Source of the DNA: Candidatus Sumerlaeota bacterium
GTDB lineage: Bacteria > Sumerlaeota > Sumerlaeia > SLMS01 > JAHLLQ01
Direction: 5' to 3'
Length of the DNA: 37,418 nucleotides
Assembly (NCBI GenBank): GCA_021772755.1
Contig: JAJFLJ010000167.1
Location: forward strand, 1-37,418
Made by a program: the position numbers and the translations under genes. Shown here one piece after another: positions 1-37,418 of the stretch. The first letter of the stretch is position 1. Every line of letters begins with the position of its first letter. The notes under the pieces were generated by a model that did not search any database, was not told the DNA's origin, and saw only the letters and a list, made by a program, of their open reading frames with translations.

Positions 1-49
1 GCCCAGCCGCGTCGCTTCTCTTTTTATCCGGATCGTGCGACCGGTTCCG

Positions 50-700
50 CTATGTCGGATTCCGCCGCACGACGATCCAGCCCCGGTTCCGTCCGCTGAC
101 ACCGTCGGTGCATGCCATCGCCGACCACACGTCGCCGGTCGAATACCATACGCTCTTGCGGCCGTTGCAGACCTCGAGAATCAGGAGCATGTCCTGCGCG
201 GCGTTGTAGTCCCACACCGGCGTGAAGTGACCGCGTCCGGTGCCGAGACCCCAGAGCGATTCGGCGGAGAAGTTGAGGATCAGGTGGGTGTTCCCGCCGG
301 AACCGTCCGAAGCGAGACTTCGCCGAAAGTCCGCGATCCCGTGTTCGCCGGGCGCATTCCCCGCGCGACAGGGCGTCGCCTCGATGGACGGGAAGCGGTT
401 CAGGGCCTCCGCCAGCTGGTCGAGCGTGTAGCCGACCGTGAAGACGGTGCATTGCGGGACGACGCTTTCGATCCCTTCGTGCCGAAAGAACGAGTCCTGC
501 GTGAGCGCGGGTTCGCGGCCCATCGCATTGAGGACGATGACCGCCGAGGCGCAGCCGCAGTGGGACTTGCGCTGGGGAACCCAGTTGGCGTGAAGCGCAC
601 CGTGCCCGGCGGGCGCGGGCACGGAGAGCAGCGCACGGCCGCGTTCGGTTTCGACCGGAACGGATTCCTTCGCAGTGAAGTGGATGTCCGCGCCGGACAT
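50..700 (-). CDS. Phytochelatin-synthase-like papain-fold peptidase/transpeptidase (single domain)
   Basis: This is a 216-residue protein resembling only the catalytic domain of phytochelatin synthase. That family cleaves or transpeptidates glutathione-type gamma-glutamylcysteinyl peptides. The nucleophile region reads SHCGCASAVIVLNAMG, with Cys48 in the FCGLAS-like position and Gln43 just upstream as the oxyanion residue. The histidine motif is HFTPVWDYN (His158). The third triad position, 18 residues on, is Glu176 (LLILEV) where the family normally has Asp. The tail contains VWSAM and RGWIVV, matching the conserved LWDAM...RGY region. There is no signal peptide and no Cys-rich C-terminal domain, as is usual in bacterial short forms. 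ATG at 700 was chosen because the family fold starts shortly after it; a modest AAGGGA lies upstream. It lies 29 bases after the kinase stop and is probably co-transcribed. Whether the true substrate is glutathione is not shown by the sequence. Confidence 0.85.
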   Translation of the reverse strand: MSGADIHFTAKESVPVETERGRALLSVPAPAGHGALHANWVPQRKSHCGCASAVIVLNAMGREPALTQDSFFRHEGIESVVPQCTVFTVGYTLDQLAEALNRFPSIEATPCRAGNAPGEHGIADFRRSLASDGSGGNTHLILNFSAESLWGLGTGRGHFTPVWDYNAAQDMLLILEVCNGRKSVWYSTGDVWSAMACTDGVSGRNRGWIVVRRNPT

Positions 701-729
701 GTCGCCTGGCCGTCCCTTCGAAAAAGTCG

Positions 730-3700
730 TCAGACGCCCAGCGCCTTCCGAACGCCGCGAAGCGCGTCGACGATGTCGGCGGACTGCGCCCAGCGGTCTT
801 CCTTGTCCTTCTGCAGGCACTTCGCGATCACAGCCCACAACTCGTCGGGGCAGTCCTTCGGCGGGTCGGGTTCGCGGTTGACGTGCTGATAGGCGAGGTC
901 GCCCTCGGTGAACGGCGGACGGCCGTTGACGAGTTCGTAGAGCATGATGCCGAAGGCGTAGATGTCCGCGCGGTTGTCCACGGGAATGCCCTGCACCTGT
1001 TCCGGCGACATGTAGAGAGGCGTTCCGATGACGGCGCCGACCATGGTGCCCTCGGCGTCGCCGAAGCCGGTGGAGTCGAGCATCTTGGCGATTCCGAAGT
1101 CGGTGATCTTCACCTCGTTGGCGCTGCCGAGCATGATGTTCGCCGGCTTGATGTCGCGGTGAACGATGCCGAGGCGGTGCGCGTAGTTCATGGCGTCGGC
1201 GGTCTGCATGGCGTAGTGGAAGATGTCGGGAAGTTCGAGCTTCCCCTTCTCGCGGACCTTCTTCTTCAGGTCGGTGCCGTCGACGTACTCCATGGAGATG
1301 TACTTGCGGCCCATCTCCTCGCCGATGTCGTGGATGCGGACGATGTTGGGGTGCGAGAGGCGGCGCGCGTTGCGGGCCTCGATCTTGAAGCGGCGGACGG
1401 CCTCGGGGTTGTTCGACATGGAATCGGGGAGAATCTTGAGGGCGACGACCTCGTCGAGTTCCTTGTCCCGCGCGCGGTAGACGATGCCCATGGCGCCGCG
1501 GCCGAGTTCGTCCAGCAGTTCGTAGCGGCGCTTGGCGTCCTCGCTCATGGCCTGGACGATGCTGGTCTTCTCGAAGGCCTGCGGGTCGCTGGTGGAGCCG
1601 GCGAGCATCTCGAAGCGCGTCTTGACGTCCTTGTAGTCGATGTCGGCGGCGAAGAGCTGGCGATAGACGGTCTTCGCCCCGACGAGGTCCTTCTTCGCCT
1701 CGTAGCGCTGGGCGAGGTCGTAGAGCAGTTCCTTGGTCTCCTCGTCGACGACGAGCTTCTTGTATTCCTGCAGGGCGAGATCCAGCATGCCCTTCGCCGT
1801 GAAGCACTTGCCGAGCATCTTCGTCGACTCGCCCTCCCAGCGGTAGTCCTGGGCGGTCTTCTGGAAGTTGCCGATGGCCTTGTCGTGCTCCTGGTTCATG
1901 TAGTGCAGGCGCGCGAGACGGAAGCGGATCTCGGCGTCGTCCTTCTGGCGGAGAGCCGAATCGTAGACCTTTTCCAGCGCGCGGCTGGTTTCGGGATTCG
2001 AGGGCTGGAGCTTGTAGGCCTTTTCGAGCGTCTCGCGCGCAGGTCCGAGTTCGCCGAGGGACGCGAGGATGCGCCCCTTCGCCCCCAGAGCGGCGATGCT
2101 CTTCGAGTCCTTCAGGAGGATGCGGTCGAGTGCGCCGAGAATGTTGCGTCCCTGGTTGGGGTTCGTTTCGTAGACGATGTTGAGCTGCTCCATCGCCTCG
2201 CGGAGGTGCCCGTGGGCGACGAGGACCTCGCACAGATACCAGCGCACGCGAACCGCGTCGGCGTGCTCGGCGAGGACGCTGTTGAGGTTGCGGATGAGAA
2301 GGTCCTCGCTGCCGGGCTTGACGCGCGGGACCTCCTTGTAGAGCTCGACCGCCCTGGCCGAATCGCCGTTCGCGAGGCTGACGCGGGCCAGCGCGAGATA
2401 GAGGTCGGGGTTCTTCGGGTCGAGTTCCAGCGCGGCTTCGTAGAGCCTGGCGCTCTCGGCGTCGGTCGCCCCCTTCTGGGCGCAGGCAAGTGCGAGATGG
2501 ATGCGCGCCTGGGCGTCGTCGGGATTGCGCTCGAGAATCTGAGTGTACTCGGAAACGGCCTCGTCGATCTTGTTGCTGTAGAGACTGGAGAGCGCGACGA
2601 GGCTCTTGAGCCCCGGATCGTCGGGGTGCGACTTGAGGAGGCGCTGGCAGAGCTCGAGGGATTCCTGGTAGCGGTGGTTCTTCTGGTAGGCGCGGGCGAG
2701 CTGCGAACCGATCTCGCGGTCGCCGGGCGCGTTGTGCAGGTGGGCCTCGTAGACGGGAATCGCCTCGGCGTCGTCCTCGCCGGCGAGCATGAGCACTCGT
2801 GCGAGTCCGTGGCGCAGCGGGGCGTCCTCCGGCTCGGTGCGAATCGCGTTGCGAAAGACCTTTTCCGTGCGCGGCTCGAAGACGGACTTCGCGATGTAGG
2901 CGCGGGCGAGCTGAACGAGATGGACGGGTTCTTCCTGTCCGAGATGCAGCAGCGCCTCGACGGTCCGGATGGTCAGATCGGGATTCGCGGAGAGCTGCGC
3001 GGACTGCGCGAGGGCCTTCAGGGTCGTCGTGTCGTTGGGATTCGCTTCGAGGGACTTTCTGTAGACCGAAACCGCTTCGCCGTCGTAGCGGGCCTGGTCG
3101 TAGTAGATCTGGGCGAGGGACTTGAGAATGTCGCCGTTGTCGGCCGAGAGGGAAATGGCGCGGGTATAGGCGGCGATCGCGGAGTCGTCCGACCGGCTTT
3201 CGATGAGGAAGCACTGCGCGAGCATCTTTACGGCCGTCTCGTTCTGCGGGTCGTGCTCCAGCGCGCGCTTCACCTCCTCGATGGCGCTGCCGGTCTGGTT
3301 CTTCTGCAGGTGGATGGACGCCAGGTGGCAGTACGCCGGCACGAAGGCGGGATTGCCTTCGAGCGCGGAGTGGCAGAGCGACTCGACGGAGGGGTCGGTC
3401 TGGCGCGCGTCGATGCAGCAGAGCAGGTGTCCCTCGATGAACCGCTGGTCGTTGTGGCGGTGGGCGAACTCGTGCTGGAACACGGGCAGTGCCTTGGCGC
3501 CGAAGGAGTTGGTGGCGAGATAGACGTCGCAAAGCGCGGAATAGACGCCGGGGTCCTCGAAGCCTCCGCGAAGCGCGGTACGCAGGCGCTTGCCGGCTTC
3601 CGTCATCTCCCCCGCCGCGCGGTGGCAGAGCCCCAGGCCGTATTCCAGGCGGGCGGGTTCGGGGTGTCCCTTCAGAGCCTTCTCGTAGACCGCGCGGGCG

Positions 3701-5598
3701 TGGGCGTCGGTGGCCTTCGCCTTCAGAAGAGCCGTCGCGTACGCGTGCAGAAGGTTCTGCTTCTGCGGTTCCTGCTCGTGTGCGGAGCGGTAGACGGGCA
3801 GCGTCTTCTCCGAATCGTTGGAGTTCGCCACGTAGACCATGGCGAGAGTCGCCTGGACACGGGGGTTGCCGGGGCGCTTGGAGAGGAGCTTCTCGTAGAG
3901 GGGCTCGGCTGCGGGGAAGTCGCCGGCGGAAACCGCCGCGCGGCCCTTGCTCTCGATCCCGCGAAGCCAAAGCGCCCTGCCGACGATATAGGCCAGGACC
4001 GCGATGGTGGCCAGAGCGGCGAGAACGCCGGCGACGATCGCCAGCAGGTTCTTCCGCACCCAGACGCTGTTGAGGTCCTTGCGGTACTGGGGGTTGAGCG
4101 GGTCGAAGCGCACGCGCCATTCGGCTTCGGCGATGGCGGTCTCCCAGTCGCCCTCTTCGACCGCGGCGTTCATCTTCGCCGTGGAGGCATCGACGCGTTC
4201 GCGAAGCCGGGTTCTCCGCTCCGCTTCGGCGAAGTGATAGCCGGTGTCGTAGATGGGATTCCGCCGGGGCGTTCCGCCGCGCGACATCCACGGGCTCTTC
4301 GTCAGGGCCACGCCGGGAAGTTCGGTGCGGACTCCGACGAGGCGACCGCCGGTCGTCAGCCCGATCAGCGCGAGAACCGGCGAGCCTTCGTGCTCGACCG
4401 TGATCGCGCCGATGGCGTTGGTCAGGTCCTCGTTCACGCTGTAGCTCGGCGTGGCGACGGAAGAGGGCGTGCCCTGGAACCACAGGGTGGTATCGACCAG
4501 GCGGAGAATCTTGTTCACGCCCACGGCAAGCCGTGGAAAGCCCCTGCCCGGCGGCAGCAGCGAGATCTGCGTGTTGATCCCGGAGAATTCCTGGTTGTTG
4601 CCGTTGACGACCCGCCAGCCGTCCGAGGGGTTCACCGCGACGAGATTCCCCAGAGTGGGCACGAAGATCAGCGATTCGAGAGGCGAAGCGCCCTCCGGTC
4701 CGGCGAGAACGGGATCGCCGGCGGCCGTGCTGCGCAGGTCGATGGCGGGCGTCACTTCGCCGAGCTTGGTCTCCGCCTGGCCCATGTACTTTCGCACGTT
4801 GATCTTGCCGGACGACACGAAGAACATCTCGTCGTAGGGGTCGTCATCGAAATTGGCGAGCAGAACGGACGTCTCGATGGGCTTGTTGTTGTAGATGACG
4901 TACGAGCGGTGGAACCCGTCGGAGGTGCGGATCAGGTTGAGAAAGCCGTTGTTGGTGGGGACGACGACGTCGGGAATCTCGAGATCGCGAACGTAGCCGA
5001 TGGTGACGGGGTTGGTGGTGCGCGCGCCGGTCGAGACCGGCTGCCAGTAGTTGCTGAATTCGCCCCCGTCGGCATAGCAGGCGTAGAGGACGCCGCTGTC
5101 GTCGATGATGAACACGACATCGACGGTTCCCTCTCCCTGCCGTCTCGGCAGCGTTGCGACCGTCGGAGGAACGCTGAAGGGGTACTTGGCCTTTTCCTGG
5201 TCGACGAGAATCTCCAGGGTGCTGCTGTCGAAGAGGATCAGGCGGCCGTTCTCCGTGCCGACGACGATCTCCAGGCGCGGCCCGCCGACGAAGTCGCCGA
5301 CGACGGGACTGGTCAGCGCCGACTCGTTCTCGTCGGCCCACTCGACCTGTTTCGCGCCCGTCTCCCCGTTGAAGATGGCGATGCGGCCGCGAACGCCGGT
5401 GGCGATGACTTCCGGCACCGGCGTGTCGAAGAGATCGACCGCCAGCAGGGTGTTCGGCTGTTCGAGACCGCTCTTCTGTGGATCGAAGAGGGACTTGAGG
5501 GTGTCCTGGGCGAACACCGGGACCGACGCCGTCAGGAGCCAGGCCGCGAGGAGTGCGGTGAAGCGGACGATGGCGGGGGATCTGCGATGGTTTCTCAT
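730..5598 (-). CDS. Receptor-like Ser/Thr protein kinase: exported beta-propeller, TM, TPR array, C-terminal kinase
   Basis: This is a 1622-residue protein. Residues 1-30 form a signal peptide (FTALLAAWLLTASVPVFAQ). Residues 30-470 contain beta-propeller-like repeats (GDFVGGPRLEIVVGT, ANFDDDPYDEMFFV). A single membrane span lies at about 515-543 and is followed by a long TPR array at about 550-1340. A complete Hanks-type kinase occupies about 1357-1615: glycine loop LGRGAMGIVYRA, Lys1388 (ALKIL), catalytic Asp1482 in HRDIKPAN, DFG, and GTPLYMSPEQ. The expected topology is a periplasmic propeller with cytoplasmic TPRs and kinase. Bacterial Ser/Thr kinases usually have the kinase at the N-terminus, so this order is reversed. 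ATG at 5598 is chosen because it gives a clean signal peptide; the frame is open further upstream, and no good Shine-Dalgarno sequence precedes the ATG. The ligand and substrates are unknown. Confidence 0.93.
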   Translation of the reverse strand: MRNHRRSPAIVRFTALLAAWLLTASVPVFAQDTLKSLFDPQKSGLEQPNTLLAVDLFDTPVPEVIATGVRGRIAIFNGETGAKQVEWADENESALTSPVVGDFVGGPRLEIVVGTENGRLILFDSSTLEILVDQEKAKYPFSVPPTVATLPRRQGEGTVDVVFIIDDSGVLYACYADGGEFSNYWQPVSTGARTTNPVTIGYVRDLEIPDVVVPTNNGFLNLIRTSDGFHRSYVIYNNKPIETSVLLANFDDDPYDEMFFVSSGKINVRKYMGQAETKLGEVTPAIDLRSTAAGDPVLAGPEGASPLESLIFVPTLGNLVAVNPSDGWRVVNGNNQEFSGINTQISLLPPGRGFPRLAVGVNKILRLVDTTLWFQGTPSSVATPSYSVNEDLTNAIGAITVEHEGSPVLALIGLTTGGRLVGVRTELPGVALTKSPWMSRGGTPRRNPIYDTGYHFAEAERRTRLRERVDASTAKMNAAVEEGDWETAIAEAEWRVRFDPLNPQYRKDLNSVWVRKNLLAIVAGVLAALATIAVLAYIVGRALWLRGIESKGRAAVSAGDFPAAEPLYEKLLSKRPGNPRVQATLAMVYVANSNDSEKTLPVYRSAHEQEPQKQNLLHAYATALLKAKATDAHARAVYEKALKGHPEPARLEYGLGLCHRAAGEMTEAGKRLRTALRGGFEDPGVYSALCDVYLATNSFGAKALPVFQHEFAHRHNDQRFIEGHLLCCIDARQTDPSVESLCHSALEGNPAFVPAYCHLASIHLQKNQTGSAIEEVKRALEHDPQNETAVKMLAQCFLIESRSDDSAIAAYTRAISLSADNGDILKSLAQIYYDQARYDGEAVSVYRKSLEANPNDTTTLKALAQSAQLSANPDLTIRTVEALLHLGQEEPVHLVQLARAYIAKSVFEPRTEKVFRNAIRTEPEDAPLRHGLARVLMLAGEDDAEAIPVYEAHLHNAPGDREIGSQLARAYQKNHRYQESLELCQRLLKSHPDDPGLKSLVALSSLYSNKIDEAVSEYTQILERNPDDAQARIHLALACAQKGATDAESARLYEAALELDPKNPDLYLALARVSLANGDSARAVELYKEVPRVKPGSEDLLIRNLNSVLAEHADAVRVRWYLCEVLVAHGHLREAMEQLNIVYETNPNQGRNILGALDRILLKDSKSIAALGAKGRILASLGELGPARETLEKAYKLQPSNPETSRALEKVYDSALRQKDDAEIRFRLARLHYMNQEHDKAIGNFQKTAQDYRWEGESTKMLGKCFTAKGMLDLALQEYKKLVVDEETKELLYDLAQRYEAKKDLVGAKTVYRQLFAADIDYKDVKTRFEMLAGSTSDPQAFEKTSIVQAMSEDAKRRYELLDELGRGAMGIVYRARDKELDEVVALKILPDSMSNNPEAVRRFKIEARNARRLSHPNIVRIHDIGEEMGRKYISMEYVDGTDLKKKVREKGKLELPDIFHYAMQTADAMNYAHRLGIVHRDIKPANIMLGSANEVKITDFGIAKMLDSTGFGDAEGTMVGAVIGTPLYMSPEQVQGIPVDNRADIYAFGIMLYELVNGRPPFTEGDLAYQHVNREPDPPKDCPDELWAVIAKCLQKDKEDRWAQSADIVDALRGVRKALGV

Positions 5599-5605
5599 GG
5601 AAGAG

Positions 5606-5636
5606 AGAGAGCTCTCTTGTCGCCCGGTGTCACCGG
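5606..5636. promoter_or_regulatory. Two adjacent palindromes in the kinase leader
   Basis: Two perfect dyads lie just upstream of the kinase start: AGAGAGCTCTCT (5606-5617) and CCGGTGTCACCGG (5624-5636). On the minus strand a TATATT that could be a -10 element lies slightly upstream (about 5640-5645), but no convincing -35 was found. The dyads would fall in the early leader and could be operator half-sites or RNA hairpins. No protein family is implied. Confidence 0.3.
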
Positions 5637-5767
5637 AGAGAATATACGCCCGAAGAGGCGGCGGCACGGGGCCAGATTCGGGGCCTGCGTCGAGACGGAG
5701 CAAGTCTGGTCATCGCCAAATGGGGCTCGCAATCCGTTTTCGGCGCCCCAGGAAGGCGCCCGCAAGG

Positions 5768-7450
5768 TCAGAGCTTCGCCCCGAGAATCTTCCACCCCGC
5801 CCCGCCGGCGTCCCATGTCCGGTCAAGGAGCCCGAAGAGAACGCGGGTGCGGCCCGAATCGGAGCCGTCGGTACCGGTTTCGTTCCGCCAGGAAAACACG
5901 CCGAGGTTCAGTTCCCGGCGGGTGGCGCCGACCGCGTCGCGATCGAACGCCGACACGTTGCCGAAGAGACGGACCCGACTCTCTCCCGTCAGGGAATTGC
6001 GGTGACGCGTCCAAGCCATCCAGAGCGGCGCCCAGTTGCGGTCGAGGGGTTCCGCCTGAGTATACGGAAAGAGGTGTGGAACGCTCTCGAAGCGGGTGCC
6101 GTCGCGGGCGAGCGTCTTGCGGTAGAACGGGAAGACGAAGAGTCCGCCCCGGTCGCCTCCTTCCCGATAGCGCGTCCTGATCTCTCCGTAGAAGGGCAGA
6201 AGGAATCTGCGGTGAAACGAACGGTCGTCGTAGCGGTCGGTGCGGTGACTGTAGAACGGCCATAGAATCCACTGCCTGAAGCGGGCGTCGTTGCTGGTGC
6301 GCACGTAGAAGGGAAACACGCCGCCGCCCTCCATCGGTCCGGGATCGCCCGCGAGCGCTTCCGGAGAGGGCGTGACGCGCGGTTCGACCTGGACGGGAAT
6401 GCGGCTGGTCCACCGGACGACGAACCAAAGGAGGCGGTGCTGTCGAACGCCCTGGCGGAGGTTTTCGTCCTCGTTGTAGATCGCCATGAACCACCCGCGC
6501 GTGCGGCGGCCCTTCATTCGCAGGTCGCCATAGAAGGGAAAGACCAGGTCGTACTCGTACTTCGCATCGCGGGCGCGGCCGTAGAACGGCAGGAAAAGCG
6601 TCAGACGGCGGGGGCTGCGGGCGGAGTCTGCGCTCTCGCTGCGATCATGGCCGAGCGGCCACAGCCAGTAGGAGCGCCGGTACTCGCCGGGTCTCCGGAC
6701 CGTCGCGAAGAGCGGCCAGAACCGAAACCCGCGGATCGTCTCGCCGCGCTGCCATCCGAAGAGCGGCCAGATCAGCGAGGTGGACTTCATGTTTTCGCCA
6801 TCGACCTGCTTCTCGCTGCCGACGAACAGCGGCCAAAGAAGAAACGCGACCTTCTCGCGGTTCCACCATCCCCGGAAGAAGCCCGCGACCGGCCAAAGAG
6901 CGTGGAAGGTCTGGGGGCGCTTGGGAAAGAGCGGGATCGCCACCTCGGCGTTTCGGGCGCGCCAATAGAAGGGAAACAGCACGAAGTACTTTCCACCGAC
7001 GCCGTCGCGGACTTCGCCGTCGGGCCACTGCTGTCCGCCGGCCCAGTAGAAGGGAACGAGATAGCGGTGGCTTTCGGCGTAGCCTTCGGGGCGCTGCATG
7101 GAGGCGCTGTGCCAGAAAGGGAAGACGTCGAAGACGCGGCGGTCGGTCGCGTGCCACGCGCGGGGCCGGTGCGAACGGCGAACGAAGGGCCAGAGAACAT
7201 GGGAGGAATCGCCGCCGTCCGCGCGGTCCTCCTGCCAGGTGTAGAACGGATGCACGCCGACGAAGCGCCCGGAGTCCCGTTCGCCCCACGAGACAAGCGG
7301 CCAAAGCAGCCAGTGCTCTTCGGAGCGGACCGCTTCGCCAGCCGTCCCCGGAACGATGGAGGCGGCGGACGCGGCAGAGGACATCGCTGCGATGAAAGCG
7401 GCCGCGAACGCCGTGAACAGCATCCGCGCCGAACCCGTCTTCGGCGTCAT
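5768..7450 (-). CDS. Secreted WPLF/FPFY-repeat protein, function unknown
   Basis: This is a 560-residue protein with a signal peptide (MLFTAFAAAFIAAMSSAASA from residue 10). The mature part is built from about 20 copies of a short degenerate motif of the form [LVI]-[WFL]-P-[FL]-[YWFV], spaced roughly 18-35 residues apart. Examples are LLWPLVSW, DVFPFWHS, YLVPFYWAG, VLFPFYWR, FLLWPLFVG, LIWPLFGW, RFWPLFAT, LVFPFYGD, ILWPFYSH and FLLPFYGE. Between motifs lie charged turn segments rich in Arg, Asp and Gly. Regular aromatic strands with polar turns suggest a beta-solenoid, propeller or outer-membrane barrel, but I do not recognise a named family and assign no function. ATG at 7450 follows the histidine kinase stop by 7 bases, with GAGG overlapping that stop. 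An alternative start is the Met at residue 10. It is the last gene of the lipoprotein-kinase-repeat unit. Confidence 0.85.
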   Translation of the reverse strand: MTPKTGSARMLFTAFAAAFIAAMSSAASAASIVPGTAGEAVRSEEHWLLWPLVSWGERDSGRFVGVHPFYTWQEDRADGGDSSHVLWPFVRRSHRPRAWHATDRRVFDVFPFWHSASMQRPEGYAESHRYLVPFYWAGGQQWPDGEVRDGVGGKYFVLFPFYWRARNAEVAIPLFPKRPQTFHALWPVAGFFRGWWNREKVAFLLWPLFVGSEKQVDGENMKSTSLIWPLFGWQRGETIRGFRFWPLFATVRRPGEYRRSYWLWPLGHDRSESADSARSPRRLTLFLPFYGRARDAKYEYDLVFPFYGDLRMKGRRTRGWFMAIYNEDENLRQGVRQHRLLWFVVRWTSRIPVQVEPRVTPSPEALAGDPGPMEGGGVFPFYVRTSNDARFRQWILWPFYSHRTDRYDDRSFHRRFLLPFYGEIRTRYREGGDRGGLFVFPFYRKTLARDGTRFESVPHLFPYTQAEPLDRNWAPLWMAWTRHRNSLTGESRVRLFGNVSAFDRDAVGATRRELNLGVFSWRNETGTDGSDSGRTRVLFGLLDRTWDAGGAGWKILGAKL

Positions 7451-7457
7451 TCCGTCC

Positions 7458-9197
7458 TCAGTCCCCGTCCTCCGACATCGTGTCGGACTCGGTGGAGGGG
7501 CGCAGAAGGGGGATCGTCATGGTGAACGTCGTGCCGGCGTTGAGCTCGGACTCCACCTTCATGGAGCCGCCCATGTCCTCGATCACCTTCTTGCACATGG
7601 GCAGACCGAGTCCCGTTCCGCCGGACCCCTTCGTGGTGAAGAAGGGAAGGAAGACGCGCTCCAGCTTGTCCGGCTCGATTCCCGATCCGTTGTCCCGCAC
7701 GCGGATCATGAGGGAGTCGTCCCCGAGCAGCTCCGTCGAAACGACGACGGACCCCTCGCCGTGGGAGATCGCCTCGAGCGCGTTGACGATCAGGTTCATC
7801 AGCGTGCGCTGGAGGCCGGTTCCGTCGACGGGCCGGGGGGCGAGTTCCTCTTCGAGATCGAGCTCCAGCGTGACGCCCTTGCTGACGAGCTCCCCCTCCA
7901 CGTCTTCCGCGGTGCGGCAGATCAGGTCGTTGACGTCGATGGTTTCGAGACGGATCTTCCGGTCGGTGGAGTACTCGAGCATGTCCTGGACGAGGCGCGC
8001 GATCTTGTCGATGCCGCGGCTGACCACGCCCCAGGACTCGATGGTGCTTTCGATGTTCTTTCTCTCGATGGCGCGGTCGAGAAGATCGCGTCCGCCCTTC
8101 ATGAGCAGCAGGATGTTCTTCACGTTGTGGCTGATACCGGCGACGGTCTCGCCGACGGCGGCGAGACGCGCGCGGTGGGCGGCCTCGCGGCGCATTCTCT
8201 GGTTCTCGACGAAGGCGCTCAGCTCGTTGGCGACGACGGTGACGAACTCGAGGTCCGGACGGCCGAACGCGGCGCCCTGCGCCGACATCTCGACGTGGAG
8301 AATGCCCATGACGTGGTCGCTCTGGATCATGGGAACGCAGATCGCCGAGCGAATGCGGTTCATGATGATCGATTCGCTCTCGACGAAGCGGTCGTCCGCC
8401 TGCGCGTCCTGGGTCAGAACGGCCACCTTGCGGGACATGACCTCCTGCATGATGGCGCGGGAGATGATGACGGGCTGGGACGTGATGGGCGAGTCGGAGT
8501 AGCGCACCGCCGAGAGGTCGAGCTCGGTGGACTCGCGGCTGAAACGCGTCATGATGACGCCGCGGTCGGGCTGGACGATGCGAAAGACGAGTTCGAGAAC
8601 GCGCTCGCAGACGGTCTTCTCGTTCTCGCCGTCCGATTCGCGCAGCAGTTCGGAGAGCTTGTAGAGCGCGGCCAGCCGCCTGTACAGCCGGGCCGGGTCC
8701 TCCGGCGAACCCGCCTTGCCGGGTTCGTAGTCGAAGAAGGAGGACTTGTCGCTGAGGCGGCTGATCTCCTCGTGCTCGAGAATGGCCTTGGAGGACGCGG
8801 AACTGGCGTCGTGCTCCTCGTCGGCGAACTCGACGATGCTCATGCCGGAGGGTCCGGCGGAATCGCCCTGGGTCGGCGACTGGCTGGGCGACTCGTTGCG
8901 GAACTCGAACTCGATGTTCCCGAAGATCACCTGGTCGCGGTGGTGGAGCGTCATCTGCGTGATGCGCTCGCCGTTGACCTGGGTTCCGTTGGAGGAGTTC
9001 AGGTCCTGGAGGATGTGGAACGTGCCGCGCTTGTCGATACGGGCGTGGAACCGCGAGATCGAATCGAGGCCGACGACGATGGTATTGGAGGGATGGCGGC
9101 CGACGGTCGCGGAATCCTTGAGCTCGTAGACGTCGAGCAACCCGGACGCTTTGGTGCGGGGGACCAGCCGGGCGGTCAGTTTGTCGTCTGGTGTCAT
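7458..9197 (-). CDS. FHA-GAF sensor histidine kinase, cytoplasmic
   Basis: This is a 579-residue protein without membrane segments. An FHA domain (about 20-105) has TVGRHPSNTIVV, SRFHARI and LNSSNGTQVNG, the residues that bind phosphothreonine. A GAF domain follows (about 165-330). The dimerisation region has the motif GISHNVKNILLLMKGG with His357 as the likely phosphoacceptor. The ATPase domain has the N box NLIVNALEA, G1 DNGSGI, F box FLPFFTTK and G2 GGTGLGLPMCKK, all intact. No response regulator is encoded beside it, so it is an orphan kinase. The N-terminal FHA implies that it is recruited by a phosphothreonine protein, plausibly a target of one of the Ser/Thr kinases in this region; that link is inference. 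It lies 21 bases after the PEGA lipoprotein and 7 bases before the repeat protein, so the three are probably one operon. Confidence 0.95.
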   Translation of the reverse strand: MTPDDKLTARLVPRTKASGLLDVYELKDSATVGRHPSNTIVVGLDSISRFHARIDKRGTFHILQDLNSSNGTQVNGERITQMTLHHRDQVIFGNIEFEFRNESPSQSPTQGDSAGPSGMSIVEFADEEHDASSASSKAILEHEEISRLSDKSSFFDYEPGKAGSPEDPARLYRRLAALYKLSELLRESDGENEKTVCERVLELVFRIVQPDRGVIMTRFSRESTELDLSAVRYSDSPITSQPVIISRAIMQEVMSRKVAVLTQDAQADDRFVESESIIMNRIRSAICVPMIQSDHVMGILHVEMSAQGAAFGRPDLEFVTVVANELSAFVENQRMRREAAHRARLAAVGETVAGISHNVKNILLLMKGGRDLLDRAIERKNIESTIESWGVVSRGIDKIARLVQDMLEYSTDRKIRLETIDVNDLICRTAEDVEGELVSKGVTLELDLEEELAPRPVDGTGLQRTLMNLIVNALEAISHGEGSVVVSTELLGDDSLMIRVRDNGSGIEPDKLERVFLPFFTTKGSGGTGLGLPMCKKVIEDMGGSMKVESELNAGTTFTMTIPLLRPSTESDTMSEDGD

Positions 9198-9218
9198 GGC
9201 AATGGCATCCGGCCGCCG

Positions 9219-9599
9219 TCAGGACCCGGCGAATTCGGGCGCCGGAAGGTCGGACACGGGCTTCATGTCGAAATGCACGCGCTGAGTGTCGTAAACGTTG
9301 AAGGGCATGGCCTCCAAGAGGAGGTCCATGGGCGGCCAGAGCCAGACGGGGGCGCGGAAGCGCTCGCGCACGATGGCGGTCTCGTGGCCGTCCAGTTCCG
9401 CCTGAAAGTCGTAGTACCAGTGCCAGGTGAAGGGCATCTCGACGGGCGCCCGGCCCAAGTGCACGTCGTTCATGTGAACGTCGGCGCCGGGGGGGTCGGA
9501 GGTGACGACGACCTTGCTTCGAACGCAGCCGGTCGCGGCGGCGCAAAGCGCCAGAATCGCCGCCAGGGAGAGATGTACTGCCCGAATGCGAGTTTTCAT
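9219..9599 (-). CDS. PEGA-domain lipoprotein
   Basis: This is a 126-residue protein. Its N-terminus MKTRIRAVHLSLAAILALCAAATGC is a lipoprotein-type signal with a relaxed lipobox (ATGC), so it is probably membrane anchored at that Cys. A short PEGA-like module follows, with VVVTSDPPGADVHMNDVHLG as the hallmark. The remainder is aromatic (TWHWYYDFQAEL, VWLWPPMDLL) and ends in a Pro-rich tail. PEGA modules occur in surface and wall-associated proteins and often sit beside kinases in complex bacteria, but no enzymatic role is known. It is the first gene of the minus-strand run 9599 > 5768, directly upstream of the FHA histidine kinase. ATG at 9599 is the only sensible start. Confidence 0.85.
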   Translation of the reverse strand: MKTRIRAVHLSLAAILALCAAATGCVRSKVVVTSDPPGADVHMNDVHLGRAPVEMPFTWHWYYDFQAELDGHETAIVRERFRAPVWLWPPMDLLLEAMPFNVYDTQRVHFDMKPVSDLPAPEFAGS

Positions 9600-9686
9600 T
9601 GCCGGTTCCGTCTCGGAGTCACCTGACGACAGGTTGCTTGGCTCCGTTCAGGTGTCAAGGAGTGTGGCTCCCGGGACGGTTTCGCC

Positions 9687-9723
9687 AAAGAAAAACGGCC
9701 CGGTCGGGAATCCGACCGGGCCG
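9687..9723 (-). terminator. Rho-independent terminator after the 1732-residue propeller gene
   Basis: A perfect 12-bp stem (CGGCCCGGTCGG / CCGACCGGGCCG) with loop GAAT occupies 9696-9723. Read on the minus strand it is followed by TTTTTCTTT. It lies 25 bases past the stop of the large gene ending at 9748 and insulates it from the PEGA lipoprotein gene. Confidence 0.92.
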
Positions 9724-9747
9724 CATGGACTTGGAGAGGGGTGTGGC

Positions 9748-12700
9748 CTACTTCGGAGGCTCGGGGGCTCCGGGCTGGAAGAAGTAGGCGGCGCCGACAC
9801 GCGACGATCTGGTGGCGATCCACGGTGCGGTGCGGGCAAGAGGGGCGCCCGACATCAGCGTGAGGCCGGAGATCGATACGTCCGTGCCGTTGTAGGCGTT
9901 GCTCGTGGGGAACTCCGCCACGTACTTGGCGACTTCCACGCCGCCGGGCACCGGTCCCTTCACGACGGCTTCCGGCGCCATGAAGAGATGGGCCGCTCCG
10001 GCGTTGCTGTCGCCGTCGTCGTCATAGGGTGCGCCGGCGCCGACGAACAGCGTGCCGCCGGTGACGCCCTTGAAGAGAATGTCGCTCGTGCAGCTGACCG
10101 AGACGCCCGAGTAGCCGAGCTGGGCGTTGGCCTGGGGCACGTCCGCCTTGAGCTTGCTGGTTTCGACGACGCTGCCGGGGCCGAACACCTTGAAGACGTA
10201 GACGGCGCCGGAATTGGTCGCGCCTTCGTCCTCGCCGGGAGCGCCGACGACGATGTTGTCCTCGCAGATATCGACGGCCGCGCCGAACCGGTCGCCGGAC
10301 CCGCCGTCCGCCGCGTTGATCTTGAAGCCGGAGGACCAGACCCCCAGCTCGCGGAAGAAGACGTAGACCGAGCCGGAGCTCGAACCCGCATCGTCATCGC
10401 CGGGCGAACCGACGACCGCGATGTCGCCGTCGATGGCCACGGCGTCGCCGAAGGAGTCGCCGCCGCTGGCGTCCGCTGCGGTGAGATGGACTTCTTCCGT
10501 CCATCCCGATCCGCCCTTGACGACTCCGCGCACGAAGATCGTGGCGGCGCCGCGGCTGGACGCGTTCGGAGCGCCGACGATGGCCGTGTCGTTGCAGATG
10601 TCCACGGACCAGCCGGACTTGTCGAAGTGGTCGATCTCGCTGCCCAGGAGAATGGCCTCTTCGGACCATTCGCCGGAGCCCGCGCCCTTGGTGCCGCCGC
10701 GGGTGTAGATGTACGCGCCGCCGGAAGTGGAACCGGCCGCGTCGCGAAGGGGAGCGCCGACGATGATGGAATCGCCGGACATCTCGACGGAGTAGCCGAA
10801 GTAGTCGCCGCTACTGCCGTCGGAAGCGGTCAGACGGGCGGACGTCGAGTACGTGGTCGCTCCATCGTGGCTGGCCACGGTGACCGCCCCGGAGGAGCTG
10901 CCGAGATCGTCGGCGGAGGGAGAGCCGATGACTGCCGTGTCGCCGCAAAGCGCGACCGACTGGCCGAAGCGGTCCTGCTCGCCGCCGGTCTCGTCTTCGG
11001 TGAACCGTCCATCGGCGGAGTCCACGGCACCCGTTGCGCCCGGGCACTCGCAGGAACCCGGATCGACGGGAGGCTCCTCGTCCTCGCCGATGCGAAGCGC
11101 AAGACCGCCGACCGCCAGACCGTGCTCGCCGATAAAGACGGGGAACGCCGCCAGGGAGGTGGGGCCGCCCTTTTCCGGGTCGCTCTCGCCGAGAACGACC
11201 TCGTAGAGTTCGCCTTCGCCGAAGGGCCCGAAGTCGGTCGCGTAGTAGAGACGACCGTCGAGATCGAATTCCAGCCCGAAGCCGATGCCCGGAAGCGTAT
11301 CGATGAACTCGAACCCGAATTCGCCGATCCTCCAGAACAGTGAATCTTCCGAAGGCAGCTTGCCGGGGTCGTCGTGAATGTCGCTGACGACGTAGAGAAC
11401 CCCTTCGTCATCCGCTGCGATGCCGAAGATATGGGCTTCGATGACGTTGTCCGGGTCGTCGAAACTCGCGGTGACGAGACCCGTTGCCGGGTCGAGGACG
11501 CCGATGGTGGAGAGAATCAGAGGATCCTCCAACTGCTTGCCGATATCGAAGCTGGCGACGGAGACCGCGACCAGGTAGGTCCCATCCACGATTTCGATGT
11601 CGGTGACGCCCTCGACTTCCAGGCCGCCGCCATTGCCCTTCGGGGGAAGACCGAGATCGAACGTCAGCTCGACGGGATCGCCGATGAAGTCGCCCGTCTC
11701 CAGATCGAACCGCACGCCAGCCTGCGGGCCGGGGCGGCCTTTGGCGTTCCGTCCGTGGGCGCGATCACCGCTCTTGAACAGGAAGGGACTGCTGATGGCG
11801 TAGCCCGTGCCGGTGTCGTTATCGATGTCGAAGTCCTCCATGCCGCAGAACTCGGCGACATCGCCCTTCTCGAAGCTGCATTCGAGCGTCGAGATGTAGT
11901 CGATGGAGGCGTCGAAGGTGCTGATCTCGTAGAAGTCGTCGTCGAAGTAGGCGCCGATCACGAGCGTGGACTCGGGGCGCGACGGAGGAACGTCGCCGAC
12001 CCATGCCAGGCCGGAGATGAAGTCGTCGATGGAAGCAAGCGGCGGTCCGATGGGAGGACCCTTCGGCGCACTGGAGAATGCCGACTTGATGCTAAGGATG
12101 AATGAGAGGTCGTAGACGTGCGACACGGGGACAGGAGGAGCATCGAATTCGATGCTGGACCCGTAGAGCGTCTCCCCGAGTTCGCCACCGAATTCAAGGC
12201 CCCAGAAATTCTCACCCATAGGCGGACCTGGGAAAACGGATCCGCTGCCCAGTTCATAGAGAGCGAGAATCGACTCGCCGGAACCGAAAACGAGCTTCGC
12301 GTCCTTCCCGCCCAACTCTCCGGTAACCATCAGAAACAGCTCGATGCCTGAACCCTTCGTAATAACGAGGCCCGCAGGAATCTCGGCCATGGCCGTGACA
12401 GCGGTGAAGGGGGGAATGTCGAGCGGTTCGATCAGGTCCACGAAGCCGGTGGCAGGATCGAGAATCCCCGCCCAGGTCTCGCCCGCTCCGGGAGAGGGAG
12501 GGTCCTCGCCCTTCGGAAGAAAGTCCTCGAACGCGACCATCGCGAGCAACCGCCCGTCGGAGAGGACCTCGATGTCCGTGACGAAGGGCAGAAGGTCCGG
12601 GAACGCCGGGGATACCTCGCCGTCCAGGAACGGGAGGATCGTCTTGGGCGACCCGATGGGCTCGACGGTCTCCATGTCGAACGTCTGGATGGACGGGAAG

Positions 12701-14946
12701 GGGAAACCGATGCCGATCTTCTCGGACTTCGCGAAGAAGAACGGGAAGCTGACGGCGTAGCCAACGCCCGCCGCGTTGTCGTAGTCGATGTCCATTGCGC
12801 CACAGAAGAACGGCGGCGGCGAAAAGCCCTTGGGGAAGAAGAAGTCGCCGTTGCAGGGCAGCTCGCCGCGGAAGTCGAACTCGCCTTCGACGAGATCGAC
12901 GTCGAAGATGCTGGCGGGCGGCCCCTCGACCCCGAAGCTGGAGGCGTAGAGCCCCGGCGTCAGGGGATTCCCGGGACCGGCAGTGGTGGGAAGACTGCTG
13001 AGAGCGACGCAGTCGTCCACTTCGGTGAACCCGACGAAGAAGAAGTCGAGGAAGCCGTCCCCCTTGCGTTGAGGATTCTGGAGCGGCCAGCCTTCGATGC
13101 GGAACAGATCGGCGAAGTCGCCGCCGCCTTTTCGCAATTCGAAGGGCGTCGTTCCGTAGAGATCGCCGGCGAAGAACTCAAGGCCGCCGCAGGGAGGACC
13201 GAATTCGGAGAGCAGGATCAGTTCGTTGTCGTTCCCGGGGCCGAAATCGTAGAGGCCCCAGTAATAGGACCCGAATTCGCCCTTGAAAGGAATGTTCTCC
13301 GTCACGAAGAAGAGAACGGTTCCGTCCGGCCCGTCGGCGAAGGCCATGCCCGCCACGGAGCCGAAGCCGGGTGACAGTTCGAGATCCTCGTCGGGACTGG
13401 TCGTGCCATCGGTGTCGATCGAGGCGAAACCGGTGGAGACGGGACCGCCGCCCTTTTCGTCCAGGAAGACCTCGTAGGCGCCCCAAAGGGTTCCGTTATG
13501 CCATTCGATATCCGTGAACCGCCCGTCCGCGATGCCGGGGTTGCCCTTCGCGAAGGGGGGGGAAATCGGAACCGTATCGATCACGGAACCATCGGCCATA
13601 TCGACGGAATACAGGAACTGGCCGAGGAACTCCCCCGGTCCCCCCTTCGGGACGTCGATGAATTCGTAGAGCTCCACGACGGCGTAGCCGATGGACGTTG
13701 CATGGTCGATGTCGAAGGCGATGAAATCGCAGTCGAACTCGCCGGGGCCGCCCTTTAGGGTCAGGCCGATGCAGTCGAGAATGGTCGCGAGCGCCGAGTT
13801 TCCGTTCAGGTGGTTGACCGTGTTCAGATCGCCCTCGTCGCCCATGGCGATCAGACCGCCGAGATCGACGGGCGGCGGTGGCGGAGGTTCCGGAAGGACG
13901 CAATCGAGCGGTGCGGAAGCGACGCCGCCAACAGGCGAGGAACTCACGATCGCGAAGAGATCGACTTCCGTCGTGGCGAACACCATGTCGTACCCGACGG
14001 TCACGCAGGAACCGGGAGCGATGGTTTCCTCGAAGACGATGTGCAGCCCCAGGTCCTCGAATCCCTGGTCCCCGTCACCGGGGTTGTCGTAGATCCAGTT
14101 CAACTCCTCGCCGTCGCTGATTTCGAAATAGGCGTTGCCGGGTTCGCCGCAGAAACCGCCGCCGCCCTTCGTCGCGCGCTGAAGCCCCTTGTCACTCCCG
14201 CCCAGACCGTCGCAGGAGCCTGCCGAGAGAACGGCATCGAGGTTGTCGGTCACCAGGGCGACGGACAGACCTTCGCCGGGAAGCGTCTTGGGAGGTCCAC
14301 CCTCGAAGCAGGGGAAAAGGTCCTCGACGCCGATGGCGACACCGACCGGATCGAGATTGGAGTTAAACGCGGACGTCACGTCGTTGAACGTGCTGGTCGT
14401 GCTACAGTCCGAGACGACCTTTTCGCCCCCCTCGGGGCTGCCCTGGTCGGGATCGTAGGTATCGAAATAGCGGACGGTCGTCCCGGTCGAGCCGGTGTTG
14501 ACCAGAATCGTCTCGATGTGAAGGACGTTCGTACCGGGCGGGATCGAGTACTGGCGGAGGAACTCGACCGGCTGGTCGACGGTTATCCCCTTCACGGGGA
14601 CGAATCCCTCGAACGTGCCGCGTACGTTGACCGTGTCTCCGTCGCGCCAGACGCGGACGGGAATGTCGGCATCCCCCTCATTGGGGTTCTGGTTGTAGGC
14701 GAAGGATGGTTCGAAGTCGGAGGTCTGGAAGCCGAAATGCGAGACTGGCGTCCCGGGGTTGAAGAAATCGCGGCCCCCGAATTCCGCCAACTGAATGGCG
14801 CCACTGCGACCATCGATTTCGATCGTGAAGGACCCGTTGGTCAGAGTCTGGTCGGGATCGATCTGGGCCAGCGCCCCGCCTGGAGCGGCGAACATGGCGG
14901 AGCCCGTCAAGAGTGCCGCTGCGAGCGGCAAACGTCTCAGTGTCAT
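9748..14946 (-). CDS. Giant secreted propeller protein with C-terminal FG-GAP blades and KG-rich loops
   Basis: This is a 1732-residue protein with a signal peptide (LPLAAALLTGSAMFAAPGGALAQ). Residues 29-355 form a beta-sandwich-like domain ending in a poly-Pro linker. Residues about 360-1290 contain three long repeats, each opening with a DxDIDxxxxxGYA-type strand (FDIDHATSIGYAVV, MDIDYDNAAGVGYAV, FDIDNDTGTGYAIS) and carrying a later TDIE motif. The C-terminal 430 residues hold about seven FG-GAP blades (DRFGQSVALCGDTAVIGSP, DYFGYSVEMSGDSIIVGAP, and so on). About 22 Lys-Gly dipeptides, often KGG or KGPG, sit in loops throughout. No enzyme signature or C-terminal sorting signal is visible; a surface or extracellular adhesive or binding role is a guess. 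ATG at 14946 gives the signal peptide and is preceded by GAGGTCAAGGAG; the frame is open further upstream. Confidence 0.88.
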   Translation of the reverse strand: MTLRRLPLAAALLTGSAMFAAPGGALAQIDPDQTLTNGSFTIEIDGRSGAIQLAEFGGRDFFNPGTPVSHFGFQTSDFEPSFAYNQNPNEGDADIPVRVWRDGDTVNVRGTFEGFVPVKGITVDQPVEFLRQYSIPPGTNVLHIETILVNTGSTGTTVRYFDTYDPDQGSPEGGEKVVSDCSTTSTFNDVTSAFNSNLDPVGVAIGVEDLFPCFEGGPPKTLPGEGLSVALVTDNLDAVLSAGSCDGLGGSDKGLQRATKGGGGFCGEPGNAYFEISDGEELNWIYDNPGDGDQGFEDLGLHIVFEETIAPGSCVTVGYDMVFATTEVDLFAIVSSSPVGGVASAPLDCVLPEPPPPPPVDLGGLIAMGDEGDLNTVNHLNGNSALATILDCIGLTLKGGPGEFDCDFIAFDIDHATSIGYAVVELYEFIDVPKGGPGEFLGQFLYSVDMADGSVIDTVPISPPFAKGNPGIADGRFTDIEWHNGTLWGAYEVFLDEKGGGPVSTGFASIDTDGTTSPDEDLELSPGFGSVAGMAFADGPDGTVLFFVTENIPFKGEFGSYYWGLYDFGPGNDNELILLSEFGPPCGGLEFFAGDLYGTTPFELRKGGGDFADLFRIEGWPLQNPQRKGDGFLDFFFVGFTEVDDCVALSSLPTTAGPGNPLTPGLYASSFGVEGPPASIFDVDLVEGEFDFRGELPCNGDFFFPKGFSPPPFFCGAMDIDYDNAAGVGYAVSFPFFFAKSEKIGIGFPFPSIQTFDMETVEPIGSPKTILPFLDGEVSPAFPDLLPFVTDIEVLSDGRLLAMVAFEDFLPKGEDPPSPGAGETWAGILDPATGFVDLIEPLDIPPFTAVTAMAEIPAGLVITKGSGIELFLMVTGELGGKDAKLVFGSGESILALYELGSGSVFPGPPMGENFWGLEFGGELGETLYGSSIEFDAPPVPVSHVYDLSFILSIKSAFSSAPKGPPIGPPLASIDDFISGLAWVGDVPPSRPESTLVIGAYFDDDFYEISTFDASIDYISTLECSFEKGDVAEFCGMEDFDIDNDTGTGYAISSPFLFKSGDRAHGRNAKGRPGPQAGVRFDLETGDFIGDPVELTFDLGLPPKGNGGGLEVEGVTDIEIVDGTYLVAVSVASFDIGKQLEDPLILSTIGVLDPATGLVTASFDDPDNVIEAHIFGIAADDEGVLYVVSDIHDDPGKLPSEDSLFWRIGEFGFEFIDTLPGIGFGLEFDLDGRLYYATDFGPFGEGELYEVVLGESDPEKGGPTSLAAFPVFIGEHGLAVGGLALRIGEDEEPPVDPGSCECPGATGAVDSADGRFTEDETGGEQDRFGQSVALCGDTAVIGSPSADDLGSSSGAVTVASHDGATTYSTSARLTASDGSSGDYFGYSVEMSGDSIIVGAPLRDAAGSTSGGAYIYTRGGTKGAGSGEWSEEAILLGSEIDHFDKSGWSVDICNDTAIVGAPNASSRGAATIFVRGVVKGGSGWTEEVHLTAADASGGDSFGDAVAIDGDIAVVGSPGDDDAGSSSGSVYVFFRELGVWSSGFKINAADGGSGDRFGAAVDICEDNIVVGAPGEDEGATNSGAVYVFKVFGPGSVVETSKLKADVPQANAQLGYSGVSVSCTSDILFKGVTGGTLFVGAGAPYDDDGDSNAGAAHLFMAPEAVVKGPVPGGVEVAKYVAEFPTSNAYNGTDVSISGLTLMSGAPLARTAPWIATRSSRVGAAYFFQPGAPEPPK

Positions 14947-14975
14947 CTCCTTGACCTCATGGTTTCGCGGATGCG

Positions 14976-15054
14976 CTGGCGCAGACAGGCAAAAACAGGG
15001 GTTCCAGACGGGACGTCCCCGATGGAGGCTTGTCGAATCGTGAGTCTGCGCCAG
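14976..15054. promoter_or_regulatory. 11-bp inverted repeat in the leader of the giant propeller gene
   Basis: CTGGCGCAGAC at 14976-14986 is the exact reverse complement of GTCTGCGCCAG at 15044-15054. The 57 bases between them include the palindrome GGGACGTCCC. In the minus-strand transcript the 3' arm ends about 29 bases before the ATG at 14946. It could be a leader stem-loop or paired operator sites. It sits in the 159-base gap between two co-oriented genes. Confidence 0.4.
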
Positions 15055-15105
15055 ACATCGGGATTGGAGCGGATGCCCGGGGCGCATGTCACGCAAAAAA
15101 ACGAT

Positions 15106-16836
15106 TCAGTGATTTTCGTCCCCGGATTCACCCCAGACGATCAGTTCGCAGAGGCGGGCCCGCGTGACGCCCGGCTGGAAGGCGGGTTCGTCGATTTCGA
15201 GGCGAATCCACTCCACGGGCCGGGGGTCGGCCACTTGGATGCGCTCGCGATCGACCGGTTCGTCGCGGGCCGCTGTGGCGAGCGGACTCCACCCCGCAGC
15301 GGCGTTGGCCCGCCCCAGAATCCTGAAACTCCTGACGTTGAAGTGCCCCGAGAAGCCGCAGGCGGACGCGTGGACGACGTCGATGGCTCCGATGCGGGCG
15401 GGCTTCAGCAGACGGTATTCGACCCAGGGGCGCTGGTCGCTGGCGTCGGCGGACCAATAGTGGGTCATGCTGCGGTCGAAACGGGCCTGACCATCGATGA
15501 GGGACTCGGGCCCGGTCAGGGCGCCGGTGCCCGGCGAGGAATCGCTAACCTGGAGGTCGATGCGGACGAGACCCTCCGCTTCGCCCAGTCCTGGGAGTTC
15601 GGGACGGCCCGGCTGGACAACCAAGGCGCGGCGTACCAAGCGGCCGGAGAGGTCGGCCATCCTAGCGGGGTCGAGGCCGCCGATCATGAGGCGGCTTCCG
15701 GCGGGCGGCAGAACGGCGGCGTCGGCGACTCCGGTTTCGAGAAGCCGCCCGGCGATGCTTTCCGCAGAGGGGAGGCGGGTCGCGGACGATTCGCTGCCGA
15801 ACTCGAAGAACCAGAGGCGGCGGCCGTCGGAATCCGTTGCGAGAAACGTTCGAACGTCCGCTTCTCCCCCGCCGTGCCCGCCAAGCAGTTCACCTTGTCG
15901 AAGAAACCATCGGCCTGCGGTGGTGGTGTAGAGGGAGAGCTGTGTGCGGAGGTCGAGTTCGAAGTCCAGAATCAGGAACTTCGAGCCACTGATCGAATCG
16001 GATATCTGCCCGGGGAGGTCCGGCGGCAGAACGAGGGCGTACTGGTCGTCCTGGAGGGAAAGGCGGTCCATATCGACCGGGCGCGAAGGCACCCACTGGC
16101 GGTGTTCCGGGGGGAGGCCTGAGTCCCAAACGGAGCGGTGGGGCCGGGCGTTGAGCGACCCGGGCTGGAGCGGAACGGCGATGGTTCCGGCTGGCCATTC
16201 CTGGCCGACGCCCGTGGCGGCGACGAACTCGCCGGAATAGAGGGAGAGGCCGCTCCCCGCGCGTCCATTGAGGGAGAACACCTCGAAGCGTGTGCCGTCA
16301 TCGGTGGCGAGCCACGCCTGCACGGCTTCGGCGTCGTCGAGTTCGAAGCGCTCCTCGGGAGAAACGCGGAGAACGACGCCCTCGGGAGGCCAGGCGTGAA
16401 TGCGCTCGCCATCGAAGTGAAAACCGTCGAGCCACGGCGGATCGAGCGGCGAGGGGGCGTAGGAGAGCACGAGGGAGGGGGCGTATTCGAGCTCGCCGAC
16501 GAGCTCTGCCAGTTCCTTGGATATCCAGGGACCGGGGGTCAGCACCCGGGAAACGGCGAGCTGCGGCTCGGAGTCGAAGAGCACGGCCCAGGCGGGACTC
16601 TCGCGGTGGGCGATGACCTCGCTGGACCGGGCGGTCTCCAGGCCGGGAAGGATTTCGCGGGTGAAGTGCTCCTCGAACTTCTGAAGGCCGGTCTCGGGAA
16701 GCGGCTCCTGGGCGGGGAGGGTCTGGAGCAACAGGCCCGCCAGCGCCGTCGGCAGGAATCGCCGAATGCAGGTTGAAGAAGCGCCCGCCCCTGGGCGTAT
16801 TCTTCGGAAATATCCTCCTGGGAGTGTGCGGCTCAT
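15106..16836 (-). CDS. Secreted protein with C-terminal discoidin (F5/8 type C-like) domain
   Basis: This is up to 576 residues. The hydrophobic export signal (RRFLPTALAGLLLQTLPAQ) begins about 24 residues inside the ATG-initiated frame. The middle 350 residues are not recognised; they contain paired acidic and aromatic strands such as YALVLPPDLPGQISDS. Residues about 425-570 match a galactose-binding-like discoidin fold: LTGPESLIDGQ, WVEYRLLKPARIGAIDV, FNVRSFRILGRA, PVEWIRLEID, LCELIVWGE. Such domains bind carbohydrates or surfaces. The start is uncertain: the only ATG (16836-16834) overlaps the ATG of the divergent gene, and no other ATG, GTG or TTG lies between it and the signal peptide. 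A rare ATT at 16767 would begin exactly at the signal peptide. The downstream neighbour is the giant propeller gene on the same strand. Confidence 0.8.
   Translation of the reverse strand: MSRTLPGGYFRRIRPGAGASSTCIRRFLPTALAGLLLQTLPAQEPLPETGLQKFEEHFTREILPGLETARSSEVIAHRESPAWAVLFDSEPQLAVSRVLTPGPWISKELAELVGELEYAPSLVLSYAPSPLDPPWLDGFHFDGERIHAWPPEGVVLRVSPEERFELDDAEAVQAWLATDDGTRFEVFSLNGRAGSGLSLYSGEFVAATGVGQEWPAGTIAVPLQPGSLNARPHRSVWDSGLPPEHRQWVPSRPVDMDRLSLQDDQYALVLPPDLPGQISDSISGSKFLILDFELDLRTQLSLYTTTAGRWFLRQGELLGGHGGGEADVRTFLATDSDGRRLWFFEFGSESSATRLPSAESIAGRLLETGVADAAVLPPAGSRLMIGGLDPARMADLSGRLVRRALVVQPGRPELPGLGEAEGLVRIDLQVSDSSPGTGALTGPESLIDGQARFDRSMTHYWSADASDQRPWVEYRLLKPARIGAIDVVHASACGFSGHFNVRSFRILGRANAAAGWSPLATAARDEPVDRERIQVADPRPVEWIRLEIDEPAFQPGVTRARLCELIVWGESGDENH
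16773..16803 (+). promoter_or_regulatory. Candidate promoter for the 16.8-kb plus-strand unit
   Basis: TTGAAG (16773-16778) and TATTCT (16798-16803) are separated by 19 bases, about 30 bases before the ATG at 16835. Both hexamers match the sigma-70 consensus at four of six positions and the spacing is long, so this is suggestive only. If it is real, the minus-strand gene most likely starts inside it rather than at 16836. Confidence 0.35.
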
Positions 16837-17566
16837 GAAAAAGGTCCTGATCGGTTGCGGCATCATGGTGTTGTTGATGGTGATCGCCGTTGTGGGAATC
16901 GGAATCTTCGGCGTACGTAAAATCGGCCAGTTCGGCAAGAGCATGGAACAGGCGCAGATCAGCCTGATGACGCTGGACCAGGACTTCGCCTTCGACATTC
17001 CGACGGGGGGCGACGGACTCGACGCGGACCGGTTCCAGGAGTACCTGGCGGCGCGCAGGGCGCTGATCGAGCGCACGAGCCAGGTCCGCCTGGTGGCGAA
17101 GCTGATCGCGCTGGAAGAGGGCCAGCAGCCCGACGTCGGCGCCGGCGACATCCTGAACATGGTGGGCGAGATTCCGAAGCTGATGCAGGCCTACGCGGAC
17201 ACACTGCGGGCCGCGGAGATGTCGACGGAGGAGTACGCGTGGTACGCCATCGAAACGCTGAAGGCGATCCGCGGCGCGGCGGACCAGGGCGATCCGGAGT
17301 ACGCGAAGGCCTGGGCGGAGGTGGAACGAACCGCCGCCGAAATCGAGACGGCGTTCGCGCAACAGCAGGCCAACCCCGAGATCCAGAAGCTGCAGGGCGC
17401 CATCGAGGCGGACCTGGAACGCGCGACCGAAGGCGATGTGCCGGAAGGGGACATCGCCCTCGTGATGCAGGCGAAGGAGCAACTGGCGAAGAACCCGGAG
17501 ATGCTGCTCGTCGAGGTCATGATCACCCTCTTCCTGAACAACACCTATTCGGCCACGGGATACTGA
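16835..17566 (+). CDS. Membrane-anchored helical protein, unknown function
   Basis: This is a 243-residue protein. MKKVLIGCGIMVLLMVIAVVGIGIFGV is a single N-terminal membrane segment or uncleaved signal. The rest is predicted mostly helical and acidic, rich in Ala, Glu and Gln (EVERTAAEIETAFAQQQ, QLAKNPEMLLVEVMITLFL), which suggests a coiled or helical-bundle ectodomain. No known domain is recognised. ATG at 16835 is preferred over the upstream in-frame ATG near 16768 and a GTG at 16826 because it begins directly at the membrane segment. The Shine-Dalgarno sequence is weak (GGGAG, somewhat far). It is the first gene of a plus-strand group and is followed 29 bases later by another small N-anchored protein, so the two may form a pair. 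Confidence 0.8.
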   Translation: MKKVLIGCGIMVLLMVIAVVGIGIFGVRKIGQFGKSMEQAQISLMTLDQDFAFDIPTGGDGLDADRFQEYLAARRALIERTSQVRLVAKLIALEEGQQPDVGAGDILNMVGEIPKLMQAYADTLRAAEMSTEEYAWYAIETLKAIRGAADQGDPEYAKAWAEVERTAAEIETAFAQQQANPEIQKLQGAIEADLERATEGDVPEGDIALVMQAKEQLAKNPEMLLVEVMITLFLNNTYSATGY

Positions 17567-17595
17567 GCCGAAGACACCCGACCAAGGAGTTTCTC

Positions 17596-17874
17596 ATGAA
17601 ACCGGAAACGAACGGCATCAAGGGATTGCTCGTGCTGGTGGCGCTGCTGTTGGCGGCGAACCTGGTGGCGACCCTGTCGGCGAGGGAGCCGGGGGCGGCG
17701 GTGGTCGTCCCCTCGGCACAGGCCGGCCAGGTGCTGAAGATCGACGGACCCGTCCTGGTCACCACGAACGACGCGGGCGATGCGATCACGGTGTGGCAGC
17801 TGGGCCGGTACGTGAACGACGGGTACGAGTCCGTCAAGGCCCGGACGTACGACGCGGCCTCGTCCCGGCACTGA
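17596..17874 (+). CDS. Small membrane-anchored or secreted protein, unknown function
   Basis: This is a 92-residue protein. Residues about 9-30 (IKGLLVLVALLLAANLVATL) form one hydrophobic segment. The remainder, including VLKIDGPVLVTTNDAGDA and VWQLGRYVNDGY, looks like a small beta-rich domain. I do not recognise the family. The start is well supported: AAGGAG at 17584-17589 lies 6 bases before the ATG. It follows the 243-residue anchored protein by 29 bases and is probably co-transcribed with it. The FHA-kinase start lies 101 bases downstream with no terminator between. Confidence 0.75.
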   Translation: MKPETNGIKGLLVLVALLLAANLVATLSAREPGAAVVVPSAQAGQVLKIDGPVLVTTNDAGDAITVWQLGRYVNDGYESVKARTYDAASSRH

Positions 17875-17975
17875 CGGGGCGGGCGGACGCCTCCTTTCCG
17901 TTTGCCCTGTCCAGCCCGGGTCGCATGCTTCCTCCCGGACCGGTTCAGGGGCGAGTCCCTCCGGACGGGAGAGCC

Positions 17976-19274
17976 ATGCATATCGGCATCGCCGTAAGCG
18001 GCAAGAACAGGGCACCCACGACGTACGTCTTCGACCAGCCGGAGATATCCCTCGGCCGGTCGTCGCGGAACGATATCGTGTTCGATCCCGTGATCGACGG
18101 CGCGGTGTCGCGCTGCCACGCGGTGGTGAAGTGCCTGGGCGAGGGCCGCTTCGTTCTGGAGGACCTGGGGAGCACGCAGGGCACGTTCGTCAACAACCAC
18201 CGGATCAAGGGATCGGTCTCCCTGAGTTCGCGCGACAGCATCGTGCTGGGGGTGGACGGGCCGAGGGTCAGCGTAAGTTTCGAGCGCGACAACGAAAGCA
18301 CGACGGAAAGCGACGAGTTGCTGCGGGCGCCTTCCGCGGCGCACTTCCCCCTGGCGCTCTACGGGGACTTTCCTAGCCGGTACAGCGTGTTCCAGAAGAT
18401 CGGCGAAGGCGGCTACGGCCAGGTCTGGCGCGCGCGAAGGCGCGACACGGAGACGTGGGACGCGATCAAGTTCCTTCGGCCCGAACTGCTGATCGGCGGC
18501 TCCTCCTCTTCGTCGATGGTGCGCATCGACACGCTCGGAGAGCGTTTCCGGCGCGAGGCGGAGGTGACCCGCATGCTCTCGCGCGAGGGCATCCGCGGGA
18601 TCGTCCGCGTGGACGAGGTGGGCGGCGATTCGCGCGAGGGCTTTCTGTACATGGTGATGGAGTACATCGAGGGGGAGTCGCTGGACGAGATCGTGATGCG
18701 CCGGCGCGAACTGCACGAGGAGGCGATCTGCCGCTACCTGGGACAGGTGGCCGGTGCACTGCACGCGGCGCACGACTTCGAGTGGCAGGACGAGTCGGCG
18801 AACACGCGCATGCGCGGCATCGTCCACCGCGACGTGAAGCCGAGTAACATCCTGGTGCGCAAGTCCGACGACCAGGCGATCCTCTGCGACTTCGGCATCG
18901 CGGCCCTTCAGGAGGGCGGCGAGCGCCTGACGCTTCCGCAGATGCGCGTGTTCACGTACAAGTTCACGGCGCCGGAGGTGCTGCTGGAGAACATCATCAC
19001 GCCGGCCACGGACCTCTGGGGGCTGGCGGTCACGGCCTACGTTCTGCTGACGGGGGGGTTCTTTCCCTACGGCGGAATGGGGATGGGGGAAACGCTGAAG
19101 GCGATCGAGGAACGGAATTTGATTCCGGTGAAGAGCTATCGGGGACGGATGAACGAGGACCTCTCCGCGTTCGTGGAGTCGGCGCTCGATCCGCTCCCCG
19201 AGAAACGTCCGCCGACGGCGGAAGCATGGATGAAGGCGATGAAACGATTCGAACAGGAGGCGGTGGCAGGATGA
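17976..19274 (+). CDS. FHA-Ser/Thr protein kinase, cytoplasmic
   Basis: This is a 432-residue protein with an N-terminal FHA domain (about 1-105; ISLGRSSRNDIVF, SRCHAVV, LGSTQGTFVNN) fused to a Hanks-type kinase (about 130-425). Kinase motifs are complete: glycine loop IGEGGYGQVWRAR, AIKFL with the ATP-binding Lys, HRDVKPSN, DFG and FTAPE. A Ser-rich insertion (GGSSSSSMVR) lies between the Lys and the C-helix. There is no transmembrane segment, so it acts in the cytoplasm. The FHA domain may bind an autophosphorylated site or another phosphothreonine protein. ATG at 17976 starts right at the FHA fold, with GGGAGA just upstream; the frame is open further back. Its stop overlaps the start of the CRTAC1-like gene (ATGA), so the two are translationally coupled and probably act in one pathway. 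Confidence 0.94.
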   Translation: MHIGIAVSGKNRAPTTYVFDQPEISLGRSSRNDIVFDPVIDGAVSRCHAVVKCLGEGRFVLEDLGSTQGTFVNNHRIKGSVSLSSRDSIVLGVDGPRVSVSFERDNESTTESDELLRAPSAAHFPLALYGDFPSRYSVFQKIGEGGYGQVWRARRRDTETWDAIKFLRPELLIGGSSSSSMVRIDTLGERFRREAEVTRMLSREGIRGIVRVDEVGGDSREGFLYMVMEYIEGESLDEIVMRRRELHEEAICRYLGQVAGALHAAHDFEWQDESANTRMRGIVHRDVKPSNILVRKSDDQAILCDFGIAALQEGGERLTLPQMRVFTYKFTAPEVLLENIITPATDLWGLAVTAYVLLTGGFFPYGGMGMGETLKAIEERNLIPVKSYRGRMNEDLSAFVESALDPLPEKRPPTAEAWMKAMKRFEQEAVAG

Positions 19275-20851
19275 GAAACGGAATTCGGCACGCAATGGCG
19301 GGACTGGCGGCGGCGGCGCTCGCCGCGACGGCGGGGGCGCAGACGTTCTCGGAACAGGGCGCGACGGTGCTTGGAGGATACGACGCGGCGCGGGGGTTCA
19401 GCGGTTCCTTCGGGGACATCGACAACGACGGCGATCCCGACCTGCTGATCCAGGGATGGGCTTCGGCGCGCCGCTTCTTTCGCAACAACACGGTGGGAAC
19501 GGGTTCGGCCACCTACACCGACATCACGGTGTCCGGCGGCATCATCGCCAACGACACGACGGGATGGAGCGCCGCGTGGGGCGACTACGACGGCGACGGC
19601 TTCGTGGACGTGTTCCTCGGAGAGAGCAACACGGGCTCGGGCATCGCCGGCGACCTCTTCCACAACAACGGCAACGCCACGTTCACCAACGTCAGCCAGT
19701 CGACCATCAACGATCCCGGCTTCCACCAGAACGTCGCGTGGAACGACGCGAATCTCGACGGCCTTCCCGATCTCGTGATCGGCATGGAAGGCCCCGAGCC
19801 GCACGAGGTCTACGTGCAGAACCAGGACGGTTCCTTCACGCAGTCCGGCCAGGCCGCCGGTCTTTGGATCCCCTATACCGGCAGCCTGTACGGAAAGGGC
19901 TACGGTCTCGCGATCGGCGACTACGACGACGATGGCGACTACGACCTCTACATCTCCACATGCCGCACCGGCGGAAACATTCCGAACAACTTCTTCCACA
20001 ACATGCTGGTGGAGGACGGCTTCCTGCACTACGTGGACCTGGCCGACTCCAACGGAACGCAGGTCCGGGACAACAGCTACGGCTCGGAGTTCGTGGACTT
20101 CGACGACGACGGCGACCTGGAGCTCTACATGACGGGCGCCGACGGACAGGAAACCAAGATCTGGCGCAACGACGGCGGCGGAACGTGGACCGACGTGAAG
20201 ACGATCCTGGGGCACCGCGTCCTCTCCAACGACGGCGGCGACTTCAACGGCTCGAAGGCCGTGGACTACGACAACGACGGGGACCTCGATCTCTACTTCC
20301 ACGACAACCGCGTCGCCAACGGCCAGAACTCCGCACGGCGCCTGTTCCGCAACGACGGCGACTGGGTCTTCACCGACGTGACCGTCGCCGAGGGCGTCTT
20401 CTCCACGAACGAGTCGGGATACGACAGCGCATGGGCGGATTTCGACATGGACGGGGACATGGACCTGTTTTCCGCGACGGACTCGGGGATCCCGGAGCGC
20501 TTCTTCGTGAGCAACGCCTCGACCAACGGCAACCACTGGCTCCACATCCGCCCGCGCATGGCGGAAGGCGTCCGCAACACGCGGGCGATCGGGGCGAAGC
20601 TCTTCGTGACGATCGACGAAGGCACGCCGCAGGAGCGCACGCTGCGCCGCGAAGCGAACACCAACGCGGGAACGTTCAACCAGAGCGACGTGCCGGTCCA
20701 CTTCGGACTGGGCCAGGCGGCGGTCGTCGACAAGGTCCGCATCGTCTGGCCGGACGGAAGCGAGAACACCTGGACGGACATCGCTGCGGACCAGTACATC
20801 ACGCTGCGTCAGACGAACGGAACCGACGGGGACGGGTTCGTTCTGTACTGA
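19271..20851 (+). CDS. Secreted CRTAC1-like protein: VCBS/FG-GAP propeller with ASPIC/UnbV domain
   Basis: This is a 526-residue protein. Residues 1-24 (RHAMAGLAAAALAATAGAQ) are a signal peptide. Residues about 25-430 form a propeller with calcium-loop blades (FGDIDNDGDPDLLIQG, WGDYDGDGFVDVFLGE, IGDYDDDGDYDLYIS, DYDNDGDLDLYF). Residues about 435-520 match the ASPIC/UnbV module (IGAKLFVTID, VPVHFGLGQAAVVDKVRI, WPDGSENTW). CRTAC1-family proteins are exported; their bacterial function is unclear, with adhesion or ligand binding commonly suggested. AGGAGG lies about 10 bases before the ATG, and the ATGA overlap couples its translation to the FHA-kinase. A rho-independent hairpin follows 29 bases after the stop, so it closes this transcription unit. 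Confidence 0.93.
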   Translation: MRNGIRHAMAGLAAAALAATAGAQTFSEQGATVLGGYDAARGFSGSFGDIDNDGDPDLLIQGWASARRFFRNNTVGTGSATYTDITVSGGIIANDTTGWSAAWGDYDGDGFVDVFLGESNTGSGIAGDLFHNNGNATFTNVSQSTINDPGFHQNVAWNDANLDGLPDLVIGMEGPEPHEVYVQNQDGSFTQSGQAAGLWIPYTGSLYGKGYGLAIGDYDDDGDYDLYISTCRTGGNIPNNFFHNMLVEDGFLHYVDLADSNGTQVRDNSYGSEFVDFDDDGDLELYMTGADGQETKIWRNDGGGTWTDVKTILGHRVLSNDGGDFNGSKAVDYDNDGDLDLYFHDNRVANGQNSARRLFRNDGDWVFTDVTVAEGVFSTNESGYDSAWADFDMDGDMDLFSATDSGIPERFFVSNASTNGNHWLHIRPRMAEGVRNTRAIGAKLFVTIDEGTPQERTLRREANTNAGTFNQSDVPVHFGLGQAAVVDKVRIVWPDGSENTWTDIAADQYITLRQTNGTDGDGFVLY

Positions 20852-20880
20852 GAGAACCCCGACTCGCGGATGCATGTTTG

Positions 20881-20920
20881 CGCGCCCTGATCCCCCTTGC
20901 GATCGGGGCGCGTTTCGTTT
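20881..20920 (+). terminator. Rho-independent terminator after the CRTAC1-like gene
   Basis: CGCGCCCTGATC (20881-20892) pairs with GATCGGGGCGCG (20901-20912), with one G-T wobble and an 8-base loop, followed by TTTCGTTT. It ends the kinase-CRTAC1 unit. Confidence 0.85.
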
Positions 20921-20927
20921 CACGGTG

Positions 20928-20943
20928 GTCCACGAGAGTGGAC
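20928..20943. other. Short perfect hairpin upstream of the histidine kinase
   Basis: GTCCAC-GAGA-GTGGAC is a 6-bp stem with a GNRA-like tetraloop, 110 bases before the histidine kinase ATG and just past the terminator. It may belong to that gene's promoter or leader; nothing else in the 20921-21052 gap stands out. Confidence 0.3.
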
Positions 20944-21052
20944 GGGTTCTCTCCGCCGCTCGAAATCCCGCAGAAACCGGATGCGCGCCGCAACTCTTCG
21001 AAACCGCGACCGGAGGACCAGCCCACCCGACCACAAGAGCGCCCCGCCTCTC

Positions 21053-22642
21053 ATGCCCCGCCGCGCGACGAAGCTGCTGATTCTGATCGCCGACCAGTCG
21101 GTCCGGCGTGCTGCGGCTATTCTCGCCAGCCAGTCGGTCGGGAACGTCGAGGTCCACGAGGCGGCGGACGCGGTGGCCCTGGCGGAGATGCTGGCTGCGG
21201 GTCCGTTCGACCATGTGCTGCTGGACGAGTCGCTTGCCTGGGCCCGGGCGGAGAACGTGCTCGCGATGCTCCGGCGGCGGTCTCCCGCCACGACCGTGGT
21301 CATTCTGTCGGTCGATCCGACGGTGGAGTCCTTTCGCGAATGGGTTCGCAAGGGCGCGCGGGACGTGATCCCCGCGTCGATCGCGGGTCTGGTGGACGAT
21401 TTGCCGCAGGCGCTCCAGTCCTCCGTCTCCGAGCCGCAGCCGGTTGCCCCCGCTCCCGTTTCGCCGGTGGCTCCCCCGCCGCAGACCGCTCCCGACAAGC
21501 CCCTCTTCGGAGTCGAGCAGCGCTCCGCGACGCCAACCGTGGAATCGGGCATCGGATCGTTTCTCCTTTCCGGCGACGGACGCATTCTGGAAACCGACAA
21601 GGTCTTTCCCGGTCTCTTCGGCTACGACTCGGCCGAGCGCATGAAGGGCATGCGCCTGCAATCGCTCTGCGACGCGCAATCCGAACCCGCTCTGCGGGAG
21701 CTGACGAGCCCGACCTCGCCATCGCCGCGTTCGATCCGCGCCGTGTTCCTCGACGTGGCCGGCAAGCCGGTGTCCCTCGGCCTGCGGCGGACGTCGCTGC
21801 GGGGCGACGGAGCGGGACGGATTCGCGGAATCGCGTGGTGCGATCCGGGCGCCTCGCCGGCAAGCCCCCCTCCCCCGGCGCAGCCGCGCGCGGAGAAATC
21901 CGCCTCCGGGCTCGCCGAGTACGCGCACCTGGTCGCCCACGAGGTGCGCACACCGGTCGAGAATCTTCGCCGCATCGCCCGCCTGATCATGATGGAACAC
22001 AAGCGCCAGCTCGGGACCGATGGCGAAGAGCTGCTGGAGCAACTGATGTCGGGCGCGAACGACGCCTCGCGCATCGTGGGCGAACTGCTGACGATGGCGG
22101 AGCTGGACGGGACGGAGAAAATCCGGACGCAACCCCACGACCTCTCGCACATCGTCGACGACGTGCTGGGGGAACTGGAGTCGGTGGTCCAGGAGTCCGG
22201 CGCTGAGATTTCCCTCCAGGGCAACGCGTCGGTCCTGGGAGAGGGAACGGCGCTGAGGCTGCTCTTCCGCAATCTGATCGAGAATTCCATCAAGTTCCGC
22301 GGCGACCGCCCGCCACGGATCGGGATCGGCGCGGAACGCGTCGGCGACGCATGGCGAATCGCCGTTTCCGACGACGGAATCGGCATCCCCCAGGCGGACC
22401 GCGAGCGCATCCTGAAGCCGTTCGTGCGGCTGCATCCCCGCAACCGCTATCCGGGAACGGGCCTGGGGCTCTCGCTGTGCGAGAAGATCGTCCGGCTGCA
22501 CGGTTCGGAACTGGAGATCGGCGACGGAGACGGTGGCGGCACGGTCGTCTCCTTCCACCTGCCTTCGGCGGATACGCTGCCCGCCGAGCATGCCCGAGAC
22601 GCCGCTGCGGAGCACGCCGGGGAGCCGTCGTTCGAGACTTGA
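21053..22642 (+). CDS. Soluble hybrid histidine kinase: receiver-like, PAS-like, HisKA, HATPase
   Basis: This is a 529-residue protein. Residues 5-110 look like a receiver domain (LLILIADQ, FDHVLLDESL, VVILSVD, KGARDVIPA), although the usual acidic pair near the N-terminus is reduced to one Asp. A Pro-rich linker follows. A weak PAS-like segment (about 165-285) precedes a classical HisKA motif with His296 in AHEVRTPVENL. The ATPase domain has NLIENSIKFRG, DDGIGIP, FVRLHPRNRYPGTGLGLSL, all intact and of the bacteriophytochrome-kinase type. No membrane segment is present. The start is uncertain: ATG 21053 begins at the receiver but lacks a good Shine-Dalgarno sequence; an in-frame ATG at 20981 is an alternative. 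A c-di-GMP enzyme follows 78 bases later on the same strand and has its own receiver, so it is the natural phosphotransfer partner. Confidence 0.92.
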   Translation: MPRRATKLLILIADQSVRRAAAILASQSVGNVEVHEAADAVALAEMLAAGPFDHVLLDESLAWARAENVLAMLRRRSPATTVVILSVDPTVESFREWVRKGARDVIPASIAGLVDDLPQALQSSVSEPQPVAPAPVSPVAPPPQTAPDKPLFGVEQRSATPTVESGIGSFLLSGDGRILETDKVFPGLFGYDSAERMKGMRLQSLCDAQSEPALRELTSPTSPSPRSIRAVFLDVAGKPVSLGLRRTSLRGDGAGRIRGIAWCDPGASPASPPPPAQPRAEKSASGLAEYAHLVAHEVRTPVENLRRIARLIMMEHKRQLGTDGEELLEQLMSGANDASRIVGELLTMAELDGTEKIRTQPHDLSHIVDDVLGELESVVQESGAEISLQGNASVLGEGTALRLLFRNLIENSIKFRGDRPPRIGIGAERVGDAWRIAVSDDGIGIPQADRERILKPFVRLHPRNRYPGTGLGLSLCEKIVRLHGSELEIGDGDGGGTVVSFHLPSADTLPAEHARDAAAEHAGEPSFET

Positions 22643-22720
22643 CGTGGTTCAGGGCCGCCCGGTCAAAGGCTCGTTTGGAAACGGAGGAAGGCACGATCCT
22701 GGACACCCGGCGGACACGAT

Positions 22721-24820
22721 ATGACGAACGGAGCCCCTCTTCGCATCCTTCTGGTCGAAGACAGCGCGGATGACTTTCAACGAATCGGAACGCTCCTGCG
22801 CAGCGACGCCACGCCGGACTGCGAGCTGACCCACGCGCAGACGGCGGCGGAAGCGGCCAGCCATCTGCGGTCCGCCACGTTCGACCTGGTCGTGACCGAT
22901 CTGACGCTTCCAGACACCTCCGGTCTCGAGACGTTTCGCCGCGTGAAGTCCCACGCCGCGGGTACGCCGGTCATCGTCCTGACAGGCATCGAGAGCGACC
23001 AGGTCTCGCTTCAGGCGATGGAGGAGGGCGCCCAGGACTATCTCTTCAAGAGCAACGTGACGGCGGAACTGCTGAACCGCTCGATCCGGTACGCCCAGGC
23101 GCGCCACCGCGCGGACGAGGCCCTGCGCGAGAGCGAGGAGCGCTATTCGCTGGCGGTGGCGGGGTCGAACAACGGCGTGTGGGACTGGGACCTGCGCACG
23201 AACCGCGTGTTCTACTCCGCGCGGTGGAAGTCCCTGCACGGTTTCCGCCCGGACGAGATCGGCGACTCGCCCTCGGAGTGGCTCGACCGCATTCATCCCG
23301 AGGACGGCGAACTGGTGCGCGAGAAGATCCACGCGCACCTGGACGATCTGACGTCGCACTTCCACGCGGAGTACCGCATGGAGCGCAAGAACGGCGGATG
23401 GATGTGGGTTCTGACGCGCGGGCGCGCGGTCCGCGACGAGCACGGAGTCTCCTACCGCATCGCGGGCTCCCACGGAGACGTGACGGACCGCAAGCGCGCC
23501 GAAGAGCAGCTGATCCACAACGCGTTCCACGACTCGCTGACGGGCCTGCCCAACAGGGCGCTGCTGCACGACCGGCTGGACCGCTCGCTGCGGCGCCTGA
23601 GACGGGGCGGCGGGGGCGACTTCGCCGTGATCTTTCTCGATCTCGACCGCTTCAAGCACATCAACGACAGCAAGGGCCACGAGATCGGGGACCGCATTCT
23701 GGTGGAATTCGCCAGGCGGCTGGAGCTCTGCATCCGCCCGGGCGACACCGTCGCACGGCTCGGCGGCGACGAATTCGTCGTTCTCGCCGACGACGTCGAT
23801 TCCGCGGCGGACGCGCGCAAGCTCGCCGACCGCATCCACGACCAGATCGCGCCCCCCATCGCCATCGGGAACGAGGAGTACTTCACCACCGTCAGCATCG
23901 GCATCGCGCTCAGCTCGACGGACTACGACCTGCCGGAACAGGTCATCCGCGACGCCGACACCGCCATGTACCGCGCCAAGGCCGAGGGCCGTTCGGCGAC
24001 GGAGATCTTCAACAAGGAGATGCACGACTGCGCGGTGGCGATTCTCCAGCTCGACAACGACATGCGGCGGGCGCTCGGCGCCAACCAGTTCGAGATCCAC
24101 TACCAGCCCATCGTCAATCTGCGCACGGGCCGCATCCGGGGCTTCGAGGCGCTGCTGCGCTGGAACCACCCGGCGAAGGGTCTCATCAAGCCCGAGCACT
24201 TCATCCCCCTGGCGGAGGAAACGGGACTGATCGTTCCCCTGGGATGGTGGGTGCTGGAGAAGGCCTGCGGCCAGATGCGCGTGTGGCAGGACCAGTTCCC
24301 CTCGGACGTTCCGCTGACGATGAGCGTGAACATCTCGAGCCGCCAGTTCGGCGAGCCCGACCTGGTGGAGCGCGTCCGCTCGATCATCGGGGAGAGCGGA
24401 ATCGAGCACGGCTCCCTGGTGCTGGAGATGACCGAGAGCGTTCTGATGAAGGACTACCACATCGCGGGGCACCTGGTGGAGGAACTCCGCTCCATCGGCG
24501 TGCAGCTCCACATCGACGACTTCGGCACGGGGTACTCTTCCCTCAGCCATCTGCGCCACCTGCCGACGGAATCGCTGAAGATCGACCGCTCGTTCATCCA
24601 CGGCATGATGGACAGCAACGAGAACTCCGAGATCGTGCGCACGATCATCTCGCTGGCGCGCAACCTGGGGATGACATCGACGGCGGAAGGCGTGGAGACG
24701 GCGGACCAGCTCGCCCGCGCGCGGTCGATGGACTGCGAACAGGGGCAGGGGTTCTTCTTCTCGGCCCCTCGCGACAGCGACGAGATCGCGATGCTCATGG
24801 AGAGCAACCCCAGCTGGTAG
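22721..24820 (+). CDS. REC-PAS-GGDEF-EAL cyclic-di-GMP signalling protein
   Basis: This is a 699-residue cytoplasmic protein. The receiver (about 8-125) has the acidic pocket ILLVEDSADD, phosphoacceptor Asp60 (VVTDLTLPD), Thr in VLTG and Lys in YLFKSN. A PAS domain with a PAC tail follows (about 145-265; ERYSLAVAGSNNGVWDWD, GDVTDRKRAEEQL). The GGDEF motif (348-352, RLGGDEFVVL) is intact, and an I-site RPGD lies five residues before it, so diguanylate cyclase activity with product inhibition is expected. The EAL domain starts at Glu476 (GFEALLRWNHP) and keeps NISSRQF, EMTES, IDDFGTGYSSL, KIDRSFI, EGVET and QGQGFFFS, so phosphodiesterase activity is also expected. Which activity dominates cannot be read from sequence. 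The receiver makes it a likely target of the upstream histidine kinase. Confidence 0.97.
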   Translation: MTNGAPLRILLVEDSADDFQRIGTLLRSDATPDCELTHAQTAAEAASHLRSATFDLVVTDLTLPDTSGLETFRRVKSHAAGTPVIVLTGIESDQVSLQAMEEGAQDYLFKSNVTAELLNRSIRYAQARHRADEALRESEERYSLAVAGSNNGVWDWDLRTNRVFYSARWKSLHGFRPDEIGDSPSEWLDRIHPEDGELVREKIHAHLDDLTSHFHAEYRMERKNGGWMWVLTRGRAVRDEHGVSYRIAGSHGDVTDRKRAEEQLIHNAFHDSLTGLPNRALLHDRLDRSLRRLRRGGGGDFAVIFLDLDRFKHINDSKGHEIGDRILVEFARRLELCIRPGDTVARLGGDEFVVLADDVDSAADARKLADRIHDQIAPPIAIGNEEYFTTVSIGIALSSTDYDLPEQVIRDADTAMYRAKAEGRSATEIFNKEMHDCAVAILQLDNDMRRALGANQFEIHYQPIVNLRTGRIRGFEALLRWNHPAKGLIKPEHFIPLAEETGLIVPLGWWVLEKACGQMRVWQDQFPSDVPLTMSVNISSRQFGEPDLVERVRSIIGESGIEHGSLVLEMTESVLMKDYHIAGHLVEELRSIGVQLHIDDFGTGYSSLSHLRHLPTESLKIDRSFIHGMMDSNENSEIVRTIISLARNLGMTSTAEGVETADQLARARSMDCEQGQGFFFSAPRDSDEIAMLMESNPSW

Positions 24821-24852
24821 GAAGCGCCGTTCCCGCACCCGGGCACATGCGA

Positions 24853-24890
24853 AACGGGCCCGCCGTCGGAGAGTCGATGGCGGGCCCGTT
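24853..24890. terminator. Bidirectional terminator between convergent genes
   Basis: AACGGGCCCGCC (24853-24864) and GGCGGGCCCGTT (24879-24890) form a perfect 12-bp stem with a 14-base loop, between the convergent GGDEF-EAL and lipoprotein genes. The T-tracts are short on both sides (TTCGATTT on plus). Confidence 0.8.
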
Positions 24891-24919
24891 CGATTTCGCG
24901 GTTGCGGGGTGCTGACGGG

Positions 24920-25360
24920 CTACGGCTCGACGCTGAACTCGTAGTCGTAGTTCTGCGCCTCGAAGAGGAGCGTTTCCGTCCGCACGGGGTGCGTGGCGTC
25001 GAGCATCGGCGGCGAGAGGATGGTCATGCCCTTGCCGACGGGAACGTCGGCGGCGTAGACGACCTTCTGCTCGGCCTCGTCGTAGATGACGACGTAGTCC
25101 GTGCGGTCGATCTTCGAGAAGAGGCCCAGGATGTTGCAGCCCTTGACCCGCCGGTAGACGAAGACTTCCTGCCCCGCGCCCTTGTAGGTGGCGTTGGGCT
25201 GGCCCATGTTGGCGAAGATGTCCGCCTTGCGGGCGCCGGCCGTCACGACCTGCGTGGTGGGCGATCCGTAGTTCTGCTTGGAGTAGATGGTGCCGCAACC
25301 CGTCGTGGCGACCAGGAGGGCGGCGGCCAGTGCCGTGCCGAGAAGTTTCCGTGCTGTCAT
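24920..25360 (-). CDS. Probable lipoprotein, small conserved domain of unknown function
   Basis: This is a 146-residue protein. MTARKLLGTALAAALLVATTGC is a lipoprotein-like signal, with Cys22 as the likely lipidated residue (TTGC is a relaxed lipobox). The mature part has a pattern seen in small envelope proteins: ITTQ-like start (PTTQVVTAGARKADIFANMGQPNATY), a hydrophobic core (GCNILGLFSKIDRTDYVVIYDE) and an acidic-aromatic end (NYDYEFSVEP). The stretch DIFANMGQPNATYKGAG resembles the BamE/SmpA-type FxxxGxP motif, but similarity is too short for a firm call. ATG at 25360 is chosen over the upstream frame because it begins the signal; AAGGGA lies upstream. It is convergent with the c-di-GMP gene and divergent from yaaA. 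Confidence 0.8.
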   Translation of the reverse strand: MTARKLLGTALAAALLVATTGCGTIYSKQNYGSPTTQVVTAGARKADIFANMGQPNATYKGAGQEVFVYRRVKGCNILGLFSKIDRTDYVVIYDEAEQKVVYAADVPVGKGMTILSPPMLDATHPVRTETLLFEAQNYDYEFSVEP

Positions 25361-25692
25361 GTGCGTCGTGTCCCTTCCGGACGTGGCCGGATTCGCTGTG
25401 GCGGCCACCCGTTTGACCCCGGGATGGCGGCGGAGGCTTCACACCGTCAAGAACTTGTTGGCGCCCATTCCGGGCCGGTTCGGGCGCCGCGAGGCCCATC
25501 CCCCGGCAGGCGCCCCCGGACGACACGGATCGAGGCCCTGCGGGAGGTCCCGGACCCCGGCGGGAAGACCGCTCCCGGCGGCGCGCTCCGATTGACACCT
25601 GGTCGCCGCTTGGTGGTACACTTCGCGTCTATGGAAAATCGACGTTGGAATTCCCCCTATTGTGCCCGCCCGGCGTGCCTGGAGGCCCTTTC
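25361..25692. other. Divergent intergenic region between the lipoprotein and yaaA genes
   Basis: These 332 bases hold no convincing ORF on either strand. A minus-strand TTGACG (25450-25445) lacks a clear -10 partner. The plus-strand promoter candidate near 25592 is listed separately. The rest is GC-rich sequence without strong dyads. Confidence 0.6.
25592..25622 (+). promoter_or_regulatory. Candidate sigma-70 promoter for yaaA
   Basis: A consensus TTGACA (25592-25597) and TACACT (25617-25622) are 19 bases apart. The implied start near 25630 leaves a leader of about 60 bases before the GTG at 25693. Spacing is longer than the usual 17, so confidence is moderate. Confidence 0.5.
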
Positions 25693-26505
25693 GTGAGCGA
25701 TTGGATCCTGCTTCTCCCGCCATCGGAGTCGAAAGCCACCCCTCCGGGGAACGGCATGTCGTTCGACAATGCCATGAAGACCAAGCGCACCAACTCCTTC
25801 CGGCAGCTTCAGTCGCTGCGGGAGATCGTTTTCGAGGCCCTCGGCGGCGTGCTTCAGCGCACCGGCGGCTGGGAAGAGGTCTTCGAGGTGCGCGGCGAGG
25901 CCCTGGACGAGGCGATCCGCCTCAACCGCGTCTTCCGCGAGTGCAACACGATGCCTGCCCGCGACCTCTACAAGGGCATCATGTACCAGGCCATCGAGTA
26001 CAAGACGCTCAAGAAGAAGGACAAGGCGCTCTTCGACAAGCAGACGCTGATCATGAGCGGCCTCTTCGGGCTGCTGCGGCCGACCGACCGCATCCCCCCC
26101 TACAAGCTGAAGATGTCGGCGAACCTGGGGGGCGTGGTGGGCAAGCTGGCGAACTTCTGGCGCCAGCCCGTCAGCGAAATCCTGCGGCAGGAGCTGAAGG
26201 GGAAGGTCGTGTGGGACTTCCTGCCCGACCAGCACCGCCGCGTCTGGGACAACAGCGGGGAAATCCGCGCCTGCCACCAGGTGAAATTCGTCAAGCGCGT
26301 CATCCGCAGCGGCGTCGCCGAATGGAAGACCATCAGCCACCACTCCAAGTCGCTGAAGGGCGCGCTGATCCGGCACCTGCTCACCAAGGACGCGGAATCG
26401 CCGAAGTCGCTGAAGGACTTCGAGCACCCCGACGGCTACCACTACGAGCCCTCTCTCAGCGTCGAGAGCCGCCGCAGCGCGCTGCTGGTCTTCGCGGCCG
26501 AGTAG
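25693..26505 (+). CDS. yaaA: YaaA-family (DUF328) protein, peroxide-stress type
   Basis: This is a 270-residue cytoplasmic protein of the YaaA/UPF0246 family. In E. coli YaaA limits intracellular iron and oxidative DNA damage under peroxide stress and has been reported to bind DNA. Family features seen here are the N-terminal LLLPPSESKATP, the central LYKGIMYQAIEY, LIMSGLFGLLRPTDRIPPYKLKM, and WDFLPDQHRRVW. Length is close to the usual 250-260. GTG at 25693 is preferred as start: GGAGG lies 7 bases upstream and the conserved N-terminus begins directly after it. An in-frame TTG at 25645 would add 16 residues with no conservation I recognise. It stands alone, with its own promoter candidate and a strong terminator. 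Confidence 0.93.
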   Translation: MSDWILLLPPSESKATPPGNGMSFDNAMKTKRTNSFRQLQSLREIVFEALGGVLQRTGGWEEVFEVRGEALDEAIRLNRVFRECNTMPARDLYKGIMYQAIEYKTLKKKDKALFDKQTLIMSGLFGLLRPTDRIPPYKLKMSANLGGVVGKLANFWRQPVSEILRQELKGKVVWDFLPDQHRRVWDNSGEIRACHQVKFVKRVIRSGVAEWKTISHHSKSLKGALIRHLLTKDAESPKSLKDFEHPDGYHYEPSLSVESRRSALLVFAAE

Positions 26506-26536
26506 AACCACCGACAACACATTCCCCAACATGCGA

Positions 26537-26573
26537 AAGCGGCTGCACGCCAGAGACGTGCAGCCGCTTCTTT
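26537..26573. terminator. Strong bidirectional terminator between yaaA and the amidase gene
   Basis: AAGCGGCTGCACG (26537-26549) pairs perfectly with CGTGCAGCCGCTT (26557-26569) around a 7-base loop, followed by CTTT on plus; the minus strand has GAAAGAAGCGG before and TTTCGC after the stem. It separates two convergent genes. Confidence 0.9.
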
Positions 26574-26592
26574 CGTTCGGGGGTCGGACGCG

Positions 26593-29500
26593 TTACGGGA
26601 CGTAGGTCGCCCGCACCGCGTCGGAGATGACGACGCCCGGCGTCGAGGAGTCGGCCGCGTCGAGCGTGACGCTGCCGCCGTTGGCATCGAAGTCCCACGT
26701 TCCGAGCGTCACCCAGACCAGGTTGTTCTGCGTCTGGTCGGCGGTAACGGTCTGCGTTCCGGAGGACGTGGCGACTTCGTACTGCACGGAATCCGAGCGG
26801 TTCGAGCTGGCGCGGAACATGACCTCGATCGTCCACGAGCCGGAAACCGGCAGGTCGAGGTCCCATGTCGCCGTGCGCGCCGTACCGGCCGATGCGTAGC
26901 GGTAGGTGCCGCCGTCGTAGCCCGACGATCCCGAAAGGGCCCATGCCCCGGTCTCGGTGTACTCCGGCGAGCCGTTGTCGTTGTCGAAGACGGTCTGCGT
27001 GTCGTAGACCACGACGTTGCGGAACCAGGAGTTCGCGCCGGACCCGGAGTCCATGTCGTTCAGGAACACCAGGTACGTGTAGGAACCGGCGGTCAGGGTC
27101 TGGCCGACGGGGATCGTATAGTGCTTCCACGCCGTCCCGGTGTAGTCGTCGTAGGTCGTGACGCCGTAGGCCTGCGTGCCGAAGACCTTCCACGTCTGGT
27201 CGGAGGAGAGGGTCGTGTCGTTGTCGAAGCACACGCCGCCGATCTCCGGCTCGTTGCCGGTCGAACGATAGTCGAACTCGATGACCGTCGAGGCCGTGAC
27301 GTCGTAGTTCAGGGAGATCGTCTTCCACGTGTTGCCGGTCAGCTCCAGAGTCGTTCCGCCATCGTGCTTCGCCCACGACGTGGAGTTCACGTCCTGGCTG
27401 CCGTAGCTGCCGACGGTGAAGTCGTCGAAGTCGATGGCGTTGGCGGGGACGGACCCGACGGGGGTCGCCGAGACCTGCGAGCTGTTGGCCGACTCGTTCG
27501 CGTTCGGCGTGTCGTCCACGGCGGTCACGACGTAGTAGTACGTCGTGTCGTTCGCGGCGCTGTTGTCGGTGTAGGCGCTGGAAGCCACGAGCGAACCGTT
27601 GATCTTCGAGTAGCCGCTGCCGCTCGTCGTCGAACGGTAGACGTTGTACCCGTCGAGATCGCCCTCGCCGTTGTCGTTCCAGTCGAGACCCACGCTGCCG
27701 TCGCCCGGCGTCGCGGCCAGACCCGTCGGAGCAGAGGGGGCAGTCGTGTCTTCCGGCGTCGCCGAGACCTGCGAGCTGTTGCCGGACTCGTTGGCGTTCG
27801 GCGTGTCGTCCACGGCCGTCACCACGTAGTAGTACGTCGTGAAGTTCGACGCAGTGTTGTCGGTGTAGGCGCTGGAAGCCACGAGCGAGCCGTTGATCTT
27901 CGAGTAGCCGCTACCGCTCGTCGTCGAGCGATAGACGTTGTACCCGTCGAGGTCGCCCTCGCCGTTGTCGCTCCAGTCGAGACCCACGCTGCCGTCACCA
28001 GGCGTCGCCGCCAAGCCCGTCGGGGCAGAGGGCGCCGTCGTGTCTTCCGGCGTCGCCGAGACCTGCGAGCTGTTGCCGGATTCGTTGGCGTTCGGCGTGT
28101 CGTCCACGGCGGTCACGACGTAGTAGTACGTCGTGAAGTTCGACGCAGTGTTGTCGGTGTAGGCGCTGGAAGCCACGAGCGAACCATTGATCTTCGAGTA
28201 GCCGCTGCCGCTCGTCGTCGAACGGTAGACGTTGTACCCGTCGAGATCGCCCTCGCCGTTGTCGTTCCAGTCGAGGCCCACGCTGCCGTCGCCAGGCGTC
28301 GCCGCCAGACCCGTCGGAGCCGAAGGCGCCGTCGTGTCTTCCGGCGTCGCCGAGACCTGCGAGCTGTTGCCGGATTCGTTGGCACTGGTATCGACGGCGG
28401 TCACGACGTAGTAGTACGTCGTGAAATTCGACGCGCTGTTGTCGGTGTAGGCGCTGGAAGCCACGAGCGAGCCGTTGATCTTCGAGTAGCCGCTGCCGCT
28501 CGTCGTCGAGCGGTAGACGTTGTAGCCGTCGAGGTCGCCCTCGCCGTTGTCGCTCCAGTCGAGGCCCACGCTCCCGTCGCCAGGCGTCGCCGCCAGACCC
28601 GTCGGAGCCGAAGGGGCAGTGGTGTCGGCGGAGAGATCGAAGAAATCGACCACGGCCTCCATCAGGTCGGAGCGCACGCTGGCGGAGTTGACCAGTTCGA
28701 AGGGGAAGCCCAGCGTGATGACGCGGCTGGTGCCGTCGCGATAGACCGCCGCCGTGCCGCCGGTGCCGCCGCTGTAGCTGAGGGCGACGGACGAACCGGA
28801 GGACGTGCCAAGGCGGTCGGGGTACTCGGCGTCATAGCGCGCGCCTCCGGCGACATCGAAGCTGAACGCTCCGACACCCGCGAAGGGCCCGCTCCCCGTC
28901 GATGCGATGTCGTACGTATTGGAGTCGTCGCCGACGTAGGAGGCGCGCAGAACGTCGTTGTAGAAGTCCTGGTCCGCCTGGGGGCGCGTCGAGCGGCCCA
29001 GGTCCCAGCCGATCTCGGCGCCGGAAACGAACAGGTTGTTGCCCGACGACGCCAGGTAGCTGGAAACGAGCGCCTGCTCCGCGGAGGAGAACGTTTCGAG
29101 CACCGTCGATTCCTCGCCGCATATCCAGAAGACCGCGTCGTAGTCCCCGAGCGTCACGTCGCCGTCGATCACGGCTTCGTTGGAGGCGCTGCTGATGGCG
29201 ACGCCGGTGCCTTCGAGGGCTTCGGCGTGTTCGATGACGTAGTTGAACGCCTGGAACGTGCGCGGGTCGAGGCGCTGGAGATTCGTGCCGGCGTTCGTGA
29301 TGGACTGCTGCGGAACCAGGCTGGCGCTGTTGCGGTCGAAGCCGTTGACGATCAGAACGTCGCTGGCGCCGTCGCAGACGGCGAGCGTCTCGGTCGGGAA
29401 GGACTGACCGCCGGCGTTGACGGCGACGACGCGGTAGTACTTCGTCTCGCCCGACGTCAGGCCGGAGAACGTCGTCGAGGTGCCGCTGCTTACGACGGTG

Positions 29501-31590
29501 CCGTCGTCGAAGCCGAACCCGTTGTCGCTCGACTGGACGCGGTAGGACGTGGCGGCGTCGCCGTAATACTGGTTCGAGGAGGATGTCGGCGGGGCGTCCC
29601 AGGCCACATGGACCTGTCCGCTGCCGAGCGCGGTGACGCGCAGGTGCGTCGGCGTTTCCGGGGGCAGCGTCAGCGTGACGCTGTCGCGGTCCTCGTAGTA
29701 GGCGATGAGGCCGTGGACGATGGCGCGGGCCATGTCGTGGCGAAACTGCGGTTCCGCGTACCCGCCGGCGTCGTCCGCGTTGTCGTGGAAGAGCCCTTCG
29801 ATGAGGAAGCCGGGGAGGCCGGTTCCGAGACTGCTCTGGTTGTTCTCGCCGAAGTTGGTCACGTTCTTCGACCGCACGGTCCAGTTCGAGAACCACTGGC
29901 CCTCGATGTGGTCGTACAGTTCGTCGTGCATGATGCTCTGGAGGTCGGCCGACGCCTGCGTGGCGGTGCTGTGGCGGAACGTGCTGAGTCCGCGCGCGCT
30001 GCCGTTGAAGGCGTTCGTGTGCCACGCGAAGTAGAGGGCGTCCTCGACGGAGTTGTCCTTCTCGCTGTGCTCCCACCGCGCGTACTGGGGCCTGTCGGAC
30101 CAGCCGCCGGCCTCGTCGTCGTTGCCGGTGTAGAGGGAGCCGCTGTAGCCGAAGCCGTTGAACTGCAGGTAGTTGACGGCCTCTTCCTCCCAGCGCGGGC
30201 GGCCGCTGATGCCGTGGTTGTGGCGTTCCATGTCGCCCATGCCGCCTCCCCACCGCACGGCGTCTGCCGAGACGTTGGAAGCCGTGCCGTCGGAGCTGTT
30301 GTTGGTGAGGACGACCTTGCTCTCGCTCGCGGGGGCGCCGGCCTCGAAGTACCAGTTCCCGAGGAGGTTCCAGGTGTAGCCGTCGATCTTCTGGTTCATG
30401 CGGACTTCGGAAACGCCGCCGCTGTGGTGCACGAGGTACTGGGCGTCGTCGGCGCGGGCGGTGTACGCGGTCCAGCTCGTGTAGACGTTGTAGTAGCCGT
30501 CCTCGGGAACGTCGACCGTCCACGTCGCGGTCGCCGTCGGCGTGCCGCTGGTCACTCCGTTGGACAGACGGTTCGCGCCGCTCCCCTGGTTGAACGGATT
30601 CACGCTCGTTCCGACCCACGAGGAGGTGGTCTTCTGGACGAAGCCGTTCAGGGAGGAGTTCGACCACGTTCCCGTTTCGACGTACGTTCCGTCGTCGTTG
30701 CCGGAGGTGCCGTCGGCATTGTCGACGATGACCATGTTGGTCTGCAGGTCCGATTCGCGAACGGTCTGGACCTTGGCGCCCGCGTTGCGCAGCGCCGGCA
30801 GAACGTACATGTTCATGATCTCCGCGCTGTCGAAGTCCTCGAGAACGCCGAAGTTGTCGCCGCGCTGAACGCGCCAGCGGCCGAAGTCCACATCGTCGAA
30901 CCATCCGTGGGACTGGTTGATGTAGATCGTCTTGCCGCCAAGAGATCCGGATGGCTGGCCGGGGTTGATGGTCGGAACGGAGGACTTCGGCACCGCGATG
31001 CCCAGCTCCGCGGAGATGCGGTCGGATTCCGCGTCGACGGGACGCGTTCTCCTGGGGGCCTTCTCCTTCGGCAGCAGTTCCTGGACATCGACGACTTCAC
31101 CCGTCGACGGGTCGCGCACGTCGAGGAAGACGCGGTTCCAGTCCTCCGTCGCGATCGACTGCAGGAATTCCGCGCCGATCCTCGCGACGGCCGGTTCGTC
31201 GAAATCCTTCGAGTTCACGAAGGACTTCGGCAGGTCGAGCTGGATGCGGATCTCGCGGTCGCCGGCGAAGGGCTCGTCGTAGGCGAACTCCACGCCGATC
31301 AGCTCCGTCCCCGCGGGGAGGCCGCTGTAGTCGATGAAGTGCGACGCCTTGTCGGAATCGAGATTCGCCTTCAGTTGCAGTACGGACTGTACGAGTGCGC
31401 GCGCGCGGTCCTCGCTGCCGGGTTCGCCGACGGATGCGGCCACCTCGGCGAATACCTGCGCGCGATAGTCCCTGATCTGTGCGGTTTTCTCGCAGGGAAC
31501 GCCCGAGAGAAAGTCGCACGCGGTCGCCGGGCCTGCGGCGAGCAGACCGCCTGCGACGACGGCCAGTGCGGTTCTTCGAAGTCTCTTCAT
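26593..31590 (-). CDS. Large exported amidase-like protein with golvesin-like and Fn3 domains
   Basis: This is a 1665-residue protein with a signal peptide (LAVVAGGLLAAGPATA); the next residue is Cys, so lipidation is possible. An N-acetylmuramoyl-L-alanine amidase (amidase_3-like) catalytic domain spans about 210-610. Probable zinc ligands are His228 (INQSHGW), a Glu near 467 (RWEEEAVNYLQF) and His524 (WHTNAFNG); catalytic Glu598 lies in LIEGLFHDN. A golvesin-like domain (about 283-450) is inserted inside it. Then follow one Fn3 (about 645-732), an alpha/beta GATase- or flavodoxin-like domain (about 737-983; DYDAVFWICGEES), four near-identical Fn3 repeats (989-1378), a carbohydrate-binding-like beta domain and a second golvesin-like domain at the end. 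The expected role is peptidoglycan or polymer hydrolysis outside the inner membrane. ATG 31590 is preceded by AGGAGG at 10 bases. Confidence 0.88.
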   Translation of the reverse strand: MKRLRRTALAVVAGGLLAAGPATACDFLSGVPCEKTAQIRDYRAQVFAEVAASVGEPGSEDRARALVQSVLQLKANLDSDKASHFIDYSGLPAGTELIGVEFAYDEPFAGDREIRIQLDLPKSFVNSKDFDEPAVARIGAEFLQSIATEDWNRVFLDVRDPSTGEVVDVQELLPKEKAPRRTRPVDAESDRISAELGIAVPKSSVPTINPGQPSGSLGGKTIYINQSHGWFDDVDFGRWRVQRGDNFGVLEDFDSAEIMNMYVLPALRNAGAKVQTVRESDLQTNMVIVDNADGTSGNDDGTYVETGTWSNSSLNGFVQKTTSSWVGTSVNPFNQGSGANRLSNGVTSGTPTATATWTVDVPEDGYYNVYTSWTAYTARADDAQYLVHHSGGVSEVRMNQKIDGYTWNLLGNWYFEAGAPASESKVVLTNNSSDGTASNVSADAVRWGGGMGDMERHNHGISGRPRWEEEAVNYLQFNGFGYSGSLYTGNDDEAGGWSDRPQYARWEHSEKDNSVEDALYFAWHTNAFNGSARGLSTFRHSTATQASADLQSIMHDELYDHIEGQWFSNWTVRSKNVTNFGENNQSSLGTGLPGFLIEGLFHDNADDAGGYAEPQFRHDMARAIVHGLIAYYEDRDSVTLTLPPETPTHLRVTALGSGQVHVAWDAPPTSSSNQYYGDAATSYRVQSSDNGFGFDDGTVVSSGTSTTFSGLTSGETKYYRVVAVNAGGQSFPTETLAVCDGASDVLIVNGFDRNSASLVPQQSITNAGTNLQRLDPRTFQAFNYVIEHAEALEGTGVAISSASNEAVIDGDVTLGDYDAVFWICGEESTVLETFSSAEQALVSSYLASSGNNLFVSGAEIGWDLGRSTRPQADQDFYNDVLRASYVGDDSNTYDIASTGSGPFAGVGAFSFDVAGGARYDAEYPDRLGTSSGSSVALSYSGGTGGTAAVYRDGTSRVITLGFPFELVNSASVRSDLMEAVVDFFDLSADTTAPSAPTGLAATPGDGSVGLDWSDNGEGDLDGYNVYRSTTSGSGYSKINGSLVASSAYTDNSASNFTTYYYVVTAVDTSANESGNSSQVSATPEDTTAPSAPTGLAATPGDGSVGLDWNDNGEGDLDGYNVYRSTTSGSGYSKINGSLVASSAYTDNTASNFTTYYYVVTAVDDTPNANESGNSSQVSATPEDTTAPSAPTGLAATPGDGSVGLDWSDNGEGDLDGYNVYRSTTSGSGYSKINGSLVASSAYTDNTASNFTTYYYVVTAVDDTPNANESGNSSQVSATPEDTTAPSAPTGLAATPGDGSVGLDWNDNGEGDLDGYNVYRSTTSGSGYSKINGSLVASSAYTDNSAANDTTYYYVVTAVDDTPNANESANSSQVSATPVGSVPANAIDFDDFTVGSYGSQDVNSTSWAKHDGGTTLELTGNTWKTISLNYDVTASTVIEFDYRSTGNEPEIGGVCFDNDTTLSSDQTWKVFGTQAYGVTTYDDYTGTAWKHYTIPVGQTLTAGSYTYLVFLNDMDSGSGANSWFRNVVVYDTQTVFDNDNGSPEYTETGAWALSGSSGYDGGTYRYASAGTARTATWDLDLPVSGSWTIEVMFRASSNRSDSVQYEVATSSGTQTVTADQTQNNLVWVTLGTWDFDANGGSVTLDAADSSTPGVVISDAVRATYVP
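27457..28626 (-). repeat. Four tandem Fn3-encoding direct repeats (294-bp period)
   Basis: Four in-frame direct copies encode Fn3 modules beginning DTTAPSAPTGLAATPGDGSV. Landmarks recur at 27464, 27758, 28052 and 28346, exactly 294 bp apart; the first copy in the protein is 6 bp shorter. Copies 1 and 3 read DWSDN while 2 and 4 read DWNDN, which suggests duplication of a two-module unit. Nucleotide identity is very high, indicating recent duplication or ongoing homogenisation. Confidence 0.97.
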
Positions 31591-31856
31591 GCGGGGAATG
31601 CCTCCTGCGCTCCAGGGAGCGCCATGGTGTCATGCGGACGCGATTATCCGAATCCCACGTCCGTCATGCGTGACTGGACGTGCCGAATGGACCAATCGAC
31701 CGGCTTTCCGACACCGGCCTCCCCGCGTGGAAACAATCTCTCTCGGCACTTATCGCCAGAAGCCGACATCCGACGGGGAATGTCAACCATCAGATGGCTG
31801 CGGACCGTTCACGCGGAGCGATGTTCACAGCTTCGCGCTTTTTCGAAAATAATCTC
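31591..31856. other. Intergenic region upstream of the amidase gene
   Basis: No coding signal is seen. It must hold the amidase promoter. A minus-strand GATAAT at 31648-31643 is the best -10 candidate, without a consensus -35. A minus-strand TTGACA near 31784 has no -10 at the right distance. Confidence 0.45.
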
Positions 31857-31894
31857 TTGACGCACTCCCCGTTTTTTTCGGAGTTGGTAGTCAA
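31857..31894. promoter_or_regulatory. Nested inverted repeat before the strong Shine-Dalgarno site
   Basis: TTGAC (31857-31861) pairs with GTCAA (31890-31894). Inside it ACTCC (31864-31868) pairs with GGAGT (31880-31884) around a T7 tract. It lies immediately upstream of the extended Shine-Dalgarno sequence, so it may be an operator or the 5' hairpin of a small transcript. The TTGACG could also be a -35, but no proper -10 follows. Confidence 0.35.
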
Positions 31895-31901
31895 CGCTGC
31901 G

Positions 31902-31914
31902 AAAGGAGGTGGTC
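31902..31914 (+). promoter_or_regulatory. Extended Shine-Dalgarno sequence
   Basis: AAAGGAGGTGGTC matches the complement of the 16S rRNA 3' end over nearly its full length, far better than any other site in the window. The AGGAGG core lies 11 bases before the ATG at 31921. Confidence 0.65.
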
Positions 31915-31920
31915 ATATCC

Positions 31921-32001
31921 ATGCACGACAGTCCCAGCGAGGTGACTGAGTCCTTGCTTTGCAGCCTCACGAAAGTCTCGGTGATTTTCCCAGCGGTTTG
32001 A
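31921..32001 (+). CDS. Candidate 26-residue small protein or leader peptide
   Basis: ATG at 31921 opens a 26-codon frame ending in TGA at 31999-32001. The product begins MHDSPSEVTESLLCSL and ends in a hydrophobic stretch (VSVIFPAV). No family is recognised. The main evidence is the unusually strong Shine-Dalgarno sequence upstream and the location in an otherwise gene-free interval. No plus-strand gene lies downstream before the end of the window, so it is not an obvious attenuator for a known gene. It could be a real microprotein, a leader peptide for the overlapping RNA structure, or a remnant of a longer gene. Confidence 0.4.
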   Translation: MHDSPSEVTESLLCSLTKVSVIFPAV

Positions 32002-32038
32002 GGTTCGCTCGAAAGCTCGGAAGACCATCTCGGTCACC
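31941..32038 (+). ncRNA. Candidate structured RNA overlapping the small ORF
   Basis: GGTGACTGAG (31941-31950) can pair with CTCGGTCACC (32029-32038), ten pairs with one G-U. Inside, CCTCA (31965-31969) pairs with TGAGG (31999-32003), which includes the ORF stop. The layout resembles a closed multi-stem RNA domain. It does not match any riboswitch or housekeeping RNA I recognise. Strand is inferred from the Shine-Dalgarno sequence. Confidence 0.3.
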
Positions 32039-32064
32039 GCACCACTCGATACGAACGTTCACGG

Positions 32065-32097
32065 AGCCGCCGCGGATCCCATGGGTTCGCGGCGGCT
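32065..32097. terminator. Possible bidirectional terminator hairpin
   Basis: AGCCGCCGCG (32065-32074) pairs perfectly with CGCGGCGGCT (32088-32097) around a 13-base loop. The T-tract is poor on both strands. It lies between the small plus-strand unit and the stop of the convergent lipoprotein gene at 32129. Confidence 0.55.
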
Positions 32098-32128
32098 TCG
32101 TCGCCTGGTGGGGATGCGCGAACGCCGC

Positions 32129-32809
32129 TCAGCGCGCGTCGAGCGCCTCGATCGAGAACACGTCCAGTTCAAGGCTCCCCGGGCGGCTTGCGGGGTCCGC
32201 GACCAGAACGGTCCCGTCTTCCGCCACCGCATGGAACGACATGATTTCGCCGCCGGCCTGCGGCGCGTTGGCTTCCGTGTCGAAGACGCGGTCCCAGTCG
32301 CCGCGCAGAATCGAGGGGGTTCGCGCGATCACGCCGGCGAATTCCGCCTCGACGTCTTCCCCCCGGTACTGACCGCCGGGCGTCACGCCGAGAAGCCGCC
32401 GAAAGCGGCCGCGGCCGCGCACGAAGAGACGGTCGCCATGCCGTCCTACCATCGTCGAAGCCGCCTCCGAGAGCGAACCGCCCCGAAGCGCATAGCGCGC
32501 GGCGGGCTGCGACAGCGGCGCGGGACCGAACGCGAACGTCCCCGCCCAATCCGGGGATTCGCCGGCTCCCGATGCGCGGGAGTCCGTCACGATGACCGGT
32601 CCGCCGCCGGCGGCGGTGCCGATCGCGTCGTCGTACATCCGTGCCGTGATGCGCAGCGTCGGCCGCACGGCGCGGTCGCGGGCGTCGCCGACGAGCGTCG
32701 CCGTTGCGACACTGTCGGAGGACTCCCGCAATGTCAGTCCCCGGCGCGAGCAGCCCGCACAGGCCACGGCGACGAGAAGGCAGATCAGGAGATACGGACG
32801 ATGATTCAC
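32129..32809 (-). CDS. Lipoprotein of unknown function, coupled to a GT-C-like gene
   Basis: This is a 226-residue protein. VNHRPYLLICLLVAVACAGC is a lipoprotein signal with Cys20 (CAGC). The mature protein is beta-rich, with repeated strand-turn units (RPTLRITARMYDDAIG, GGPVIVTDSRASG, HGDRLFVRGRGRFRRLLGV, ILRGDWDRVFDTEAN), and ends DVFSIEALDAR. No domain is recognised. GTG at 32809 is the start: it overlaps the upstream TGA (GTGA), and GAGGA lies about 8 bases before it, a classical translational-coupling arrangement. It is the last gene of the aminotransferase > GT-C/TPR > lipoprotein unit and probably acts with the membrane protein in the envelope. Confidence 0.82.
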   Translation of the reverse strand: MNHRPYLLICLLVAVACAGCSRRGLTLRESSDSVATATLVGDARDRAVRPTLRITARMYDDAIGTAAGGGPVIVTDSRASGAGESPDWAGTFAFGPAPLSQPAARYALRGGSLSEAASTMVGRHGDRLFVRGRGRFRRLLGVTPGGQYRGEDVEAEFAGVIARTPSILRGDWDRVFDTEANAPQAGGEIMSFHAVAEDGTVLVADPASRPGSLELDVFSIEALDAR

Positions 32810-34551
32810 GGCGGTTTCCTCGATGATCGGATTTGTGCGATGGCGCTCGCACGGAACGCTTTCGAAAGCTCGTGGTCCGGATTCAGTTCGAGCGCGCGGT
32901 CGTAGGCCTCCACCGCGCTGACATAGCGCCCCTGAAAGGAAAGCGCCCGCCCAAGCTCGAACCACCCCGACATGGCGTCGGGGCGCAGTTCGACCGCCTG
33001 GCGCGCCGATTCCTCCGCACCCGCGAAATCGTCGTGCAGCATCCGGTAGTAGGTCAGCTCGATGTAGTTGTCCCACAACACGGCCGCCTGCGTGCCTGCG
33101 GTTTCGATCACGACGGGGTCTTCCTGGCGCGGGGTGCGCAGCGCCGCAACGACGACGAGCGGCAGAAACGCGGCGGCAGCCGCCGAGAAGGCGACCGGCG
33201 CGGTTCGCTCCGGAAGGAATGGCCAGCGGTTCGCCGCCATCGCGGCCGCAGCGACTCCCCCGCCGGCAAGCAGCGCCGCGACCGCGCGGATCGCGATCGC
33301 TCCCGCAGAGTGATCCTCCCAGCGCACGAGCCCTTCGACAAGGCGTGCGGGATCGATCGCGACGGAGAGGAGTATCTCCGGAAAGTGCGCGTCGAGAAAC
33401 GGAACGTACCGCGAAAGCGGAAGCGACCCGGCGCGCTCGGCGAGAAGCAGCCACACAGACCATGCGCAGCAGGCAAGCACCAGACCGCTGGTCGCGATTC
33501 GCCAGTTGCGGCGGTCGCTCCATCCCACGAGCGCGGCGATTCCCCAGCCCGCGACGATCGCCGAATCCAGCATGCGCCGGTTGCCGAACGATCCCCCCGA
33601 CCACCACACGGCGTTCGCGGAGTTGAGATAGAGCTGCGTGACGAACACGATCGCCAGTCCGGCGGCGATGCGCGCGTTGCGCCGAAACATCAGGCAGAGT
33701 CCCGCGATGGCCGGCACGTAGACCGGTGTCCACGGAAGCATGCCGTGAAAGTCGGAGAACAGCACCTTGCCGATCGCCGGCGAGAGCCAGTGCATCTCCT
33801 CGACCTTCGGCAGCGCCAGCAGCGACCCGTAGAGTCGCGACCAGACGATCATCTGCGGCGCGAACGCCAGCAGGCCGCCGAGCGCGAAGAGAAGCAGCTT
33901 GCGGGGAAGCTCCACTGGGGGACGCCGCGTTACCGACCGCACGTCCGCCAGCAACACGAGCCCCAGCAGAACGTTCTGCGGACGAATCAGCGCCGCCGCG
34001 CCGATCAGCAGACCAAGCACGAGCCACTCGCCGCCGCTGCGGTCCTTCGCCCCGCGCCGCGCCCAAAGCGTCAGGAACACCGTGGTAACCGCGAACGCCG
34101 GCACGTGGGAGAAGAAGGGGCCGAACAACGCATAGAAAAGCAGCGGCGTGCCCGCGACCCCCGCGACGATGGCAGGAAGACGGGCGGCCTTTGCGATCTC
34201 CGCCCGCGCCGCCCAGAACGCGAGCGATGCGAAGACCAGCACCGTCATCCACGCGTGGGCGAAGACGGGCGGCAGAAGCGCGAGCGGCCCGATGGCGAAG
34301 CCGGTACCGGGCGGCCAGTCGTTGGCGAGCCGGCCCGTTTCGGTGATGTAGGTGTAGTGGGCGGGAACCTGCCCGGCGACGAACTCGTCGAGGAAATCGA
34401 AGTCGAGATCCGAGAAGAGGGACTCGCCCCAGTACCAGTAGAACGCCGTGTCCGGCGGACTGAGGAAGGAGTCCGCCGCCAGAAAGAAGACGAACGCGAC
34501 GGCAACGCCGAACAGAATGGCGAAACGCGGGCGCGTCGCCGTGTCAGCCAC
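32806..34551 (-). CDS. Polytopic GT-C-like membrane protein with C-terminal TPRs
   Basis: This is a 581-residue protein. About twelve hydrophobic segments span residues 10-450, the first being RFAILFGVAVAFVFFLAADSF. The first periplasmic loop has the acidic-aromatic sequence SPPDTAFYWYWGESLFSDLD, as in GT-C glycosyltransferases (ArnT/PMT type), which use a loop-1 Asp and polyprenyl-linked sugars. An Arg-Pro-Gln motif (ALIRPQNVLLGL) is also typical of that fold. The last 90 residues form two or three TPR-like helices (AEESARQAVELRPDAMSG, AVEAYDRALELNPDHELS). GT-C activity is therefore a family-based inference; sugar and acceptor are unknown. The start is GTG 34551, overlapping the aminotransferase stop by 8 bases; no better in-frame start exists. 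Its stop overlaps the lipoprotein start. Confidence 0.75.
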   Translation of the reverse strand: MADTATRPRFAILFGVAVAFVFFLAADSFLSPPDTAFYWYWGESLFSDLDFDFLDEFVAGQVPAHYTYITETGRLANDWPPGTGFAIGPLALLPPVFAHAWMTVLVFASLAFWAARAEIAKAARLPAIVAGVAGTPLLFYALFGPFFSHVPAFAVTTVFLTLWARRGAKDRSGGEWLVLGLLIGAAALIRPQNVLLGLVLLADVRSVTRRPPVELPRKLLLFALGGLLAFAPQMIVWSRLYGSLLALPKVEEMHWLSPAIGKVLFSDFHGMLPWTPVYVPAIAGLCLMFRRNARIAAGLAIVFVTQLYLNSANAVWWSGGSFGNRRMLDSAIVAGWGIAALVGWSDRRNWRIATSGLVLACCAWSVWLLLAERAGSLPLSRYVPFLDAHFPEILLSVAIDPARLVEGLVRWEDHSAGAIAIRAVAALLAGGGVAAAAMAANRWPFLPERTAPVAFSAAAAAFLPLVVVAALRTPRQEDPVVIETAGTQAAVLWDNYIELTYYRMLHDDFAGAEESARQAVELRPDAMSGWFELGRALSFQGRYVSAVEAYDRALELNPDHELSKAFRASAIAQIRSSRKPP

Positions 34552-35656
34552 CGCCGGCGTTCAGCTCGCGCAGGATGCCGACGCCGCGCTCGAGCTGCTC
34601 CATGCCTGCGGCGAACGATATCCTGAAATGCGTCGCGCGCTCGCTGAAGACGCTTCCGGGCACCACGAGAAGGTTCTTCTCGATGGCGCGGCGGACGAAT
34701 TCGTCGCCGTTCCCCCCCGGCGCGGCGGGAAGGACGTAGAACGCGCCGCCGGGTTTCTCGACGGAATAGCCCGCATCGACGAGACCCGCGTGAACGAAGT
34801 CGCGGCGCTTCGTGAAGCGCTCGCGGATATCCGCCATGTCGAACTCCAGGGCGGAGAACGACGCCGCCTGCGCGAAGGAGGGCGCGCAGACGAAGGAGTA
34901 CTGCTGGATGTCGGAGAGCGCCTGGACCAGCACCTTCGGGCCGGCCACCCATCCGATTCGCCAGCCGGTCATGGCGGCGTTCTTCGAGAGGCCGGAGATG
35001 ATCACCGTGCGCGCGGGATCGGTGAAGTCCGCCGGAGAGCGGAACGGCCCGTCGAAGACGAAGTCCTCGTAGATTTCGTCGGTGATGACGACGAGCCCCT
35101 TTTCCTCGGCGAACTCCGCGGCCATCTTCAGCTCGTCGTCGGAGTACACGATGCCCGTGGGGTTGTTGGGCGAATTGATGACGATCGCCTTGCAGTTCGG
35201 CGTCCAGGCGCGCTCCAGGGCCTCGCGGCGCAGACGGAAGTCCGGATACGTGTCGATGTACGCCGGCACGGCGCCGATGAACTTGCAGAGGTGCTTGTAC
35301 ATGACGAAGTACGGGTCGGTGAACATCAGCCCGTCGCCCGGGTTCAGCAGCGCGAGGAAGCAGAGAAAGAGGCCCCCGCTGGTTCCGGCGACGACGATGG
35401 CGTCCTCGACGTCGTGCCCGCGTTCGCGATAGCGGGCCGTCACGGTCTCCCGCAGCCGGGGAACGCCGGCCGTCAGGGTGTAGCGGTTCTGCCCGGCGCG
35501 AATCGCCTCGATGGCGGCTTCCTTGACGGGGTCGGGAACGTCGTAGTCCGGCAGCCCGATGGAAAGGTTGCAGGGGTTCTTCAGTTTCGCCGCCAGGTCG
35601 AAGACCTTGCGGATTCCGCTGGAATCGATTTCGAAGCGCCGCTTTGCCAGGTTCAT
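34544..35656 (-). CDS. PLP-dependent class I/II aminotransferase
   Basis: This is a 370-residue soluble enzyme of fold type I. Hallmarks are the N-terminal LSIGLPDYDVPDPV, SPNNPTG in the middle, the cofactor Asp and Tyr in DEIYEDF, the Schiff-base Lys225 in SGLSKNAAMTGWRIGW, and an Arg near the end (THFRISFA) for the substrate carboxylate. Closest in style to aspartate/aromatic aminotransferases that convert amino acids to oxo acids with 2-oxoglutarate; the exact substrate cannot be read from sequence. ATG at 35656 gives the usual family N-terminus; no strong Shine-Dalgarno sequence precedes it. Its stop is overlapped by the GTG of the membrane protein gene, so it is the first gene of a three-gene operon. 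A 107-base gap separates it from the BACON/VCBS gene. Confidence 0.94.
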   Translation of the reverse strand: MNLAKRRFEIDSSGIRKVFDLAAKLKNPCNLSIGLPDYDVPDPVKEAAIEAIRAGQNRYTLTAGVPRLRETVTARYRERGHDVEDAIVVAGTSGGLFLCFLALLNPGDGLMFTDPYFVMYKHLCKFIGAVPAYIDTYPDFRLRREALERAWTPNCKAIVINSPNNPTGIVYSDDELKMAAEFAEEKGLVVITDEIYEDFVFDGPFRSPADFTDPARTVIISGLSKNAAMTGWRIGWVAGPKVLVQALSDIQQYSFVCAPSFAQAASFSALEFDMADIRERFTKRRDFVHAGLVDAGYSVEKPGGAFYVLPAAPGGNGDEFVRRAIEKNLLVVPGSVFSERATHFRISFAAGMEQLERGVGILRELNAGGG

Positions 35657-35764
35657 GGAGGACTCGCCGGTGTGGTTGGCGGTGTCTGCGACGCCGCTGG
35701 AGAACCGTCCGAGTCCCCGCCCGGGAGGTCAATGGCGAGGTCCTGGGATACCGAGACTTCCCCC

Positions 35765-37418
35765 CTACTCGTAGAGATTCACGAGGAACGTCTGCCACGG
35801 GCCTTCGGGGCGGTGGTGGAAGCCGGTGATGCCGTTCTTGAAGGGTGCTCCAAAGGCGGTGCCCGTGGAGCGGACGGTCCAGACGTCGCCGTTGGGGGCG
35901 AGTTGCACGAGGTCCGCCATGCCGTCGCCGTCTACGTCGCCGGCAAGCACGAACCAGCCTTCTCCGTCGTAAGGCGCGAAGCGAAAGCCGAGAGTCCCGT
36001 GCAACATGGGCGCGTCGAGCGACGCGCCGTTGGAGTACGCCGTCTCTACGCCACCCTCGAAGATCGCGCAGAGATCGTCCGTGCCGTCACCGTCGAAGTC
36101 CCCCGCGAGAATCTGGACGCCACTGCATGAGGCACCCTCCGCCGGATTCTCGGTGAAGCGGCCGATGTTGCCGAAGGGCAGGCGCATGCCCGCGTCGGGG
36201 CCGGAGAGGGGAATCCGCGTCACGTCGCCGTTGGGGTCGATGGCGGCCAGGTCCTGGCTTCCGTCGCCGTCCAGGTCCGCGACGAGCACTTCGTACCCAG
36301 CCGCGAAGTCCCACGCGACTCCGTCGAAGGTTTCTGTGGGCTGGGACGCCAGCGTGCCGGCATCGTTCGGGAGAACGAAGACTGCGGAGGGGCCGACCTG
36401 CACGAGTTCGTCGAAGCCGTCGCCGTTCACGTCGGCTGCGAGTACTCCTTTTCCGCCGGAGGAATCGACCTCAAGAGACGCGGTGAGGACATGCTCGTTC
36501 TCGCCGAATCCGCCGTCGCCGGTGGCGAGAACGCGCCAGACATAGCCGCCCGGCGAGATGTTCACGACATCGCCCAGACCGTTCCCGTCCAGATCGGCGG
36601 TCAGCGTCTGATGGCCGCTGGCGGGGCCGTGGGCGTACCCGACGCCCTTCGTCCTGCCCATGCGGTCATAGACCCCTCCCCTGTTCTTGGCGTGCCAGAG
36701 ATCGCGCGAATAAGAGAGTGAGAGCAGGTCCTCGCCGTTCGCCGGTCCTTGGTAAAATAGCCAACAATCGCTTCGACGACCAGCACCTCCACTTGCCGCG
36801 ACCTGAGCTCTGCCACCTCGAGGTATGGGACTCAAGCCACCAGACGAAAAGGAGAAGCCACTGTCCGAATCCTTCACGATGGAAAACCATGGAGCGTCTT
36901 CGAATACCTCGTAGTCACATGAAACTCCAAGGTCCACCGGCAACAGTATCGAACTCTCCGACCTTGGCGCGATAACGTAGTCCGGCACCGTCCACGGGCA
37001 GAAAGGCAGCTGCGTGACGGTAACTATCCGTCCGGCCACGGTGATGATGCCCTCGCGCATCGAATCCTCGCCCGCCTCGAAGGGATCGGCCTCGTAGACG
37101 ACCGCGCCGTCTCCCACGCCGCTGCCGCTTCCGACGATCCTCAGCCAGGGACTGTGCGACTCCGCCGTCCATTCGCACTCGCAGTCCGACGCCTGAACGT
37201 CGATGACCCCCGTGCCCCCTTCGACGGGAACGCTCTCAAAGACTCCATCGATGTTGAACTGGCACTCCTCGCCCTCGAAGGCGGAGGTGAAGACCCGGAC
37301 GAAGATGGCGCAAGTGGACGTTCCGCCACCGGCGATACCATCTCCGAACACCTTGTTGGGCACCACGACCCTCGGCCCTCCGATATCGTTCACGCTTAGG
37401 TAGGCGAATTCGGGTAGG
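35765..37418 (-). CDS. BACON and VCBS/FG-GAP repeat protein (5' end beyond window)
   Basis: The C-terminal 550 residues are visible; the frame is open to the window edge, so the start lies outside. Two BACON-like beta-sandwich units are seen (SDCECEWTAESHSPWLRIVGSG followed by REGIITVAGRIVTVTQ, then VSCDYEVFEDAPWFSIVKD). A VCBS propeller follows with calcium-loop blades TADLDGNGLGDVVNI, AADVNGDGFDELVQV, VADLDGDGSQDLAAI, AGDFDGDGTDDLCAI and AGDVDGDGMADLVQL. Both domain types occur in exported carbohydrate-binding or adhesive proteins. The stretch about 36690-36980 uses many A/T-ended codons (TGT, GTA, TTT, ATA, CTA), unlike the rest of the gene, while keeping the frame. A GTG at 37393 is an internal codon, not the start. 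The function is unknown. Confidence 0.85.
   Translation of the reverse strand, partial: LPEFAYLSVNDIGGPRVVVPNKVFGDGIAGGGTSTCAIFVRVFTSAFEGEECQFNIDGVFESVPVEGGTGVIDVQASDCECEWTAESHSPWLRIVGSGSGVGDGAVVYEADPFEAGEDSMREGIITVAGRIVTVTQLPFCPWTVPDYVIAPRSESSILLPVDLGVSCDYEVFEDAPWFSIVKDSDSGFSFSSGGLSPIPRGGRAQVAASGGAGRRSDCWLFYQGPANGEDLLSLSYSRDLWHAKNRGGVYDRMGRTKGVGYAHGPASGHQTLTADLDGNGLGDVVNISPGGYVWRVLATGDGGFGENEHVLTASLEVDSSGGKGVLAADVNGDGFDELVQVGPSAVFVLPNDAGTLASQPTETFDGVAWDFAAGYEVLVADLDGDGSQDLAAIDPNGDVTRIPLSGPDAGMRLPFGNIGRFTENPAEGASCSGVQILAGDFDGDGTDDLCAIFEGGVETAYSNGASLDAPMLHGTLGFRFAPYDGEGWFVLAGDVDGDGMADLVQLAPNGDVWTVRSTGTAFGAPFKNGITGFHHRPEGPWQTFLVNLYE

Follow-up and report, generated by a model that had tools for sequence, protein, structure and literature searches.

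A putative small RNA gene between minus-strand frames

The window analyzed here is a stretch of 37,418 nucleotides from a Candidatus Sumerlaeota genome that is 80.7% complete. It contains the 538-base gap between minus-strand genes that the initial annotation had described, here bounded by the frame ends at 31590 and 32129, and the plus strand of this gap carries a putative small RNA gene (Table 1). The parts listed in that annotation (a nested inverted repeat, a Shine-Dalgarno sequence, a 26-codon ORF, a 10-pair helix and an end hairpin) are all present in the sequence. Judged from relatives, the 5' end of the RNA lies near 31893; the nested repeat, which spans 31857-31894, therefore falls in the promoter region and is not part of the RNA. 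The end hairpin is likewise present with its 18 pairs, though without a good T run, and the best candidate for a -10 element scores a poor 7 of 12. Both the whole element (z = -2.9) and the segment 31893-32100 (z = -3.4) fold better than shuffled sequence. No tRNA or tmRNA was detected at the element, no Rfam family reached its gathering score in the window, and the element DNA has no second copy in its own genome. The minus-strand frame upstream (26593-31590) encodes a large protein in which Golvesin_C, fn3 and Amidase_3 domains were identified, and a similar-looking gene occupies the same place in a sister genome.

Table 1. Features of the element, in window coordinates
Feature	Position	Strand	Remarks
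Small RNA gene	31893-32100	+	5' end inferred from relatives
Promoter-like region	31857-31892	+	TTGACG at 31857-31862 and nested inverted repeat
P1 5' strand, CGCTG	31895-31899	+	partner 31935-31939
P1 3' strand, CAGCG	31935-31939	+	
Extended Shine-Dalgarno, GAAAGGAGGTGGTC	31901-31914	+	complementary to 16S 3' tail
ORF as it stands, MHDSPSEVTESLLCSLTKVSVIFPAV	31921-32001	+	ATG 31921 to TGA 32001, 26 codons
Conserved 11-codon ORF part	31921-31953	+	family stop position 31954-31956, TTG in window
P2 5' strand, GGTGACTGAG	31941-31950	+	overlaps conserved EV codons; 10-pair helix with 32029-32038
P2 3' strand, CTCGGTCACC	32029-32038	+	
P3 5' strand, TCC	31951-31953	+	weak in window
P3 3' strand, GGA	32019-32021	+	
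End hairpin, 18 pairs	about 32062-32100	+	terminator-like position; T run weak in window

The element belongs to a widespread family

In a DNA search, the sister genome proved to carry the element, with 76% identity across 263 bases, and three further genomes of the class gave short matches. A sequence pattern drawn from these matches occurred in 11 of 39 class genomes, with no occurrence of the reversed control pattern. Across named genomes the pattern scan returned 13 stretches, among them Sumerlaeota/BRC1, two Entotheonella (Tectimicrobiota), the deltaproteobacterium RBG_13_61_14, Acidobacteriales, two records titled 'bacterium' and one Thiobacillus; the last (L022) sits in an apparent coding frame, was judged a chance match and was removed by eye. 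A covariance model built from 16 sequences (R1) matched 42 of 386 genomes, 17 of them from the class and 25 from elsewhere, seven of the latter too weak to count. Among these 25, 17 show the features of the family (16 in alignment A4, together with G271, a near-duplicate of G133), G319 is divergent in its reading frame, and G174, G228, G233, G257, G290, G311 and G330 are the weak, uncounted ones. The weak match in G330 (L072, 329-374, model R2) has a Shine-Dalgarno sequence, a GACTG/CAGTC P1-like pair, a TTGACA promoter and a different ORF, and is possibly a distant relative.

A second model from 33 sequences (R2) matched 17 of 39 genomes in the class of the window (Sumerlaeota), 297 of 346 around G283 (the genome of locus L061), 19 of 290 around G326, all three genomes in the phylum of G349 and both in the phylum of G188, and nearly every positive genome holds a single copy. 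The initial annotation had called the unit isolated, which these counts contradict, in particular those for the class and for the surroundings of G283. Twenty-five of the 297 matches around G283 were examined individually; the Rfam family name and the literature suggest that this neighbourhood is actinobacterial. The remaining 22 of the 39 class genomes have no R2 match, and since one of them (G015) is a single contig, the element appears dispensable. Before counting, near-duplicates or identical loci (L006, L026, L038, L045, L047) and loci from the same genomes as others (L024, L017, L018, L021, L027-L029) were removed, L016 and L027 being one locus. One IMG/VR pattern match was considered as a virus-borne copy and rejected (R2 E value only 0.21). 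The window copy matches R1 at 31893-32039 with 84.6 bits and scores 77.3 bits with R2; as judged from sequence, it is a diverged member of a cross-phylum set of RNA genes that usually occur once per genome.

In relatives, a TTGAC(A)/-10-like pair ends 5-6 nt upstream of P1, and the end hairpin is often present with a T run. Crude scans detected a candidate terminator in 24 of 58 copies and a candidate promoter in 23 of 58 (5.3% for shuffled upstream sequence). In three loci of family f6 (L013, L014, L015), the region from P2 to the end hairpin holds a further conserved stretch, TCCTGCGCCG ... AAAGTCAGGA.

Conserved RNA helices

Three helices are predicted across the family. P1 encloses the Shine-Dalgarno sequence, which lies in its loop, and the start codon; P2 joins, over a long range, the block around two conserved codons (EV) to a CAGTCCACC-like 3' strand; and P3 pairs the region of the last codons with the strand preceding the P2 3' strand. 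Over 33 sequences, 92.4% of alignment cells pair and 11 of 17 pairs show two-sided changes. The cells with such changes number 68; shuffles gave 19.3, none of 500 reaching 68, and slid controls 6-19. In alignment A4, two-sided changes affect 4 of 5 P1 pairs and 3 of 8 modelled P2 pairs, and all four P3 pairs covary; in the G283-neighbourhood set (25 sequences) 93.4% of cells are paired and 9 of 16 pairs have two-sided changes, although the fitting of alignments A3-A5 to the structure of the model biases their pair counts towards it. The sequence-only alignment A2, which was not so fitted, gave 92.6% paired against at most 44% in slid controls. P1 occurs as CGCTG/CAGCG, CACTG/CAGTG, CGTC/GACG and CTTC/GAAG. 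The search of genomes for stem covariation that the initial annotation had proposed thus showed P1 and P2 to be conserved with compensatory changes.

Folds of the isolated strand favour P1 in 18, P2 in 23 and P3 in 15 of 33 sequences. The best fold of 31893-32100 in the window lacks all three helices, and the probability of P3 there is 0. The Shine-Dalgarno sequence could alternatively pair with the P2 3' strand, as 154 of 159 cells allow. P1 and P2 are, on the comparative evidence, conserved RNA helices, with P3 less uniform.

A tiny reading frame with a fixed start and stop

A start codon lies 7-12 nt after AGGAGG, in the frame of the EV codons, in 33 of 33 aligned copies, and in neither of the other two frames in any of them (shuffled sequences gave a mean of 3.6 and at most 10 in 2000), while the spacing between the Shine-Dalgarno sequence and the EV codons varies across all three phases. 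In 32 of 33 copies the stop codon is placed exactly 15 nt beyond GAG; the exception is the window. The family stop is lost there (TTG at 31954, as opposed to TAG in the sister genome), so the ORF runs on to 26 codons. The 26-codon ORF of the initial annotation therefore exists, but its length is a derived state in which the stop has moved 15 codons downstream. The window copy may be altered or decaying, and its lost stop makes it a poor type specimen.

The same frame pattern was seen in 26 of the 29 rows of a second set (25 G283 matches and four others). Within the G283 neighbourhood 24 of 25 copies start with ATG, GTG or TTG, and L081 needs a CTG start. The test on 33 rows had left out L064/L126, L124, L066 and L072 as exceptions or doubtful, and L124-L127 were tested in the second set, where L124 and L126 have their ORF in another frame; these two and the doubtful L066 either use another reading frame or lack GAGGTG. 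At L107 a second, shorter frame lies beside the EV frame. In L124 (1501-1700) and L126 (1501-1699), both of family f158, the RNA block is kept and the ORF is Cys/Gly-rich (CTYC...GGCGG), and here the frame may be able to shift while the RNA stays. For the family as a whole, the predicted tiny ORF is conserved, starting in the P1 loop and ending at a fixed place in the region of the closing helices.

Predicted pairing with the 16S 3' tail

With G-U pairs counted, 24 of 33 copies in one alignment and 22 of 25 in another can pair with all 16 bases of GGATCACCTCCTTTCT, the 16S 3' tail, and the window element forms 14 contiguous pairs by the same rule. The tail was read in four genomes; a 16S search of the window's own genome gave no match. 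The 14-mer RAAAGGAGGTGRTC occurs in the window's genome at the element only, and in 15 genomes 13 of its 20 sites are this element, four are antisense to 16S, two precede other genes and one is unclassified. Around position 1501 of L142 and L147 are two protein genes with an equally long Shine-Dalgarno sequence, one of them type IV pilin-like. An extended predicted complement of the 16S 3' tail is conserved in the family.

Among the readings offered in the initial annotation, a regulatory RNA with a translated leader and a mimic of the 16S complement agree with the putative 16S match, ORF and closing stem, each of which is conserved. The element may also titrate ribosomes, as raised there. In its simplest form the RNA would be a decoy that sits on the 16S tail and reduces or stores the initiating 30S subunits, the ORF merely releasing captured ribosomes. 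The 16-base complement and the concentration of the 14-mer sites in this element speak for such a decoy; however, it leaves the exact stop position and the covarying P1, P2 and P3 around the end of the ORF unexplained, and a single gene copy would require very high expression. We therefore regard a pure decoy as unlikely.

Apparent selection on translation rather than on the peptide

GAGGTG is invariant in 58 of 58 aligned copies, and EV is always encoded by GAG GTG, whereas the residues before and after EV change along with helix pairing. As the amino acids mostly follow RNA pairing, being translated appears to matter more than the peptide made, and selection seems to act on the RNA and its translation. 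A functional micropeptide of 11-16 residues with a C-terminal ...EVxxx would account for the conserved frame, start, stop and EV, and the N-terminal part is alike within the G283 neighbourhood (RTREV); but that part is variable between groups, and the variation around EV follows P1 and P2 with the two EV codons never replaced by synonyms. A micropeptide function is thus improbable, and the pure microprotein considered in the initial annotation is weakened, since residues vary with the pairing while start, frame and stop are fixed.

Proposed mechanism

These data suggest a widespread RNA that may work by ribosome capture. The reading we prefer, which we hold with about as much doubt as belief, is a stand-alone RNA that captures ribosomes and is gated by translation, with capture and gating both inferred, in a cross-phylum family that includes the Rfam family Ms_IGR-5 (see below). 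The RNA would capture 30S subunits through the 16-base match, and the ribosome would then translate 11-16 codons and open P1, P2 and P3 before reaching the stop. The RNA would in this way alternate between a closed state and one opened by the ribosome, in which the P2 3' strand is freed, and it could thereby report or buffer initiation capacity, with the passage of the ribosome, rather than the peptide, as the working step. Transcription, footprint and phenotype of the window copy and of the non-actinobacterial copies are putative. We propose more tentatively, as something that may well not hold, that this is a multi-phylum class of RNA that reads the state of the ribosome pool directly, through pairing with the 16S 3' tail over its full length, translation of a content-free mini-ORF with its stop at a structural hinge being what resets it.

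The complement covers the whole tail, and the RNA could accordingly be imagined to check 16S 3'-end maturation, with only a finished tail able to pair and allow translation, so that the mature 30S subunit is sensed; we consider this quite improbable, as complementarity alone stands behind it and no link to processing genes was seen. A cis-acting leader peptide or attenuator for the following gene, which the short ORF with its Shine-Dalgarno sequence and the terminator-like hairpin might bring to mind, can scarcely be believed, because the nearest downstream frame is on the opposite strand at 17 of 33 loci and on the same strand at 16 (calls are longest-frame guesses), the neighbours are unrelated (ThyX, NUDIX, DAO, DEAD helicase and TauD among those found), and no constant same-strand downstream gene exists across the 33 loci. 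At L056 (1264-1421) an FMN riboswitch lies immediately downstream of the element.

Comparison with known systems

Like leader peptides and uORFs, the element combines a short ORF, a strong Shine-Dalgarno sequence and a structured RNA, but it differs from them in having no constant downstream gene. Dual-function small RNAs form a general class of stand-alone RNAs with an ORF. The element is also a putative stand-alone RNA bearing an ORF; in contrast to this class it has no known target or peptide function, and the peptide is not what is conserved.

The closest known relative is Ms_IGR-5 (RF02471). Three loci pass the gathering score of this Rfam family (45 bits) over its full length, namely L061 (82.1 bits), L063 (58.9 bits) and L050 (52.3 bits). 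Below it are L019 (39.9 bits, end to end) and the Sumerlaeota genomes G016 (41.5 bits, E = 6.9e-8) and G020 (27.9 bits). An RF02471 search matched two of 21 genomes, neither above the cut-off, and none of 14 control genomes; positions 31850-32110 of the window gave no RF02471 match up to E = 10, nor did the window's genome give any. R1 was built without any RF02471 match over threshold, yet it finds L061; as it recovers L061, L063 and L050, which pass RF02471, the element set and Ms_IGR-5 are one family. The window is linked to Ms_IGR-5 only via its relatives, by homology through intermediates. Matches to MIR, sX13 and similar Rfam families were far below gathering.

Ms_IGR-5 has been reported from RNA-seq in Streptomyces lividans, S. 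avermitilis and M. smegmatis (PMC8079986, PMC8780764, PMC10454040) and, for M. abscessus and M. smegmatis, ribosome footprints on this RNA have been described (PMC4974804). The motif does not appear in the available portions of PMC11109978, and those of PMC8628891 and PMC8388888 add nothing on it. The literature listings and paper passages covered report no function for Ms_IGR-5 and no conserved ORF, P1/P2 structure or wider spread, and lend no support to an identity with Streptomyces scr4389.

Ms_IGR-5 shares with the relatives the 5' end, the Shine-Dalgarno sequence, the GAGGTGGCTG and CAGTCACC blocks and the end hairpin. It differs in its Rfam consensus, which pairs the Shine-Dalgarno sequence with a GCUGCC block and has neither P1 nor P2; the helix of that consensus is paired in 139 of 198 cells of A4 and in 135 of 150 cells of A5. 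An RNA family filed as actinobacterial thus has relatives in several other phyla, along with a conserved reading frame and a covarying structure that differs from the Rfam one. Should the RNA capture and report ribosomes, translation capacity would have a regulator of a kind other than the protein hibernation factors.
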